A stretch of 64,000 nt of DNA from Albidovulum aestuarii (GTDB taxonomy: Bacteria; Pseudomonadota; Alphaproteobacteria; Rhodobacterales; Rhodobacteraceae), in NCBI RefSeq assembly GCF_029961185.1, contig NZ_JASBQQ010000005.1:186001-250000 (forward strand), read 5' to 3'. A model generated the notes under the pieces. That model was not told the DNA's origin. It did not search any database and worked only from the letters and a program-made list of their open reading frames with translations. Below are positions 1 to 64,000 of the stretch, piece by piece (the first letter of the stretch is position 1; the number at the start of each line of letters is the position of its first letter). A program made the translations under genes and the position numbers.

Positions 1-444
1 GCCCGACCGTACCAGCGTATCGACGATCTCCAGCGCCTGTTCACCGGTATCAGGCTGCGAGATCAGCAGTTCATCAAGGTTCACACCCAGCTTCTTGGCA
101 TATTGAGGGTCAAGCGCGTGCTCGGCATCGACGAAGGCGCATACCCCGCCCTTTTTTTGTTCTTCCGCAACCGCGTGCAGGGTCAGCGTGGTTTTACCCG
201 AGCTTTCAGGCCCGTAGATCTCCACCACTCGCCCCTTTGGAAGGCCACCGATACCCAAAGCGATGTCGAGCCCCAAAGACCCGGTCGAGGTCGACTCGAT
301 CTCCATCACCGGGTTATCGGCGCCGAGCTTCATGATGGAGCCCTTGCCGAACTGCCGCTCGATTTGCGCCAATGCGCTGTCCAACGCCTTTTGTTTGTCC
401 GCGCTGCGCTTGTCGTTCATGCTCAGAAGATCCGCTGTCGCCAT
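1..444 (-). CDS. recA: RecA recombinase, N-terminal part (gene runs off left edge)
   Basis: RecA forms ATP-dependent filaments on single-stranded DNA, drives strand exchange and triggers LexA self-cleavage. The first 148 codons are present; the 3' part lies outside the window. Residues typical of RecA are visible: an N-terminal [19 protein letters not shown] segment, the Walker A motif GPESSGKTT and the following [15 protein letters not shown] stretch. The ATG at 444 is preceded by a GGAAG ribosome site and begins [17 protein letters not shown], as in other alphaproteobacterial RecA proteins. A LexA box lies about 50 bases upstream, so SOS control is expected. Identity is very secure. Confidence 0.97.
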
Positions 445-494
445 GTTTTGCTTCCTTATTTCACACCCGATAGGGCGCGGCAATCATTGCTCTT

Positions 495-509
495 GTTCGC
501 CTCTTGTTC
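495..509 (-). promoter_or_regulatory. LexA (SOS) box upstream of recA
   Basis: The plus strand reads GTTC, seven bases, GTTC, which is GAAC-N7-GAAC on the recA strand. This is the direct-repeat LexA site of alphaproteobacteria, unlike the CTG-N10-CAG palindrome of Escherichia coli. It lies 51 bases upstream of the recA start codon, where it could overlap the promoter. Confidence 0.85.
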
Positions 510-635
510 TCGTCGTTATGAGATCAAAACACGAACAGATCAACCCAATTTTCCTAAAATCGACTTTTTCTTCTTTCGGTAAATCTTTAGTTAACGGGAA
601 CGTGTTTTCTCGTTCCGGGCCCTGATGGAGACGTG

Positions 636-1241
636 ATGCTGGTTTTCTGGAAACAACGATTGGTCTATCTTGCGACCCCGAAAACCGGATCAACGGCAAT
701 TGAGGCCGCCCTGGAACCACTTGCCAGTGTCGTGATCCAGCGGCCGCCGGAACTTAAGCACACATCCGCCTTCCGGTACTGGAAATACCTCGCCCCCTAT
801 CTCGGCCAGGCGGCGGATGAAGATTTCATGGTTGTCGCGGTAATGCGCGAACCGCTTGACTGGCTCGGAAGCTGGTACCGGTACCGGCAACGGCCGGGCA
901 GCCAACATAAGGAAAACAGCACCAAGGACGTCAGTTTCGACACATTCGTCGAGGGCTATCTCAGCGACCCGCAACCCAGTTACGCCAATGTCGGACGTCA
1001 GAGCCGATTTCTGATCCCCGAACGCGGCCCGGGCGTCGACAGGATCTTTCGCTACGACGATATGCCGGCCTTTGTTCGGTTTCTCGAAGACCGGCTGGAT
1101 TGCGAGATATCGCTGCCGCGGCTCAATGTTTCTCCGGAAGGAACCACCAACCTCGCGCCCGACCTTGAGCGCAGATTGCGTGAGGAATGCGTGCGCGACT
1201 TCGCCCTCTATGATACGTTGAATGTGGAACACCCCGCCTGA
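636..1241 (+). CDS. Sulfotransferase-family protein
   Basis: A 201-residue protein with the 5'-phosphosulfate-binding signature PKTGSTAIE at residues 15-23, immediately after a short beta strand, as in PAPS-dependent sulfotransferases. A later MREPLDWLGSW segment matches the 3'-phosphate-binding region (R-P-x-x-W-x-S type). It would move sulfate from PAPS to an unknown acceptor, probably a surface glycan or small molecule. The start was placed at ATG 636 because GGAG at 627-630 is five bases away; the GTG at 633 is too close. No signal peptide is seen. It stands alone between recA and cckA, divergent from recA. The acceptor cannot be inferred. Confidence 0.8.
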   Translation: MLVFWKQRLVYLATPKTGSTAIEAALEPLASVVIQRPPELKHTSAFRYWKYLAPYLGQAADEDFMVVAVMREPLDWLGSWYRYRQRPGSQHKENSTKDVSFDTFVEGYLSDPQPSYANVGRQSRFLIPERGPGVDRIFRYDDMPAFVRFLEDRLDCEISLPRLNVSPEGTTNLAPDLERRLREECVRDFALYDTLNVEHPA

Positions 1242-1316
1242 TCCCAAAGCCGGGAACGCGCATTTCGCGCTGCCGCAAATCCGCTGCTTCGGAAGAAAGT
1301 TCCCGACAAATGGGGA

Positions 1317-3629
1317 TTAGTGGATTTGCCCCTGAACTGTCGCCGTCAATTCACTGAGAGAGAACGGTTTTGGCAAAAACACTGAATTCGGAATGCGTTC
1401 GCGGGTCTGTGTCAGGCTTTCCTCGGAATAGCCCGACACGAAAACGACCCGGGTATTCGGGCGGGCCTTCAATGCTTCGCGAACCCAGGATGGACCATCC
1501 ATACCGGGCATGATGACATCGGTGACAAAAACATCGACGGCCAACGCCTCATCCTCGAGCGCTTTCAGGGCGTCTTCCGCGTTCTCCGCCTCGATCACCG
1601 TGTAGCCTCTTAACCTGAGTGCCCGACTGGCGAAGGCGCGGACCGGGGCTTCGTCCTCAACCAGCAGGATGACACCCTCACCCGATTGCGTGACGCGGCG
1701 CGGCTGCACGGCCGGAACCTCCTCTGTCTCGGCCACGTCAGAGGCTTCATGGGCCGGGAAATACAGCGAAAACGTCGTGCCTTGTCCCGGCACCGTATCG
1801 CAGAAGATAAAGCCGCCAGTCTGCTTGATGATTCCATACGCAGTCGAAAGGCCGAGCCCCGTGCCTTCCCCCTGGCGTTTTGTAGTGTAAAACGGCTCGA
1901 ATATCTTCGGCAGCTGTTCTGGCGAAATGCCGCAGCCCTGATCGGTGACGCGGACGATAACGTAGTCTCCTGGCTCAATCGTTGCCCTGTCGCGGTGCAG
2001 ATCTTCCTTCAGCATCACAGTTTCAGTTTCAATACGTATCTCCCCCCCCTGCGGCATCGCATCACGCGCGTTGACGACGAGGTTCATGATGACCTGTTCC
2101 AATTGTCGCTTGTCGGCGCGGATCGGCGCAAGATCGGTTGCATGCATGAGTGAAAGGCGCACCTTTTCACCAACCAGTCGATTCAGAAGGTGGGTAAGGT
2201 CCGAAAGTGTGTCGCGCAGATCAATGGTTGTCAGCTTCAGCGTCTGCTTGCGGGAAAACGCCAGCAACTGACCAACAAGGCTCGCCGCGCGATTGGCATT
2301 CTGGTTGATCTGCACAAGGTCGGCATAATCCGGATCGCTCTTGTCATGTCGCAGCAAGAGAAGGTCACAATGCCCTGAAATCGCAGTTAAAAGATTGTTG
2401 AAATCATGCGCGACACCGCCTGCCAGTTGGCCGATCGCCTGCATCTTCTGGCTTTGGACAAACTGCGCCTCGAGCGTCTTCAACTGGGTCGCATCCGAGA
2501 GAACGGCAACCAGCGCGGGGCTGCCATTTTCGAGAACCCGGGTCAGAGTTACTTGCAGGAAAGCGTCTTGATCCGAGCGGCGTACCTTCAGAACCTCGGG
2601 TCGCCGTTCACCACGGCCCGCCAACGCGTCGGCGAGCCAGTCATCAACCGGCCTTCCCAATCCCTCAACGATGGTTGCAAACGCCGTCCCGATTTCAACA
2701 TTGCCAAGCAATGTCCGCGCGGCCCGGTTCGCGTCGGTCAACTGTCCATCATCATCAAGTCGGAGCAATGCCACGGGCAGAGTTTCGAAGGCCGTCGGAT
2801 CACCCGTTTGCACGGGAAACGCCGCCGCCGGTAAGAAATAAATTTCCCGCCGTCCTCCATTGCCCTCGATGGCCGCAATGAGCGTCCTGACCGGTCCAGC
2901 CGCACTGGAAATTTCGTGCTCCTCTCCGGGTCGGAGCGGCAAGTCATTGAAGATGCCGTCAAGCGTCTTGACCCGGTCGCCAACGAGGCGCTTCAAGGCC
3001 TCGTTCATGAACAGGATCATCCCGGTCTTCGACGCCGTGAGCATCGGAAGGCTGATCGAGTTCGCGTTGCGCCCACCTGCCCCGCGGTCCACCATATCCT
3101 CCAACCGCCATAGGAATCCGGTTTCACCAATTTTGTGCACGGCAAGCCGCGCATGTCCCTTTCGGGTGACGAAGTCCTCATGCGCGGCACCATTCGCTTT
3201 TGCCAATTCCTGCATCCGATGCAACACGGTCGCCGGGCTGGCAAAGACGTCGTCAAGGGCCCGTGTCAGGGTCTGCCCGCCCCGTCGGCCGAACCGTTCC
3301 AACGCTGCCTTGTTCTGCGACCCGATCTCTCCCGCAATATCGGTTGTAAAACTCGGCGCAGCATCATGGGCGATGAATGCGGACAACTGAGACTGGAGAT
3401 TATCGTAGGCCTTGGCGTGCTGGTTTTTCAGCAATGCAATCAGGCCGGCCAGTATCGCGAATGCTCCCGACATACCGCAAACGACAAGTGCGGCAATCCC
3501 ATCTGCAACGGTGAATGCAAGAACCGCGAAACCAAACGACGCAAGAACGAGGTAGTGGCCGTTCGACGAAAATCGCAAAGCCGTTCGGGTCATCGGATGC
3601 GGATCTAGCGCCGAATACGACACCTTCAT
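1317..3629 (-). CDS. cckA: Hybrid sensor histidine kinase CckA
   Basis: A 770-residue membrane kinase at the top of the CckA-ChpT-CtrA phosphorelay, which in Rhodobacterales controls motility, gene transfer agents and cell-cycle genes. Two hydrophobic segments (about 26-45 and 47-67) form the membrane anchor. PAS-like regions follow (about 190-270 and 280-390). The HisKA box GGVAHDFNN carries phosphorylatable His408. ATP-binding boxes are N520-region [16 protein letters not shown] (563-568) and GTGLGL (589-594). The C-terminal receiver domain has acidic residues 658-660, phosphoacceptor Asp704 and Lys754. Domain order and length match CckA. Its phosphotransfer partner ChpT and regulator CtrA are not in this window. 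Confidence 0.93.
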
Positions 3630-3728
3630 TCCCCCTTTCAGATTCGGATGTTCCGCATTCCGACGGGAAATGCTTAACCGACGATTAACTCTCGTCGAAG
3701 CACTACTATAAATTGTGTAAACTTACGC

Positions 3729-4913
3729 TTACTCTCTCGTCAATAGTGTGCTGTAAAAGCCGTCCCCGCCCTCGACCGGCGTAAAGACCCGCTCGTCGCT
3801 GCGTTTCCAGCCGGGATGGCGGCCGATGAACGCGTCGGTTTGTTCCCGGTTCTCCGATGCCAGCAGCGAGCAGGTCATGTAGGCGATCGACCCGTCCGGC
3901 GCGACCAGATCTACAGCCCGGTCCAGAATGCGAGCCTGAATCCGCAACAGGTCTGAAAGCCTCTCGGGTGTGAGAGCCCATTTTGCGTCCGGCGCCCGCC
4001 GCCATGTGCCAGTGCCCGAACACGGCACGTCCAGCAGCACGAGGTCGAAACACATCCCCAATAGTGCTTTTTCGTCCCGGATCGTGACTGAGACCCCCGC
4101 GCGGCGGACACGCTCGGACAGATCACGCATTCTTTGCGGTGCGATATCATGGGCTGCGTACTCGGCCTGACAAAGGGCGGCCATCGCCAGTGTCTTGCCA
4201 CCGCCCCCCGCGCAGAAATCGAGCACCCGCATGCCCGGTCGGAGTGGCAGCGCAGCGACGGCGGCTTGCGGGCTTGCGTCCTGAAGCTCCACCAATCCAT
4301 CGCGATACGCCTTGGAATTCCGGATACGCCTTGTATTTTCAGTGACTTCGATGGCCGTCCGGGTCAGCGGGTGCGGTCGTGCTTCGATGCCATCACTCTT
4401 CAACACCCCGATAGCCACCGGAACACTGGCGCGCACGGCATTCGCCCGCAAGATAGCCGGTGCGCGGTTACGAAAAGCCTGCAAGACAGGTACAAAGTTT
4501 TCCCCCAGAACGTTCTCAAGTGGTGCCGCTAACCAATCGGGACAATCCAATGCCACGGCCGCGGGCAGCGCGTCCATTTCGGGGGCGGCAGCAAGGGCAT
4601 CACGCTCGGCCTGCGACAACGGCAAAGGCGCGTGACCTTCGCCGGTGAAAAACTCATCAGGGTCCCGCCCCGCGGCGCGAAGCAAACCGAGGATCAGCGC
4701 CCGTCCGGTCGGCGTATCGGCACCGGCGAGCGCAGTGAACGACCGCAGACAACGCAAAGCGTCATAGACATGGTCTCGGATCGCAGCCCGGTCACCGGAA
4801 CCGGCAAAGCGACTGGCCCGCGCCCACGAGGTCAAGGCCTGTTCAGCCGCGGCCCCGTCCAGCACCTGGTCCAGAATGTCGATTGCCGCGCCAAGCCGTG
4901 CCGCCGGGGTCAT
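3729..4913 (-). CDS. rsmB: RsmB/NOP-family rRNA (cytosine-5) methyltransferase
   Basis: A 394-residue protein that methylates cytosine C5 in 16S rRNA with SAM. The N-terminal helical NusB-like domain (about 1-130) is followed by a Rossmann methyltransferase domain. SAM motif I is LDFCAGGGGKT (231-241). The two cysteines of the RNA m5C mechanism are both present: Cys298 in DVPCSGTG and Cys348 in YMTCS. Family membership is secure; the exact rRNA position (C967 for E. coli RsmB) is inferred. It lies 58 bases downstream of guaB on the same strand, a pairing common in Rhodobacterales, so co-transcription is likely. Confidence 0.9.
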   Translation of the reverse strand: MTPAARLGAAIDILDQVLDGAAAEQALTSWARASRFAGSGDRAAIRDHVYDALRCLRSFTALAGADTPTGRALILGLLRAAGRDPDEFFTGEGHAPLPLSQAERDALAAAPEMDALPAAVALDCPDWLAAPLENVLGENFVPVLQAFRNRAPAILRANAVRASVPVAIGVLKSDGIEARPHPLTRTAIEVTENTRRIRNSKAYRDGLVELQDASPQAAVAALPLRPGMRVLDFCAGGGGKTLAMAALCQAEYAAHDIAPQRMRDLSERVRRAGVSVTIRDEKALLGMCFDLVLLDVPCSGTGTWRRAPDAKWALTPERLSDLLRIQARILDRAVDLVAPDGSIAYMTCSLLASENREQTDAFIGRHPGWKRSDERVFTPVEGGDGFYSTLLTRE

Positions 4914-4971
4914 GATCCCGCCTTCCGATCCGCTTGAGGATCGCCCTGCAGGGCAAGGCGATCACTTGGTT

Positions 4972-6537
<1,566 letters not shown>

Positions 6538-6565
6538 TCAATCCGGAAAAACGTGGGAGGATATG

Positions 6566-7264
6566 ATGCGGGTCGCCATCGTCGAGAATATTGCCGACAC
6601 GTCTTTGGGTGCTGTCGGACGGGCGCTGGACGAAGCCGGGGCCGAGACCACTCTGTTCCGGCCACGGCAGGACAGTCGCCTTCCCGCCGGCCCGGAAGCC
6701 TTCGATGCCCTCGTCGTCCTCGGCGGCGAACAATCGGCGATCGACGATGCCGACCATCGCTACCTTGAACCGCTGTCCCGATTGATGCGCAACTTCGGTG
6801 AAGCCGATCGCGCTGTTCTCGGCATCTGCCTGGGCGCGCAATTGCTGGCGCGCGGATATGGCGGGACGAATCTGATCGGGGCGGCGCCTGAATTCGGCTG
6901 GTGCAACGTTCAGGTGACCGATGCCGGCTCAAGCGATCCGGTGCTTTCCTCGGCCGGGGCAGCTTTTCCGATCTTCCAGTGGCACCACGATACGTTCACC
7001 TTGCCTGAGAACGCGGTGCATCTGGCCGAAAGCGCGGCGGCGCCCCATCAAGCCTTCCGCATCGGACGAGCGATCTATGGCACGCAGTTCCACTTCGAAG
7101 CCAATCGCGCTGTTGTGGCGGGCTGGACCCGCGACTTCCAGGATGCCGCCGAAGCAATGAGGCCCGGCTGGCACAGGGATCACGCAACTGAAGAAGCCAG
7201 TCACGGTGCCAGAGCAGACGCGGCAGGTCTTGCACTTGCCCGCGCTTGGGTCAGTCTTATCTAG
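6566..7264 (+). CDS. Class I glutamine amidotransferase-like protein
   Basis: A 232-residue protein of the GATase1 fold related to the glutaminase half of GMP synthase. The triad is visible: nucleophile Cys88 in GICLGAQ, His176 and Glu178 in QFHFE. The start ATG 6566 has GGAGG at 6556-6560; an adjacent ATG at 6563 is less well spaced. The family includes enzymes that release ammonia from glutamine and gamma-glutamyl hydrolases; no synthetase domain is attached, so the acceptor reaction is unknown. It is divergent from guaB, but a functional link is only inference. Its stop codon overlaps the stop of the convergent transporter gene within a shared CTAG. Confidence 0.82.
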   Translation: MRVAIVENIADTSLGAVGRALDEAGAETTLFRPRQDSRLPAGPEAFDALVVLGGEQSAIDDADHRYLEPLSRLMRNFGEADRAVLGICLGAQLLARGYGGTNLIGAAPEFGWCNVQVTDAGSSDPVLSSAGAAFPIFQWHHDTFTLPENAVHLAESAAAPHQAFRIGRAIYGTQFHFEANRAVVAGWTRDFQDAAEAMRPGWHRDHATEEASHGARADAAGLALARAWVSLI

Positions 7265-8226
7265 GCAGTCGCAGCGTTGGTTTTTACTGCTAGCTGCCCG
7301 CCTGCCCAAAGACGCAGAACCCGGAATGCAATCGGCGGGACGATGAAGGTGGCAAGTCCTAACGCCGCGATTCCGGGCCAATGCCAAATGCCGCCCAATG
7401 TCAGCCACAAGGATGCTGTCGCGGCGGCAGGGAACGTGAAAGCCCCCCAAAGTGCTGAAAAGCCAGCAGCCGTCAGCCACAGAACACGCACGAGAAGCCA
7501 GACAAGAATCACGGCAGCCAATGCTGCAAGACAAGTGGCCACCGTTTCAAGCCCGAGCGCCATGGCCACCAATCCAAGAAGCGCGGCCGGAGCAAGATGG
7601 ATCGCTTGGATCGGGCGCAAGGGCGGTGGCACAGTTTCGCGCAGGACCTGCTCCAGCCCAACAGCCCAGATCCAGACCGCGATCAGTGTCGTCACGCCGA
7701 ACACCGCGAGCGCCCCAAGCGGTGAACCCAGTTGGGTCAGCGCCAGAGCACCGATGATGAAGCCGACGAAATTCAGGTGCCAGACCGGCGTAACACGCCG
7801 TTGCTCTGCCGGTCCGGTTGCAAAAACATAGATCAGGATCGTGACCAGCAGGGCATGGGCAACAAACCCGGCCATCGTTATCCCAAATGCGATGGGACCA
7901 GCATAGGGTGCCAAGGCAAGCGCCAGAAGATAGAGGCACAGCACCATTGTGCCGACCCCGGCACGTCCCGGCAGGATGCGTAGTTCCTCGATCAACACAC
8001 CTGGCCGACGAGCTAGCTTTGATAGATAGGCGACCAACGCGAAGACGAACAGCAACGACGCCGCGCCGAGGATCGCCTCACCGATCCCATCAGGCCCGGA
8101 AACCGCCCCTGCGGCCCGCCGCCAGGCCAGGCCGAGACCGAACAGCCCCATGATCGACGGAAAGACGGCCGGAGGAGTGCGCCGCCACAATCCGGGCTTG
8201 GTCGGTGCTGGAGGTTTGAACGCCAT
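7261..8226 (-). CDS. TDT/SLAC1-family transporter (TehA-like)
   Basis: A 321-residue protein with about ten hydrophobic segments that matches the tellurite-resistance/dicarboxylate transporter family, which includes TehA and plant SLAC1 anion channels. The N-terminus RRTPPAVFPSIMGLFGLG carries the Pro-rich start of helix 1 typical of the family, and HLNFVGFIIGALAL resembles its later helices. It is placed in the inner membrane; members carry anions or export small acids or sulfite. The ATG at 8226 follows two GGAG motifs; a longer in-frame start has no membrane or family support. It is divergent from the agmatinase gene. The substrate cannot be told from sequence. Confidence 0.8.
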   Translation of the reverse strand: MAFKPPAPTKPGLWRRTPPAVFPSIMGLFGLGLAWRRAAGAVSGPDGIGEAILGAASLLFVFALVAYLSKLARRPGVLIEELRILPGRAGVGTMVLCLYLLALALAPYAGPIAFGITMAGFVAHALLVTILIYVFATGPAEQRRVTPVWHLNFVGFIIGALALTQLGSPLGALAVFGVTTLIAVWIWAVGLEQVLRETVPPPLRPIQAIHLAPAALLGLVAMALGLETVATCLAALAAVILVWLLVRVLWLTAAGFSALWGAFTFPAAATASLWLTLGGIWHWPGIAALGLATFIVPPIAFRVLRLWAGGQLAVKTNAATA

Positions 8227-8434
8227 CTCTCCGGTTCTCCTGAGTTTTTCGCCATGGCAGGATGACGGAGCGGTGCCCGGGATGCGAGGCCTCGCGAACA
8301 CCGCCCCAAAAAATCCCGCCTGCTGCGGCTTTTCGGTCGCGCAGTAAGCGCCATAGATCGCCCGGCCTTCCCTCGGCAGCAAAACCCGCGCAGTGTTGCG
8401 GCGAAAGGTTAATCGTCTTCAGGGAGGAAGCCGG

Positions 8435-9409
8435 ATGGGTGGACACGGATATGAAAGCGGACGGCTCAACCTGCCCTTCGTCGGGATCTCTACCTTCGGC
8501 AAGCGTCCCTACGTTGAGGACTGGAGCCGGATAGAGGCCGATGTCGCGATCCTTGGCGCTCCGTTCGACTTTGGCACCCAGTTCCGCCCCGGCGCCCGCT
8601 TCGGCCCGCGCGCGGTGCGCGAAGCCTCGACACTCTTTTCCTTCGGTCATGCCGGGGCCTATGACCACGAGGATGACGCCACCTATCTCGGCTCCGACGT
8701 GCGGATCGTCGATATCGGCGACGCCGATATCGTCCATACCGACACGGAAAGAAGTCACGCCAATATCGAGGCAGGCGTTCGGGCAATCCTGAAGGCGAGA
8801 GCCTTGCCCGTGGTGATCGGCGGCGATCATTCGGTCAACATCCCGTGCATCCGCGCCTTCGAGGGTCAGGACCCGGTCCATATCCTGCAGATCGACGCCC
8901 ATCTCGATTTTGTCGACGAGCGTCACGGGGTCCGCCACGGCCACGGCAACCCGATGCGCCGCGCCGCCGAAAAGGGCTATGTAACCGGCCTGACGCAACT
9001 CGGCATCCGCAATGTGTCCTCCACCGCGAAGGAAGGTTATGACGCAGCCCGCAAGATGGGCGCGGATATCTTGTCAGTCCGTCAGGTCCGCAAGCTTGGG
9101 GCCGAAGCGGTTCTGGCACGGATCCCGAAGGGAGCACGCCTTTACGTCACGATCGACATCGACGGATTTTGTCCCTCCATCGCCCCCGGCACCGGAACCC
9201 CCAGCCATGGAGGGTTTCTCTATTATGAGGTTCTGGAACTGCTGCAAGGTGCTGCACGGGCGCACGACATTGTCGGCATTGATTTGGTGGAGGTTGCCCC
9301 AGACTACGATCCGTCCGGTTCCACAGCGATACTGGCAGCACAGGTGCTGCTGAATTTCCTCGGCTTCATCTTTCATGAACGCGACAAAGCGGCCGGTGCA
9401 CCCGCATGA
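8435..9409 (+). CDS. speB: Agmatinase/arginase-family ureohydrolase
   Basis: A 324-residue manganese ureohydrolase that most likely splits agmatine to putrescine and urea. All family metal ligands are present: His132 in GGDHS, Asp154, His156 and Asp158 in QIDAHLDF, and Asp241 and Asp243 in TIDIDGFCPS. The RPGARFGPRAVR region near 51-62 is also conserved. The ATG at 8435 has GGGAGG seven bases upstream. Related enzymes act on guanidinobutyrate, proclavaminate or guanidine, so the substrate is not certain. The next gene, a DMT-type exporter, overlaps by four bases and is translationally coupled, which suggests that product or substrate crosses the membrane. Confidence 0.85.
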   Translation: MGGHGYESGRLNLPFVGISTFGKRPYVEDWSRIEADVAILGAPFDFGTQFRPGARFGPRAVREASTLFSFGHAGAYDHEDDATYLGSDVRIVDIGDADIVHTDTERSHANIEAGVRAILKARALPVVIGGDHSVNIPCIRAFEGQDPVHILQIDAHLDFVDERHGVRHGHGNPMRRAAEKGYVTGLTQLGIRNVSSTAKEGYDAARKMGADILSVRQVRKLGAEAVLARIPKGARLYVTIDIDGFCPSIAPGTGTPSHGGFLYYEVLELLQGAARAHDIVGIDLVEVAPDYDPSGSTAILAAQVLLNFLGFIFHERDKAAGAPA

Positions 9410-10344
9410 CCGCAACCGGTGTGACTTCGTCAGATATTCACCGTCCGGTGGCGGCGGCTTTCTGGATGCTGGGCTCCATCATCGGCTTCTCCGCCCTTGC
9501 CATTTCTGGGCGCGAGATCGGCGCGGCACTCGATACGTTCGAAATGATGCTCTACCGCTCGCTGATCGGGGTCATCGCCGTGGTCGCATTTGCAACAGCG
9601 ACCGGCCGCCTGATCGAGATCGAAGCCCGCCATCTTGGTCACCATTTCATTCGCAACGTTATCCACTTTGCCGGACAGAACCTCTGGCTCTACGCACTCG
9701 CCCTCATTCCACTTGCACAGCTCTTTGCGCTGGAATTCTCCAGCCCTCTGATCGTCGCTCTGACCGCGCCGTTCTTTCTGTCCGAACGATTGACCCGCAC
9801 GAAACTGTTGGCGGTATTGCTCGGCTTTTGCGGCATTCTGATCGTCGCACGTCCGTTCGGCGCCGGAGGCCTCTCTGTGGGCCTGATTACGGCCCTTCTC
9901 TGCGCAGTGGCATTCGCGGGCACGGCGATCGCAACCAAGCGTCTGACCCGCCGCGCATCAATCATCGGCATCCTCTTCTGGCTGGCGGCCATGCAATCGG
10001 GCTTCAGTCTTGTCTGCGCCGGATATGATGGGAGTATCACCTGGCCAGACGCAAAAACGATTCCCTGGGTCATCGTGATGGGGCTTGCCGGGCTCGGCGC
10101 ACATTTCAGCCTGACCAAGGCCCTCACACTCGCCCCCGCCTCGGTCGTGACGCCCGTCGACTTCCTGCGGCTGCCTGTAATCGCGCTGATAGGCATGGTT
10201 TTTTACGCGGAGCCACTCGACCTAATGGTGATTTTTGGCGGAGCGATCATCTTTTTCGCGAATTTACTCAACATCCGCGCGGAAGCAAAGTATCGTTACG
10301 TCACACGCTCCACCCCCGTGCCAGAACGCAACGTCACAAATTGA
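9406..10344 (+). CDS. DMT-superfamily (EamA) transporter
   Basis: A 312-residue inner-membrane protein with about ten hydrophobic helices arranged as two EamA repeats, the structure of drug/metabolite transporters. The family exports amino acids, purines, polyamine-type compounds or drugs. Its ATG overlaps the agmatinase stop codon as ATGA, so the two are translated together. That makes export or uptake of a guanidino compound, putrescine or an amino acid a reasonable guess, but nothing in the sequence names the substrate. No terminator is visible in the 76-base gap before the outer-membrane protein gene. Confidence 0.83.
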   Translation: MTATGVTSSDIHRPVAAAFWMLGSIIGFSALAISGREIGAALDTFEMMLYRSLIGVIAVVAFATATGRLIEIEARHLGHHFIRNVIHFAGQNLWLYALALIPLAQLFALEFSSPLIVALTAPFFLSERLTRTKLLAVLLGFCGILIVARPFGAGGLSVGLITALLCAVAFAGTAIATKRLTRRASIIGILFWLAAMQSGFSLVCAGYDGSITWPDAKTIPWVIVMGLAGLGAHFSLTKALTLAPASVVTPVDFLRLPVIALIGMVFYAEPLDLMVIFGGAIIFFANLLNIRAEAKYRYVTRSTPVPERNVTN

Positions 10345-10420
10345 CGCCAACGCAACCCGATGGGAAGGGTTCTAAAAAAACAAAACAAGCAACCACGATC
10401 TTGTTAGGGATGAGAAGACG

Positions 10421-11503
10421 ATGAACAGAACACTGGCCGTAGCGAGCGGCCTCATACTGAGTGCGTCCACGGCCTTTGCCGGCGGTCTCGAGAGGTCCGC
10501 CCAATCCGTGGCGATCCTGTTCGAGCCCGGCAATTATGCTGAGTTCACGCTCGGGGCATTTAACCCAGGCGTCACCGGCGTCGGCAACGGGCCTTTCTCG
10601 GGGCTTGTGAGCGGTGATATGGCTGGCAGCTATGTTACTTATTCGCTGGGTTATAAGCAGGCTCTTAACGATAAAGTTGACCTCGCGATTATCGTAGACC
10701 AGCCAATTGGGGCGAGTGTCAGCTATCCGGCAGGCAACGCGCCCTACCCGTTTGCCGGCTCGTCAGCAGATGTCGAGTCACTCGCCGTTACCGGGCTGCT
10801 TCGCTACAAGCTGCCATCAAATTTTTCGGTCATTGGCGGCGTTCGTGTGCAGGCGTCCAAGGGCACGGTTCATCTGGAAACTCCGGTGCTCTCCAACTAC
10901 GACCTTTCCGCCGACCGCGATACAGCGTTGGGCTATGTTCTGGGCGTGGCCTGGGAAAAGCCTGAGATCGCAGCACGTGTTGCCCTGACCTACAACTCGA
11001 AGATCGATCAGAGCTACGACACCGTTGAAACCGGTCTTGCGCTGATCCCGCTGAACGGCACGCTTGATGTTCAGATCCCGCAATCGGTCAACCTTGAGTT
11101 TCAGACCGGCATCGCGGCCGATACGCTGCTCTTTGGGTCGATCCGCTGGGTCGATTGGACGGTCTTCGACATCACGCCGCAATTCCTTGGCGCGCCGATC
11201 GTTTCTTATTCCAACGACATCGTGACCTACAATCTCGGCCTCGGCCGCAAGTTCAACGAGCAGTGGTCTGGTGCGGTTCTCGTCGGTTATGAAAAGAACC
11301 TCGGCGATCCAGTCGGCAACCTTGGCGCGACTGACGGCTATACGAGCATCGGTCTTGCCGCGACCTACAAGATGGACAACATGAAAATCACTGGCGGTGT
11401 CCGCTATGTTGCCATCGGTGATGCGACGACAACGTCCGTCGGCTCCAGCTTCAACGACAACTCCGGCATCGGCGCCGGTATCCGCATCGGCTACAGCTTC
11501 TGA
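10421..11503 (+). CDS. FadL/OMPP1-family outer-membrane channel
   Basis: A 360-residue beta-barrel protein of the FadL/TodX family, which lets hydrophobic compounds such as long-chain fatty acids pass the outer membrane. A signal peptide (residues 1-20, ending AFA) precedes the mature protein. The mature start holds the family-type segment with AQSVAILFEPGN, and the body alternates aromatic and polar residues as beta strands do. The chain ends in GYSF, with the terminal Phe recognised by the BAM complex. It is shorter than E. coli FadL (about 420 mature residues). A strong terminator follows at 11524. The natural ligand is unknown. Confidence 0.85.
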   Translation: MNRTLAVASGLILSASTAFAGGLERSAQSVAILFEPGNYAEFTLGAFNPGVTGVGNGPFSGLVSGDMAGSYVTYSLGYKQALNDKVDLAIIVDQPIGASVSYPAGNAPYPFAGSSADVESLAVTGLLRYKLPSNFSVIGGVRVQASKGTVHLETPVLSNYDLSADRDTALGYVLGVAWEKPEIAARVALTYNSKIDQSYDTVETGLALIPLNGTLDVQIPQSVNLEFQTGIAADTLLFGSIRWVDWTVFDITPQFLGAPIVSYSNDIVTYNLGLGRKFNEQWSGAVLVGYEKNLGDPVGNLGATDGYTSIGLAATYKMDNMKITGGVRYVAIGDATTTSVGSSFNDNSGIGAGIRIGYSF

Positions 11504-11523
11504 ACCAACAGAACGCTGACCTG

Positions 11524-11550
11524 AACTGCCCCGCTCCGGCGGGGCAGTTT
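11524..11550 (+). terminator. Intrinsic terminator of the FadL-like gene
   Basis: A perfect 11-bp stem (AACTGCCCCGC at 11524-11534 pairing with 11539-11549) encloses a 4-base loop TCCG and is followed by a short T run. It starts 21 bases after the stop codon. Confidence 0.85.
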
Positions 11551-11642
11551 CGTTTCCGGTCAGAAATCGCCAAAAAAAACTTCGTGATCTTCGCCCCTGT
11601 TCCGGTTAGGCAAACGCCGGTACGGCAAGCGGGAATACGGCG

Positions 11643-12506
11643 ATGATCTACCAGTCGGCAGCGGAATGGCAGGCGGCAAAGTGCAAGCGGGTACTCGTGT
11701 TCGGCATGTCCGGGCTCGGCAAGACTCATATCGCCAATCTCCTGCGCGCGGGCGGCAACTGGTTCCACTACTCGATCGATTACCGCATCGGCACCCGCTA
11801 CATGGGCGAACACATTGCCGACAACTTCAAGCGCGAGGCGATGAAGGTGCCGCTCTTGCGCGAACTGCTGATGACCGATTCCGTTCATATCACCTCGAAC
11901 ATCACCTTCAACAACCTCGCGCCGCTATCGACCTATCTCGGCAAGCCGGGCGATCCGGCCAAGGGCGGATTGCCCTTTACGGAATATATGCGCCGGCAGG
12001 ACCAGCACCGGACGGCCGAGATTGCCGCCCTGCTCGACACCGTTCATTTCGCCGAGCGGGCTCAGTCGCTCTACGGCTACGATCACTTCATCTGCGACAG
12101 CGGCGGGTCGATCTGTGAGGTGGTGGACCCGGACGATCCCGCCGACCCGGTGCTGACCGCGCTGTCGAATGCGGCGCTCATGGTCTGGATCAAGGGTTCT
12201 GACGCCCATACAGAGGAACTGATCCGCCGTTTCGACCGCGCGCCGAAGCCAATGTATTACCAACCGGACTTCTTGCACGCTGCCTGGGCGGAGTATCTGA
12301 AGACCAACGACCTGACGGAAGAAAAGGTCGATCCCGACGCCTTCGTGCGCTGGGCCTATTCACGCGCCCTAGCCCATCGTCAGCCGCTCTACGAGGCGAT
12401 GGCGCGGAATTGGGGCATCACGGTCACCGCCGAAGAGGTCGCACAGATCAGTACTCCCGGCGATTTCGAAAGCCTTGTCGCCGGGGCACTTGAGGCGCGC
12501 GGCTGA
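11643..12506 (+). CDS. P-loop ATPase-like protein of unknown function
   Basis: A 287-residue soluble protein with a Walker A motif GMSGLGKT at residues 21-28 after the strand RVLVF. An HFICDSGGS segment further on could supply the Walker B acidic residue. No other named domain is recognised. The rest is mixed alpha/beta with many aromatic residues. The gene lies 37 bases upstream of metA on the same strand and probably shares its transcript, so a role linked to methionine or sulfur metabolism is possible but unproven. It may bind and hydrolyse a nucleotide, as a kinase or a GTPase-like factor would. Confidence 0.7.
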
Positions 12507-12543
12507 CCAGCCTATCTCTGGCCTTCCGAACAGGAGTACCCGG

Positions 12544-13476
12544 ATGCCCATCACCCTGCCCGAGACTCTTCCCGCCTTCGACGTGCTGTCGCAGGAAGGC
12601 GTCATGGTGATGTCGCCGGACCGGGCCGCGCACCAGGACATCCGGCCCTTGCGGATCGGGCTCCTGAACCTCATGCCAAAGAAGATCCAGACGGAAAACC
12701 AGTTCGCCCGGCTGATCGGCGCGACGCCGCTGCAGATCGACTTCCAGCTCATCCGGATGAGCGAACACCAGACCCGGAATACCGCCGCCGAACACATGGA
12801 AGCCTTCTATCGCCCGTTTCAGGACGTGAAGGACGAAAAGTTCGACGGGTTGATCATAACCGGTGCGCCAATAGAACATCTGCCGTTCGAAGAGGTGAGC
12901 TACTGGGATGAGCTTATCGAGGTCATGGACTGGACCCAGACCAATGTCCATTCCACCTTCGGCGTATGCTGGGGCGGCATGGCGATGGCCTACCATTTCC
13001 ACGGCCTTAAGAAACACAGTCTGGGCGCCAAGGCCTTCGGCTGCTTCCGCCACCAGAACCTTTCCCCCGCCTCTCCATATCTGCGCGGCTTTTCCGATGA
13101 CTTCGTCATTCCGGTCAGTCGCTGGACCGAGATGAAGCAGTCAGAAGTCGACAACGCCGGAGGGCTCAGGACGTTGCTCGGTTCCGACGAAGTCGGCCCC
13201 TGCCTGATCGAGGACCGCTGCCACCGCGCGCTCTATATCTTCAACCATTTCGAATATGACAGCGGCACGCTCAAGGAAGAGTACGACCGCGACGTATCGA
13301 ACGGCACACCAATAAATGTGCCGATGAACTACTATCCCGACGACGACCCGAGCCGGCAGCCGCTGAACCGCTGGCGCAGCCATGCGCATCTTCTCTACGG
13401 CAACTGGATCAACGAGATCTACCAGTCGACGCCATTCGACCTCGCCAGGATTGGCAGCGCAGGCGACACTGAATAG
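12544..13476 (+). CDS. metA: Homoserine O-acyltransferase MetA (predicted acetyl-CoA type)
   Basis: MetA activates homoserine in methionine synthesis. The 310-residue protein has the full catalytic set at standard numbering: nucleophile Cys142 (FGVCWGG), His235 and Glu237 (FNHFEYD). Residue 111, which separates acetyl-CoA from succinyl-CoA users in this family, is Glu ([11 protein letters not shown]); E. coli MetA, a succinyltransferase, has Gly there. The enzyme is therefore predicted to make O-acetylhomoserine although the family is often labelled succinyltransferase. The ATG at 12544 follows AGGAG. No SAM riboswitch could be recognised upstream of the gene pair. Confidence 0.92.
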
Positions 13477-13637
13477 AGCACGATGACCGGAGAAGTTTTG
13501 GACAAAACCCTTCCCTCGCCGTGGGGACTGAATTTTGTCTCGAAATTCTATCAGCGGTCGGGGAAACTGCCGACCGGGTAATTGTGCGCCACCGTGCAAT
13601 CGCCATACTTAAACCGAATTCCCAGGGGAGGATTGTC

Positions 13638-14534
13638 ATGGCGAAAACGCAGGGAACGGAACCGCAGGCAATTCCCTTTGTCGGGGACATCACCAGATAC
13701 CTTGAAACCGAAGCCCCAGCAGCCATCCGTCAGGCCATCGCCGAGGGTGACAAAGACGACATCCTCTCGGGCAGCTATCCCTACGAACGCGAGATGAAAG
13801 GCAAGGACTATGCCCGGCATATGGAGGCTCTGCAGATCGAACTGGTCAAGATGCTGCACGATTTCCGCAATACCGGTAAACGGCTCTGCGTACTTTTCGA
13901 GGGGCGCGATGCTGCCGGCAAGGGCGGCACGATCGAGCGGATGCGCGAGAACCTTAACCCGCGTTCGGCCTATATAGTGGCCCTGCCGAAACCGACCGAC
14001 CGGGAGGCGACGCAATGGTATTTCCAACGCTATACCGACTGGCTGCCCGCAGCGGGTGAAATCGCGCTCTTCGACCGGTCATGGTACAACCGTGGTGTCG
14101 TCGAACATGTCTTCGGCTTCTGCACGCCCCCACAGCGGCAACTGTTCTTCAAACAGCTTCCCGATTTTGAGCAGATGATCGTTGATGAGGGGATCACGCT
14201 GGTAAAGCTCTGGCTAAATGTCGGACGAGCCGAGCAGCTCCGCCGCTTCCTCAAGCGCGAAAAGGACCCGCTGAAGCAGTGGAAGCTGTCGTGGATTGAT
14301 GTCGAGGGGCTGAAGAAATGGGATGCCTATACCGATGCAATTCGCGAGACACTGAGGAAAAGCCACAGTAAACACGCACCCTGGGCGGTGATCCGCGCCG
14401 ATGACAAGGCCCGCGCCCGCATTGCCGCGATCCAGACCGTGCTGTCCCGCGTCGACTATGCGGGCAAGGATACGAAGGCCATCGGCAAGGCCGATGCGAA
14501 GATCTGCGGCGGGCCGGGCATCCTCGATGCCTAA
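13638..14534 (+). CDS. ppk2: Polyphosphate kinase 2
   Basis: A 298-residue PPK2-family enzyme that moves phosphate between polyphosphate and nucleoside diphosphates, usually in the direction of NTP formation. The Walker A motif is [10 protein letters not shown] (89-98), Walker B is LFDRSWYNR (144-152), and the lid region with [15 protein letters not shown] follows. Single-domain length places it with class I PPK2. The ATG at 13638 has GGGGAGGA at 13624-13631. Its last eight bases overlap the start of the TetR regulator gene, so the two are coupled. Polyphosphate use under phosphate or energy stress is the expected role. Confidence 0.92.
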
Positions 14535-15144
14535 ACAGGGCTATCACCACGGCGATCTGAGGCGCGCGCTCGTAGATGCGGCGCTCATGCTCATCGAAAA
14601 GCAGGGCCCGCAAGGTTTCAACCTTTCGGATGCCGCAAAGTCGGCAGGCGTCACACCCGCCGCCGTCTACCGTCACTTTGGCGGTCGTGACGACCTCATT
14701 GCCGAATGCGCGCGGCAGGGGTTCGAGATTTTCGCCGACCTCATGGATCACGCCTATAACGGCGGCAAACCTTCGGCCCTGTCTGCTTTCGAGGCGACGG
14801 GCCGCGCTTATCTTGCTTTCGCGCGGAAGTTCCCGGGCCATTACATGGCCATGTTCGAAAGCGGCATTTCGCTGAACACCAACCCCGACCTTGCCCGCGC
14901 CTCGGAACGTGCGCGGCAGGTCTTTTCCCGCGCGGCCGAAAAGCTGTCGCAGCATATCCCTGCGGACAAACGCCCCCCGGCCGCGATGTTCTCGGCCCAT
15001 ATCTGGGCGATGAGTCATGGCGTCGTTGAACTCTTTACCCGCGGCAAACCGGGCGCCCGGGCGCCATTTCCACCCGAGGAGCTTCTTGAGGCCGGGATCG
15101 GGATCTATCTGCGCGGCCTTGGACTTGTACCGCCCGACGAATAG
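14527..15144 (+). CDS. TetR-family transcriptional regulator
   Basis: A 205-residue regulator. The N-terminal helix-turn-helix (about residues 8-55) contains [20 protein letters not shown] and the [10 protein letters not shown] turn typical of TetR proteins. The C-terminal ligand domain resembles the WHG-type TetR_C group ([14 protein letters not shown]). The ATG at 14527 lies inside the end of ppk2 (8-base overlap). The pairing suggests that it regulates polyphosphate kinase or reads a metabolite linked to it, but its ligand and targets are not visible. Confidence 0.88.
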
Positions 15145-15204
15145 GCCCGGTGGCAGCGCCTTTCCACCCGCCATTCCTTGCCGGCCTGCACCAAACGTAC
15201 GGTT

Positions 15205-16407
15205 TTATCCCAATAGCCGCGAATAGAGCAGGATACCGGCCTGCACCAATATGCGCTCGGCAGGACGCCAAAGCGCGTTGAAGGCGAGCGGGTCGAGCCG
15301 CGCCGCCTGAGCCAGCGCCGAAAGCGGCTTTCGACCGTCTATCCCGGCCAGCAGCGGGGCCACGTCCCGCGAGATTGTCCGGCGGGTTTTCTCCGATCCG
15401 CGTGCGATTGTAATCTCGCCTTTGCGCGCCACCTCGCGCGAGAGATCGGCACCGCTGACGCCCTTTAGATGCGGGACTGATGCCATGTCCTTGCCCGGCA
15501 CTGGGATCACCCGGTCTTTGGGCGCGGCATAAATCACATGGGTTTTGATCGTCCCGTCGAGCCTTTCGGCCAATGCCATCCGTTGGGCCTGATCAATCCC
15601 GTCGGGCAGCGTGACGCCATCGGGCAGGAAGCGCGCCGGGTCATAGAGCCCTGCCTGTGGCGCACCGACAAAGGCAAGCCCGGCTGCCTCAAGCGCGGCG
15701 ATGAGGTCGCCAATGACATAGGGCCGGTCCTGTGAATGCAGGAGAAGGTCGTAGAAACCCGCATCGCTTTGTTCGTGATCGACGAGATGCGGGTTGCGCT
15801 TGAACGGATGGCCGTCAGGAAGCTTTTCATAGACCGCTTTTGCCGTCTTCAGCCGCACCTTCGGACTCATCCCCTCTGTCATTGTGCCGAACGCCTCTTG
15901 CAACGGATATACGCCGGAACGGCCATAGGGTGCGTAGACCATCAGTCCAATGCCGCCTTCTGGCGCCAGCGCCCGCGCCAGTGCGTCAAACCCCGCCTGA
16001 GGTTCGGGCAGGTGATGCAGCACCCCGCAGCAGTCGATGTAGTCGAATGTGCCGTAGTTCGTCGCGTCAAGAAGGCTTCCGGTCTCGAACCTTATACCCG
16101 TCAGCCCCCGCACTTTGGCCCGTTCCTCGGCAATGCTCCGCGAGGCGCGGGAGAGGTCGAGATAGGTGATTTCATAGGGTCGCCCTGCGGCGGTCAGGAC
16201 GGCCGCCATCTGAATGAGCGCGTCGCCTGTCCCACCACCGGCAACCAGCGCGCGCAGCGGCTGCGACCAGTCACGTTTGCCGCCCCAGAGGAAGTGGTCC
16301 ATCTCCAGTGGATGAGAGGGCGAGCCGGTGATCAGCCGCTTCCGCTCATCGGCGGGATTGCGCTCGGGATAGGGATAGGCCTCATACTGCTCGCTGACCT
16401 TGTCCAT
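15205..16407 (-). CDS. Class I SAM-dependent methyltransferase
   Basis: A 400-residue protein. The N-terminus SEQYEAYPYPERNP is a hallmark of a group of bacterial methyltransferases. SAM motif I is LVAGGGTGDAL, followed by the acidic end of the next strand in TYLDLSRAS. The FDYIDCCGVLHHLPEP segment matches the methyltransferase-11 fold. An extra C-terminal part of about 130 residues has no recognised domain. The ATG at 16407 follows AGGA. It is divergent from dddP across about 145 bases. The substrate is unknown; a link to DMSP metabolism is not supported beyond position. Confidence 0.8.
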   Translation of the reverse strand: MDKVSEQYEAYPYPERNPADERKRLITGSPSHPLEMDHFLWGGKRDWSQPLRALVAGGGTGDALIQMAAVLTAAGRPYEITYLDLSRASRSIAEERAKVRGLTGIRFETGSLLDATNYGTFDYIDCCGVLHHLPEPQAGFDALARALAPEGGIGLMVYAPYGRSGVYPLQEAFGTMTEGMSPKVRLKTAKAVYEKLPDGHPFKRNPHLVDHEQSDAGFYDLLLHSQDRPYVIGDLIAALEAAGLAFVGAPQAGLYDPARFLPDGVTLPDGIDQAQRMALAERLDGTIKTHVIYAAPKDRVIPVPGKDMASVPHLKGVSGADLSREVARKGEITIARGSEKTRRTISRDVAPLLAGIDGRKPLSALAQAARLDPLAFNALWRPAERILVQAGILLYSRLLG

Positions 16408-16552
16408 TCCTGAGCCCCCTTTCCTCTACGCCCCCTCCTAGCAAGCGGGATGGGGTGAGGCAAAGCCGGAAACAGACCCGATCCATGTCGCAATCGTGCA
16501 GGACGGCGTCCCGACCTGGGTCGATGCTGAACGTGCAACCCGGAGAGCCCCA

Positions 16553-17896
16553 ATGGACACGCACTATTCCGACACCCGCAAGATCGATCCGACCAAGGGC
16601 AAGACCCTGGCGGATGGCAGCCCGAACGACAACAACCGGATCGAGATCGGGCCTACTCAGTTGGCATTCCGTGAATGGGAAGCTGCGGGGCTCACGCTGC
16701 CGAACCTCGAACGGATGCGCGAATTTCGCTGGAAGCGGCTGACGCAACATGTTGTGGAGCGCGGCTGGGGCGGCATCCTGCTCTTCGATCCGCTGAATAT
16801 CCGCTATGCGACGGATGCAACGAACATGCAGCTCTGGAACACGCACAACCCGTTCCGGGCGCTTCTGCTGTGCGCCGACGGGTACATGGTTCTGTGGGAA
16901 TACAAGAACTCGCCCTTCCTAGCCGAGCATAACCCGCTCGTGCGCGAGGTGCGGTCGGGTGCCTCGATGTTCTACATGTCGACCGGCGACCGGGGGGAGG
17001 CAGCGGCGAAGGCATTTGCCGCCGATGTCGATCAGGTGATGCGCGAACATGCCGGGACGAACCGCCATCTGGGCGTCGACAAGATCATGGTCCACGGGCT
17101 GCGTGCACTGGAAGACGCGGAATTCATCGTCGGCGAAGGCGAGGAGTGCACCGAAAAAGCCCGCGTCATCAAGGGACCGGACGAGATCCTTGCGATGCGC
17201 TGCGCCCATGACGCCTGTGAGAAATCCATCGCCGCGATGGAGAAGGCCTGCCGCGAAGGCGTGCCGCAGGGCAATATGAGCGAGGACGATGTCTGGGCTG
17301 TGCTGCACGCCGAAAACATCAAGCGCGGCGGCGAGTGGATCGAAACACGGCTTCTGGCGTCAGGTCCCCGCACCAATCCGTGGTTTCAGGAATGCGGGCC
17401 GCGCATCATCCAGCCGAACGAGATCGTCGCCTTCGATACCGACCTGATTGGCTCTTATGGCATCTGTATCGACATCTCGCGGACGTGGTGGGTGGGCGAC
17501 GCCAAACCGACGAATTCGATGGTCTACGCCATGCGCCACGCGCATGAGCACATCATGACGAATATGGAGATGCTGAAACCGGGCGTGTCATTCCGCGATC
17601 TCGTCTTTGGCGGCCACCAGCTCGATGCCCAGTTCGACCGTTTGAAATACGGCGTCAAGATGCACGGCGTCGGGCTGTGCGATGAATGGCCCTCGATCGT
17701 CTATCCCGACCACTGGCAGGACGGCGCGTTCGAATACGAGGTCCAGCCGGGCATGGTGCTGTGCGTTGAGGCGCTGGTCAGCCCCGATGGCGGCGATTTC
17801 TCGATCAAGCTTGAGGATCAGGTGCTGATTACAGAGACGGGATACGAGAACCTGACGAAATATCCGTTCGACGAAAGGCTGATGGGGCTGGCCTGA
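16553..17896 (+). CDS. dddP: DMSP lyase DddP
   Basis: DddP cleaves dimethylsulfoniopropionate into dimethyl sulfide and acrylate; it is an M24 (creatinase/aminopeptidase P-fold) enzyme that no longer acts as a peptidase. The 447-residue length fits. With the start at 16553 the iron ligands fall at the numbers reported for Ruegeria lacuscaerulensis DddP: Asp295, Asp297, Asp307, His371, Glu406 and Glu421; the catalytic base Asp377 and Tyr366 are also present. The N-terminus HYSDTRKIDPTKGKTL and the motif NTHNPFRALLLCADG are DddP-like. GGAG lies eight bases before ATG. A strong hairpin covers the stop codon. No acrylate-use genes are adjacent. Confidence 0.93.
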   Translation: MDTHYSDTRKIDPTKGKTLADGSPNDNNRIEIGPTQLAFREWEAAGLTLPNLERMREFRWKRLTQHVVERGWGGILLFDPLNIRYATDATNMQLWNTHNPFRALLLCADGYMVLWEYKNSPFLAEHNPLVREVRSGASMFYMSTGDRGEAAAKAFAADVDQVMREHAGTNRHLGVDKIMVHGLRALEDAEFIVGEGEECTEKARVIKGPDEILAMRCAHDACEKSIAAMEKACREGVPQGNMSEDDVWAVLHAENIKRGGEWIETRLLASGPRTNPWFQECGPRIIQPNEIVAFDTDLIGSYGICIDISRTWWVGDAKPTNSMVYAMRHAHEHIMTNMEMLKPGVSFRDLVFGGHQLDAQFDRLKYGVKMHGVGLCDEWPSIVYPDHWQDGAFEYEVQPGMVLCVEALVSPDGGDFSIKLEDQVLITETGYENLTKYPFDERLMGLA

Positions 17897-17907
17897 CCAG
17901 CCCCATC
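17881..17907. terminator. Hairpin at the dddP 3' end
   Basis: A perfect 11-bp inverted repeat (GATGGGGCTGG against 17897-17907) with a 5-base loop spans the dddP stop codon and ends three bases before the stop of the convergent small gene. There is no T run on either side, so it may act as an RNA 3'-end stabiliser or a weak bidirectional terminator. Confidence 0.5.
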
Positions 17908-17909
17908 AT

Positions 17910-18110
17910 TCAATCGTTCGTCCAGCCCGAGGCGCGTACATTGCCGTGCCAGTCTTCCGCTGCGATATCTGCGCTGCCCATCCGATCCGGCACAGTCGGG
18001 GCAGATGCGACGACGGCCATGCCGCCAAGGACTAGAAGAATAAGCCCGAGCGATAACGATGAGGACGGCTGGGGCGCGGTGTCGCGGTTGATGCAATCAG
18101 TGCATGTCAT
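17910..18110 (-). CDS. Small single-pass membrane protein, unknown
   Basis: A 66-residue protein with one clear hydrophobic segment (LSLGLILLVLGGMAVVASA, about 19-37). A short N-terminal part holds two Cys (TCTDC) and a polar C-terminal tail follows. The ATG at 18110 has a strong AAGGAGAT site upstream, which supports translation. No family is recognised. It is convergent with dddP and divergent from the hydrolase-OsmC gene across a 220-base gap that carries two inverted repeats. Confidence 0.55.
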   Translation of the reverse strand: MTCTDCINRDTAPQPSSSLSLGLILLVLGGMAVVASAPTVPDRMGSADIAAEDWHGNVRASGWTND

Positions 18111-18158
18111 GGGAAATCTCCTTGGGTGGGGATCGTTTCTTCGTCCTATCTAGGCGCG

Positions 18159-18197
18159 CGTTTTGAATTATTAAAACGAATGTATGTTCTGACATTC
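18159..18197. promoter_or_regulatory. Two adjacent inverted repeats in a divergent promoter region
   Basis: CGTTTT-N8-AAAACG spans 18159-18178 and GAATGT-N8-ACATTC spans 18178-18197. They touch each other, have the same 20-base span, and sit in the only AT-rich part of the gap between the divergent small membrane protein and hydrolase-OsmC genes. The layout fits two sites for a dimeric regulator; which one cannot be said. Confidence 0.45.
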
Positions 18198-18330
18198 ATA
18201 ACACATCGTGATGAATTGAGGTTATTGACTAAAACCCCGGCCTCACCACTGCGTGACGCACCGGTCACAATCCTTGTCACGGGCCGGTATGGCCCCCAGT
18301 CTTTCCCAGACCCGCACCAAGGAGAGAGTC

Positions 18331-19548
18331 ATGGCAACCGAACGCATCAGCTTTCCCGGCCATTCCGGCGCAGAGCTTTCGGCCCGGCTCGACCTGCCGG
18401 ATGGCCCGCATCTGGCTACTGCGCTCTTTGCCCATTGTTTTACCTGCGGCAAGGATGTGGTTGCCGCGCGTCGTATCGCGGCGCGGCTGGCTGCAATGGG
18501 GATCGCGACCCTGCGCTTCGACTTCACCGGCCTTGGCCAGTCCAAGGGCGATTTCGGGGCGACCGGATTCCTGTCGAATGTTGCCGATCTGGTTGCCGCC
18601 GGCGGTTACCTCAGCGATCGCGGCATGGCGCCGGCGCTGATCATTGGCCATTCGCTGGGCGGGGCGGCGGTGCTGAAAGCCGCCGGTCAGATCGAAAGCC
18701 TCCGCGCTGTCGTCACCATCGGCGCACCGTTCGACCCGGGCCATGTCACCCATAACTTTGCAGGTGCCCTAGAGAAAATCGAAGAAGAGGGCGTGGCCGA
18801 GGTCAATCTCGGCGGCCGTCCGATCCGCATCGGCCGCGAATTCGTGCGCGAAGTGGCGGCCGAGGAACTCTCCGCCCCCATCGCCACCCTCAGACGCGCG
18901 CTTTTGGTGCTGCACGCACCCCGCGACCAGATCGTCGGGATAGAGAATGCCGGCGCGATCTTTTCCGCCGCGAAACACCCCAAGAGTTTCGTGACGCTCG
19001 ACGATGCCGACCACCTGATCACCCGCCCGGCCGATGCCGAATATGCCGCCGAGGTCATTGCGGCTTGGTCGGCGCGGTATCTGAACCTGAAACAACCAGC
19101 GGCGCCGAAGGGCGCACCCGAAGGTATCATCCGCGTCTCCGAGGCCGACCCCGACGGCTTTCTTCAGCACGTCAATGCCGGTCCTCTGCACCACGCCCTG
19201 GCCGATGAACCCGAGGCCTATGGCGGCACGAACCGGGGCATGTCGCCTTATGGGTTCCTTGCGGCGGGCCTCGGCGCCTGCACCTCGATGACGATCCGGA
19301 TGTATGCGCGGCGCAAGAAGTGGCCACTGACCCATGTCCGGGTCGATGTCAGCCACGCCAAGGTCCATGCCGAGGATTGCATCGATTGTGATAACGGCGC
19401 GAAGGTCGATGTATTTCAGCGCGAGATCACGCTCGAGGGCGATCTGGACACCGACCAGCGCGAGAGATTGTTGGAAATAGCGGACAAATGTCCGGTGCAC
19501 CGGACACTTGAGGCCACGTCACGTGTTGAAACAACCCTTGTCACCTGA
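18331..19548 (+). CDS. Alpha/beta hydrolase fused to OsmC domain
   Basis: A 405-residue two-domain protein. Residues about 1-250 form an alpha/beta hydrolase with the nucleophile elbow GHSLGG (Ser108) and an early HCFTCGKD motif typical of this fusion family. Residues about 265-405 form an OsmC/Ohr-like domain with reactive cysteines in GLGACTSMT and near CPVHRTLE. OsmC domains reduce organic hydroperoxides through such cysteines, so the whole may hydrolyse and detoxify ester or peroxide substrates. The ATG at 18331 follows AAGGAGAG. The fusion is known in proteobacteria; its physiological substrate is not. Confidence 0.85.
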   Translation: MATERISFPGHSGAELSARLDLPDGPHLATALFAHCFTCGKDVVAARRIAARLAAMGIATLRFDFTGLGQSKGDFGATGFLSNVADLVAAGGYLSDRGMAPALIIGHSLGGAAVLKAAGQIESLRAVVTIGAPFDPGHVTHNFAGALEKIEEEGVAEVNLGGRPIRIGREFVREVAAEELSAPIATLRRALLVLHAPRDQIVGIENAGAIFSAAKHPKSFVTLDDADHLITRPADAEYAAEVIAAWSARYLNLKQPAAPKGAPEGIIRVSEADPDGFLQHVNAGPLHHALADEPEAYGGTNRGMSPYGFLAAGLGACTSMTIRMYARRKKWPLTHVRVDVSHAKVHAEDCIDCDNGAKVDVFQREITLEGDLDTDQRERLLEIADKCPVHRTLEATSRVETTLVT

Positions 19549-19736
19549 GTCGCCACCGCCCTATGCGTAAACCACCAAGGCGTGATTCACTGCTCTCCCA
19601 CACAATCCTGACCGGTCATTCAGCCTTCGTTTCGCCTCCGAAACCTGAATAGTTCCACACAGGCGCACAATAATCCGTGGTAGTCTGGTATCTTAGGCAC
19701 CTCAATGAAGGTGTTGCGCGAACGGGAGGGTACATC

Positions 19737-20573
19737 ATGAAACGGGTGCTGGTGATCGCCGCGTGTTTCGCGGCAGGTCCGGTTTGGGCCGAACCCTCGC
19801 TTGAACGGGGGGACTATCTCGTGAATGGTCCGGCAGGCTGCGGCAACTGCCATACGCCTCTCGGACCGAACGGATTCGTCGCCGGGCAGGAATTGTCCGG
19901 ACGGCTGGTTCTCGATATCCCGGAATTCACCGCCTATTCGGAAAACATCACGCCTGCGGGCGAGGTCGCCAACTGGACCGACGCGGAATTCGCCCGTGCG
20001 ATCCGTGAAGGCATTCGACCGGACGGATCGCTCATCAGGCCACCGATGCCATTCGCTATGTATCGCGGCCTTTCGGACGACGACGTAATGTCCATGGTGG
20101 CCTATCTGCGCACCGTTCCGGCAGTGGAAAACACGGTGCCGGAAAGTGTCTACAACATTCCGCTTCCACCCGCCTACGGACCACCGGTCGAGCATGTCGC
20201 GGCCATCCCCGCGGGTGTCACGGTCGAATATGGTGCATATCTCGCCGGACCGGTCGCGCATTGCATGGAATGCCATACGCCGATGGGACCGGAAGGGCCG
20301 ATGCTCGACACCTCACTTGGTCAGGGCGGGTTCGAGATTCCGGGTCCATGGGGCGTATCGGTCTCGGCCAACCTGACGACACATGAGGATGGTCTCGCCG
20401 GTTATACGGATGAAGAAATCGCGAAGATGATCGTCGAAGGAATTCGGCCGGACGGAACACCGATGATGCCGCCGATGCCCTATTCTTTCCTCGCAAAGAT
20501 GACCGACGACGATCTCGCGGCGATTATTCTCTACTTACGCACGCTGCCACCCCTGCCTGACTACGAGGGGTAA
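19737..20573 (+). CDS. Di-heme c-type cytochrome
   Basis: A 278-residue secreted protein with a cleavable signal peptide (residues 1-18, ending VWA) and two heme c sites, CGNCH at 35-39 and CMECH at 176-180. Methionines in PPMPF (near 104) and the later PPMPYSF segment are likely sixth ligands. The two halves look like a duplicated cytochrome c domain. Such proteins act as electron-transfer subunits of periplasmic dehydrogenases (alcohol or aldehyde type), but no dehydrogenase gene is adjacent. A GGGAGGG site precedes the ATG at 19737. Confidence 0.85.
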   Translation: MKRVLVIAACFAAGPVWAEPSLERGDYLVNGPAGCGNCHTPLGPNGFVAGQELSGRLVLDIPEFTAYSENITPAGEVANWTDAEFARAIREGIRPDGSLIRPPMPFAMYRGLSDDDVMSMVAYLRTVPAVENTVPESVYNIPLPPAYGPPVEHVAAIPAGVTVEYGAYLAGPVAHCMECHTPMGPEGPMLDTSLGQGGFEIPGPWGVSVSANLTTHEDGLAGYTDEEIAKMIVEGIRPDGTPMMPPMPYSFLAKMTDDDLAAIILYLRTLPPLPDYEG

Positions 20574-20724
20574 CCAACCGCCTTAGTATGTGGCTCGGAC
20601 CCGTCGGACAGGGTATCGGTCGGTTGCCGCACCCGGAGCGCCCGCTGGCGCGGGGCGTGGCAGCCCGCTTGATCATCACTTCACTCCGCGCCATCGTCAC
20701 AACCGGGTCTTTTCGGGGATGGCA

Positions 20725-21594
20725 ATGCGTATTGTGGCAAACGGTGTTCATCTGGAAGTCGAAGAGCATGGCGACCCCGACGCTCCGGCCCTGATACTCA
20801 TCCGGGGGCTGGGCTCGCAGATCGTTCACTGGGCACCGGAGCTGATTACCGGCCTCGTGGCGGCGGGCTACCGTCTCGTAACCTTCGACAACCGCGATGT
20901 TGGATTGTCCGCGCGTTGCCCGGTGCCGGGAGCTGAGGGTGATGCCGACGCCATCCTGGCCTACCTGCACGCGGGGCAGGTACCGAAGCCCGCCTATGTC
21001 CTGTCCGATATGGCGCGTGATGTCACAGGGCTCATGGATGCGCTTGGCATTGATCGGGCCCATGTGTTCGGCATCTCCATGGGCGGGGCGATTGTACAGC
21101 TCCTCGCCTGCGATTACGCCGACCGTCTGCTGTCCGCAACGATCGTCATGTCTTCTGCCCGGCTCAGGGGGCTCGATCTGGGGGAGCGGCTTTTGTCCCG
21201 CCCCGCGGGCCGTGCTGACTATATCGAAGCTGCGCTTGCCGGCGACCGCGAATGGGGCAGTCCGGGTTTTCCGGCCACGGAGAGCTATCTCAGGGCACAG
21301 GCGGAACGCGCCTATGACCGGGGGGCAGAAGCCGAGGGCGTGAACCGGCAACTGATGGCGATCCTGAACACACCGGACCGGCGCGACGCCCTGCAGAAGG
21401 TCGCCCTTCCCTGCCTCGTGATCCACGGCGAAGAGGACACGCTGATCCCGCCGGAGGAGGGGCGCGAGATCGCGTCTTTGATTCCAGGGGCGGAATTGGA
21501 GGTCATCGACGGGATGGGGCATGTCATTACGCCCGCGCTGGCGCCTGTTATCGTCGAGCTGGTGGAGCGGTTCATCGCAGGACGATCCGCCTGA
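20725..21594 (+). CDS. Alpha/beta-fold hydrolase
   Basis: A 289-residue soluble hydrolase with a full triad: nucleophile in GISMGG, Asp in HGEEDTLIPP and His in GMGHVITP. The NRDVGLS segment matches the oxyanion region of esterase and haloperoxidase-like members. The ATG at 20725 has GGGG six bases upstream; the ATG at 20719 is also in frame but badly spaced. Substrate unknown. It is convergent with the next two minus-strand genes, ten bases apart. Confidence 0.82.
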   Translation: MRIVANGVHLEVEEHGDPDAPALILIRGLGSQIVHWAPELITGLVAAGYRLVTFDNRDVGLSARCPVPGAEGDADAILAYLHAGQVPKPAYVLSDMARDVTGLMDALGIDRAHVFGISMGGAIVQLLACDYADRLLSATIVMSSARLRGLDLGERLLSRPAGRADYIEAALAGDREWGSPGFPATESYLRAQAERAYDRGAEAEGVNRQLMAILNTPDRRDALQKVALPCLVIHGEEDTLIPPEEGREIASLIPGAELEVIDGMGHVITPALAPVIVELVERFIAGRSA

Positions 21595-21603
21595 CACTGC
21601 CGA

Positions 21604-22017
21604 TCAGCGTGAATAGCGGCTGATCATCGTGTAATCCTTGCGTGGCCCCGTCACCGTCCATTCGGCACTCCAGCCGGGCCATCCGTGGAAGTGGTAACGC
21701 ACCCGGTAATCATCGGGTTCACACGTATGACGGGCCGCAGGATCGGCCGGATCGAAATCGTGAAACACCCGGCCATCGCCATAGTCGACCGCAATCCGCC
21801 CGGCGGCGTCGCGCCAGAGGTACTGCCGCACCGCCGTCATCGGCGCACCATCACCAAATCGCAACCGTCCTTCCTCGCGATAACGCAATGCATCACCATC
21901 GGGCACAAAGCTCGCGCGGCCTTCAAATCGACCTTCCTGTACCGTCAGGCGGTCCACGATCACCCGGTCGATCTTCCAATTTCCAACAAAATCTTCAAGT
22001 TTCGGCACAAAGCTCAT
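21604..22017 (-). CDS. DUF6314-like protein
   Basis: A 137-residue soluble protein rich in beta strands and aromatic residues (many W, Y, H), consistent with a small beta-barrel or lipocalin-like fold. It resembles the DUF6314 family of alphaproteobacteria, function unknown. Its start overlaps the stop of the upstream secreted protein gene by four bases (ATGA), so the two are coupled. Confidence 0.65.
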   Translation of the reverse strand: MSFVPKLEDFVGNWKIDRVIVDRLTVQEGRFEGRASFVPDGDALRYREEGRLRFGDGAPMTAVRQYLWRDAAGRIAVDYGDGRVFHDFDPADPAARHTCEPDDYRVRYHFHGWPGWSAEWTVTGPRKDYTMISRYSR

Positions 22018-22367
22018 TCGTCGGAGTAACTCCCGACGGTCATGTCGCCAGTGGCCCCGGCAAAGCGCAGCCGCCCGGTTTCAACATCCCGCTCCAGCGC
22101 ATAACAGCTCCAGATCGCCGCTGGGGGCCAGTTCGAACAGTATTCATCCCCCTCCACCCGCCAGCGCCCCTCGCTGAGACCGGACCCGACGCTATAGGTC
22201 GTCGCGCCACTTTCGCGGAAGATCTGTACCGCGCCGTTCTCATAGGTCAGCTTGCGCTCCGCCAGCGCCTCGGTGATCTCCGCTCCGCTCAGCGCCTGCC
22301 AGTCCTCAGCCAGAGCCGGAGCCGCGAGACAAAGCCCCATCGTCAGGATCAATCGCCGCATATTCAT
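22014..22367 (-). CDS. Small exported protein, unknown
   Basis: A 117-residue protein with a signal peptide (residues 1-20, ending ALA). The mature part has two Cys (EYCSNW and IWSCYAL) that could form one disulfide and is rich in Gly, Tyr and Trp. It resembles small periplasmic proteins that start with an EDWQALSGAEI-type segment near the signal cleavage site. No function is known. It is the first gene of a two-gene unit with the DUF6314-like gene and is divergent from purB. Confidence 0.65.
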   Translation of the reverse strand: MNMRRLILTMGLCLAAPALAEDWQALSGAEITEALAERKLTYENGAVQIFRESGATTYSVGSGLSEGRWRVEGDEYCSNWPPAAIWSCYALERDVETGRLRFAGATGDMTVGSYSDE

Positions 22368-22441
22368 CCCTGCCCGCTTGCCACCTGTTCCATGCCAGTC
22401 TAGGACACGCCCGCGCGTCCCTCAAACGGAAAGGCCCCCGG

Positions 22442-23746
22442 ATGATCCCCCGTTATTCCCGTCCCGACATGGTTGCCATCTGGTCGCCGGAAACCAAGTT
22501 CCGCATCTGGTACGAGATCGAAGCTCATGCCTGCGACGCGATGGCCGATCTTGGAGTGATCCCGCGCGAAAATGCGGATGCGGTTTGGAAGGCCAGGGAC
22601 GTGGAATTCGACGTGGCGCGGATCGATGAGATCGAGGCCGTCACCAAACATGATGTCATCGCCTTTCTGACCCATCTGGCCGAGCATGTGGGCAGCGAAG
22701 AGGCGCGCTTTGTCCATCAGGGCATGACCTCGTCCGACGTGCTCGACACCTGCCTGAACGTGCAGCTTGTGCGCGCGGCCGATATTTTGCTTGGCGGCGT
22801 CGACAAGGTGTTGGCGGCACTGAAAAAGCGCGCCTATGAGCACAAGGACACGGTTCGCGTCGGCCGCAGCCACGGTATCCATGCAGAACCGACCACGATG
22901 GGCCTGACCTTTGCCCGCTTCTACGCCGAGATGGACCGCAACAAGAACCGGCTGGAAAAGGCCCGGTGGGAGATTGCGACCGGCGCGATTTCCGGTGCCG
23001 TCGGCACGTTTGCCAATATCGACCCTGCGGTCGAGGAACATGTCTGCGAGAAACTCGGCCTCCGCCCCGAGCCGATTTCGACGCAGGTTATCCCGCGCGA
23101 CCGCCACGCGATGTTCTTCGCGACCCTCGGCGTCATCGCCTCTTCGATCGAGAACATCGCCATCGAGATCCGCCACATGCAGCGCACCGAAGTGCTGGAA
23201 GGGGCGGAGTTCTTTTCGATGGGGCAGAAGGGTTCTTCGGCTATGCCGCATAAGAAGAACCCGGTCCTGACCGAGAACCTGACAGGCCTCGCGCGGCTTG
23301 TGCGCATGGCGGTGATCCCAGCGATGGAGAATGTGGCGCTCTGGCACGAACGCGACATCTCGCATTCTTCGGTCGAACGCGGCATCGGCCCGGATGCGAC
23401 CATCACGCTCGACTTCGCCCTGCACCGGCTGGCAGGCGTTGTCGAGAAGATGCTGATATTTCCGGAAAACATGCTGGCCAACATGAACAAGTTCCCCGGC
23501 CTTGTCATGTCGCAGCGGGTTCTCTTGGCGCTGACCCAGGCCGGTGTCAGCCGCGAGGACGCCTATGCGATGGTACAACGCAATGCGCTGAAAGTCTGGG
23601 AAGACCGCGTCGATTTCCGCGAAATGCTGCTGGCCGATGAGGAAGTCGTGGCAGCCCTCGGCAAGGACGCGATCAACGAGAAGTTTGACATGGGCTATCA
23701 CACCAAACATGTCGATACGATCTTTCGCCGGGTGTTCGGGGACTGA
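22442..23746 (+). CDS. purB: Adenylosuccinate lyase
   Basis: PurB releases fumarate at two steps of purine synthesis (SAICAR to AICAR, adenylosuccinate to AMP). The 434-residue protein begins MIPRYSRPDMVAIWSPE as in alphaproteobacterial PurB. The superfamily signature SSAMPHKKNP carries the flexible catalytic loop. The segment VGRSHGIHAEPTT holds a catalytic His region and HQGMTSSDVLDT another conserved region. Length is normal. Confidence 0.96.
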   Translation: MIPRYSRPDMVAIWSPETKFRIWYEIEAHACDAMADLGVIPRENADAVWKARDVEFDVARIDEIEAVTKHDVIAFLTHLAEHVGSEEARFVHQGMTSSDVLDTCLNVQLVRAADILLGGVDKVLAALKKRAYEHKDTVRVGRSHGIHAEPTTMGLTFARFYAEMDRNKNRLEKARWEIATGAISGAVGTFANIDPAVEEHVCEKLGLRPEPISTQVIPRDRHAMFFATLGVIASSIENIAIEIRHMQRTEVLEGAEFFSMGQKGSSAMPHKKNPVLTENLTGLARLVRMAVIPAMENVALWHERDISHSSVERGIGPDATITLDFALHRLAGVVEKMLIFPENMLANMNKFPGLVMSQRVLLALTQAGVSREDAYAMVQRNALKVWEDRVDFREMLLADEEVVAALGKDAINEKFDMGYHTKHVDTIFRRVFGD

Positions 23747-23853
23747 CACCCCGGCACACGATTCCGTGAGCAATAAGGGGTTTCGGGCAGCTTTTGTTTG
23801 CGTGGCGCCCCCTTCCGCTGGCACACTCCACCCCAGACAGGATGGAGGATACC

Positions 23854-24021
23854 ATGCCGATGAAGTCTCTGATCACCGCGATTGCGCTTGTTGCGGGCCT
23901 TGCCCCGGCGGCTGTGCTTGCGCAGGGCTGCAGCCACGGCGAACGTCAGGCCCAGATCAGTTGCGCCGAGGGCACGGCCTGGGATGCCGCGACCCAAAGC
24001 TGCGTCACCGTCGGAAGCTGA
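23854..24021 (+). CDS. Tiny secreted Cys-containing peptide
   Basis: A 55-residue protein with a signal peptide (about 1-23, ending VLA) and a 32-residue mature part with three Cys. The ending SCAEGTAWDAATQSCV has the spacing of the last part of chitin-binding CBM14 (peritrophin-A) domains, where C..G..(F/W)D..TQ.C recurs. It is too short to be a full CBM14 domain. A GGAGGA site at 23844-23849 supports the ATG at 23854. The gene lies between purB and fliG; no function can be assigned. Confidence 0.6.
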   Translation: MPMKSLITAIALVAGLAPAAVLAQGCSHGERQAQISCAEGTAWDAATQSCVTVGS

Positions 24022-24090
24022 ACAACCGTAACGACGCTTTAACCGCTTTCTGACAGCCTCCTCCGAAGACCGGAACGGAGGAATCGGAAC

Positions 24091-25161
24091 ATGTCGGCCC
24101 TGACGCCCTTGTCGCGACCGCAGGCCAATTCCGCACCCGGACGTCCCCCCGCCCCGCCTGCCATGACAGGCCGCCAGAAAGCCGCAATCATCGTGCGGCT
24201 TCTTTTGTCCGAAGGTGGTAACCTGCCATTGCGCGATCTGCCGGACCACCTGCAGGCCGCGCTGACCGAACAGATCGGCTCCATGCGCTCGGTCGATCGC
24301 GACACGTTGCGAAATGTCGTGGAGGAGTTCCTGACACGTCTTGAATCGGTCGGCTTGTCCTTTCCCGGCGGCATCGACGGCGCCTTGCAGATGCTCGACG
24401 GTCATATTTCCGCCACCGCCGCCAGCCGGTTGAAACGGCTCGCCAGCGCCTCGGCCAAGGCCGATCCCTGGGACCGGATAGCCGCGCTTGATCCAGAAAA
24501 ACTCCTGCCCGTCCTGACCGAGGAAAGCGTCGAGGTCGGCGCGGTGATGCTGTCGAAGCTCGCCGTCTCGCGCGCCGCCGAACTGCTCGGCAAGCTGCCC
24601 GGCGACCGCGCCCGACGCATCGCCTATGCGGTCAGCCAGACCGGCAACATCGACCCCGAAACGGTGCGCCAGATCGGCCTGTCGCTGGTCGGTCAGCTGG
24701 AGACACAGCCGGTCCGCGCGTTTGAGGCCGACCCGGTGGAACGGGTGGGCGCGATCCTCAATTTCTCGCCGGCCGCGACCCGCGACGACGTGTTGCAGGG
24801 GCTGACCGAAACCGACACCGATTTTGCCACGCAAGTGCGCCGCGCAATCTTCACCTTCGCCGATATTCCCGACCGGATCGAGGGACGAGATATTTCCAAG
24901 GTCACGCGTGGCGTGGATCAGGCAACGCTGATCAACGCGCTGGCCGGAGCGGCCGGCGATAACGACAGGGCCGCGGCGGAATTCATTCTATCGAACATGT
25001 CGCAGCGCATGGCGTCCTCGCTCAGGGAAGAGATGGTCGAACGCGGTAAGGTCAAGGATAAGGATGCCGAGGCGGCCATGACCGCGATCATCGTCGCCAT
25101 CCGCGATCTGGAAAGCGCTGGCGAACTGGTGTTGAAGACAAGCGACGAGGACGACGACTGA
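24091..25161 (+). CDS. fliG: Flagellar motor switch protein FliG
   Basis: FliG couples the stator to the C-ring and sets rotation. This 356-residue protein has an N-terminal domain opening with TGRQKAAIIVRLLL, a middle domain, and the charged C-terminal torque helix region: DIPDRIEGRDISKVTRGVDQ and, further on, SNMSQRMASSLREEM, typical of FliG-C. It ends in an acidic EDDD tail. The gene stands away from any other flagellar gene in the window, as in several Rhodobacteraceae. GGAGGA precedes the ATG. Confidence 0.88.
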   Translation: MSALTPLSRPQANSAPGRPPAPPAMTGRQKAAIIVRLLLSEGGNLPLRDLPDHLQAALTEQIGSMRSVDRDTLRNVVEEFLTRLESVGLSFPGGIDGALQMLDGHISATAASRLKRLASASAKADPWDRIAALDPEKLLPVLTEESVEVGAVMLSKLAVSRAAELLGKLPGDRARRIAYAVSQTGNIDPETVRQIGLSLVGQLETQPVRAFEADPVERVGAILNFSPAATRDDVLQGLTETDTDFATQVRRAIFTFADIPDRIEGRDISKVTRGVDQATLINALAGAAGDNDRAAAEFILSNMSQRMASSLREEMVERGKVKDKDAEAAMTAIIVAIRDLESAGELVLKTSDEDDD

Positions 25162-25306
25162 CGCGCCGGCTGTCGCCGGTTAAATCCCTGCTAGGGCGGT
25201 CCCGGCCGCTTCCCCCATGCGCTTGTGATCGCGCTTTCGCGCCTCTATGTCTGGCTGCGGAAGGTGCGCGCCGGAAAGATGAGCCGCGCCAGATCGACGA
25301 GGACCG

Positions 25307-26182
25307 ATGACGGCGGAGAACGGACTGAAGGCCAGCCTGCGCGATAAAGTGACGGACGGGGCTTTCCGGCTGCTGCTGACGCTGGCCCGGACCCTGCCCT
25401 ATGAGCGTCGGGTGCCGGTTGCGGGCTGGGTAATCTCGCGCCTCATCGCGCCACTTGCCGGTTGGTCGCGCCGGGTGCGCGACAATCTGGCGCTCGTCTG
25501 CCCTGACCTGCCGGAATCCGAAGTCCGGCGCCTTGCCCGCGCCGTGGCCGACAATGTCGGCCGCACCATGATCGAGCTTTATTCGGGCCGCGAGTTCATC
25601 AAGCGCGTGCGCGACCTGCCGCTGACCGGTCCGGGGGCCGAAGCGCTGGAGGCGGCCCATCGCGAGGGCCGCCCGGTGATCCTCGCCACCGGCCATTTCG
25701 GAAATTACGACGTCGCCCGCGCCGCCCTGATCGCGCGCGGCTACCGGGTCGGCGCGCTTTACAAGCCGATGAAGAACCCGCTCTTCAACGCCCATTACCT
25801 CGACACAATCTCGGTAATCGGCACGCCCTTGTTCCCGCGCGGGCAGAAGGGCATGGGGGCGATGGTCAAGTTCCTGCGTTCGGGCGGCATGCTGGGCCTG
25901 CTGATGGACCAGCATATGGGGCGCGGCGAGAAGCTGACATTCTTTGGCCATCCGGCCTACACCGCGACCTCAGCCGCCGACCTGGCACTGAAATACGGGG
26001 CAGAGATAATCCCCGTCTATGGGGTGCGTGAACCGGACGGGCTGAATTTCCGGATCGTCACCGACGCACCTATTCCACATAGTGACCCGCTGACCATGAC
26101 CCAGGCGATCAACGACAGTCTGGAACGGCTCGTGCGCGATCATATGGACCAGTGGTTCTGGATTCATCGCCGCTGGAAGTAG
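25307..26182 (+). CDS. LpxL-family lysophospholipid/lipid A acyltransferase
   Basis: A 291-residue acyltransferase of the LpxL/HtrB family, which adds secondary acyl chains to lipid A precursors. The catalytic H-X4-D motif is HFGNYD (His130, Asp135). The downstream GALYKPMKNPLFN and GLLMDQHMGRGE segments are family blocks. There is no obvious N-terminal anchor as strong as in E. coli LpxL, although residues 20-50 are moderately hydrophobic. The ATG at 25307 follows GAGGA. It could instead be an ornithine-lipid or lysophospholipid acyltransferase. Confidence 0.83.
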   Translation: MTAENGLKASLRDKVTDGAFRLLLTLARTLPYERRVPVAGWVISRLIAPLAGWSRRVRDNLALVCPDLPESEVRRLARAVADNVGRTMIELYSGREFIKRVRDLPLTGPGAEALEAAHREGRPVILATGHFGNYDVARAALIARGYRVGALYKPMKNPLFNAHYLDTISVIGTPLFPRGQKGMGAMVKFLRSGGMLGLLMDQHMGRGEKLTFFGHPAYTATSAADLALKYGAEIIPVYGVREPDGLNFRIVTDAPIPHSDPLTMTQAINDSLERLVRDHMDQWFWIHRRWK

Positions 26183-26189
26183 AACCGGT

Positions 26190-27590
26190 TCAGCGCATCG
26201 TATAGCGTGCGAAAAGCTTCGCGAACCTTCCGGCGGGGCGGCCGAGCGGAATGAAGCTGCGGCGCGGCTCGGTGAAAACGCCTCTGGCATGGCTCATCGC
26301 CTCGAACCCCGCCCGCCCGTGATAGGCGCCGATGCCGCTTGCGCCGACGCCGCCGAAGGGCAGGCTTTCGACCGCATAATGGGTCATGACGCCATTCAGC
26401 GTGACATTGCCGCTGATCGTTTCACGCAGCACCCGGTCCTTAAGGTCGCGGTCTGCGGTATAGAGGTAGAGCGCCAGCGGGTACGATCCGCCGCCGATCC
26501 GGGCAATTGCCTCCTTAATCGTCGCATAGGTCACGACCGGCAGGAGCGGGCCAAATATCTCTTCCCGCATCAGCCGCATTTCCGGCTTTAGGCCTGTCAC
26601 GATCGCGGGCGCCCCGCCGCCTGTCTCCCCTGCCCCGGTGACCTCTGCACCTCCGGCGCGGGCCTCGTCCAGAAGCGCCGCGAGCCGTTCGGCATGTCTT
26701 GAGCTGATGATCCCCGTTGGCCCGCCCCGCCGCGCGGCGGTCTCCGTCGTGCGGGCCAGTTCGACTTGCAGCCGGGCAATGAACTCCGCCGCGTCGTCTT
26801 CGTGCACCAATGCATAGTCAGGCGCGATGCAGGTCTGCCCGGAATTCGCCACCTTACCGAAGGCGATATCGCGCGCGGCCTTGGCGAAATCCGCATCGCG
26901 GGCGAGAATCACTGGCGACTTGCCGCCCAACTCGAGCGTGACCGGCACGAGGTTTTCGGCGGCCGCCCGCATCACCTTGCGCCCGATCTCGGTCGATCCG
27001 GTGAAAAAGAGGTGATCGAAGGGCAGAGACGCAAAAGCCGCGCCGGTTTCCACGCCGCCCTCCACCACTGCGACCTGATCGACGTCGAATATGTCACCCA
27101 AAAGATCAGCCAGCAGGCGCGACGATGCAGGCGCCAGTTCGGACGGTTTCAGCATCGCGCGGTTTCCGGCGGCGAGTGCCGTCGCAAGCGGCATCAGCGA
27201 CAGGCCGAACGGATAGTTCCACGGCGACATGATGCCGATGACGCCCAGAGGTTGGCGGTGGATCCGTGCCCGTCCGGGCCAGAGCGTGTGGGACACCGGA
27301 ACCCGTTCGGGCCGCATCCAGCGGCCAAGGTGGCGGCGCATGTGATTGATCCCCTGAACCACCGGCCCGAGATCGAGGATCAGCGTGTCTTCCGCCGGGC
27401 GGCGACCGAAGTCTTCCTGCGCGGCCCGGACGAAGTCGAGACGGCGGGCGCGAATCGAAGCCTTCATACAGGAAAGATCAGTCCGGCGCGCAGCCAAGTC
27501 GGGTACGCCGCCAATCGAGGCGGCCGCGCGCTGCATGGCCAGAATTGACGTCAACCGTCCCAGTTCACTTGTCGCCGCATCGCTGTCCAT
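26190..27590 (-). CDS. Coniferyl-aldehyde-type aldehyde dehydrogenase
   Basis: A 466-residue NAD(P)-dependent aldehyde dehydrogenase. Conserved elements are the SPWNYPF motif, FFTGSTEIG at the cofactor site, the general base Glu in TLELGGKSP, and the nucleophile in NSGQTCIAPDY. The lack of a long N-terminal extension and a C-terminus with RPAGRFAKLF resemble coniferyl aldehyde dehydrogenases and class 3 fatty aldehyde dehydrogenases. Substrates may be aromatic or long-chain aldehydes. The ATG at 27590 is preferred because the region before it has no family match. It is convergent with the acyltransferase, seven bases apart. Confidence 0.87.
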   Translation of the reverse strand: MDSDAATSELGRLTSILAMQRAAASIGGVPDLAARRTDLSCMKASIRARRLDFVRAAQEDFGRRPAEDTLILDLGPVVQGINHMRRHLGRWMRPERVPVSHTLWPGRARIHRQPLGVIGIMSPWNYPFGLSLMPLATALAAGNRAMLKPSELAPASSRLLADLLGDIFDVDQVAVVEGGVETGAAFASLPFDHLFFTGSTEIGRKVMRAAAENLVPVTLELGGKSPVILARDADFAKAARDIAFGKVANSGQTCIAPDYALVHEDDAAEFIARLQVELARTTETAARRGGPTGIISSRHAERLAALLDEARAGGAEVTGAGETGGGAPAIVTGLKPEMRLMREEIFGPLLPVVTYATIKEAIARIGGGSYPLALYLYTADRDLKDRVLRETISGNVTLNGVMTHYAVESLPFGGVGASGIGAYHGRAGFEAMSHARGVFTEPRRSFIPLGRPAGRFAKLFARYTMR

Positions 27591-27680
27591 GATCGTCCCA
27601 TCGGCCCATTCCGGCCGACAGCTAGGAATGTGCAGCCACTCAGTGTCAATCGGCAGAGCCAAACGACGTTGCGGCAGGCC

Positions 27681-28388
27681 TCAGCGCAGACGTCCGGCGG
27701 CCAGGACCGGGCCCGGCCCGTCTTCCTGTATGATGACGACGACCGGTTCCGAACCCGAAGCGGACAGATCCAGCGAAAGATCGCTTTTTCCATCCCATTC
27801 AGCAACCCGCGTCCAATCGGTGACGATATTGCTGTAGGTTAGTGTCCGCCCTGCATTCTCACCGCGGCCGATTTCAACCTTGCGCTCTGGCAGATACCGC
27901 ACGACCTGAACGACAGCCTTGCGGGACAGTGGCGTAACGGTTCGCGCCCGAACCTTTAGCCGATTGCCAGTGCGGCCGATATCCAGCTTCACCACGCCCT
28001 TCCTGGCGGTATGGCGGCGGATCAGCTGATCGAGTTCGGCCGGACGGCTGCCGACGAGGTGATCCATCCCGGCGACGATCATTTGCGGCGTATAGACCGT
28101 GCGTGCGCCGGCATGGAGCGCGTAGGCGCGCTGACGATCAGAATACTGCCGGTTCGCAAAGATATCTTTCCAGCCGATGTAGTCCCAGTAATCGACATGG
28201 AGACCGAGCGCGATCACATCGTCGCGCGCCGCAAGTTCACCAAGTATCTTGTCGGCAGGCGGGCAGGATGAGCAGCCCTGAGACGTGTAAAGCTCCACCA
28301 CCACCGGGTTATCCCCGGCAGATTGGGCAAGCACGGTTCCGACGAGGCCAAGCCAGAGGCCAGCCGCGGCGCTGATGATCCTGCGCAT
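27681..28388 (-). CDS. DUF1223 secreted thioredoxin-like protein
   Basis: A 235-residue protein with a signal peptide (1-21, ending VLA) and the DUF1223 signature ELYTSQGCSSCPPAD, whose Cys39 and Cys42 form a thioredoxin-like CxxC pair. The VDYWDYIGWKD segment and a YTPQM block are also typical of the family. A periplasmic redox role is expected but not shown. The ATG at 28388 gives the signal peptide directly at the N-terminus. It is divergent from acnA. Confidence 0.85.
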   Translation of the reverse strand: MRRIISAAAGLWLGLVGTVLAQSAGDNPVVVELYTSQGCSSCPPADKILGELAARDDVIALGLHVDYWDYIGWKDIFANRQYSDRQRAYALHAGARTVYTPQMIVAGMDHLVGSRPAELDQLIRRHTARKGVVKLDIGRTGNRLKVRARTVTPLSRKAVVQVVRYLPERKVEIGRGENAGRTLTYSNIVTDWTRVAEWDGKSDLSLDLSASGSEPVVVIIQEDGPGPVLAAGRLR

Positions 28389-28497
28389 GTTCTTTATTCC
28401 GTATCCCCTAGTCCCCACCTTGGTAGTGAAACCGATCGCAAATTGCCAATCAAGGTTTTGCGAGACTCCGTGACCGTTTATCTCCCTCTTGCTTTTC

Positions 28498-28519
28498 ATT
28501 GTGCACAATTGTATACAAT
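28498..28519. promoter_or_regulatory. Tandem GntR-type palindromes upstream of acnA
   Basis: Two 12-bp perfect palindromes, ATTGTGCACAAT and ATTGTATACAAT, overlap by two bases (AT). They fit the FadR/GntR operator form TNGT-N(0-3)-ACNA. They lie about 90 bases upstream of the acnA ATG and about 110 bases upstream of the divergent DUF1223 start, so they could control either gene. The regulator is not encoded in this window. Confidence 0.6.
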
Positions 28520-28609
28520 TCGGCGTATTCCTCTTGATCGCCCCCTTCCCTTACGGCACAAGTCAGGCGAAGAGAGACCGAGAACAGCCCACCGATTAGG
28601 GAGATCCCG

Positions 28610-31300
<2,691 letters not shown>

Positions 31301-31321
31301 CCGGATGGTGACCGCTAGAAT

Positions 31322-31346
31322 GGGCAGCCTTCGGGCTGCCCTTTTT
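31322..31346 (+). terminator. acnA terminator with UUCG tetraloop
   Basis: An 8-bp perfect stem (GGGCAGCC at 31322-31329 with 31334-31341) closes a TTCG loop with a C-G pair, the very stable C(UUCG)G form, and is followed by five T. It lies 21 bases after the acnA stop. Confidence 0.92.
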
Positions 31347-31641
31347 CTTTGCGACCTCCGCATAATCTGCAAAAAATAATGAAAGATCGCCTTCACGACC
31401 CGCGCGCGCAATGAAGTGGGGGTAAACAGCAGAAGATTGATGCCGTAGGTGCCAAGGCTATGGCGTGTCATCGCTGCGAAACGAAAGTTGCCTTCGTATT
31501 TCCTACAACTCAATTTTTTTTGAAGAATTACTCGTATTTTAAGCCCGCGTTCACATTCCATTCATGTTGCATCGACATGATTCTGCAGGGCGAATTAGTT
31601 AATTAGTCCTGTTCAAGAAATGATCAGGCGAGAATACACAA

Positions 31642-31691
31642 CTTGTTTTCACTACAACATTGTTTCAAAACAAGAAACCATTTGATATCAA
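31642..31691. promoter_or_regulatory. Palindromic elements upstream of the putative small transcript
   Basis: CTTGTTTT at 31642-31649 is inverted as AAAACAAG at 31667-31674, and a perfect 10-bp palindrome TTGATATCAA lies at 31682-31691. They precede the short Leu-rich ORF by 65-110 bases in AT-rich DNA, a plausible promoter/operator region. No exact -35/-10 pair is claimed. Confidence 0.3.
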
Positions 31692-31755
31692 TGAGTTAAA
31701 AAGATATTGATACTTCGGAATATTTTTACACGGCTAAACTTTGTATCAAAACTGC

Positions 31756-31854
31756 ATGAGAGCGATTGTAACCAGACTTCCATTTGTTCCGAGTATGCCG
31801 TGGTTCGAAACCGCCGGTTTGCTCTTGTTGATCGCCGTAACACGCGCAGGGTGA
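31756..31854 (+). CDS. Possible 32-residue leader peptide, Leu-rich
   Basis: An ATG-to-TGA frame of 32 codons whose C-terminal half reads GLLLLIAVTRAG, with four Leu codons in a row followed by Ile, Ala and Val. The stop codon is five bases before the first base of a 13-bp terminator stem. That is the layout of branched-chain amino acid attenuators such as leuL or ivbL. No clear Shine-Dalgarno sequence is present; an inner ATG at 31795 would give 19 residues. There is no leu or ilv gene downstream, so if real it is an orphan. Confidence 0.35.
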   Translation: MRAIVTRLPFVPSMPWFETAGLLLLIAVTRAG

Positions 31855-31859
31855 CGGCC

Positions 31860-31900
31860 GGCCGCCGCGAGGAGCAGCTACCTCGCGGCGGCCCTTTTTT
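31860..31900 (+). terminator. Strong terminator after the leader-like ORF
   Basis: A perfect 13-bp GC-rich stem (31860-31872 with 31881-31893) and an 8-base loop are followed by C and six T. It points to a real plus-strand transcript ending here, although acnA already has its own terminator 500 bases upstream. For minus-strand ccm transcripts it offers no T run. Confidence 0.85.
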
Positions 31901-31989
31901 CATCCATCAATACATTTGTGTCGTGAAGGGCAATCCCGGTTCGAACCTTGGCGCAGCACACGACCAGTACCGTCCAACACAGGTGAACC

Positions 31990-32532
31990 TCAGTTTCCGC
32001 CCTTCGCCTCTTCGATGGCCGGATAGATATCAGACGTCAGGAAACGTTCGGTGATGGGACCCGCGAACCGCAGGATCACCGTGCCCTCGCCGTCGATGAC
32101 AAAGGTCTCTGGCACACCGTAGAGCCCCCAGTTGATGCCCATGCGGCCGCTGTCATCAGCACCAATCGCGGCGAAGGGATTGCCAAGCTCGTTCAGGAAC
32201 CGCAGCGCGGCCTCGGGCTTGTCCTTGTAGTTCACGCCGTAGATCGTGATGCCCTCTGACTTCAACCGCTCAAGATTGGGATGTTCCGCCCGGCAGGGCG
32301 CACACCAGCTTGCCCAGAAGTTCACCAGCTTGACGTTTCCGTCGCGCAGATCGGCATCCGAAAAGACCGGCAGGTCGCCGAGTGGAGTGACCACCACCGC
32401 CGGAGCTTCGCGGCCTTTCAGCGCCGAGGGCAGCGCATCGGGGTCCTCCCGGCTCATGCCCCAAACGAAGATCGCGGCAAGCCCGGCGAAGATCGCCGGA
32501 GGCAAGAGCATCAACGGTGAAACCTTAGCCAT
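31990..32532 (-). CDS. ccmG: CcmG/DsbE periplasmic thiol:disulfide oxidoreductase
   Basis: A 180-residue thioredoxin-like protein anchored by an N-terminal hydrophobic segment (about 6-25). It keeps apocytochrome c or CcmH cysteines reduced for heme attachment. The active site is WCAPC (Cys77, Cys80) within FWASWCAPC, and a late GVPETFVID segment supplies the cis-Pro region. The ATG at 32532 overlaps ccmD by eight bases and is the last gene of the ccmABCDG unit. Confidence 0.94.
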   Translation of the reverse strand: MAKVSPLMLLPPAIFAGLAAIFVWGMSREDPDALPSALKGREAPAVVVTPLGDLPVFSDADLRDGNVKLVNFWASWCAPCRAEHPNLERLKSEGITIYGVNYKDKPEAALRFLNELGNPFAAIGADDSGRMGINWGLYGVPETFVIDGEGTVILRFAGPITERFLTSDIYPAIEEAKGGN

Positions 32533-32680
32533 TGCGGCCCATCCTGCGTTCCTGCTCTTCCAGCCGCCTACGCATCTTCGCACCTTGCCGCATCGTCATC
32601 CAGACGAGGCCGAGCAAGAGAGCGATTGTCACCCCATAGGCGCCGAGGACCGTACCCGCGTATTTGCCAAGCTCCACCAT
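32525..32680 (-). CDS. ccmD: Heme exporter protein CcmD
   Basis: A 51-residue protein: short N-terminus MVELGKYA, one hydrophobic helix (about 9-28) and a basic, Arg/Glu-rich cytoplasmic tail ending ERRMGRNG. This is the form of CcmD, which helps release holo-CcmE from the CcmABCD complex. It starts one base inside the ccmC stop (TGATG-type overlap) and ends eight bases into ccmG. Position and form together make the call firm despite the small size. Confidence 0.9.
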   Translation of the reverse strand: MVELGKYAGTVLGAYGVTIALLLGLVWMTMRQGAKMRRRLEEQERRMGRNG

Positions 32681-33408
32681 CACGCCATCCTTTCCCGCGC
32701 TTCCAGCGCCCTAAGACGGCGCGCCCGGATCTCGGTCCGTGTCCTGAGCAGGACAAGCGCGACGAAGAGAAGGACGAAACCGGCCATCGTGAGCCAGAGT
32801 GGGTGGGCAAACTGGTCCGCGACGTGTTCCTCCTTGTCGAGCGACAACGACGCCCCTTGATGCAGGCCCTGGTTCCAGAAGAGCACCGCGTAACGCGAAA
32901 GAAGCGCAAAGACCGATCCGACGAGGCAAAGGACCGAGGTGAGATCGGCCGCCGTGTCGGGGTCCTCCACGGCTTCCCAGAGCGCGATATAGCCGAGGTA
33001 GAAGAGGAACAGGATCAGGAACGAGGTCAGCCGTGGGTCCCACGCCCACCAGGTCCCCCACATCGGCTGCCCCCAGATCGCACCGGTGAAGAGCGCAATC
33101 AGCGTCATCGTGATGCCGATGGGTGCCGCGGCCTTGGCCGCTAGAACCGAGACATGGTGGCGGCGGATGAGCCAGACGAGCGAAGTCACCAGCATCATCG
33201 CCCAGCAATTGATCGCCATCATCGCCGAGGGTACGTGAATGAAGATGATCTTGACCGTCGAGCCCTGACGGAAATCGTCCGGCGTGAAGAAGAAGCCCCA
33301 GACGAGCCCCGTCAGCAGAGTCAGCACGGCAAGCCCCGTCACCCAGGGCAAGGCCCAGGACGAGGTCTGCATGAATTTCTTCGGGTTCGCGTATTCCCAG
33401 ATCGACAT
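32680..33408 (-). CDS. ccmC: Heme exporter protein CcmC
   Basis: A 242-residue inner-membrane protein with six hydrophobic helices. The tryptophan-rich WWD motif WGTWWAWD at 117-124 binds heme for transfer to CcmE. Conserved His58 (IHVPSA) and a late His in DQFAHPLW are the usual axial ligands. The start at ATG 33408 gives MSIWEYANP, the common alphaproteobacterial N-terminus; a longer in-frame start at 33447 is less likely. Confidence 0.95.
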   Translation of the reverse strand: MSIWEYANPKKFMQTSSWALPWVTGLAVLTLLTGLVWGFFFTPDDFRQGSTVKIIFIHVPSAMMAINCWAMMLVTSLVWLIRRHHVSVLAAKAAAPIGITMTLIALFTGAIWGQPMWGTWWAWDPRLTSFLILFLFYLGYIALWEAVEDPDTAADLTSVLCLVGSVFALLSRYAVLFWNQGLHQGASLSLDKEEHVADQFAHPLWLTMAGFVLLFVALVLLRTRTEIRARRLRALEARERMA

Positions 33409-33464
33409 GGCGCCCTGACTAGCCGTTTGCGCTAGCGCGCTCAACACTCATAACACGTCTCTCC

Positions 33465-34121
33465 CTAGCGCAGATTGACGCGGATTGCCGCAGCCGCGGC
33501 GAAAGGCAGGATGGCAACGGTGCCTGCGGTGATTCCCGCGAGCATCAGAAGCGGAGTACCGGTCGCCAGCCCCTCCGCCCCGCGTTTGGCCGCCTCGGCC
33601 CCGAAGATCAGCGTCGGGATATAAAGCGGCAGGACGAGGAGCGAGAGAAGCAGTCCGCCACGCTTCAGCCCGACCGTCAGGGCGGCACCGAACGTGCCGA
33701 TGACCGAAAGCGCAGGCGTTCCAAGGAGGAGCGACAGCGTCAGCCAGAGGAACCCGCTCTGTGGCAGGTTCAGAAGGACGCCGAGTACGGGGGCCGCCAA
33801 CGTCAGTGGCAGGCCGGTCGTCAGCCAATGCGCGAGGCTTTTGACCGCAACCACCCCATCCAGAGGAATCGGCGCGGTTGCCAGAAGATCGAGCGAGCCA
33901 TCTTCGCGGTCGAGCGCGAAGATGCGGTCAAGCGAGAGAAGGCAGGACAAAAGCGCGCCGACCCAGAGGATGCCGGGCGCGATCCGGGCCAGTGTCCCAC
34001 CCTCCGGTCCGACCCCGAAGGGGACAAGCACCGTGACGATCAGGAAAAAAGCGAGAGAAAGACCGAAGCCACCGCCCGCGCGCGTCGCAAGACGCAGGTC
34101 ACGAAGGAGAAGCGCTAGCAT
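33465..34121 (-). CDS. ccmB: Heme exporter protein CcmB
   Basis: A 218-residue membrane protein with about six helices, the permease partner of the CcmA ATPase. It begins MLALLLRDLRLATR, with the family segment PFGVGPEGG, and LDREDGSLDLL in the first cytoplasmic loop. The ATG at 34121 has GAGGAG upstream. The frame is open farther upstream, but that part has no membrane character. It lies 79 bases from ccmA and 56 from ccmC. Confidence 0.93.
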   Translation of the reverse strand: MLALLLRDLRLATRAGGGFGLSLAFFLIVTVLVPFGVGPEGGTLARIAPGILWVGALLSCLLSLDRIFALDREDGSLDLLATAPIPLDGVVAVKSLAHWLTTGLPLTLAAPVLGVLLNLPQSGFLWLTLSLLLGTPALSVIGTFGAALTVGLKRGGLLLSLLVLPLYIPTLIFGAEAAKRGAEGLATGTPLLMLAGITAGTVAILPFAAAAAIRVNLR

Positions 34122-34200
34122 CGGCGGGCGCTCCTCTGGCGGAGAGTCCTGGCGCGCTGCCCCGGACCCCGGTGAATTTCTGAACAGAAGACCCAGGAAA

Positions 34201-34827
34201 TCATGCAAAGGCCCCGTCAAAGTCGCCGCCCTGCCCCGGCCGTGGCGGTTTTGCACGGAAAGGCGCGAGGTCGAAGATCGTTGCCTCATCGAGGCCGAGG
34301 TCGATATGGGTCGCCATGAGAGCGGCGCCGCCCGCCGCCAAGTGGGCGCGGACCGATTCTGCGAAAAGCCCCACCGAGGCTGTATCGAGCGAAACAGTGG
34401 GTTCGTCCAAAAGCCAAAGGCGCCGACCGGTGACGAGCAGGCGGGCGAGACCCAGTCGACGCTTCTGTCCAGCCGAGAGGTTCTGAGCATCGCGGTCGGC
34501 AAGGGTTTCGAGATTCATCGCACTAAGCGCCGGCGCAATATCGCTCTGTCCGTAGATACGCGCCCAGAAGGTCAGATTCTCCCGCACCGTCAGCGTCGCC
34601 TTCAGCCCGTCAGCATGGCCGGAATAGGCGGCCCCCTCGGGCGGCAGATCAATCCGGCCCGCGATGTCGGGCTGCAAACCGGCGATGGTCCTCAGCAATG
34701 TCGTCTTGCCGATCCCGTTCGGGCCGCGCAGCACCAATGCCTCCCCCGCCCCGAGCGTCAGTGAGACGCCGTCGAGGATGGTGATACCGCCGCGGGCGAC
34801 GGCAAGGTCATGGACAGAAAGCATCAT
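34201..34827 (-). CDS. ccmA: Heme exporter ATP-binding protein CcmA
   Basis: A 208-residue ABC ATPase that powers release of holo-CcmE from CcmC. Walker A is GPNGIGKTT (35-43), the signature LSAGQKRR, and Walker B LWLLDEP, followed by an H-loop in ATHID. The double ATG at 34827/34824 was preferred over a TTG two codons earlier. It is the first gene of ccmABCDG. Confidence 0.93.
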
Positions 34828-34987
34828 GGCCAAGGGCTAGCCGATCCTTGGCGCGAGGCAAAGGGGCAATAGGCTGCCGGGTTTGCTTGGTTTGTTCGAT
34901 GGAAGCTCTGCAGGCGATGTCATCGGTTCTTGCAGTTCCCGCGTTTGCATCGCGAAGCTGTGGTCTCCACTGACCCGGACAAAAGCA

Positions 34988-35440
34988 TTACCGGGCGCTG
35001 CGTTCCAGCGCCGCTGCAACTGCGACGCCAAACTCTTCCGGGCTTGGTGAGTGTTCGAACGTGGGAATTCCATCGGGCAGCGTGACCCAGGCCTGTTTGC
35101 GGCTGGTCCATATATGGGCCATGGGTCCAAGCTGCTGGCTGCACTGCAGCGTGCCCGCGCGCAGGAAGACCATGCCGGGCAACATGCTGTTCCGGTTATA
35201 AAGCCGCGTATGGCATTCCTGGCAGAACACCTCTGTAAACTGCATACCATCCGCCGCGCGCCGGAACTCCACAACAGAACCGACGCAATCAAAAGCATCG
35301 TCCTGAACCATTGCATGCTCTGCAAAAGCACTTCCGCTTCGCGTCTGGCAATTCAGGCAGTGACACGCATAGACATGAAGCGGGCCGTCTTTGATAGCGT
35401 AAGCCACCGCTCCGCATTCACATGCACCGGACACTGTCAT
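34988..35440 (-). CDS. GFA/CENP-V-family zinc protein
   Basis: A 150-residue protein of the glutathione-dependent formaldehyde-activating enzyme (GFA) family. Zinc ligands are visible as CxC (Cys7, Cys9), CHCxxC (Cys26, Cys28, Cys31) and CQEC (Cys73, Cys76). The family is broad and most members have no proven activity. AGGAG precedes the ATG. It sits between the secretion genes and ccmA in a gene order that otherwise appears conserved in relatives, so it may be an insertion. A formaldehyde role would suit the sarcosine oxidase genes elsewhere in the window, but this is only inference. Confidence 0.85.
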
Positions 35441-35542
35441 GTTATTCTCCTAAAACGATTTATTCGCGTCCGGATACCATTTGATAAGAGAGCGGAACAG
35501 GGGAGGAGGTTCACAAAACGCCCCTCCGAAAGCCCAATGCGC

Positions 35543-35902
35543 CTATTCGACCGGCAGGAGCGCCGCGGCGATCCGCCGCCCCTCGGAGAGAAGCACGTTA
35601 TAGGTGCGGGCTGCCGCGTCGGTCGCCATTGCCTCAACCCCGATCCCGGCTTCCTCCAGCGCCGTTCGCAGTGCAGCCGGAGGGTGGGCAATGGCCTTGC
35701 CAGTGCCGATGAAGAGGACGTCGATTTCTTCCACCAGCGCGACAAGGGAGGCGATGTCCTCATATCCGCCCCAGCTTCGCGCCGAGGTCACCGTGACCAG
35801 CACGGGCCCATGCAGAACCTTGCCACCGACCCGGAAAAAACCCGGTCCGTAGCCGTCGATAGGCGTCAGCCCATCAAAGGCGATATCGGTCAGTTGGATC
35901 AT
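35543..35902 (-). CDS. Mth938-like (DUF498) domain protein
   Basis: A 119-residue protein of the Mth938/NDUFAF3-like family, shown by IDGYGPGFFRVGG and LFIGTGKAIAHPP. The mitochondrial relative is a complex I assembly factor; bacterial members are usually found next to secDF, as here. It overlaps secF by four bases (ATGA) and is the last gene of the yajC-secD-secF unit. Confidence 0.85.
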   Translation of the reverse strand: MIQLTDIAFDGLTPIDGYGPGFFRVGGKVLHGPVLVTVTSARSWGGYEDIASLVALVEEIDVLFIGTGKAIAHPPAALRTALEEAGIGVEAMATDAAARTYNVLLSEGRRIAAALLPVE

Positions 35903-36873
35903 TTGCCCGTGGCGAACTGGGTGCCCGCCGGACCGTCATCCTTCTTGCCCCAGTCGCGCTTGACGCCCAGCATCAGGACGACGTTCTTGGCGACATAGAC
36001 GGACGAATAGGTGCCGACGATCACACCCCAGGTCATTGCAAAAACAAAGCCCCGGATTACATCGCCGCCGAAGATCAGAAGCGCGATCAGCGCCATGAGA
36101 GTCGTGCCCGAGGTCATGACCGTGCGGCTGAGGGTTTCATTGACCGAGAGGTTGCAGAGATCGCGCAGAGGCCGGGTCTTGTACTTGATCAGGTTCTCGC
36201 GCAGCCGGTCAAAGACGACGACCGTGTCGTTGATCGAATAGCCGAGGATCGTGAGCAGGGCCGCGATGATCGTCAGGTCGAACTTGATCTGGAACAGCGA
36301 GAAGATACCAATGGTCAGCGCGATATCGTGGATGAGTGCCACGACCGCGCCTACCGAGAATTGCCATTCGAAGCGGAGCCAGATGTAGAAGCAGATCGCG
36401 GCAACCCCGGCGAGGACCGAAAGGATCGCGGTCTTGATCAGTTCGCCCGAGACCTTGGGGCCGACGGATTCCACCGAGGGGAAGGTGATCGACGGATCGA
36501 CGCCTTTCAGCGCCTGTTCGACCTTGGTGATGATTTCGGGCGTGACCGCCTCATCCCCCTCCTGCGCCTGAATGCGCAGCATGGCGACATGCTGGTCGGG
36601 CCCGAATGTCGGATCATAGACCTCTGTAATCGACACATCGCCGAGACCAAGCGGCGCGACAGCGGCGCGATAGGCGCCGACATCGACAGAAGAGGTCGAC
36701 TCGGTCCGGATTGTGGTGCCGCCTTTGAAGTCGATGCCAAAATTCAGGCCGACCACGGCGCTCAGGATGATCGAGGCGATCACCAGCGCGACCGACCCCC
36801 AGAAGGTCAACCATTGCCAGCGAAAGAAGTCGATATTGGTGTTGTCGGGGACAAGTTTGAGACGGAATGCCAT
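35899..36873 (-). CDS. secF: Protein translocase subunit SecF
   Basis: A 324-residue membrane protein with six helices. With SecD it uses the proton gradient to aid protein release on the periplasmic side. Family blocks seen are GIDFKGGTTI after helix 1 and YSINDTVVVFDRLREN in the cytoplasmic loop between helices 4 and 5. It lies 12 bases after secD. Confidence 0.96.
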   Translation of the reverse strand: MAFRLKLVPDNTNIDFFRWQWLTFWGSVALVIASIILSAVVGLNFGIDFKGGTTIRTESTSSVDVGAYRAAVAPLGLGDVSITEVYDPTFGPDQHVAMLRIQAQEGDEAVTPEIITKVEQALKGVDPSITFPSVESVGPKVSGELIKTAILSVLAGVAAICFYIWLRFEWQFSVGAVVALIHDIALTIGIFSLFQIKFDLTIIAALLTILGYSINDTVVVFDRLRENLIKYKTRPLRDLCNLSVNETLSRTVMTSGTTLMALIALLIFGGDVIRGFVFAMTWGVIVGTYSSVYVAKNVVLMLGVKRDWGKKDDGPAGTQFATGK

Positions 36874-36885
36874 GAGAATGCCCCC

Positions 36886-38556
36886 TTAGACCGTGATCGT
36901 CTTCGGCCGCGTACGGTCGAACCAGAGAACGACGAAGGTCCGCGTAACAAAAATCGCCGTGAAGACCGAGGTGACAAGGCCGACAACCAGCGTGACGGCA
37001 AAGCCCTTCACCGGGCCAGAGCCAAGGGCGAAGAGGATCAGCGCGGTGATGAACGTGGTGATGTTGGCGTCGATGATCGCCGACATCGCCTTTTCATATC
37101 CCAGCTCGATTGCCCGCGCGGGCCCCTTTGCGGTCTTCAGTTCCTCGCGTATGCGTTCGAAAATCAGCACGTTGGCGTCAACCGCCATGCCGACCGTCAG
37201 CACGATCCCGGCTATACCGGGCAGCGTCAGCGTTGCCCCGATGGTGGAGAGCAGCCCAAACATCATGGAGATGTTGAGGCCGAGTGCAATCGTTGCGAAG
37301 ACACCGAAAAGACCGTAGCTCGCGATCATGAAGGCAACGACAGCGACCGTGCCGACGATTGCCGCGATCCGGCCCGCATCGATCGAATCCTGACCCAGTT
37401 CCGGTCCGATGGTGCGTTCCTCAAGAAATGTCATCTGGGCGGGAAGCGCACCGGCCCGCAAGAGAACCGCGAGATTAGTGGAGCTTTCCACCGAGAATGA
37501 GCCTGTGATGATCCCCGAGCCTCCCGGGATATGCTGGTTGATGCGCGGCGCGGAAATCACCTCGTTGTCCAGCACGATGGCGAACAACTGGCCGACATTG
37601 GCGGCCGTATAATCACCGAACTTGCGCGCGCCGGTCGGGTTGAACCGGAACGAAACAGCAGGCCGTCCGTTCTGGTCGAAATCCGGCCGGGCATCGACAA
37701 GATCCTCACCCGTTACGACGGGCAGTTCGTCGAGCGTATAAAAAACGCCGTTTTCATCCTCGTCTATGGACGGAAAAATGACCGTGCCGGGCTTGGCGAT
37801 CGCATTGCCGTCAGTGTCGCGCCCCAGAACGGGGTGGAAGGTCAGCTGTGCAGTCGTGCCGATCAGTTCCTTCAGTTCGGTGGCCGAACCGATGCCCGGT
37901 ACCTGAATCAGGATACGGTTGTCGCCCTGCCGCTGGATCGTCGGTTCACGGGTGCCGACCTCGTCAACACGGCGTCGGATGATTTCCAGAGACTGTTTCA
38001 GTGTCCGGTCGTCAGTCGCGGCACGTTCGGCCTCGCTCAGACGGATGACAAGCTGGTTGCCGTCAACGGTGACGTCGATGTCCTTCTGTCCGACCCCGGT
38101 CAGGCTGACGACGTTCGAGGCCAGGCCATTCGCGATCTCAACCGCCTTCGCCATCGCCTCGGGCTTTTCGATCTGAATGCGCAATTCCGACGGGTCGGAG
38201 GGCGCCCGGCGGATGCCGCCAATCTCGCCACGGGCGTCGGCCAAGGCCCGCCGCATCTCGGGCCAGAGCCCGTCCATCCGCGCCTTGTAGACATCCGCCA
38301 CCTGCACCTCGGCCAGAAGATGCGCGCCGCCGCGCAAGTCGAGGCCGAGATTGACGAGGCCCGACGGCAGCCAGTCCGGCCAGAGCGCCCGGTCGGCCGC
38401 CTGCGCCTCAGTCTCGAACCCGGCGCGTTCGGCGGCCGTCACCGCGTCATTGTGCTTTTCGACGCGGGTGTAGAACGTATTCGGCAGCGCCGTCAGCAGG
38501 CCGAGGGCGCATAGCCCCCAGATGACGATCCGCTTCCAGAGGGGGATGTGCAACAT
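36886..38556 (-). CDS. secD: Protein translocase subunit SecD
   Basis: A 556-residue membrane protein with six helices and a large periplasmic part after helix 1 (LGLDLRGGAHLL marks its start). Conserved Asp in GMAVDANVLIFERIREE is needed for proton-driven movement. It has the usual length and is followed closely by secF. The start codon ATG 38556 has only a weak ribosome site. Confidence 0.96.
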   Translation of the reverse strand: MLHIPLWKRIVIWGLCALGLLTALPNTFYTRVEKHNDAVTAAERAGFETEAQAADRALWPDWLPSGLVNLGLDLRGGAHLLAEVQVADVYKARMDGLWPEMRRALADARGEIGGIRRAPSDPSELRIQIEKPEAMAKAVEIANGLASNVVSLTGVGQKDIDVTVDGNQLVIRLSEAERAATDDRTLKQSLEIIRRRVDEVGTREPTIQRQGDNRILIQVPGIGSATELKELIGTTAQLTFHPVLGRDTDGNAIAKPGTVIFPSIDEDENGVFYTLDELPVVTGEDLVDARPDFDQNGRPAVSFRFNPTGARKFGDYTAANVGQLFAIVLDNEVISAPRINQHIPGGSGIITGSFSVESSTNLAVLLRAGALPAQMTFLEERTIGPELGQDSIDAGRIAAIVGTVAVVAFMIASYGLFGVFATIALGLNISMMFGLLSTIGATLTLPGIAGIVLTVGMAVDANVLIFERIREELKTAKGPARAIELGYEKAMSAIIDANITTFITALILFALGSGPVKGFAVTLVVGLVTSVFTAIFVTRTFVVLWFDRTRPKTITV

Positions 38557-38588
38557 TTCGGGGGCTCAGTTCCTTGACGCGGGCGCGA

Positions 38589-38918
38589 TTACTTCGACGC
38601 GGCCGGTTCGGTCTTGGACAGGACCGTGGCAATGGTCGCGCGCACGACGCGGACCTTGACGCCCTCGGCAATCTCGACCTCAAGCTCGCCGTCTTCCTTG
38701 ACCTTGACGACCTTGCCGATGATGCCGCCCTGGGTGATCACCTGATCGCCGCGGCGCAATGCCTCGACCATCGCCTTGTGTTCCTTCATCTTCTTCTGCT
38801 GCGGACGGATCAGCAGGAAATACATGATCGCGAAGATCAGGATGAGCGGCAGGAACTGCGCGAAACCGGCGGCGCCACCGCCCCCGGCGGCCTGGGCATA
38901 GGCGGGTGTGATCAGCAT
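38589..38918 (-). CDS. yajC: Preprotein translocase subunit YajC
   Basis: A 109-residue protein with one membrane helix (about 21-40) followed by the block FLLIRPQQKKMKEH and a small soluble domain GDQVITQGGIIGKV. It is an accessory part of the SecDF complex. The start at ATG 38918 gives MLITPAYAQA, typical of alphaproteobacteria; a longer frame upstream has no support. It lies 32 bases upstream of secD and heads the operon. Confidence 0.93.
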   Translation of the reverse strand: MLITPAYAQAAGGGGAAGFAQFLPLILIFAIMYFLLIRPQQKKMKEHKAMVEALRRGDQVITQGGIIGKVVKVKEDGELEVEIAEGVKVRVVRATIATVLSKTEPAASK

Positions 38919-39111
38919 GGAAAGCGTCCTCTTGCGTGATGGGGCGCTTGATCGCCCGCTTTTGTCGCCCGGGAACCTATAGTCGCGGATGGGGCTTTGC
39001 AAGGAGCCCGGACCATTCCTGTGAAACCCGATCAATTGCCGGTTCAAATAGCCAAAGAGATCGGGCATATGGGGCGTGCCGAACGGCGATACCATCCGAA
39101 GGATAAATGAC

Positions 39112-40401
39112 ATGCACGATATCCGCGCGATCCGCGAAAACCCTGAACGCTTCGATGCCCTTCTGGCGCGGCGGGGGCTGTCGGGTTTGTCGTCGGAAAT
39201 CCTAGCGATCGATGAGGCAAGGCGCGCCAAGATCCTTGCCGCTGAAACCGCTCAGGCCGCCCAGAACGCGGCTTCGAAAGAGGTCGGCGCTACCAAGGCC
39301 AAGGGCGACGAGACGGAGTTCGAGCGGCTCCGCGCACTGGTGGCGGAGAAGAAGGCCGAGGTGGCGCGGCTGAACGAGGAAGCGGCAGCAGAAGACGTAC
39401 GGCTGCGCGACATGCTGATGGGCATTCCAAACCTCCCGCATGACGACGTGCCGACCGGCGCGGATGAAAACGACAATGTCGAAATCCGCCGCTGGGGCAC
39501 GCCGCGCACGTTCGACTTCAAGCCAGTGGAGCATTTCGAAATCGCGGGCGTGAAGCCGGGCATGGATTTCGAGACGGCGGCGAAACTCTCCGGCGCTCGC
39601 TTCGTCCTCCTGCGCGGCGGCGTTGCGCGTATTCACCGGGCCTTGGCGCAGTTCATGCTGGACCTGCACACGACCGAGCACGGGCTGACGGAAACGATGA
39701 CCCCGGTCCTCGTGAAAGACGAGGCGATGTACGGCACCAACCAGCTGCCGAAATTCGCCGAGGACAGCTATCAGACCACCAATGGCTGGTGGCTCATTCC
39801 GACCTCCGAGGTTACGCTGACGAACACCGTCGCCGGCGACATCGTCGATGAGACAGCCCTACCGATCCGCATGACCTCGCATACCCAGTGCTTCCGCTCG
39901 GAAGCGGGCAGCGCGGGCAAGGATACGTCGGGCATGCTGCGCCAGCACCAGTTCGAGAAGGTGGAGATGGTGTCGATTACCACGCCCGAGACCTCGCTGG
40001 CCGAACACGAACGCATGACGAAATGTGCGGAAGCCGTGCTGGAGCGGCTCGGCTTGCCCTATCGAACGGTCGTCCTCTGCACCGGCGATATGGGTTTTGG
40101 CGCCCGCAAGACCCATGACATCGAGGTCTGGCTGCCCGGGCAGGACAAGTACCGCGAGATATCGTCGGTCTCGGTCTGCGGTGATTTTCAGGCCCGCCGG
40201 ATGAATGCGCGCTACCGCCCGGCAGGAGGCAAACCCGATTTCGTCCATACACTGAATGGCTCCGGCCTCGCCGTCGGCCGCTGCCTGATCGCGGTCTTGG
40301 AAAACGGCCAGCAGGCGGACGGGTCGATCGTAATGCCCGAGGCTCTGGTGCCGTGGCTCGGCGGCAAGACGCGATTGACGAAAGAAGGCGCGTTGGTCTG
40401 A
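39112..40401 (+). CDS. serS: Seryl-tRNA synthetase
   Basis: A 429-residue class II synthetase that charges tRNA-Ser. The N-terminal coiled-coil arm (about 30-100) is rich in Ala, Glu and Lys. Class II motifs are seen: motif 2 around [15 protein letters not shown] with QFEKVEM, and motif 3 with the Arg in [12 protein letters not shown] 39112 follows AAGGA. It is divergent from yajC. A repeat hairpin lies just after the stop. Confidence 0.96.
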
Positions 40402-40406
40402 CCAAA

Positions 40407-40459
40407 TGCGGGGGCTCTGCCCCCGCACCCCCGGAGTATTTCCAGACAGAAAGTGAAGT
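40407..40459. repeat. Dispersed hairpin repeat, copy 1
   Basis: A 9-bp stem (TGCGGGGGC at 40407-40415 with 40419-40427) and TCT loop are followed by a tail with ACCCCCGGAGTATTT and an A/G-rich end. Two more copies with the same order (GC hairpin, ACCCCC, TATTT, AAG-rich tail) occur near 58.04 and 61.97 kb. It sits between the convergent serS and der genes. Confidence 0.75.
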
Positions 40460-40464
40460 GGGGC

Positions 40465-41925
40465 TCAGGATTTCTTGATCTGAACTCCCTTATGCTTTCT
40501 TAGCCGCGACGGCGTGTGGAACTTCTTGTCCTTGAACGGGTTCTTGTCGCCCTGATCGCGCATGGTCAGTCGGATCGGCGTGCCAGGCATGTCAAAATCG
40601 GCGCGCAATCCATTGACAAGATAGCGGGAATAGCTTTCCGGCAGCATGTCGCCATGGTTGCACATAACCACGAAGGCCGGGGGCCGCGTCTTAACCTGTG
40701 TCATATAGCGCAGTTTGATCCGCCGCCCGCCCGGGGCCGGGGGCGGATGCGCCTCGGTCATGGCGCCCAGCCACTGGTTCAGCTTGGCGGTCGAAACCCG
40801 GCGGTTCCAGACGTCATAGGCCTTGAGGATCGCCGCATGCAGCCGGTCGAGCCCTTTGCCGGTTTTGGCCGAGACAGTCACCATCGGCGCGCCGCGCAAC
40901 TGCGGCAGAAGCCGTTCGAATGACTCGCGCAGTTCCTTCAGCTTTTCCGTCTTGTCCTCTTCGAGGTCCCATTTGTTCGCGGCCACGACCACCGCGCGGC
41001 CCTCGCTCTCGGCGAAATCGGCGATGCGCAGGTCCTGCTGCTCAAACGGAATGCCGACATCCAGAAGAACCACCACAACCTCGGCAAACCGGACCGCGCG
41101 CAACCCGTCCGAAACCGAGAGTTTCTCTAGTTTTTCAGTGACTTTCGCCTTCTTCCTCATTCCCGCCGTGTCGAAGATTCGCATCGGTGTGCCCATGAAG
41201 TCGGCGCTGACCGAGATCGCATCGCGGGTGATCCCGGCCTCAGGGCCCGTCAACAGCCGCTCCTCGCCGATGATCTTGTTGATCAGCGTCGACTTGCCCG
41301 CATTGGGGCGGCCGATGACGGCGATCTGCAAGGGCTTTTCCCGTGTGGGCGTGCGCGGCCCCTCCTCGCTCTCGTCGTCGGAGACATCGACATCGACCTC
41401 AGGTGCATCCGCCGCCGCCTTCGCCGCGAACTCCTCGGCCAATGGGCGCAGCATGTGATAAAGCTCGTCCATCCCCTCGCCATGTTCGGCCGAAAGCCGC
41501 AGGGGCTCTCCCAGGCCAAGTGCATAGGCGTCCAGAACCCCGGCATCGGCGTTCTTCCCCTCGGCCTTGTTGGCCGCGAGGATCACATGGGCGTTCTTCT
41601 TGCGCAGGATATCGGCAAAGACCTGATCGGTGGGCGTGACCCCTGCCCGCGCGTCGATCACGAAAAGGCAGATATCGGCCATCTCCACCGCGCGCTCGGT
41701 CAGCCGCCGCATCCGGCCCTGCAAGCTGTCATCCGTGACATCTTCCAGCCCCGCCGAATCGATCACGGTGAACTTCAGATCGCCCAGCCGAGCGTCGCCT
41801 TCGCGCAGGTCGCGCGTCACCCCGGGCTGGTCATCGACCAGTGCGAGTTTCTTCCCGACAAGGCGGTTGAACAAAGTCGATTTGCCGACATTCGGGCGCC
41901 CGACAATGGCGAGGGTGAAGCTCAT
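40465..41925 (-). CDS. der: Ribosome-associated GTPase Der (EngA)
   Basis: A 486-residue protein with two tandem GTPase domains, needed for 50S subunit maturation. G1 motifs are [10 protein letters not shown] at the N-terminus and [10 protein letters not shown] after an acidic linker; DSAG/DTAG and NKxE/NKWD motifs follow in each. The C-terminal KH-like domain has the [13 protein letters not shown] segment and ends in a basic tail. AGGAAG precedes the ATG. It lies downstream of bamB and yfgM-like genes, the same order as in E. coli. Confidence 0.96.
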
Positions 41926-41970
41926 GGGGTTCTTCCTGATACGAAGCGGCCCGCATACACGGGTTTTTCC

Positions 41971-43287
41971 CTATCGGAAAGCCCGAAGCTTGCCGTCCTT
42001 GGTCACGACGTAAAGGACACCGCCTGCAATGGCGGGACCCACGGCCGCCCCGCCCGGCAGATCAGACGTTCCGACCAGCGCGCCCGAGGCCGGATCGAAG
42101 CTGCGGATCAGCCCGTCGGAGGACACGATCACCAGCCTTCCACCAGCGAGTACCGGCCCGTAATGGGCGTGAATCGCCTTGCGCCGCTTTTCTTTATCCT
42201 TTGTGAAATAGGGCAAGTCCACGCGCCACACCTCTTCGCCCGTCGCGGCATTCATGCGCATCAGCTGATCTTCGTCGTTGACGAGGAAGACCGAACCACC
42301 AGCCACGCTCACCGCGCTCAGGGCGCCGTCGGGGGCGCTCCAGACCGGCTGTCCAGTATCGGCGTTGATCGCGACAAACCGGCCTGCGGAAGTTCCGGCA
42401 TAGACGATCCCATCGGCGATAACCGGATCCCCCGTGAGATCCGACACCGTCGCATAAGCGCGGCCGCGCCGCTTGCCCGCCACATGGGCCTGCCAGAGCC
42501 CGGTGCCGCTGTCCTTCGCGACAGCGATCATCTGGCCCGAAGAGAACGGATAGACCACCTGCCGCTGATCAACGGCGGGGGCGGAGACTCCGGCCACACC
42601 AGCACCAGATGGTGTCCCGGGCAGGATCCATTCAACCTTGCCATCGGCGGCGCGCACCGCCCAGGCCGCATCATCCCGCGCGACAATAAAGACCTTTCCA
42701 TCCGACACGGCGGGCGCACCGCCAATCGCGGCCTCGACCTTTTGCCGCCAGACGACGCCGCCGGTCGCGGGATCAAGGGCGACAAGTTCGCCAAAGCCTG
42801 TGGCAGCAAATACGAGCCCTTCGCCAGCCGCAAGCCCACCACCAGAGGCGTCACCCGACCGATCCGCTGCGGGCGTCAGGTCCGCTTGCCACAGTGTAGT
42901 GCCATTGGTGCCGGTCGCGGTAACCCTTGCCTCGGCATCGAGGGTGAAAATCCGTCCACCGGCGACGACCGGGCTGGCCGTGATGCGGTTCTTGCGACGG
43001 TCACCTGAGCCGATGGAGGCAGCCCAGACCTGGGTCAGGGTCGGAGAAAGCAAAAGATTGCCCGACCGGTGCAGTGCGTTACCACCGCGTTGTGTCCAGT
43101 CGGCGTTGGCAACCGCCGCCGGAAGCGCGATGGGCACCGATTGCTGAGCAAGCGCCGTCGCCGGGTCCTCGCCCATCGCGGCGGCCCGCACGTCCAGACG
43201 CTCACCCGGCAGGATAACCTCACCTTTGGTACATCCCACCACAAGGGCGAGAACGGCCAGAGTGCCAACACCTTGGGAAATCTTCAC
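41971..43287 (-). CDS. bamB: BamB-like outer-membrane assembly lipoprotein (PQQ-type propeller)
   Basis: A protein of about 438 residues, a lipoprotein by its LALVVGC lipobox after a basic start. The rest is a beta-propeller of PQQ-like repeats (for example TGGVVWRQKVEAAIGGAP and TGQPVWSAPDGALS). BamB scaffolds BamA at the outer membrane. The GTG at 43287 has AAGGGG upstream and puts the signal peptide at the N-terminus. An ATG at 43338 overlaps the stop of the upstream gene (ATGA) and would add 17 residues; either is possible. Gene order yfgM-bamB-der supports the call. Confidence 0.88.
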   Translation of the reverse strand: MKISQGVGTLAVLALVVGCTKGEVILPGERLDVRAAAMGEDPATALAQQSVPIALPAAVANADWTQRGGNALHRSGNLLLSPTLTQVWAASIGSGDRRKNRITASPVVAGGRIFTLDAEARVTATGTNGTTLWQADLTPAADRSGDASGGGLAAGEGLVFAATGFGELVALDPATGGVVWRQKVEAAIGGAPAVSDGKVFIVARDDAAWAVRAADGKVEWILPGTPSGAGVAGVSAPAVDQRQVVYPFSSGQMIAVAKDSGTGLWQAHVAGKRRGRAYATVSDLTGDPVIADGIVYAGTSAGRFVAINADTGQPVWSAPDGALSAVSVAGGSVFLVNDEDQLMRMNAATGEEVWRVDLPYFTKDKEKRRKAIHAHYGPVLAGGRLVIVSSDGLIRSFDPASGALVGTSDLPGGAAVGPAIAGGVLYVVTKDGKLRAFR

Positions 43288-43334
43288 CAGTCTGCCCCTT
43301 CGTTTTTTTGCCCACCCGGCATCCGGATGCTGGA

Positions 43335-43994
43335 TCATGCCGCTCCGGGCTCTCCGCCGAGAACCACAATCATCTGTGACGCCCGGCGACGCAAGCCCGC
43401 GGTCACATCCGGTTCGTTCAGAATCTGATTGAAAAGCCCCAGCGCCTCGTCAATCTTACCGTCCTTCGCCAGAACCAGTGCCTGCTGCTCCAACGCCAGA
43501 ACGCGGTAGGGTGCACCGGCCGCGGCCAGGCGGGACAATGCGGCGTCCCGGTCGGCAGCCGGCATGTCGGCATCCGCAAGGATTACGGCCTTGAGCTCGG
43601 CCAGTTGCCGATAGCTGTCCGCAAGATTCGCATCCGCAGCCAAAGCCTGAAGGCGGGTCAACGCCGCCGCGCGATCGCCGCTTTTCAGCGCCTCGTCAGC
43701 CGCCAGAAAGCCCAGGACCGCCGTCCGGCCAGCCTTGTCCCCTGCCCCGATCTGCTCCAGCGCCACCGCGCGCGCGGCGGCATCATCACTGTCGAGCGCG
43801 GCCAGAACCGCATCGCCGAAGACCTGCGCATCATGCCGGGCCTGTGCCTTGCTCCACTCGGTCCAGGCTGTACCCCCGACCACGAGCACGACCAGCGTCA
43901 CACCGATCCAGCCATATTTCCGGAAGAGCTTGTAGAGCCGGTCGCGGCGGACTTCCTCGGTGACTTCCTCGATGAAACTGTCGGTCTCGCTCAC
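43335..43994 (-). CDS. YfgM-like tetratricopeptide membrane protein
   Basis: A 219-residue protein with an N-terminal cytoplasmic part (SFIEEVTEEVRRDRLYKLF), one membrane helix (about 31-44, IGVTLVVLVVGGTAW) and a periplasmic domain of Ala/Leu-rich TPR-like helices. This matches YfgM, a chaperone-linked partner of the Sec translocon. The GTG at 43994 was chosen for its GGGAG site; another GTG lies five codons upstream. It is translationally coupled to bamB if the ATG start of that gene is used. Confidence 0.82.
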   Translation of the reverse strand: MSETDSFIEEVTEEVRRDRLYKLFRKYGWIGVTLVVLVVGGTAWTEWSKAQARHDAQVFGDAVLAALDSDDAAARAVALEQIGAGDKAGRTAVLGFLAADEALKSGDRAAALTRLQALAADANLADSYRQLAELKAVILADADMPAADRDAALSRLAAAGAPYRVLALEQQALVLAKDGKIDEALGLFNQILNEPDVTAGLRRRASQMIVVLGGEPGAA

Positions 43995-44148
43995 GCGGTA
44001 TTCTCCCACCTCGGACCGCTCACGGGCCCTTTGTTCGGCACCGTCTTACACGCAAGCGCGCGACCTTGCCAAGCCCGGGACCGTTCGCGGAAAAAGCGTC
44101 AATGCATGTCTTGCAGGCGCGATCAGCGCCGGCACAATCGGATCAGGG

Positions 44149-46011
44149 CTAGCCCGCGGCTTCTTCGGCATCGGCGAGGCGCAAGCGCGGGCCCGGCGCT
44201 TCTTGGGTTTCTTCGTCGGCCGATTGCCGCGCCCACATCGCAGCGTAGCGTGCACCCCGTGCGAGAAGGTCGCCATGGGTGCCTTCCTCGACGATCTCAC
44301 CCCTCTCCAGCACCACGATCCGGTCGGCATCCGCAATGGTCGACAGCCGGTGTGCGATGGTGATCACCGTCCGCCCCTCTCCCATCGCCTTCAGACTGTC
44401 CTGAATGTCGCGTTCGGTCTGAGTGTCGAGTGCGCTCGTCGCTTCGTCCAAAAGCAGGATCGGCGGGTTCTTTAGAAGCGTACGGGCAATACCCACGCGC
44501 TGCTTTTCACCGCCTGACAACTTAAGACCGCGTTCACCGACCTTGGTCTCATAACCTTCGGGCAGCGACATGATGAAATCGTGGATCTTTGCCGCTTTCG
44601 CCGCCGCGATCAGCTCTTCGCGCGGGGCATCGGGACGACCATAGGCGATGTTGTAAAAGACGGTGTCATTGAAGAGGACAGTATCCTGCGGCACGACACC
44701 GATCTGCGCGTGAAGGCTATCTTGCGTGATGTCGCGCACATCCTGCCCGTCGATCCGCAAGCTACCGCCTGTCACGTCATAGAAACGGAACAAGAGCCGT
44801 CCGATGGTAGACTTGCCCGAGCCAGACGGGCCGACGATGGCGACGGTCTGCCCGGCCCCGACCTTGAGACTGACCCCTTTGAGGATCGGACGGGTCGGGT
44901 CATAGGCAAATTTGACTGCCTCCAGTTCCACTTCGCCACCCTCGACTCTCAGATCCGGCGCGCCCGGCTTGTCGGTGATCTCGGCAGGTTGACCCAGCAG
45001 GTCGAACATCTCGCCCATATCGACAAGCGCCTGTCTGATCTCACGATAGACCGTGCCGAGGAAGTTCAGGGGCATGGTGATCTGGATCATATAGGCGTTG
45101 ACCATGACGAAGTCGCCAACTGTCAGGACCCCCGCCTGCACCCCCATCGCCGCCATGACCATGACGATGACGAGGCCCGTGGTGATGATCAGCGACTGAC
45201 CGAAGTTCAACATCGACAGCGACTGGCCGGTCTTGACCGCCGCTTGCTCATAGCCCGCCATCGCCGCATCGTAACGTGCGGCTTCGCGCGCCTCGGCACC
45301 GAAATACTTCACGGTTTCAAAGTTCAGAAGGCTGTCCACCGCCTTCTGGTTCGCGTCGGTGTCCTGCTCATTCATCTTGCGGCGGATCTTTACCCGCCAT
45401 TCGGTGATCTTGAACGTATAGGTCACGTAAAGCGCGATGGTGATCAGAACCACGGCGGCATAGCGCCAGTCGAAGACAAGCGCGAAGATCACTGTGACCA
45501 TGGAAAGCTCTAGGATCAGCGGCCCGACCGACAGAAGCATGAAGCGCAAGAGGAACTCGACGCCCTTCACGCCGCGTTCGATGATCCGGCTGAGTCCCCC
45601 GGTCTTGCGGGTGATATGGTAGCGCATCGACAACGCGTGGATATGGCGGAACGTCTCCAGTGCGAGTTGCCTGAGCGCCCGCTGCCCAACTTTGACGAAG
45701 ATCACGTCGCGCAGCTCGTTGAAGCCGATCGAACCGACCCGAGCGAGCCCGTAGGCCACCGTCAGCCCGACGGCTCCGATGGCCAGCAACCAGGCATCGT
45801 TCCGCGTCTCGTTCGACAGGGCATCGACAGCCGCCTTGTAGAGAAACGGGGTCAGGACAGAGACGACCTTGGCGAAGGCCAACGCCAACAGCGACAGCAC
45901 GACCCGGCGCCTGACCCAAGCCTCGTCTTCCGGCCAGAGATAAGGGGCAACACGGCGCAGGGTGCGCGCGCTTCGCTTCCAGCCGTCACTCTGCTGCGCG
46001 GGGCCTGCCAT
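44149..46011 (-). CDS. Atm1/HMT1-type ABC exporter
   Basis: A 620-residue half-transporter with an N-terminal membrane domain of six helices and a C-terminal ATPase. Walker A is GPSGSGKST, the signature LSGGEKQRVGIA, and Walker B ILLLDEAT. The N-terminal soluble part and the GLSRIIERGVKG loop are typical of the Atm1 family (mitochondrial iron-sulfur cluster export; heavy-metal or glutathione-conjugate export in bacteria). AAGGGA precedes ATG 46011. It is divergent from an ArsR regulator 92 bases away, which suggests metal-responsive control. Confidence 0.9.
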   Translation of the reverse strand: MAGPAQQSDGWKRSARTLRRVAPYLWPEDEAWVRRRVVLSLLALAFAKVVSVLTPFLYKAAVDALSNETRNDAWLLAIGAVGLTVAYGLARVGSIGFNELRDVIFVKVGQRALRQLALETFRHIHALSMRYHITRKTGGLSRIIERGVKGVEFLLRFMLLSVGPLILELSMVTVIFALVFDWRYAAVVLITIALYVTYTFKITEWRVKIRRKMNEQDTDANQKAVDSLLNFETVKYFGAEAREAARYDAAMAGYEQAAVKTGQSLSMLNFGQSLIITTGLVIVMVMAAMGVQAGVLTVGDFVMVNAYMIQITMPLNFLGTVYREIRQALVDMGEMFDLLGQPAEITDKPGAPDLRVEGGEVELEAVKFAYDPTRPILKGVSLKVGAGQTVAIVGPSGSGKSTIGRLLFRFYDVTGGSLRIDGQDVRDITQDSLHAQIGVVPQDTVLFNDTVFYNIAYGRPDAPREELIAAAKAAKIHDFIMSLPEGYETKVGERGLKLSGGEKQRVGIARTLLKNPPILLLDEATSALDTQTERDIQDSLKAMGEGRTVITIAHRLSTIADADRIVVLERGEIVEEGTHGDLLARGARYAAMWARQSADEETQEAPGPRLRLADAEEAAG

Positions 46012-46073
46012 CTTATCTTCCCTTCTGAAACATGACCGCTTGATCGCAGAACACGTCCCGGCTATCAAGTGGG

Positions 46074-46103
46074 TTAATTCATAAATTCATGAAGTGTTGA
46101 ATT
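46074..46103. promoter_or_regulatory. Putative ArsR operator
   Basis: AATTCA at 46076-46081 is inverted as TGAATT at 46098-46103, and a second AATTCAT with a TTCATGAA palindrome lies between. These AT-rich imperfect repeats end at the arsR start codon and sit between it and the divergent exporter, where ArsR-family regulators usually bind. Confidence 0.5.
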
Positions 46104-46427
46104 ATGGACAGGAAACAAGCCCTGCTCGCGCTGTCGGCGCTGGCGAACGAAACCCGACTGGACCTTGTGCGCATGCTTGTGGGCACTGGTGCAGGCGGGC
46201 TTCCTGCCGGTGAGATCGCCCGGCTGCTCGACATTTCGGCCTCGCGGCTGTCGTTTCATCTGGCGACACTGGAGCAGGCCGGGCTCATTACGTCACGCCG
46301 GGAGTCGCGCAATGTGATCTATGCTGCGGATGCGAGCGGGATTGGCGGCACAATATCGTACCTCTTGAACGATTGCTGTCTCGCCGATCCCGACGTGCGG
46401 GCCTGCTGCCTCACCGCGAAGCAGTGA
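46104..46427 (+). CDS. ArsR-family regulator with C-terminal Cys pairs
   Basis: A 107-residue winged-helix repressor with the ArsR start ALSALANETRLDLVRML and recognition helix DISASRLSFHLATLE. The C-terminus holds two Cys pairs, Cys91-Cys92 and Cys101-Cys102. They suggest binding of a metal or metalloid and are placed differently from the ELCVCDL site of classic ArsR. It may control itself and the divergent Atm1-type exporter through the AT-rich repeats just upstream. Confidence 0.88.
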   Translation: MDRKQALLALSALANETRLDLVRMLVGTGAGGLPAGEIARLLDISASRLSFHLATLEQAGLITSRRESRNVIYAADASGIGGTISYLLNDCCLADPDVRACCLTAKQ

Positions 46428-46430
46428 GGC
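46408..46430 (+). terminator. Weak terminator candidate after arsR
   Basis: A 7-bp stem (GCCTCAC with 46424-46430) and 9-base loop overlap the arsR stop codon; only a short T run follows several bases later. It may serve the arsR gene, which converges on the LysM gene. Confidence 0.35.
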
Positions 46431-46461
46431 GAGGGACGTTTTGCGACGATAGCCTTGTGAT

Positions 46462-47976
46462 CTATTCGGACGGATCGGGCACCTTGAAGATCTGGCCCGG
46501 ATAGATCAGGTCAGGATCGCGGATGAGGTCCCTGTTGGCCTCAAAAACCTTCACATAAAGAATACCGTCTCCGTAGCTTTCACGCGCGATGCGCCAGAGG
46601 GTAAAGCCGGGCTGAACCGTGACGATCGCCGCGCGGGTTGCTGGTTGCGGTTGGGAAGCATTGGCTGGCGCAGCGGCAAGCGTTCCCTCGGCGGTCGATG
46701 TGGTGGATAGGGATTCCGCGCCAACAGATTCGGCGGGTTCGGTTTCGCTTGTGGGCGCGACACCGTCCAGCCCAGTAGTCGCGGTCGTGGAATCGGGTGC
46801 CGCAGTCGCCGGCACTGTATCTGCGGATTCCGCCACCGTATTCAGATCGCTACCGGCTGCAGCGCCCAATGCTGCGACGACGGTCTCTGGCGCCTCGCGC
46901 TGGAACGGCGTCTCGAAACGTGACGTGACCTTACCGGTGCCATCCACCTGATCGATACGAAGCGTGTAGCGGCCCGGCTCAATCTCCGGCAGATGCATGT
47001 TCCAGTTGCCCTCAGCGCCAATACCCACCGTCGTAACCTCGCTGTTATCGAGGTAGAGCCTGGCAAACTGACCGGCCGTTCCGCGCCCGGCGATGTTAAC
47101 CTCGCCGCCGACGCCGTATCCGATCGTGTCGATCACAACCCCGACCACCGGGCCGGATGCGTCCTGCTTGCGGACGCCGGTATTGTCCACGATCAGCACC
47201 TGAGGTGCGGCTGCATCCGTTTCGGGCGCGGGTTCAGCAATGGTGTCAGTGTCGGGTGCCACGACCTGACCATCGCTTGAACCGTCCGCAGCCCCGTCAG
47301 ACACGGCCTCGAGTTCCGCTGCCGCGACCGCTTCCGGCGCTGCGATCGGTGAAATTATCACACTGGCCTCGGACGTAACCACGACACCGTCGGGGCTCGT
47401 CGTCCGGAGCGTCAATACTCTGGGTTCGGCGCTCGGTCCGAGCGTGAAGAGCGAAACGAAGGCACCTCGGCTGTCGGCCTCGACGCTGTCGGCTTCGGCA
47501 TCGTCGATAAGAACCGCGACCTTGCTTCCAGCCCCGGCGCGACCAGCAACAAGGATCGAGCCGTCCACCTCCACCCGTACCGTATCGAAAACGGGCGCCT
47601 CTGACATGGCCACCTCGGGTTCCGCTTCCAGCTGCGCCTCCGGTTCGGGTGCCGTTTCGGTTGCGGTTTCGGCGGCGGCGGATTCTTGACCGGTAGGATC
47701 TTCGGTCGGTTCTGCAACAACGGCCTCTTCGGCACTGGCTGGTTCCGCGGTTTCTGTCGCCGTCCTGGTTTCAGACCCGGATTCCGTCTCGGCTGTCACA
47801 GCCTCATCGGTGGTCGATTTTGACGCAGTCCCGTTGACCGCTTCCGGTGCGACAGTCGCCTCCTGGCGCAGATATGTATAAAACGCCCCAATCGCCACGA
47901 ACAACGCGACGACCGCCCCCAAGACCCATTTCAGCGTGGCCGCCTGAGGCCCCTGCCCGTTCGGATTTTCTGTCAT
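46462..47976 (-). CDS. LysM-domain membrane-anchored protein
   Basis: A 504-residue protein with one N-terminal membrane helix (about 17-37). A long Glu/Ala/Thr-rich low-complexity linker, two beta-rich Ig-like segments (about 110-190 and 240-345) and a second low-complexity linker follow. A C-terminal LysM domain holds [19 protein letters not shown] and ends [10 protein letters not shown]. LysM binds peptidoglycan, so the protein spans from membrane to cell wall. GAGGGGG precedes ATG 47976. Similar proteins are common in Rhodobacteraceae; no enzyme domain is seen. Confidence 0.82.
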
Positions 47977-48072
47977 ACATCCCCCTCGGACGCGCACTCG
48001 TCCCCGGTGCGCTTGAGGGACCATAGCAACGCGGTTATCACGGGTCAAAAGGAACCCTGAGCGAGGCCGGTC

Positions 48073-48630
48073 ATGAGCAGCACCCCGAAATCCATCTGTG
48101 TCTATTGCGGCTCACGTATGGGGGTCCGGCCTGCCTATCAAGCAGCCGCACGGACCACCGGAGAGATGCTTGCCCGGAGAGGCTGGCGGCTGGTTTATGG
48201 CGCAGGCGACATCGGGCTTATGGGCACGGTCGCGCGTGCAGCGCAGGGCGCGGGCGGCGAAACCTTCGGGGTGATCCCGACCCATCTCTTGCAGCACGAG
48301 GTCGGCAAGCGGGACCTTTCAATCTTCGTGATCACCGAGACGATGCATGAACGCAAGAAGGTGATGTTCATGAATGCCGACGCGGTCGTCGTGCTGCCCG
48401 GCGGTGGCGGATCGCTCGACGAGTTCTTCGAGGTGCTGACATGGCGCCAACTCGGCCTGCATGAGAAGCCGATCATCCTACTGAACACCGAGGGCTACTG
48501 GGACAAGCTGGTCGGTCTGATCGACCACATCGTCGCAGAAGGCTTCGCGGATGCCACTCTTGCGGGGTTTATCACAGTGGTCGGGAACGTGGCGGAACTG
48601 GAGGCTGTACTGGCCAGCAGCCTGAACTGA
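48073..48630 (+). CDS. LOG-family protein (TIGR00730 type)
   Basis: A 185-residue Rossmann-fold protein of the LOG family, which hydrolyses cytokinin riboside or purine nucleoside 5'-monophosphates to base and ribose phosphate. Seen are VYCGSR at the N-terminus, [14 protein letters not shown] (91-95) and the PGGxGTxxE motif, here PGGGGSLDE (109-117) with Ser in place of Thr. It is divergent from the LysM gene and converges with rarD, four bases apart. Confidence 0.88.
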
Positions 48631-48634
48631 ACCC

Positions 48635-49537
48635 TTACCCCGCGACGGGTATTGCCCGGCGTCTGCGTTCCTGCCTGAGAACGCTGAAGGAATAGAGGCC
48701 GAGCGCGGCCCAGATCACGGGAAATGCGATCATATGCCAGAGCGTCACAGGCTCTGCAAAAAGCAGGGCGGCAAGGGCGAACTGCAGCGTGGGGTTGAGG
48801 TACTGAACAAGACCCACCGTAGCCATGCGGACCCGCTTCATCGCATAGGAAAAGAGCATCAGCGGCCCGCCGGTGGCGACGCCGGATACGGCCAGAAGCA
48901 GACTATCCGACCAGCCTTTTCCAAACGCCCCGCCGGTGCCCCAATGGCCAGTGTGAACGCCCCAGAGCCAGATTGCGGCAATCGGCGCCAGAACGGTGAC
49001 CTCCCCCGCGACGGACACGACCGGTCCCGCCTCGATCTGCCGTTTCAGAAGGCCATAGAGGCCGAATGTGACAGCAAGGTAGAGTGCGATCCACGGCGCA
49101 GCGCCGAGCCCAACCGTCAAAACAAGAACGGCAAGGGCGGCCAATTCGACGGCCAGCCATTGCAGCGGAGCGAGCCTTTCACGATAAATCACCCACCCGA
49201 TAAGCACCGCGACCAGCGGAAAGATATAATAGCCAAGCGAAGCCTCGATCACCCGCTCGTTCTGGACCGACCAGATATAGCCAAACCAGTTTGCCGAGAC
49301 GAGCAGCGCCGCGAGTGCCACGAGCCAGACCGCCCTGCTGCCGATCAGCCCGGGCAAGAGCCTGAGCCGACCCTGTATCGCGAGGACGACCAGAAAGAAA
49401 ACGAGCGACCAGAGTGTCCGGTGCGCCAGCACCTCAGGCGGCGGCACATGAGCGATGGCCTTGTAGAGAAGCGCCGACAGGCCCCAGACGACGCAGGCCA
49501 GCACCATTGCGGCAACGCCCTTAGCCGCCTCACTCAC
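48635..49537 (-). CDS. rarD: RarD-type EamA transporter
   Basis: A 300-residue inner-membrane protein with about ten helices. The motif ANWFGYIWSVQNERVIEAS and the block SLGYYIFPL are typical of RarD, a DMT-family permease linked in name to chloramphenicol sensitivity. Its substrate is unknown. Its start overlaps the phosphoesterase stop by four bases, and it is the last gene of a sodB-phosphoesterase-rarD unit. Confidence 0.87.
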   Translation of the reverse strand: MSEAAKGVAAMVLACVVWGLSALLYKAIAHVPPPEVLAHRTLWSLVFFLVVLAIQGRLRLLPGLIGSRAVWLVALAALLVSANWFGYIWSVQNERVIEASLGYYIFPLVAVLIGWVIYRERLAPLQWLAVELAALAVLVLTVGLGAAPWIALYLAVTFGLYGLLKRQIEAGPVVSVAGEVTVLAPIAAIWLWGVHTGHWGTGGAFGKGWSDSLLLAVSGVATGGPLMLFSYAMKRVRMATVGLVQYLNPTLQFALAALLFAEPVTLWHMIAFPVIWAALGLYSFSVLRQERRRRAIPVAG

Positions 49538-50430
49538 GCACTGATCTCCACCAAAGTGATCTCGGGCACGACACCAAATCGGACGGGAATGATCGAACAG
49601 CCGATCCCGCCCGAGACAACAAGATCACGAGCGCCTTCCCTGACGTGGCCATAGGCATAGCGGTTGCCGAATTTCGACGGCACGATCGGGGAATAGCCGA
49701 AAAGCCTCACCTGACCGCCATGAGTGTGTCCCGACAAAGTCAGGCAGAAGCGGTCTGGCACGTTGGGAAAGATATCTGGCTCATGCGCAAGCAGGATCGC
49801 GGGCGCGTCGTCAGTGATTTGCGACATCGTGCCCGGCAGGTCGTCAAGACCGCGAAACTGCATGTCACCGATGCCGATGGCAAGCTGGTCGTCAAGGCCC
49901 GCCAGCCAGAACGGGCCGGAAGCCTGTCCCTCTCCCAGCCTGATCGCCCGGTTCTGCAAGACTGGCACGCCCGCTGCACGCAGATGCTCGGCAATCCGGT
50001 TCGATCCGCCGCCACGCGCCTGCGCGGCGCGGTCATGCCACCAGTCGTGATTGCCCAGTATCGCTTGGACTCCCATCGGTGCGGACAAACCTGCAAGGAC
50101 CTTGGCGGTTTCTTCCATCGACACCCTTGCCGTTACGAAACGGTGCCCCGCCTCCAGATCGCCAAGAATGACGATCAGATCGGCACCGAGCGCATTGGTC
50201 CGCGTCACGATCTGCCTGAGCCGGTCGAGCGTAACATAGGGTTCCCCCATGTGGATGTCGGCCAGAACCGCGATCTTCAACGGGCCGCCAGTCCAATTCG
50301 CCGGGTTGATCCGCCGCCGTTTGACACGCAGCCGCAAGGCGGGTTCGATGAAGAACCCATAGGCCGACGTGAAAAGGCCTGCCAGGAACACCCCCAGCAG
50401 GCCCTTCAGTATTGCGCGCCGTGTGATCAC
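49534..50430 (-). CDS. Membrane-anchored metallophosphoesterase
   Basis: A 298-residue calcineurin-like phosphoesterase. Metal motifs are DIHMG, GDLEAG, GNHDWW, a His in LLAHEPD and GHTHGG. The N-terminus TRRAILKGLLGVFLAGLF is a basic Arg-Arg stretch followed by a hydrophobic segment, either an anchor or a Tat-like signal. It resembles YaeI and LpxG-type UDP-diacylglucosamine pyrophosphatases. A GTG start one base after the sodB stop region implies coupling with sodB. Confidence 0.85.
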   Translation of the reverse strand: MITRRAILKGLLGVFLAGLFTSAYGFFIEPALRLRVKRRRINPANWTGGPLKIAVLADIHMGEPYVTLDRLRQIVTRTNALGADLIVILGDLEAGHRFVTARVSMEETAKVLAGLSAPMGVQAILGNHDWWHDRAAQARGGGSNRIAEHLRAAGVPVLQNRAIRLGEGQASGPFWLAGLDDQLAIGIGDMQFRGLDDLPGTMSQITDDAPAILLAHEPDIFPNVPDRFCLTLSGHTHGGQVRLFGYSPIVPSKFGNRYAYGHVREGARDLVVSGGIGCSIIPVRFGVVPEITLVEISA

Positions 50431-50431
50431 C

Positions 50432-51031
50432 TCAGAGGCGCGAGGCGACGTTTTCCCAGTTCACGAGCTTGTCGAGGAAGTTCGTGAGATAGGCCGGACG
50501 CTTGTTGCGGAAGTCGATGTAGTAGCTGTGCTCCCACACATCGCAACCAAGAAGCGCGGTCTGACCGAAGCACAAGGGGTTCACGCCGTTTTCGGTCTTG
50601 GTGACCTTGAGGCTGCCGTCCTTGTCCTTGACAAGCCAAGCCCAGCCTGAGCCGAACTGACCGGCGCCGGCAGCGGCGAAATCATCCTTGAACTTTTGGA
50701 CCGAACCGAAGCTTTCGGTGATCGCCTTTTCCAGCTCGCCCGGCATTGTATTGCCGCCCGGCCCCATCATTTCCCAGAACTGGGCGTGGTTCCAATGCTG
50801 AGAGGCGTTATTGAAGATGCCGTTCTGCGCGACCGCACCGGCCTGATAGGTGCCGGTAACGATGTCTTCGAGCGACTTGCCCTCCCATTCGGTTCCGGCA
50901 ATCAGCTTGTTGCCGTTGTCGACATAGGCCTTGTGGTGCAGGTCGTGGTGATATTCGAGCGTTTCCTTCGACATGCCGAGTCCTGCAAGGGCATCATGGG
51001 CATAGGGAAGGTCGGGAAGGGTGAATGGCAT
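50432..51031 (-). CDS. sodB: Iron superoxide dismutase
   Basis: A 199-residue Fe/Mn superoxide dismutase that removes superoxide. Metal ligands are the first His of EYHHDLHH (near 28), His82 in WNHAQFW, and Asp and His in DVWEHSYYID. The active-site Gln comes from the N-terminal domain (NNASQHWNH), the pattern of the iron form; Mn enzymes have Gly there. ATG 51031 gives the standard N-terminus MPFTLPDLPYAHDAL. Confidence 0.95.
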   Translation of the reverse strand: MPFTLPDLPYAHDALAGLGMSKETLEYHHDLHHKAYVDNGNKLIAGTEWEGKSLEDIVTGTYQAGAVAQNGIFNNASQHWNHAQFWEMMGPGGNTMPGELEKAITESFGSVQKFKDDFAAAGAGQFGSGWAWLVKDKDGSLKVTKTENGVNPLCFGQTALLGCDVWEHSYYIDFRNKRPAYLTNFLDKLVNWENVASRL

Positions 51032-51118
51032 CGCACGGCTCCTGAGTTGGGGTATTAACGATTTATAGTGTGACCGCATCCCGGCTTCAACGCCGGGAGA
51101 GCGACCTCTGTGGCATGG

Positions 51119-52000
51119 TTAGAACGCACCGACAAAACGTTCGGGCAGCACCCTGAGTTCCCGACCGACCCGGCGGCTCGACATAAAGCGACCTGAGTTC
51201 GAGCCGTGGTACTGTTCGAGAAACAGCTTTCGTTCATCGGCGTAATCCAGGCCACTGCCCCACTTCTCGATGGGCAAATCCTCAATATCGTCGGTCATCC
51301 GCATGTATTGCGCTTTCGACTTTATCCAAGTTCCAGCACCGACATGCACGGCGTCTTCTCCCTCAGCCGCTTCGTGCATCCTGTAGCGACGCTCATATCG
51401 ATCGATATGGAACTGACGGTCGATCCACTTCAGGTGGAAGAGATAGAGATGGTCGATAAGGTTCGGTTGAGGTTGATGCATGATGCCGTGGCCGTCTGGC
51501 ACCCACACCACCGGGCGGCGCACGACGCAAGGCTTGCAATAGGTGAAGTTCGAACGAACATATTTGCGCTGGTTCAGGATCGGACGGGTGAAATCGAGGT
51601 CATGTTCCTCGCTCCAGCGGTGCATGATCTCAAGCGCAAAGGCGCTAAGCACCTTCTCATCCGACACCTCGTCAATGTAGGCGAGCGGGTCCGACGCGAC
51701 ATCGGGATCGACGACCAGCAGCTCATCGACATCGTTATAGATGACTGTATCGAACATCCGCGTCAGCGACGAGCAGAATTCCGATACAAAATGCCAGCGG
51801 TCAACATCCATCTGACCATAGGTTGGGCGGCGGTGGACAGGGATGATCGTACAACCCTTCGCCGCTTCGGCGACATATGGCTGGTGTCCGTGCGTAACGA
51901 CGTAAAGATTCCGACGGTCGGTGAATTTTGAATAGTAGCCGACCCAGATCCGAAGAAGCTCCGGATCGTCATAGACCATCGTAACCAACGCCGTAGCCAT
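51119..52000 (-). CDS. Glycosyltransferase-like protein
   Basis: A 293-residue soluble protein that starts like a GT-A glycosyltransferase (ALVTMVYDDPELLRIWVGYY) and has a DxD-type motif YNDVDELL (Asp90, Asp92) expected to bind a metal and a nucleotide sugar. It resembles glycosyltransferase-2/92-like proteins found with FkbM methyltransferases. It is the last gene of the FkbH/TylF/FkbM cassette, two bases after the FkbM gene. Acceptor and donor are unknown. Confidence 0.7.
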   Translation of the reverse strand: MATALVTMVYDDPELLRIWVGYYSKFTDRRNLYVVTHGHQPYVAEAAKGCTIIPVHRRPTYGQMDVDRWHFVSEFCSSLTRMFDTVIYNDVDELLVVDPDVASDPLAYIDEVSDEKVLSAFALEIMHRWSEEHDLDFTRPILNQRKYVRSNFTYCKPCVVRRPVVWVPDGHGIMHQPQPNLIDHLYLFHLKWIDRQFHIDRYERRYRMHEAAEGEDAVHVGAGTWIKSKAQYMRMTDDIEDLPIEKWGSGLDYADERKLFLEQYHGSNSGRFMSSRRVGRELRVLPERFVGAF

Positions 52001-52002
52001 GC

Positions 52003-52929
52003 TTACGCCTTCGGGTAGTAAAGGAACGAGGTCGGTAGTCCGGCAATGTCGTAACCCATAGGCTCAAGGAACTCGGTCACCTCGGCCTGGTCACGACCCT
52101 CCACGTCAATCGCAATGAACGGCTTATGTTTCTCGATCGACTTCAGCGCGCCCTTCAACGCGAGGATTTTTGGCCCGTGAAAATCTAGATGAATGACGTC
52201 GAGGCGCGAAAGATTCAGCCCGTCTATCGACATGCCTTTGTAGGTACCTTCCTTATGTTTAAGGAAGGGCGTGTTGTAGATCTCGCGTGGCCGGAACGTG
52301 CCCGGCGCGACAGCAGCTTCCTCGTCCATCAGGGCCGCCTTGTGCAGGTGCAAGCCCTTCACCTCATTCATCGCCAGATTCTCTTCCAACGTCGGCAATA
52401 TGATCCTTTGTGGCTCGAAGACATGTATCTCGTCAGCGCCCAGAATCTGCGAGAAGTACGATGAACTCGCACCCAGGAAACCACCGCCGTCGACGAACAC
52501 GCCACCCTTTGGCAGACGGTTCGCAAGTGAGGCGAGGTTTTCCGCTTTGGGAAAATCCCTGCGCATCAACATCGTGTTCATCACACGGTCGGTACCTACA
52601 TATGGAAGCTTGAAGCGGAACGGATAGTCGCCGCAGGGTACGTCAAGGATCCGGTTGGGTCCGAGCGCCATCAACCGCGCCGAAGCATTCAGCTCCTGCG
52701 TGACTTGCCTTAGTTCACCATAGATACGGCGGATATGGTCGTCGAAGAGCTTGAGGAAGCCCTCGACGTCGAAGGTGGGCTGCGCCGAAGCCACGGTCTC
52801 GACGGTCGACTCGTGCGCCTGGACCGCTTCGGCCACCGCTGACCTGCGTGCGGGAGCTAGCTTCTTCGTCGTCCGGGACTTGGCCGACTTGCCGACGGTC
52901 GTTTTCGCTTTTGCCACTTTAGTTGTCAC
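52003..52929 (-). CDS. FkbM-family methyltransferase with basic N-terminal tail
   Basis: A 308-residue protein. Residues 1-45 are rich in Lys, Ala, Thr and Ser like a histone H1 tail. The methyltransferase core has the SAM loop VFVDGGGFLGASS and HVFEPQ after the next strand; the late HLDFHGPKILALKGAL replaces the usual DVEG-type FkbM segment (an IDVEGRD follows later). FkbM enzymes O-methylate sugars or polyketides. It starts with GTG after AGGAGAG. Its neighbours suggest action on a surface glycan. Confidence 0.75.
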   Translation of the reverse strand: MTTKVAKAKTTVGKSAKSRTTKKLAPARRSAVAEAVQAHESTVETVASAQPTFDVEGFLKLFDDHIRRIYGELRQVTQELNASARLMALGPNRILDVPCGDYPFRFKLPYVGTDRVMNTMLMRRDFPKAENLASLANRLPKGGVFVDGGGFLGASSSYFSQILGADEIHVFEPQRIILPTLEENLAMNEVKGLHLHKAALMDEEAAVAPGTFRPREIYNTPFLKHKEGTYKGMSIDGLNLSRLDVIHLDFHGPKILALKGALKSIEKHKPFIAIDVEGRDQAEVTEFLEPMGYDIAGLPTSFLYYPKA

Positions 52930-53014
52930 CAGTTCACTCTCCTAAGTCCTCTGGCAGGTCCGATACCACCAAACCGGAAGCAATCGTGTCGGGTCAGTTG
53001 TGATAAACCCGCCC

Positions 53015-55078
53015 TCAGAAGAACACGTACATCGCGTGGTTCTTTTCCTTGAGCATCTGTGCCGCGTTCTCAACCGTCACTTCGACCCCGAAATTCTGCC
53101 GCGGCATTCGTTGATGCCAGTTCAGGCGCGCTGCCGAATAACCACGGGACAGGAAAAGGTCCAGAAGCTGGACCCGCGTTGCGCCGTGTATCTCGACAAC
53201 CTCGTCCCAATGCAGCTCCATCAGCACCGTCGGTCGCGAGGTCTCGAGCAGGCGGTCGAGAGATTCCACCAACTTACCCTCATAACCCTCGATGTCGATC
53301 TTGATGAAATCCGGAACCCCGCCGATGTCCTCTACGATGGAAGTGAGTGAGCGGACGTCCATCTTCGCTTCTGTGAACTGCGGATGCGGCTTGAATGAAA
53401 GGCGCATCCCTGAATACCAGACCGTCGCCTGAGGCTCGTCCTTGTCGGATAGTGCGCACCAGTGCATCTGGTAGCGCTGCTCCGGGGCGAACTTCATTTG
53501 GTTAGAAGGAAGAGCGAGGTGCCGCTCGACTGCCTCGACGGCGCAGGGGTTCATCTCGATCCCGTGTACCTTTTGCAACTGTTCGAGGCGCAAGAGAAAC
53601 GTTGAGATGAAGCCGAAGTGGGTGCCTATATCCAAAGCCGTTCGGGCACCCTTCATCTCGATTAGTGTCTCCATGACGAGGCAGCTCAAAGGCTCGATCG
53701 TCCAGCCATCCTTGTGGGCGTCGCGCATCCAGGTCGCGACCTCAGTCGCCGAAATGTCAAGCCGGAATGGTGAATGGGTGGAAAAGGCTACTTCCAGTTG
53801 TTCGCCTAGATCCTGGGCCATCCAAGTCCAACCAGCTGAGCGCCGGGTCAGTTCCTGCATAAACTGATTGTAAGTCAGGCCGTTTCCTGCGGATGCGAGC
53901 CGCGCGGCCTTAGGCTGGGCGACCACCGGCCCGCCGGCGGGTGCCCCAGCCTGCCGTGCTTTCGATGCGACGATGACATCTTGCTGGTCGTCCACGCTGG
54001 TGTCCTCGGCCTGCGCATTTTCGACCCGGGGACGGGACGCTCCAATCGACGCCGCGACGTCGCCCGACTGCTGGGCAGCCGCTTTCTCGCGGCGCCTGCG
54101 CTCAAGATTTTCTAACTGGCGCTGCTTTTCCAGCTTCTTGCGCTCGACATACCGTCGTTCACGTTCGCGTTCCTGCTCTTCCAAGCGACGATTGCGCTCG
54201 TCAAGCGCAGCCTGGCGTCGCTCCTCCTGCTTTCGGATACCGCTCAGAACCCACGTTACACACTGGTCATAGTCCTTTTCACCGAGAGGCCCGCAGTCGA
54301 CCGGCTTGTCCGTCAGTACGCAGGCTGCCTGCACCCAGTAGCCATTCCGAATATCCTCGTTCCAAGTCGGATGATCTCCGTCATGGAAGTGTGTCGCCGA
54401 AGTCTCTGGCAAGCGCAGGCGGTGATCACAGCTCAGCCACTCGACGCCCAGCCCAGTCCGCTCCAGCATTTCGAACAAGGCTAAGGCCTCATTCCACATA
54501 TAATCGGCGTAATTGATGAGCTCGTCGAAATAGATAACCAAGCCCGGCTTGAGGCGATCGTGCTTTTCGAGCGCAGTGAAGATGTCAACGGTCGACGAAT
54601 AGATGTCGCAGTCGACATTTACAAATGCCACCTCACCCGGAGTTTCTATCAGGAACGGGTCGAGCGTTTCCGAGAAATAGCCCTTGACCAGCGTCACATT
54701 CTTAGGTGTGTCGGGCAGTTCGATGACTTTGAAGGGCTTTTGCCAGTCGACACGGCCGTCATCCGGGAAGCCCTCGAAGCTGTCGAAGCCATACCAATGC
54801 TGCGTGGGGAAACGCTCGGCGCAACGCCGGATCGAATTGCCGCGCCAGACGCCGAATTCCAGCCTGAGACCGGGATGGTCGCCGACCTTACTGATCGTGT
54901 CGTCCAGTACGTTCGTCCGGTTGTGCGGTTCGTCCGACGGCGCGATGAGGGACTTCTCGGCCAGCTTCGGCATTTCCTGCAGCAGGAAGCCGATATATCG
55001 CCTCATTACTGCATCATTTTCGGTCTCAGCCGCTTCTGTCATCGGGTTTTGTTCCTGCAACTGGTCCTGTTTCGTCAT
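53015..55078 (-). CDS. TylF-FkbM double methyltransferase with coiled-coil linker
   Basis: A 687-residue fusion. Residues about 60-260 are a TylF/macrocin O-methyltransferase domain: FGVWRGNSI, DSFEGFPDDG, NVDCDIYSS and YFDELI, with the Asp residues that bind metal. Residues about 281-336 are an Arg/Glu/Lys-rich coiled coil. Residues about 430-680 are an FkbM domain: ALDIGTHFGF and FIKIDIEGYEGK. The ATG at 55078 was used; a second ATG at 55042 has a clearer AGGA site. The frame is open upstream across the A10 run at the end of the FkbH-like gene, so a frameshift there would join both. Confidence 0.8.
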   Translation of the reverse strand: MTKQDQLQEQNPMTEAAETENDAVMRRYIGFLLQEMPKLAEKSLIAPSDEPHNRTNVLDDTISKVGDHPGLRLEFGVWRGNSIRRCAERFPTQHWYGFDSFEGFPDDGRVDWQKPFKVIELPDTPKNVTLVKGYFSETLDPFLIETPGEVAFVNVDCDIYSSTVDIFTALEKHDRLKPGLVIYFDELINYADYMWNEALALFEMLERTGLGVEWLSCDHRLRLPETSATHFHDGDHPTWNEDIRNGYWVQAACVLTDKPVDCGPLGEKDYDQCVTWVLSGIRKQEERRQAALDERNRRLEEQERERERRYVERKKLEKQRQLENLERRRREKAAAQQSGDVAASIGASRPRVENAQAEDTSVDDQQDVIVASKARQAGAPAGGPVVAQPKAARLASAGNGLTYNQFMQELTRRSAGWTWMAQDLGEQLEVAFSTHSPFRLDISATEVATWMRDAHKDGWTIEPLSCLVMETLIEMKGARTALDIGTHFGFISTFLLRLEQLQKVHGIEMNPCAVEAVERHLALPSNQMKFAPEQRYQMHWCALSDKDEPQATVWYSGMRLSFKPHPQFTEAKMDVRSLTSIVEDIGGVPDFIKIDIEGYEGKLVESLDRLLETSRPTVLMELHWDEVVEIHGATRVQLLDLFLSRGYSAARLNWHQRMPRQNFGVEVTVENAAQMLKEKNHAMYVFF

Positions 55079-55157
55079 ACCCGCGTAGCGGTGGTGCCGG
55101 ATCTTTTCCGGTCCTTTGAAGTGCTCGCCCCTGCCTACCTGCCCGTCATGACGGGAC

Positions 55158-56960
55158 TCAAGGACTTTTTTTTTTGACGGTTTGACCTTCGATTGACCGT
55201 GATTCAGCAGGCGCGTTCGCGGCAGCCAAAACCACCGCAAGCGTGGCACCATCCGGTTGCCGAATCTCGTCCGTCTTCTTGTTCACAAAATCGGCGATCT
55301 TGAAGTAGCCGGTTCGGGTGTAGTGATCGCTGTCGGCAAACTCCTCTGCGTCAAGCAACTCGTCGACATCAACAAAGATCGCATCCTCAAACGCGTTGCA
55401 GAATTCCCTGCACATGGCGTTGAAAGGCTCCCGGATCGCCATCGTACGTTTCGCCTGTTCGCCGTGTCGCGTCGCGGCACCGAGGATGAACAGCGGCACG
55501 CCCGGCTTCTTCAGTTCATGTGCCCGTGCGAAGGCCGACCTCGTAAGGCTCAACCGGTCTTCAAGCGGCAGCCTGCGATGAAACATCTCCTTGGCGAAGC
55601 GCAGGGCGTGGTCGGGATCGCGCATCAGTTTCTTCAGGCGGCGCGGCGGGATCGTGGCCCAGTACTTGCCACCGAATTCGTGACCGCCGAATGTGAAAAG
55701 GTTGTCAGACGGCACCGAAAAATACATCGACAGGAGCACGAGGTCGGATTCGGCAAGGCTTTTGTCGAGATCCAGCATGTCCTGCAGGGTCCAGCCGACG
55801 AAGTTTTTGAGCGGCTTGGAATGTTTAAGGTCCATTTCCCGCGCATTCAGGAAAAAGCCGACATCGTCATAACGGACAAGCATTCCCTGATCGTCTTGCT
55901 TGTTGACGAACTCGTCACGGTTAGTGCCGCAGTAGAACGAGACCTGAAGCAGGTCGCATCCACCGACAAGGCAAAGCCTCTTTTGTTCGACCTGATCCTC
56001 ACCAGCATCGAAATCGGATACCTCGGTGATCCAGTCCACCTCCATCGCCGGATCGAGATCGCCGGAAACCGGACCCACCACCTTGAATTCGGGCTTGTTA
56101 AGATACTGCCAGACCCATTGTTCGACGCCCATGTTCAGCGTGCGGCAGGAAAACGCAAAATGGTGAACGGTCGTGCCTGAAAACTTCGTACGCACGCAGA
56201 AGAAACCAACAATGCCATAGTCGCCGTAGCGGTCCTTTACATGGATCAGCCCGGCATGCATGCCAGATGTGGCCAAGAGCTTGTCTAGGTCTGCGCGCTC
56301 CTTCTCAGTATTCGCCCGCACCTTGGTAAAGTTCAGCTGGTTGGTCCGGTTCAGAAGCTCCAGCACCCGATCCATCTGACCGTCGATATCGGTGATGATC
56401 CGGATCTTGATGCCCGACTGACGGAGGAAGTCCTCGTTCGACAGCCCGCCGGTTTCCTGTTCGGAGAACTTTGTCTCCATCACCTTGTACTGCTGCAACC
56501 GGCTGTGATCGGTATCCTGTTTGCCCTTCAGTTCGGGCAGTTCAAGCAGAGTCGTGAGGTCCAGCGTTCCGTCAACACACATGAGGTTCGGATTGACGAA
56601 CCGCGCTTCCTCAAGGTTGAGGTGGTTATCATCGAGGAACAACACGTTTTCGTCGCGCAGCTGCATCCGGTCAATTATGGTCGCGATCGCCTGCCCCTTC
56701 GGTGTCCAAGCGATGTGCGGAAAAATGAAAAGATCAAAGATCCCAAGTTCTTCCAATGCCACCTTGGCCGCGTCAAAATCGTTCTTGGAACAGATCGAGC
56801 ACATGATACCACGGTCGACCAACATCCGGACGAGGTCGATGTTCTTTTGAATAGGTGTGATGCCACCCTCGGAAAGCGTGCCGTTCCAGAACGTCTCGTC
56901 CAGGTCCCAGATGACAACCTTGACTTGCGCACGCACATTGCTGACGGGGTAGTTCGACAT
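55158..56960 (-). CDS. FkbH-like HAD-IIIC protein with C-terminal SGNH-like domain
   Basis: A 600-residue three-part protein. The HAD domain (about 12-150) has WDLDET with nucleophile Asp19 and Asp21, and FLDDN. A GNAT-like part (about 185-295) has NRTNQLNFT, GDYGIVGF and SCRTLNMGVE, the FkbH blocks. FkbH proteins make glyceryl-ACP from bisphosphoglycerate or related units. The last part (about 325-570) resembles an SGNH/GDSL hydrolase: LCLVGGCD (333-336 GGCD) at the block I position, with Cys instead of Ser, and DSDH (543-546) at block V. The ribosome site (GAGG) is very close to the ATG. No ACP gene is nearby. Confidence 0.8.
   Translation of the reverse strand: MSNYPVSNVRAQVKVVIWDLDETFWNGTLSEGGITPIQKNIDLVRMLVDRGIMCSICSKNDFDAAKVALEELGIFDLFIFPHIAWTPKGQAIATIIDRMQLRDENVLFLDDNHLNLEEARFVNPNLMCVDGTLDLTTLLELPELKGKQDTDHSRLQQYKVMETKFSEQETGGLSNEDFLRQSGIKIRIITDIDGQMDRVLELLNRTNQLNFTKVRANTEKERADLDKLLATSGMHAGLIHVKDRYGDYGIVGFFCVRTKFSGTTVHHFAFSCRTLNMGVEQWVWQYLNKPEFKVVGPVSGDLDPAMEVDWITEVSDFDAGEDQVEQKRLCLVGGCDLLQVSFYCGTNRDEFVNKQDDQGMLVRYDDVGFFLNAREMDLKHSKPLKNFVGWTLQDMLDLDKSLAESDLVLLSMYFSVPSDNLFTFGGHEFGGKYWATIPPRRLKKLMRDPDHALRFAKEMFHRRLPLEDRLSLTRSAFARAHELKKPGVPLFILGAATRHGEQAKRTMAIREPFNAMCREFCNAFEDAIFVDVDELLDAEEFADSDHYTRTGYFKIADFVNKKTDEIRQPDGATLAVVLAAANAPAESRSIEGQTVKKKSP
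55166..55175 (-). other. A10 homopolymer at the FkbH/TylF junction
   Basis: Ten consecutive A on the coding strand encode the Lys-Lys-Lys-Ser end of the FkbH-like protein, two codons before its stop. The TylF-FkbM frame is open through this run. With nine A instead of ten the two genes would read as one frame of 1,315 codons from 56960 to 53015. Such runs are prone to polymerase slippage and also to sequencing error. Confidence 0.8.
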
Positions 56961-57009
56961 ACCTCAACGACCGTTTTTTTATTCTCTGTGCATGTTCTTA
57001 GTAAACAGG

Positions 57010-57027
57010 GTCATTGTTGGCAATGAC
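57010..57027. promoter_or_regulatory. Inverted repeat upstream of the FkbH-like gene
   Basis: GTCATTG-TTGG-CAATGAC, a perfect 7-bp inverted repeat with a 4-base spacer, lies 50 bases upstream of the FkbH-like start codon and 126 bases upstream of the divergent small gene. It could be an operator for the cassette or a short RNA hairpin. Confidence 0.45.
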
Positions 57028-57152
57028 AACCATAGACAGATGGACCTTTGCCCCGCCACAGTAACCGCAAAGCACCGCCGCATTGGCCGCCGGATCAGCA
57101 TCCCAACCGGATTCCCATTGAGCGCACGGCACATGATGTTAAACCTGTCGCC

Positions 57153-57485
57153 ATGCTCAGAATGCTTGCAGCCTGGCTCCTTTACCTGTGCCTTGCCCTG
57201 ACGGTCGCGGCTCAACCCGCTATGCCGATGACACGGACGCCGGGATCAGCTTGCCACGCCACCGGAACGACAATGGCATCGGGCGACATGCCCTCCCCCT
57301 GCCCGCCAAGCGGTCCGCTCTGCTGGAGTGATGGCTGCTTGAGCCATTCTTTCGCCTTGTCGCTCCCCGATGTGCGCGTGCGGCCTGATACTTACTTTTT
57401 CTCCAGTCTCAAATCCTGCTACGACCCGGCGGAACTTTGTCCCCTTCGAATAACGAATGAGCTTTTGCGTCCTCCGAAAGGGTGA
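57153..57485 (+). CDS. Small secreted Cys-containing protein, unknown
   Basis: A protein of about 110 residues if started at ATG 57153, with a signal peptide (LAAWLLYLCLALTVAAQ). The mature part is rich in Pro and Cys (six Cys, as in SACHATG, PSPCPPSGPLCWSDGCLSHS) and may bind a metal or form disulfides. No good ribosome site is seen and longer starts exist, so the N-terminus is uncertain. It lies 88 bases before a cytochrome c gene on the same strand and may belong with it. No family is recognised. Confidence 0.5.
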   Translation: MLRMLAAWLLYLCLALTVAAQPAMPMTRTPGSACHATGTTMASGDMPSPCPPSGPLCWSDGCLSHSFALSLPDVRVRPDTYFFSSLKSCYDPAELCPLRITNELLRPPKG

Positions 57486-57573
57486 CTCGGGATGTCCGGT
57501 TATCCGGATGAAACACATTCAGGAAACGGGGTCAGACTCGAAACTTCGGCCCCTCCAAACCTCCGAGGACACC

Positions 57574-58026
57574 ATGAACAAAACAATACTTGCCGCAATC
57601 GCTCTCTCTGCTCTTCTTGTCGCGGGATACTGGGGCATGAAATCCGGCCAGGAACGCGGTCCTGACATGCAGACTGCTACCACCCGCCCCTCCACTGCGC
57701 CGGAAGGGGTGCCGATGGTCGAGGTCAAGACGATCGAGCTGTCAGGCAAAGAAGCTCTCGGCGAAACCGCCTTCACCGCCAAATGCGCTTCCTGTCACGG
57801 TGAAAACGCCGCTGGCCGGAATGGCATGGGCCCGCCGCTCGTTCACAAGATCTATGAGCCAAGCCATCACGGCGATCATGCCTTTCTGCTCGCTGCACAG
57901 AATGGCGTCAGGGCGCATCACTGGCCGTTCGGGGACATGGCCCCTGTTGAGGGTCTCACCCAGTCAGATGTAGCCAATATCGTGGCCTATGTCAGAGCAC
58001 TGCAACGCGCGAACGGTATTCAGTAG
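57574..58026 (+). CDS. Monoheme c-type cytochrome, membrane-anchored
   Basis: A 150-residue protein with an N-terminal hydrophobic segment (about 5-20) that acts as signal or anchor, then a class I cytochrome c domain. The heme site is KCASCH and the likely sixth ligand is Met in GDMAPV. The YEPSHHGDHAF stretch is rich in His. It resembles small cytochromes that occur with copper-handling genes. GAGGA precedes ATG 57574. Confidence 0.83.
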   Translation: MNKTILAAIALSALLVAGYWGMKSGQERGPDMQTATTRPSTAPEGVPMVEVKTIELSGKEALGETAFTAKCASCHGENAAGRNGMGPPLVHKIYEPSHHGDHAFLLAAQNGVRAHHWPFGDMAPVEGLTQSDVANIVAYVRALQRANGIQ

Positions 58027-58038
58027 CCAAAACGAAAA

Positions 58039-58092
58039 CGGGGGGCGTTCCGCCCCCCGCACCCCCCTGAGGGTATTTCAGCAATGAAGAAG
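58039..58092. repeat. Dispersed hairpin repeat, copy 2
   Basis: A 9-bp stem (CGGGGGGCG with 58051-58059), TTC loop, then ACCCCCCTGAGGGTATTT and an AATGAAGAAG tail. It has the same order of parts as the copies near 40.4 and 61.97 kb and lies between the convergent cytochrome c and soxG genes, ending one base before soxG. Confidence 0.75.
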
Positions 58093-58093
58093 C

Positions 58094-58654
58094 TCAGGCC
58101 GGGAAGACCTCTCCGCCCTTGCGGGCCGAAACCTCCAGAAGCCCCATGACGTAACCCGCGACCGAACGGAACGAGACGAGCGTGAACTCATCCGCGCCGG
58201 ATTCCCAGAAGGCGGCGGCGACCTGGGCCGCGCGGGTGCGGCGGATCTCGCCTTCGGCCAGCGTTTCGAAATCGACCGGGCAGAGCTTCATCAGCGCTTC
58301 CGAAGCCTTCGCACCTTTCACGGTGAAGACGGACCGCGCGTCGGAGACATCGGCGACAAGGTGATGCTCGCCCGCGAGCGCCTTTTCCAGCACCTCGACG
58401 GTGGCAACGGCCTCGTCATAGGGGACGAGGATCAGAAGTTCGTCCGGCGACATCCAGGCAGCACCCTTGTCACCGTTGAGTTCAATCCGGCGCGCGGCGG
58501 GCACGGCGGTGCCGGTCGCGGCCTTGACCGCCTTCTTCATCTTCGCCGAGGCCAGATCACCGCGCACCGTGATCATGCCGCGCAGGCCAGCCTCGGCCAC
58601 ATCGACGAAACCTGTGTGAGAAACGCCCCCCAAGGCGCTGACTGCCTTAGACAT
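58094..58654 (-). CDS. soxG: Sarcosine oxidase gamma subunit
   Basis: A 186-residue subunit of heterotetrameric sarcosine oxidase, related to the aminomethyltransferase fold. The segments SPDELLILVPYDEA and FRSVAGYVMGLLEVSARKGGEVFPA-like end region (last 25 residues) identify it. ATG 58654 overlaps the soxA end by eight bases. It is the last gene of soxBDAG. Confidence 0.9.
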   Translation of the reverse strand: MSKAVSALGGVSHTGFVDVAEAGLRGMITVRGDLASAKMKKAVKAATGTAVPAARRIELNGDKGAAWMSPDELLILVPYDEAVATVEVLEKALAGEHHLVADVSDARSVFTVKGAKASEALMKLCPVDFETLAEGEIRRTRAAQVAAAFWESGADEFTLVSFRSVAGYVMGLLEVSARKGGEVFPA

Positions 58655-61628
58655 TCTGCTTCTCCCCATCCTTGTCGTAGAAGACCGGATCGACAATCCG
58701 CGCCTTGACCACCTTGCCGTCGTCGACGGGGAAGTCGATGACCTCGCCCATCCGGTCGGGACCATGCTTCACCAGCCCCATCGCGATGCCCTTGTCGAGC
58801 GTGGGCGAATAATAGGTCGAGGTGACGCGGCCCTGCACATTGCGCTGGCCATTGGCGTTGTGCCCGTCGGCCACCGCATAGGCACCGTCGGGGATCAAGC
58901 CGCCATCGAGCGTCTCAAGACCGACGAGCTTCCAGCGCTCGGGGCTTGCCATGAACGACCGTTCATGCGCGCGCTTGCCGAGATAGTCCTCTTTCTTCTT
59001 CGAGATCGCCCACTGAAGGTTCAGGTCCTGCGGGATCACCGTGCCGTCGGTTTCATCGCCGATCATAATGAAACCCTTCTCGGCGCGCATGATATGCATC
59101 GCCTCGGTGCCGTAGGGCATGACGCCGAATTCCTCGCCCGCCGCGATCAGCGCCTCCCAGAAGGCGCGGCCTTCAGAGGCCGGGACCGCGACTTCGAAGC
59201 TGAGTTCGCCGGAGAACGAAATCCGGTGCACCCGGGCGCGGAAACCACCCAGCGTGCCCTCGCGCCATTCCATGAAGGGCAGCGCCTCTTTCGAAAGATC
59301 CATGCCGCCGAGTTTATCCAGCAGTTTCCGTGCATTGGGGCCCGCAATTGCCACTTGGGCATATTGTTCGGTCACGTTGGCGGTATAGACCTTCCAGTCC
59401 CACCATTCGCATTGCAGCCAGTCTTCCATCCAGCCATGGATGCGGTCCGCGCCGCCCGTGGTGGTGTGGCAGAGCCAGGTATCCTCGCTCAGGCGCACGA
59501 CGACGCCGTCATCCGAGAGGAACCCGTTTTCGTTGCACATCAGACCATAGCGGCATTTGCCCACCGGCAGCGTCGACATCATGTTCGTGTAGAGCATGTC
59601 GAGGAACTTGCCCGCATCCGGCCCTTTCACGAGAATCTTGCCCAGAGTCGAGGCGTCCAAGAGGCCGACCGAGTTCCGCACCTGGCGGATCTCGCGGTTG
59701 ACCGCATCGTGAACACCTTCACCCGTACGCAGGAAGCAATAGGCACGGCGCCAGTGGCCGACCGGCTCCCAATGGGCGCCATGGACCTCGTGCCAGTCAT
59801 GCATCGGCGTCTTGCGCAAAGGCTGGAAGATCTCGCCCCGCGCCTCGCCCGCGATCGCGCCCATGGAGATGGGCGTGTAGGGCGGACGGAACGTGGTGGT
59901 GCCGGTGGCCGGGATGGCCTGGTTCAGTGCATCAGAAAGCACCGCCAGACCGTTGATATTGCTGATCTTCCCCTGATCCGTTGCCATGCCGAGCGTGGTG
60001 TAGCGCTTGGCATGCTCGACGCTTTCATAGCCTTCGCGCGCCGCGAGCTGGATATCGGAGACCTTGACGTCGTTCTGCGGGTCAAGCCACATCTTGAAGC
60101 GCAAAGCCGGGCCTGCGCCCTGCGGCATGATCCAGACCGGCATGATCGGCGCTTCTGTCGCGCAGACCGCGCCCGGGGCCGCGCCCTTGCCGCCCACGGC
60201 CTTGTGGGCGTCGTCGAGAACGTCGGCGGCCGTCAGGTGACCGTTGGCCGAGCCGATGGCCGTGACCATCGCCTCGCCATCCGCGCCGGTGGCCGGGCGG
60301 TTCGGGTCGGGGCGGAACATCGCCTGTTTGTCGTCCCAGTTCAGCTTGCCGCCGCAATGGGACCAGAGATGCACGACCGGCGACCAGCCGCCCGACATCG
60401 CGACCGCGTCGCAGTCGATTGTCTCCAGCTCCGCGCCCTCGCCCGCCTGCAGGCAGACCGAGACGCCGGTCACGCGCTTGCCGCCCTTGACCTTGGCGAT
60501 GCCCTTGCCTTCCAGCACCTTGACGCCGCGCGCGCGCACCGCCTCGGGCAGGTCGCCCTTGGCCTCGGGCCGCGCGTCGATGACGGCAGGAACCGCAAGG
60601 CCCGCGTCGAGCAGCGCCAGAGCGGTGCGGTAGGCGTCGTCATTGTTGGTGACGATCACGGTGCGGTCGCCGGGGCTGACGGCCCAGTTGACGACGTAGT
60701 CGCGGACGGCCGAGGCCAGCATCACGCCCGGAATATCGTTGCCCGCAAAAGAAAGCGGTCGTTCGATGGCGCCCGTCGCGGTGACGATGTGACCGGCGCG
60801 CATGCGCCACAACCGGTGGCGCGGACGGCCGTCGCCCGGCGTATGGTCGGCGATGCGCTCGTACATCAGCAGGTAGCCGTGGTCATAGAGACCCGAGGCC
60901 ATCGTGCGGGCACGGAGCGTGACGTTCTCCATCCCTTCAAGGGCTTGGAGCGTTTCCGTCACCCATTCGTCAGCCTCCTGACCTTGGATCTGCACACCGT
61001 CCACGACGGCGCGACCGCCCCAATGGGCGGTCTGCTCGATCAGCCAGACGCGCTTGCCCTGCTTGCCTGCGGCCAGAGCGGCGGCGAGACCGGCGATGCC
61101 GCCGCCGACGATCACCAGATCGGCGAAGGCATAGGCGTATTCATAGCGGTCCTCGTCACGGGCATGCGGCACTTTGCCAAGGCCCGCCGATTGGCGGATG
61201 AAGGGCTCGAACACATGTTTCCACGCGAAACGCGGGAACATGAAGGTCTTGTAGTAGAAGCCCGCCGGCAGAAAGCGATAGAACTTGTCGTTGATCGCAC
61301 CGACGTCAAACTCAAGGCTCGGCCAGTGGTTCTGGCTGGCCGTGACCGCGCCATCGAACAGCTCGGTCGTGGTGGTGCGCTGGTTCGGTTCGAACCGGCC
61401 GCCCTCACCGAGACCCACCAGAGCGTTCGGCTCCTCGGCTCCGCTCGACATGATGCCGCGTGGGCGGTGGTACTTGAAGGACCGGCCGACCAGCATCTGG
61501 TCGGCACCCAGAAGCGCCGAGGCCAGCGTATCGCCCGCATAGCCTTGCATCTTCCTGCCGTTGAAGGTGAAGGACATCGCCCTTGACCGGTCGATAAGGC
61601 GGCCGCCTTTCTGAAGACGCGTGCTCAT
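58647..61628 (-). CDS. soxA: Sarcosine oxidase alpha subunit
   Basis: A 993-residue subunit. An N-terminal ferredoxin-like part (FTFNGRKMQGYAGDTLAS) and an NAD-binding Rossmann motif LVIVGGGIAGLAAALAAG near residue 165 are followed by a second nucleotide-binding half. A C-terminal GcvT-like folate domain (from about 610, with DASTLGKILVKGPDAGKFLD) forms 5,10-methylene-tetrahydrofolate from the methyl group removed from sarcosine. It overlaps soxD by four bases. Confidence 0.95.
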   Translation of the reverse strand: MSTRLQKGGRLIDRSRAMSFTFNGRKMQGYAGDTLASALLGADQMLVGRSFKYHRPRGIMSSGAEEPNALVGLGEGGRFEPNQRTTTTELFDGAVTASQNHWPSLEFDVGAINDKFYRFLPAGFYYKTFMFPRFAWKHVFEPFIRQSAGLGKVPHARDEDRYEYAYAFADLVIVGGGIAGLAAALAAGKQGKRVWLIEQTAHWGGRAVVDGVQIQGQEADEWVTETLQALEGMENVTLRARTMASGLYDHGYLLMYERIADHTPGDGRPRHRLWRMRAGHIVTATGAIERPLSFAGNDIPGVMLASAVRDYVVNWAVSPGDRTVIVTNNDDAYRTALALLDAGLAVPAVIDARPEAKGDLPEAVRARGVKVLEGKGIAKVKGGKRVTGVSVCLQAGEGAELETIDCDAVAMSGGWSPVVHLWSHCGGKLNWDDKQAMFRPDPNRPATGADGEAMVTAIGSANGHLTAADVLDDAHKAVGGKGAAPGAVCATEAPIMPVWIMPQGAGPALRFKMWLDPQNDVKVSDIQLAAREGYESVEHAKRYTTLGMATDQGKISNINGLAVLSDALNQAIPATGTTTFRPPYTPISMGAIAGEARGEIFQPLRKTPMHDWHEVHGAHWEPVGHWRRAYCFLRTGEGVHDAVNREIRQVRNSVGLLDASTLGKILVKGPDAGKFLDMLYTNMMSTLPVGKCRYGLMCNENGFLSDDGVVVRLSEDTWLCHTTTGGADRIHGWMEDWLQCEWWDWKVYTANVTEQYAQVAIAGPNARKLLDKLGGMDLSKEALPFMEWREGTLGGFRARVHRISFSGELSFEVAVPASEGRAFWEALIAAGEEFGVMPYGTEAMHIMRAEKGFIMIGDETDGTVIPQDLNLQWAISKKKEDYLGKRAHERSFMASPERWKLVGLETLDGGLIPDGAYAVADGHNANGQRNVQGRVTSTYYSPTLDKGIAMGLVKHGPDRMGEVIDFPVDDGKVVKARIVDPVFYDKDGEKQNV

Positions 61629-61948
61629 TTATAGCCCTCCCAGTTCGGGCGCTTCTGTTTGATCTTCGCCTGAAGGTCGGCAGGCGGGGCCGAAGTCTGC
61701 GCAGGGTATGTCCCGAAGACTTCCAGCGTCGCGGTGCAACGCGCGGCAAGGAACCACTTGCCGCAGCCATAGGCATGGCGCCAGCGTTCGAAATGCACAC
61801 CCTTGGGGTTCTTGCGGCTGAACATGTAGCCGTCGAATTCCTCGTCGGTCGAGCCCGGCCCGTAGCGCTTCAGATGCGCCTCGCCACCGGCCTGCAACTC
61901 GGTCTCATCGGCCTTAACGCCGCAACAGGGGCATTCAAGGATCAGCAT
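61625..61948 (-). CDS. soxD: Sarcosine oxidase delta subunit
   Basis: A 107-residue zinc-binding subunit: LECPCCGVKADETEL gives the Cys pair region, and RHAYGCGKWFLAARCT the conserved Trp/Phe block (the second zinc ligands are Cys and His in this type). It follows soxB after a 76-base gap that contains a dispersed repeat, and overlaps soxA by four bases. Confidence 0.93.
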   Translation of the reverse strand: MLILECPCCGVKADETELQAGGEAHLKRYGPGSTDEEFDGYMFSRKNPKGVHFERWRHAYGCGKWFLAARCTATLEVFGTYPAQTSAPPADLQAKIKQKRPNWEGYK

Positions 61949-61971
61949 GTCGTAGTCCTTTCGGAAGCCGG

Positions 61972-62020
61972 CCGGGGGCTCTGCCCCCGGACCCCCGGGA
62001 TATTTGTGCCAAATGGAAGG
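61972..62020. repeat. Dispersed hairpin repeat, copy 3, inside the sox operon
   Basis: An 8-bp stem (CCGGGGGC with 61983-61990) and TCT loop, identical in its core GGGGGCTCTGCCCCC to copy 1, then ACCCCCGGGATATTT and an AAATGGAAGG tail. It fills most of the gap between soxB and soxD, where it could set the relative level of the subunit mRNAs. Confidence 0.75.
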
Positions 62021-62024
62021 AACA

Positions 62025-63275
62025 TCAGTGCGCCACCCCGGCAGCGACGCTTTCGTCGATGAACTTGCCTTCGCGGAAGCGGTACATGGAGAATTCCTCG
62101 GCGAGCGGGGAGGACCCCCGCGCCATCAGTTCCGCCATGGCCCAGCCTGAACCCGGGATCGCCTTGAAACCGCCGGTGCCCCAGCCGCAATTGACGAAGA
62201 TGCCATCCACGGGCGTCTTCGAGATCAGCGGCGAACGGTCGCCGGTCATGTCGACAATGCCGCCCCATTGCCGCAGGTTCTTGAGCCGCGAGATCATCGG
62301 GAAGGTCTCGACCAGCGCCCGCACGGTCTCCTCGATGTGATGGAACGACCCGCGCTGGGTGTAGTTGTTGAACCCGTCGGTGCCGCCGCCGATCACCATC
62401 TCACCCTTGTCGGACTGGGACATGTAGCCATGCACGGTGTTGGCCATGACGACGACATCCATGCAGGGCTTGATCGGCTCGGAGACCAGCGCCTGAAGTG
62501 CTAGCGATTCAATCGGCAGACGGAACCCGGCCATTTCAGCCAGCACGGAGGAATGACCCGCGACGACCATGCCGAGTTTGTCGCAGTCGATGGCACCTTT
62601 CGACGTGTCAATCCCCACGACCTTTCCGCCTTCGGTCCGCACGCCCGTCACTTCGCATTGCTGGATCACATCCATGCCCATCTGCGAACAGGCGCGGGCA
62701 TAGCCCCAGGCCACGGCATCGTGCCGCGCGGTGCCGCCGCGCGCCTGATAGAGCGCGCCGAGGATCGGGTAGCGGGGGCCGTCGATATTGATGATCGGCA
62801 CCAGTTCCTTGACGCGCTGCGGCGAGATCCATTCGGTCGCCACGCCTTGCAGGTTGTTGGCATAGACGGTGCGCTTGTAGCCGCGCACCTCATGCTCGGT
62901 CTGGCCCAGCATCAGAAGGCCGCGGGGGGAGAACATGACGTTGTAGTTCAGGTCCTGGCTCATCGTCTCGTAAAGCGAGCGGGCCTTTTCGTAGATCGCC
63001 GCCGAAGGGTCCTGCAGGTAATTCGAGCGGATGATCGTGGTGTTGCGGCCGGTATTGCCGCCGCCGAGCCAGCCCTTCTCGATGATCGCGACATTGGTGA
63101 TGCCGTAGTTCTTGCCGAGGTAATAGGCCGAGGCGAGGCCATGGCCACCGGCGCCGACGATCACGACGTCGTATTTCTTCTTCGGCGCGGGCGAGCCCCA
63201 GGCGCGTTCCCAGCCGAGGTGATAGTTCATCGCCTCACGTGCGACGGCAAAAGCCGAATAACGTTTGAACCCCAT
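62025..63275 (-). CDS. soxB: Sarcosine oxidase beta subunit
   Basis: A 416-residue FAD/FMN flavoprotein that oxidises sarcosine. The FAD-binding motif VVIVGAGGHGLASA begins at residue 37. His185 in GGTARHDAVAWG is the likely site of covalent FMN attachment. The GWGTGGFKAIPGSGWAMAE block near the C-terminus is typical. ATG 63275 follows AAGGGGA. It is the first gene of soxBDAG and is divergent from ccmI. Confidence 0.95.
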   Translation of the reverse strand: MGFKRYSAFAVAREAMNYHLGWERAWGSPAPKKKYDVVIVGAGGHGLASAYYLGKNYGITNVAIIEKGWLGGGNTGRNTTIIRSNYLQDPSAAIYEKARSLYETMSQDLNYNVMFSPRGLLMLGQTEHEVRGYKRTVYANNLQGVATEWISPQRVKELVPIINIDGPRYPILGALYQARGGTARHDAVAWGYARACSQMGMDVIQQCEVTGVRTEGGKVVGIDTSKGAIDCDKLGMVVAGHSSVLAEMAGFRLPIESLALQALVSEPIKPCMDVVVMANTVHGYMSQSDKGEMVIGGGTDGFNNYTQRGSFHHIEETVRALVETFPMISRLKNLRQWGGIVDMTGDRSPLISKTPVDGIFVNCGWGTGGFKAIPGSGWAMAELMARGSSPLAEEFSMYRFREGKFIDESVAAGVAH

Positions 63276-63477
63276 GCGAATCCCCTTTCCGGCGTGGTGA
63301 CACCTCTGGTCGGCTTGATGGATCGGCGGGACAAAAGCAACGCTCGTCCAAGCGTCGCATTTCGGCAAAATACGACATTCCGGTCGCTCTGCGGCATCGC
63401 GCCCCGCCCTTGCCGGGGTGTTTGCCCTTTCAGACGGGGGCCGAAGGGCTTAGATGAAGCCAAACACGGGAGGCTTG

Positions 63478-64000
63478 ATGCTTTTCTGGATCATTTCGCT
63501 GGCTCTTGCCGCATTCCTGTCGGCGACGCTCATCCGCGCCCATTTCCGGGCGGGCGGGTCTGCGGGCAATGCCGACTTGCAGGTCTATCGTGACCAACTG
63601 GCCGAGATAGACCGGGATGCCGCGCGTGGTGTGATTGACGCGGGCGAGGCGGAGCGGACGCGGATCGAGATTTCCCGACGGATTCTGGAGGCCGACCGGA
63701 CAAGTAGTGCGGCGGAAACGGCCGGACGTGGCGGCCTGCTTTTCCCGGCGCTTCTGATTGGCGCTGCCGTGGCCGGCGCGGCCGGTCTTTACCTCAGCCT
63801 TGGCGCTCCGGGTTATCCCGACCTGCCGATTTCTGAACGCGTCGCGCGGGCCGAGGCCTTCAAGGCAGAACGCCCGTCACAAGCGGAGGCCGAGGCCCAG
63901 ACCACCCTGCCCCCCGCACCAGAACCCGATGCGACCTATGCAGACCTGATCGGCAAACTGCGCATTGCCGTCACCGACAATCCCGACGATCCCACCGGTC
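63478..64000 (+). CDS. ccmI: Cytochrome c biogenesis protein CcmI (5' part)
   Basis: The first 174 codons of a gene that runs off the right edge. The N-terminus has a membrane helix (FWIISLALAAFLSATLI) and the CcmI block QVYRDQLAEIDRDAARG with GEAERTRIEISRRILEAD. A second membrane helix (about 81-100) follows, and the start of the periplasmic TPR region (KLRIAVTDNPDD). CcmI hands apocytochrome c to the heme ligation complex. GGGAGG precedes ATG 63478. It lies 30 kb from ccmABCDG. Confidence 0.93.
   Translation, partial: MLFWIISLALAAFLSATLIRAHFRAGGSAGNADLQVYRDQLAEIDRDAARGVIDAGEAERTRIEISRRILEADRTSSAAETAGRGGLLFPALLIGAAVAGAAGLYLSLGAPGYPDLPISERVARAEAFKAERPSQAEAEAQTTLPPAPEPDATYADLIGKLRIAVTDNPDDPTG

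Follow-up and report, generated by a model that had tools for sequence, protein, structure and literature searches.

The FkbH-type gene and the TylF-FkbM methyltransferase gene downstream of it in Albidovulum aestuarii are probably two separate genes, the first of which carries a tolerated, slippage-prone run of ten A residues (A10) in its dispensable tail, with no giant enzyme hidden across them. Both genes lie in the window, the whole stretch of 64,000 nucleotides of contig NZ_JASBQQ010000005.1 that was analysed, within a string of genes with a presumed role in glycan modification (Table 1). As tandem members of this string FkbH and TylF-FkbM would be translated separately, and the long A run would have arisen within the predicted disordered, lineage-specific tail of FkbH, where it may be tolerated because a frame change leaves the FkbH fold complete. 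The open frame of the next gene would lie one base away by happenstance. RNA polymerase probably slips on A10, and a fraction of the transcripts may contain the joined frame. These would represent leakage and not an enzyme under selection, and the run itself we infer to be neutral.

Table 1. Coordinates, within the window, of the A10 run and of the genes and segments around it
Feature	Position	Strand	Basis
FkbH-type gene, 600 aa	55158..56960	-	ORF; TIGR01686; structure model; weak GDSL match
Lineage-specific FkbH tail, residues 570-600, contains A10	55161..55253	-	low pLDDT; unalignable among orthologues
A10 run (T10 on + strand), FkbH codons 597-599 (AAA) and first base of AGT	55166..55175	-	sequence
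Bridge between A10 and the likely TylF start, 41 codons open in the TylF frame	55043..55165	-	frame translation
TylF-FkbM methyltransferase gene, 675 aa if started at the likely ATG 55042	53015..55042	-	ORF; Pfam/NCBIfam profiles
Second FkbM-family methyltransferase gene, 308 aa	52003..52929	-	TIGR01444 38.8 bits vs cut-off 37.7
Glycosyltransferase-like gene, 293 aa	51119..52000	-	Glyco_tranf_2_4 20.0 bits, below cut-off 27.5

The FkbH gene ends in ...QTVKKKSP*, the tenth A being taken by an AGT codon that is followed by CCT and the TGA stop. Read on from the run, the FkbH frame meets its stop at 55158. Losing one A (or gaining two) leads into a frame that stays open for 716 codons until its first stop at 53017-53015, which is the end of TylF-FkbM; the third frame, entered by one extra A or by two fewer, has its stop 9 codons on, at 55137-55135. 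A run of nine A would give a combined frame of 3,945 bases (56960-53015+1 = 3946, minus 1) and a predicted joined FkbH-TylF-FkbM product of 1,314 aa. The initial annotation had described the KKKSP ending encoded from ten A that lie two codons before the stop, the TylF-FkbM gene in the frame entered when one A is lost with no stop in between, and the length of the combined frame; sequence, frame translation and arithmetic agree with it on all three. As in genes with programmed slippage, an A/T run of about nine or more lies in coding sequence, and a small change in run length reaches an open frame with a meaningful product. The conservation of run and frame that marks such genes is absent from the FkbH ends of relatives, none of which was found with the same TylF-FkbM partner.

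The gene identities proposed in the initial annotation are likewise borne out by the profiles. TIGR01686 matches the FkbH-type protein with 153.4 bits, above the curated cut-off of 146.65, and the HAD-IIIC/FkbH region covers residues 13-287. The C-terminal part is probably SGNH/GDSL-like; the earlier SGNH call agrees with a structure match to a GDSL esterase, which is single and weak (rank 37, E 6e-4). The structure model, built from 22 orthologues, has a mean pLDDT of 85.5; its final helix of good confidence spans residues 549-567, and the conserved fold ends near residue 567. Beyond it pLDDT falls below 50 (residues 570-580 and 582-600), and the tail 570-600 is predicted to be disordered. 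Conservation among the orthologues stops at ...SDHYTRTGYFKIAxFVN, and the tails that follow vary and are unalignable. As the run sits beyond the fold in this low-confidence tail, a frame change there should leave FkbH unharmed. The codon score of the tail in its own frame is -0.002, a value equalled or exceeded by 91% of real coding windows. The protein tails suggested an ancestral stop loss, by which the tail would be former intergenic DNA. This origin found no support in the DNA past the conserved FkbH end, whose local alignments to five relatives did not exceed the 95% threshold set by 300 mononucleotide shuffles.

Three Pfam profiles, Methyltransf_21, Methyltransf_24 and TylF, match the TylF-FkbM protein above their cut-offs, with TylF (PF05711) at 28.1 bits against 23 and FkbM (PF05050) at 45.6 bits against 22.7; fkbM_fam from NCBIfam matches it as well. 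The TylF part (residues 13-320) and the FkbM part (residues 389-675) each match separate genes in relatives. The ribosome site at the likely start is modest, 27.7% of random sites being equally strong, and ATG 55078 is an alternative start. The bridging codons are mildly coding-like; their score of 0.075 lies between the means of real coding sequence (0.139) and open intergenic windows (-0.095), and 16.8% of the latter score as high. A terminator at A10 was considered and rejected, no terminator-like site being listed at the run and the junction RNA folding no better than shuffles (z 0.26); the same fold gives no sign of an RNA stimulator at the run. The 6.3-kb region as a whole is rich in terminator-like sites, with 11 where its shuffles average 5.6. 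A TylF promoter near A10 was also rejected, the single match being weak, positioned at the start codon and set against a shuffle mean of 2.7.

The run is rare, and the frame geometry around it is less remarkable, but not trivial. A10 is the sole A10/T10 in the 4,242,458 bases (4.24 Mb) of this genome, in which the series of A runs is steep (29 A8, 3 A9 and 1 A10, that is 33 runs from 38 overlapping A8 hits), and any A10 at all is present in 5 of 22 genomes of the genus, this one included. Gene context was read for 30 of the 38 hits, the run reported for L174-L176 being a neighbouring one, and a MurR/RpiR-type regulator gene (SIS and HTH_6 above the Pfam cut-off, NCBIfam equivalogs below theirs) was found to end on an A8 as well, in QKKH*. 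Prokaryote work cited in a fungal study describes such repeats as skewed to gene termini, specifically to the 5' end (PMC2621210). The geometry was assessed on the 309-kb contig, where a simple gene caller of our own gave 243 genes. Among 94 co-directional pairs with gaps of 0-300 bases, the loss of one base joins 4 and the gain of one base near the stop joins 15, so that together 19 are one base from joining the next gene. At gaps of 80-160 bases loss joins none of 36 pairs and gain 3 of 36; the FkbH/TylF-FkbM pair falls outside this group, probably because the simple caller picked an upstream start. Intergenic windows of 41 codons are stop-free in 626 of 1664 cases.

The comparison with relatives was made at FkbH ends. 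The genomes searched yielded no relative in which FkbH and TylF-FkbM meet as they do here. FkbH matches occur in 18 of 394 genomes of the family, this one included, and many of them are weak; from a scan of named genomes the best 80 of 173 relatives were taken. FkbH ends were read at 40 loci, the present one included, eight of which have no normal FkbH end (L010, L031, L032, L043, L044, L048, L049 and L078). Among the 40, an A run of at least nine between -130 and +200 around the FkbH stop is found only at the present locus. The other runs of at least six A are an A8 in L025 (Loktanella salsilacus), where the downstream frame does not open until 133 bases past the FkbH stop, and an A6 in L037. 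No full-length relative of TylF-FkbM besides the gene itself was found in 394 family, 22 genus and 390 order genomes (overlapping sets, of which the family and order scans scored at most three candidates per genome and may have missed some), and none of 72,556 plasmid records covers 80% of TylF-FkbM in one place.

In the relatives examined, TylF or FkbM is either a separate gene or not found nearby. TylF is a separate 331-aa gene upstream of FkbH in L149, and FkbM is a separate 304-aa gene 37 bases downstream of FkbH in L150. L021, L022 and L024 have closely similar FkbH ends, and their FkbM genes begin 36, 37 and 35 bases past the stop of FkbH, in the same, the -1 and the +1 frame, respectively; the frame relation between the two genes therefore drifts. 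L027 (Defluviimonas sp. WL0002, judged to be of the same genus) has the gene order of the present locus without TylF-FkbM, with 78% identity for FkbH, 30% for the counterpart of the second FkbM gene and 42% for its third gene, the counterpart of the glycosyltransferase-like gene. The initial annotation had proposed to compare the run length in close relatives, naming separate genes with no homopolymer as part of the outcome that would speak against its fusion, and separate genes with no homopolymer at the junction are what the relatives examined have.

In 11 of 23 relatives (L022, L024, L027, L028, L029, L030, L033, L037, L038, L046 and L047) the downstream ORF extends without a stop into the tail of FkbH in a different frame; several of these ORFs are overlapping genes, and L033 and L038 have the same tail. 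The count of 23 leaves aside L002-L004 and L007 (on contigs equal in length to those of L027, L025, L045 and L034), L006, L008 (62% identical, with an intact end and no A run), L031, L060 and L009 (truncated where the contig ends), L010 (distant), L032, L043, L044, L048 and L078 (FkbH frame broken or no normal end read), and the more distant L049-L077 and L079-L100.

One alternative is that slippage is used. A useful share of transcripts would drop one A (or add two) and yield the 1,314-aa FkbH-TylF-FkbM protein beside the separate ones. We regard this as unlikely. Precedents exist, as A11 in Citrobacter rodentium tssM1 is reported to give about 20% frameshifting in the direction needed here (PMC4256274), slippage on nine A is described for Thermus dnaX (PMC1088944), and in endosymbionts 12-50% of transcripts over poly(A) runs are reported as corrected (PMC5009743). 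The uniqueness of A10 in the genome, the open and mildly coding-like bridging frame, and the presence of FkbM and FkbH in a single chain of a Streptomyces NRPS protein, by which such domains can evidently share a chain, all speak for used slippage and against a merely tolerated run. The modest ribosome site at ATG 55042, the scarcity of one-base joins at gaps of 80-160 bases and the want of a relative with an identical junction for comparison also tell against the tolerated run. Used slippage, however, meets the objection that run, frame and fusion are unconserved among relatives, and that the junction RNA folds no better than its shuffles. The published behaviour of the Escherichia coli polymerase is unfavourable as well: a reporter study describes insertion as at least twice as efficient as deletion on A7-A11 lacZ runs, with deletion absent from the shorter of the poly(A) runs it tested and no slippage on fewer than eight A (PMC6260861), and transcript deletions in E. 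coli are reported to fall seldom in homopolymers (PMC5574713). A single inserted A leads into the third frame with its early stop. Ribosomal frameshifting is not favoured, since the join requires +1 or -2 and a -1 shift also enters that third frame. Slippage at A10 is plausible from published bacterial cases, as the initial annotation supposed, but the functional fused enzyme that it drew from it gains no comparative support and is unlikely. It is similarly improbable that A10 acts as a transcriptional splitter, some transcripts encoding a three-part FkbH-TylF-FkbM enzyme and the rest the separate proteins.

A sequencing or assembly error, with a true run of another length and the locus forming one giant gene, had been offered as an equally good explanation, and this we consider very unlikely. 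Errors are frequent in homopolymers, no stop interrupts the joined frame from end to end and the bridge has its mild coding character, but FkbH is a complete separate gene in the relatives examined and its partners are separate too. If such an error had broken one gene, its homologues would run through the break without a change of frame; those of FkbH end before it, and TylF and FkbM occur as separate genes in L149, L150 and L021. The changing frame relation between similar loci and the position of the run in a predicted-disordered, lineage-specific tail also count against a giant gene. The two other runs of at least eight that fall within called genes on the 309-kb contig, an A8 and a C8, leave their genes unbroken, and the genome has a rated completeness of 99.99% and a contamination of 0.13%, figures that say nothing on base accuracy. 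Phase variation by replication slippage, in which a varying run length would shift the FkbH ribosome stop and hence its coupling to TylF-FkbM, is in our view highly improbable. Glycan genes are common targets of phase variation, and the three frames offer stops at 55158, 55135 and 53015. Yet the FkbH fold is complete in all three and TylF-FkbM has start codons of its own, which leaves no clear ON/OFF effect, and no long run recurs at the FkbH junction in relatives.

If the locus is ordinary, it illustrates cleanly how a slippery run can survive at a gene end and give the look of a concealed fusion gene. Should slippage be real and put to use, the site would join two complete enzymes, instead of repairing or shortening one, and as a splitter it would place consecutive glycan-modification steps on one chain at some times and on separate chains at others. 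In the literature searched no paper combines FkbH with slippage, and none brings FkbM, TylF, methyltransferase and fusion together.

Among the closest known systems is C. rodentium tssM1, where a long A run likewise lies shortly before a stop (A11, 28 nt upstream), one A fewer gives a longer product and the new frame is mimicked by a one-A deletion (PMC4256274). As that report describes it, tssM1 is one interrupted gene, both lengths of which were demonstrated by Western blot and needed for function (PMC4256274), whereas the present locus consists of two complete genes with separate homologues. Thermus thermophilus dnaX has an A run of nine within coding sequence, but its slippage is described as shortening one protein to a useful form (PMC1088944), while slippage here would lengthen a protein by a second enzyme. 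In Streptomyces sp. NBC_00637 (L196) FkbM and FkbH domains likewise share one polypeptide, which differs in having FkbM before FkbH, carrier and condensation domains, and one ordinary reading frame. Non-programmed slippage on A/T runs (PMC6260861; PMC5574713) is the behaviour expected of a tolerated long A run, as measured in E. coli, Buchnera or reporters, from which the polymerase of this organism may differ. Beside these systems A10 stands as a candidate slippage-prone A run at a gene end, which is a known kind.

The TylF (residues 13–320) and FkbM (residues 389–675) parts of the methyltransferase are encoded in a single ordinary reading frame, and the best relatives of the two parts are separate genes, at one locus with TylF upstream of FkbH (L149) and at another with FkbM downstream (L150). 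No full-length TylF-FkbM match was found outside the own genome in the family, genus and order genome sets, with at most three candidates scored per genome in the family and order sets.

Coordinates of the features discussed
Feature	Locus	Positions	Length (aa)
TylF-FkbM gene	window	53015–55042	675
Sarcosine-oxidase-gamma-like ORF	window	58094–58765	
Similar ORF, Defluviimonas sp. WL0002	L027	5218–5889	
MurR/RpiR-type regulator	L186	1495–2421	308
FkbH copy, Paracoccus cavernae	L044	6001–7570	
FkbH copy, P. cavernae	L078	6001–7775	
FkbM-FkbH protein, Streptomyces sp. NBC_00637	L196	1578–6338	1586

A second gene-end A run is present in the own genome (contig C21), where the MurR/RpiR-type regulator has the C-terminus QKKH* on an A8 that lies six bases short of the ORF end. 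Near the gene string lies an ORF that looks sarcosine-oxidase-gamma-like, and an ORF upstream of FkbH in the same-genus Defluviimonas locus resembles it, both as judged by eye.

Two FkbH copies of P. cavernae, located on the same contig, are each matched in two pieces; since these meet near query residues 121–138, both copies seem to carry a frame interruption at a comparable position. In Streptomyces sp. NBC_00637, one plasmid gene combines FkbM, FkbH, carrier and condensation domains.
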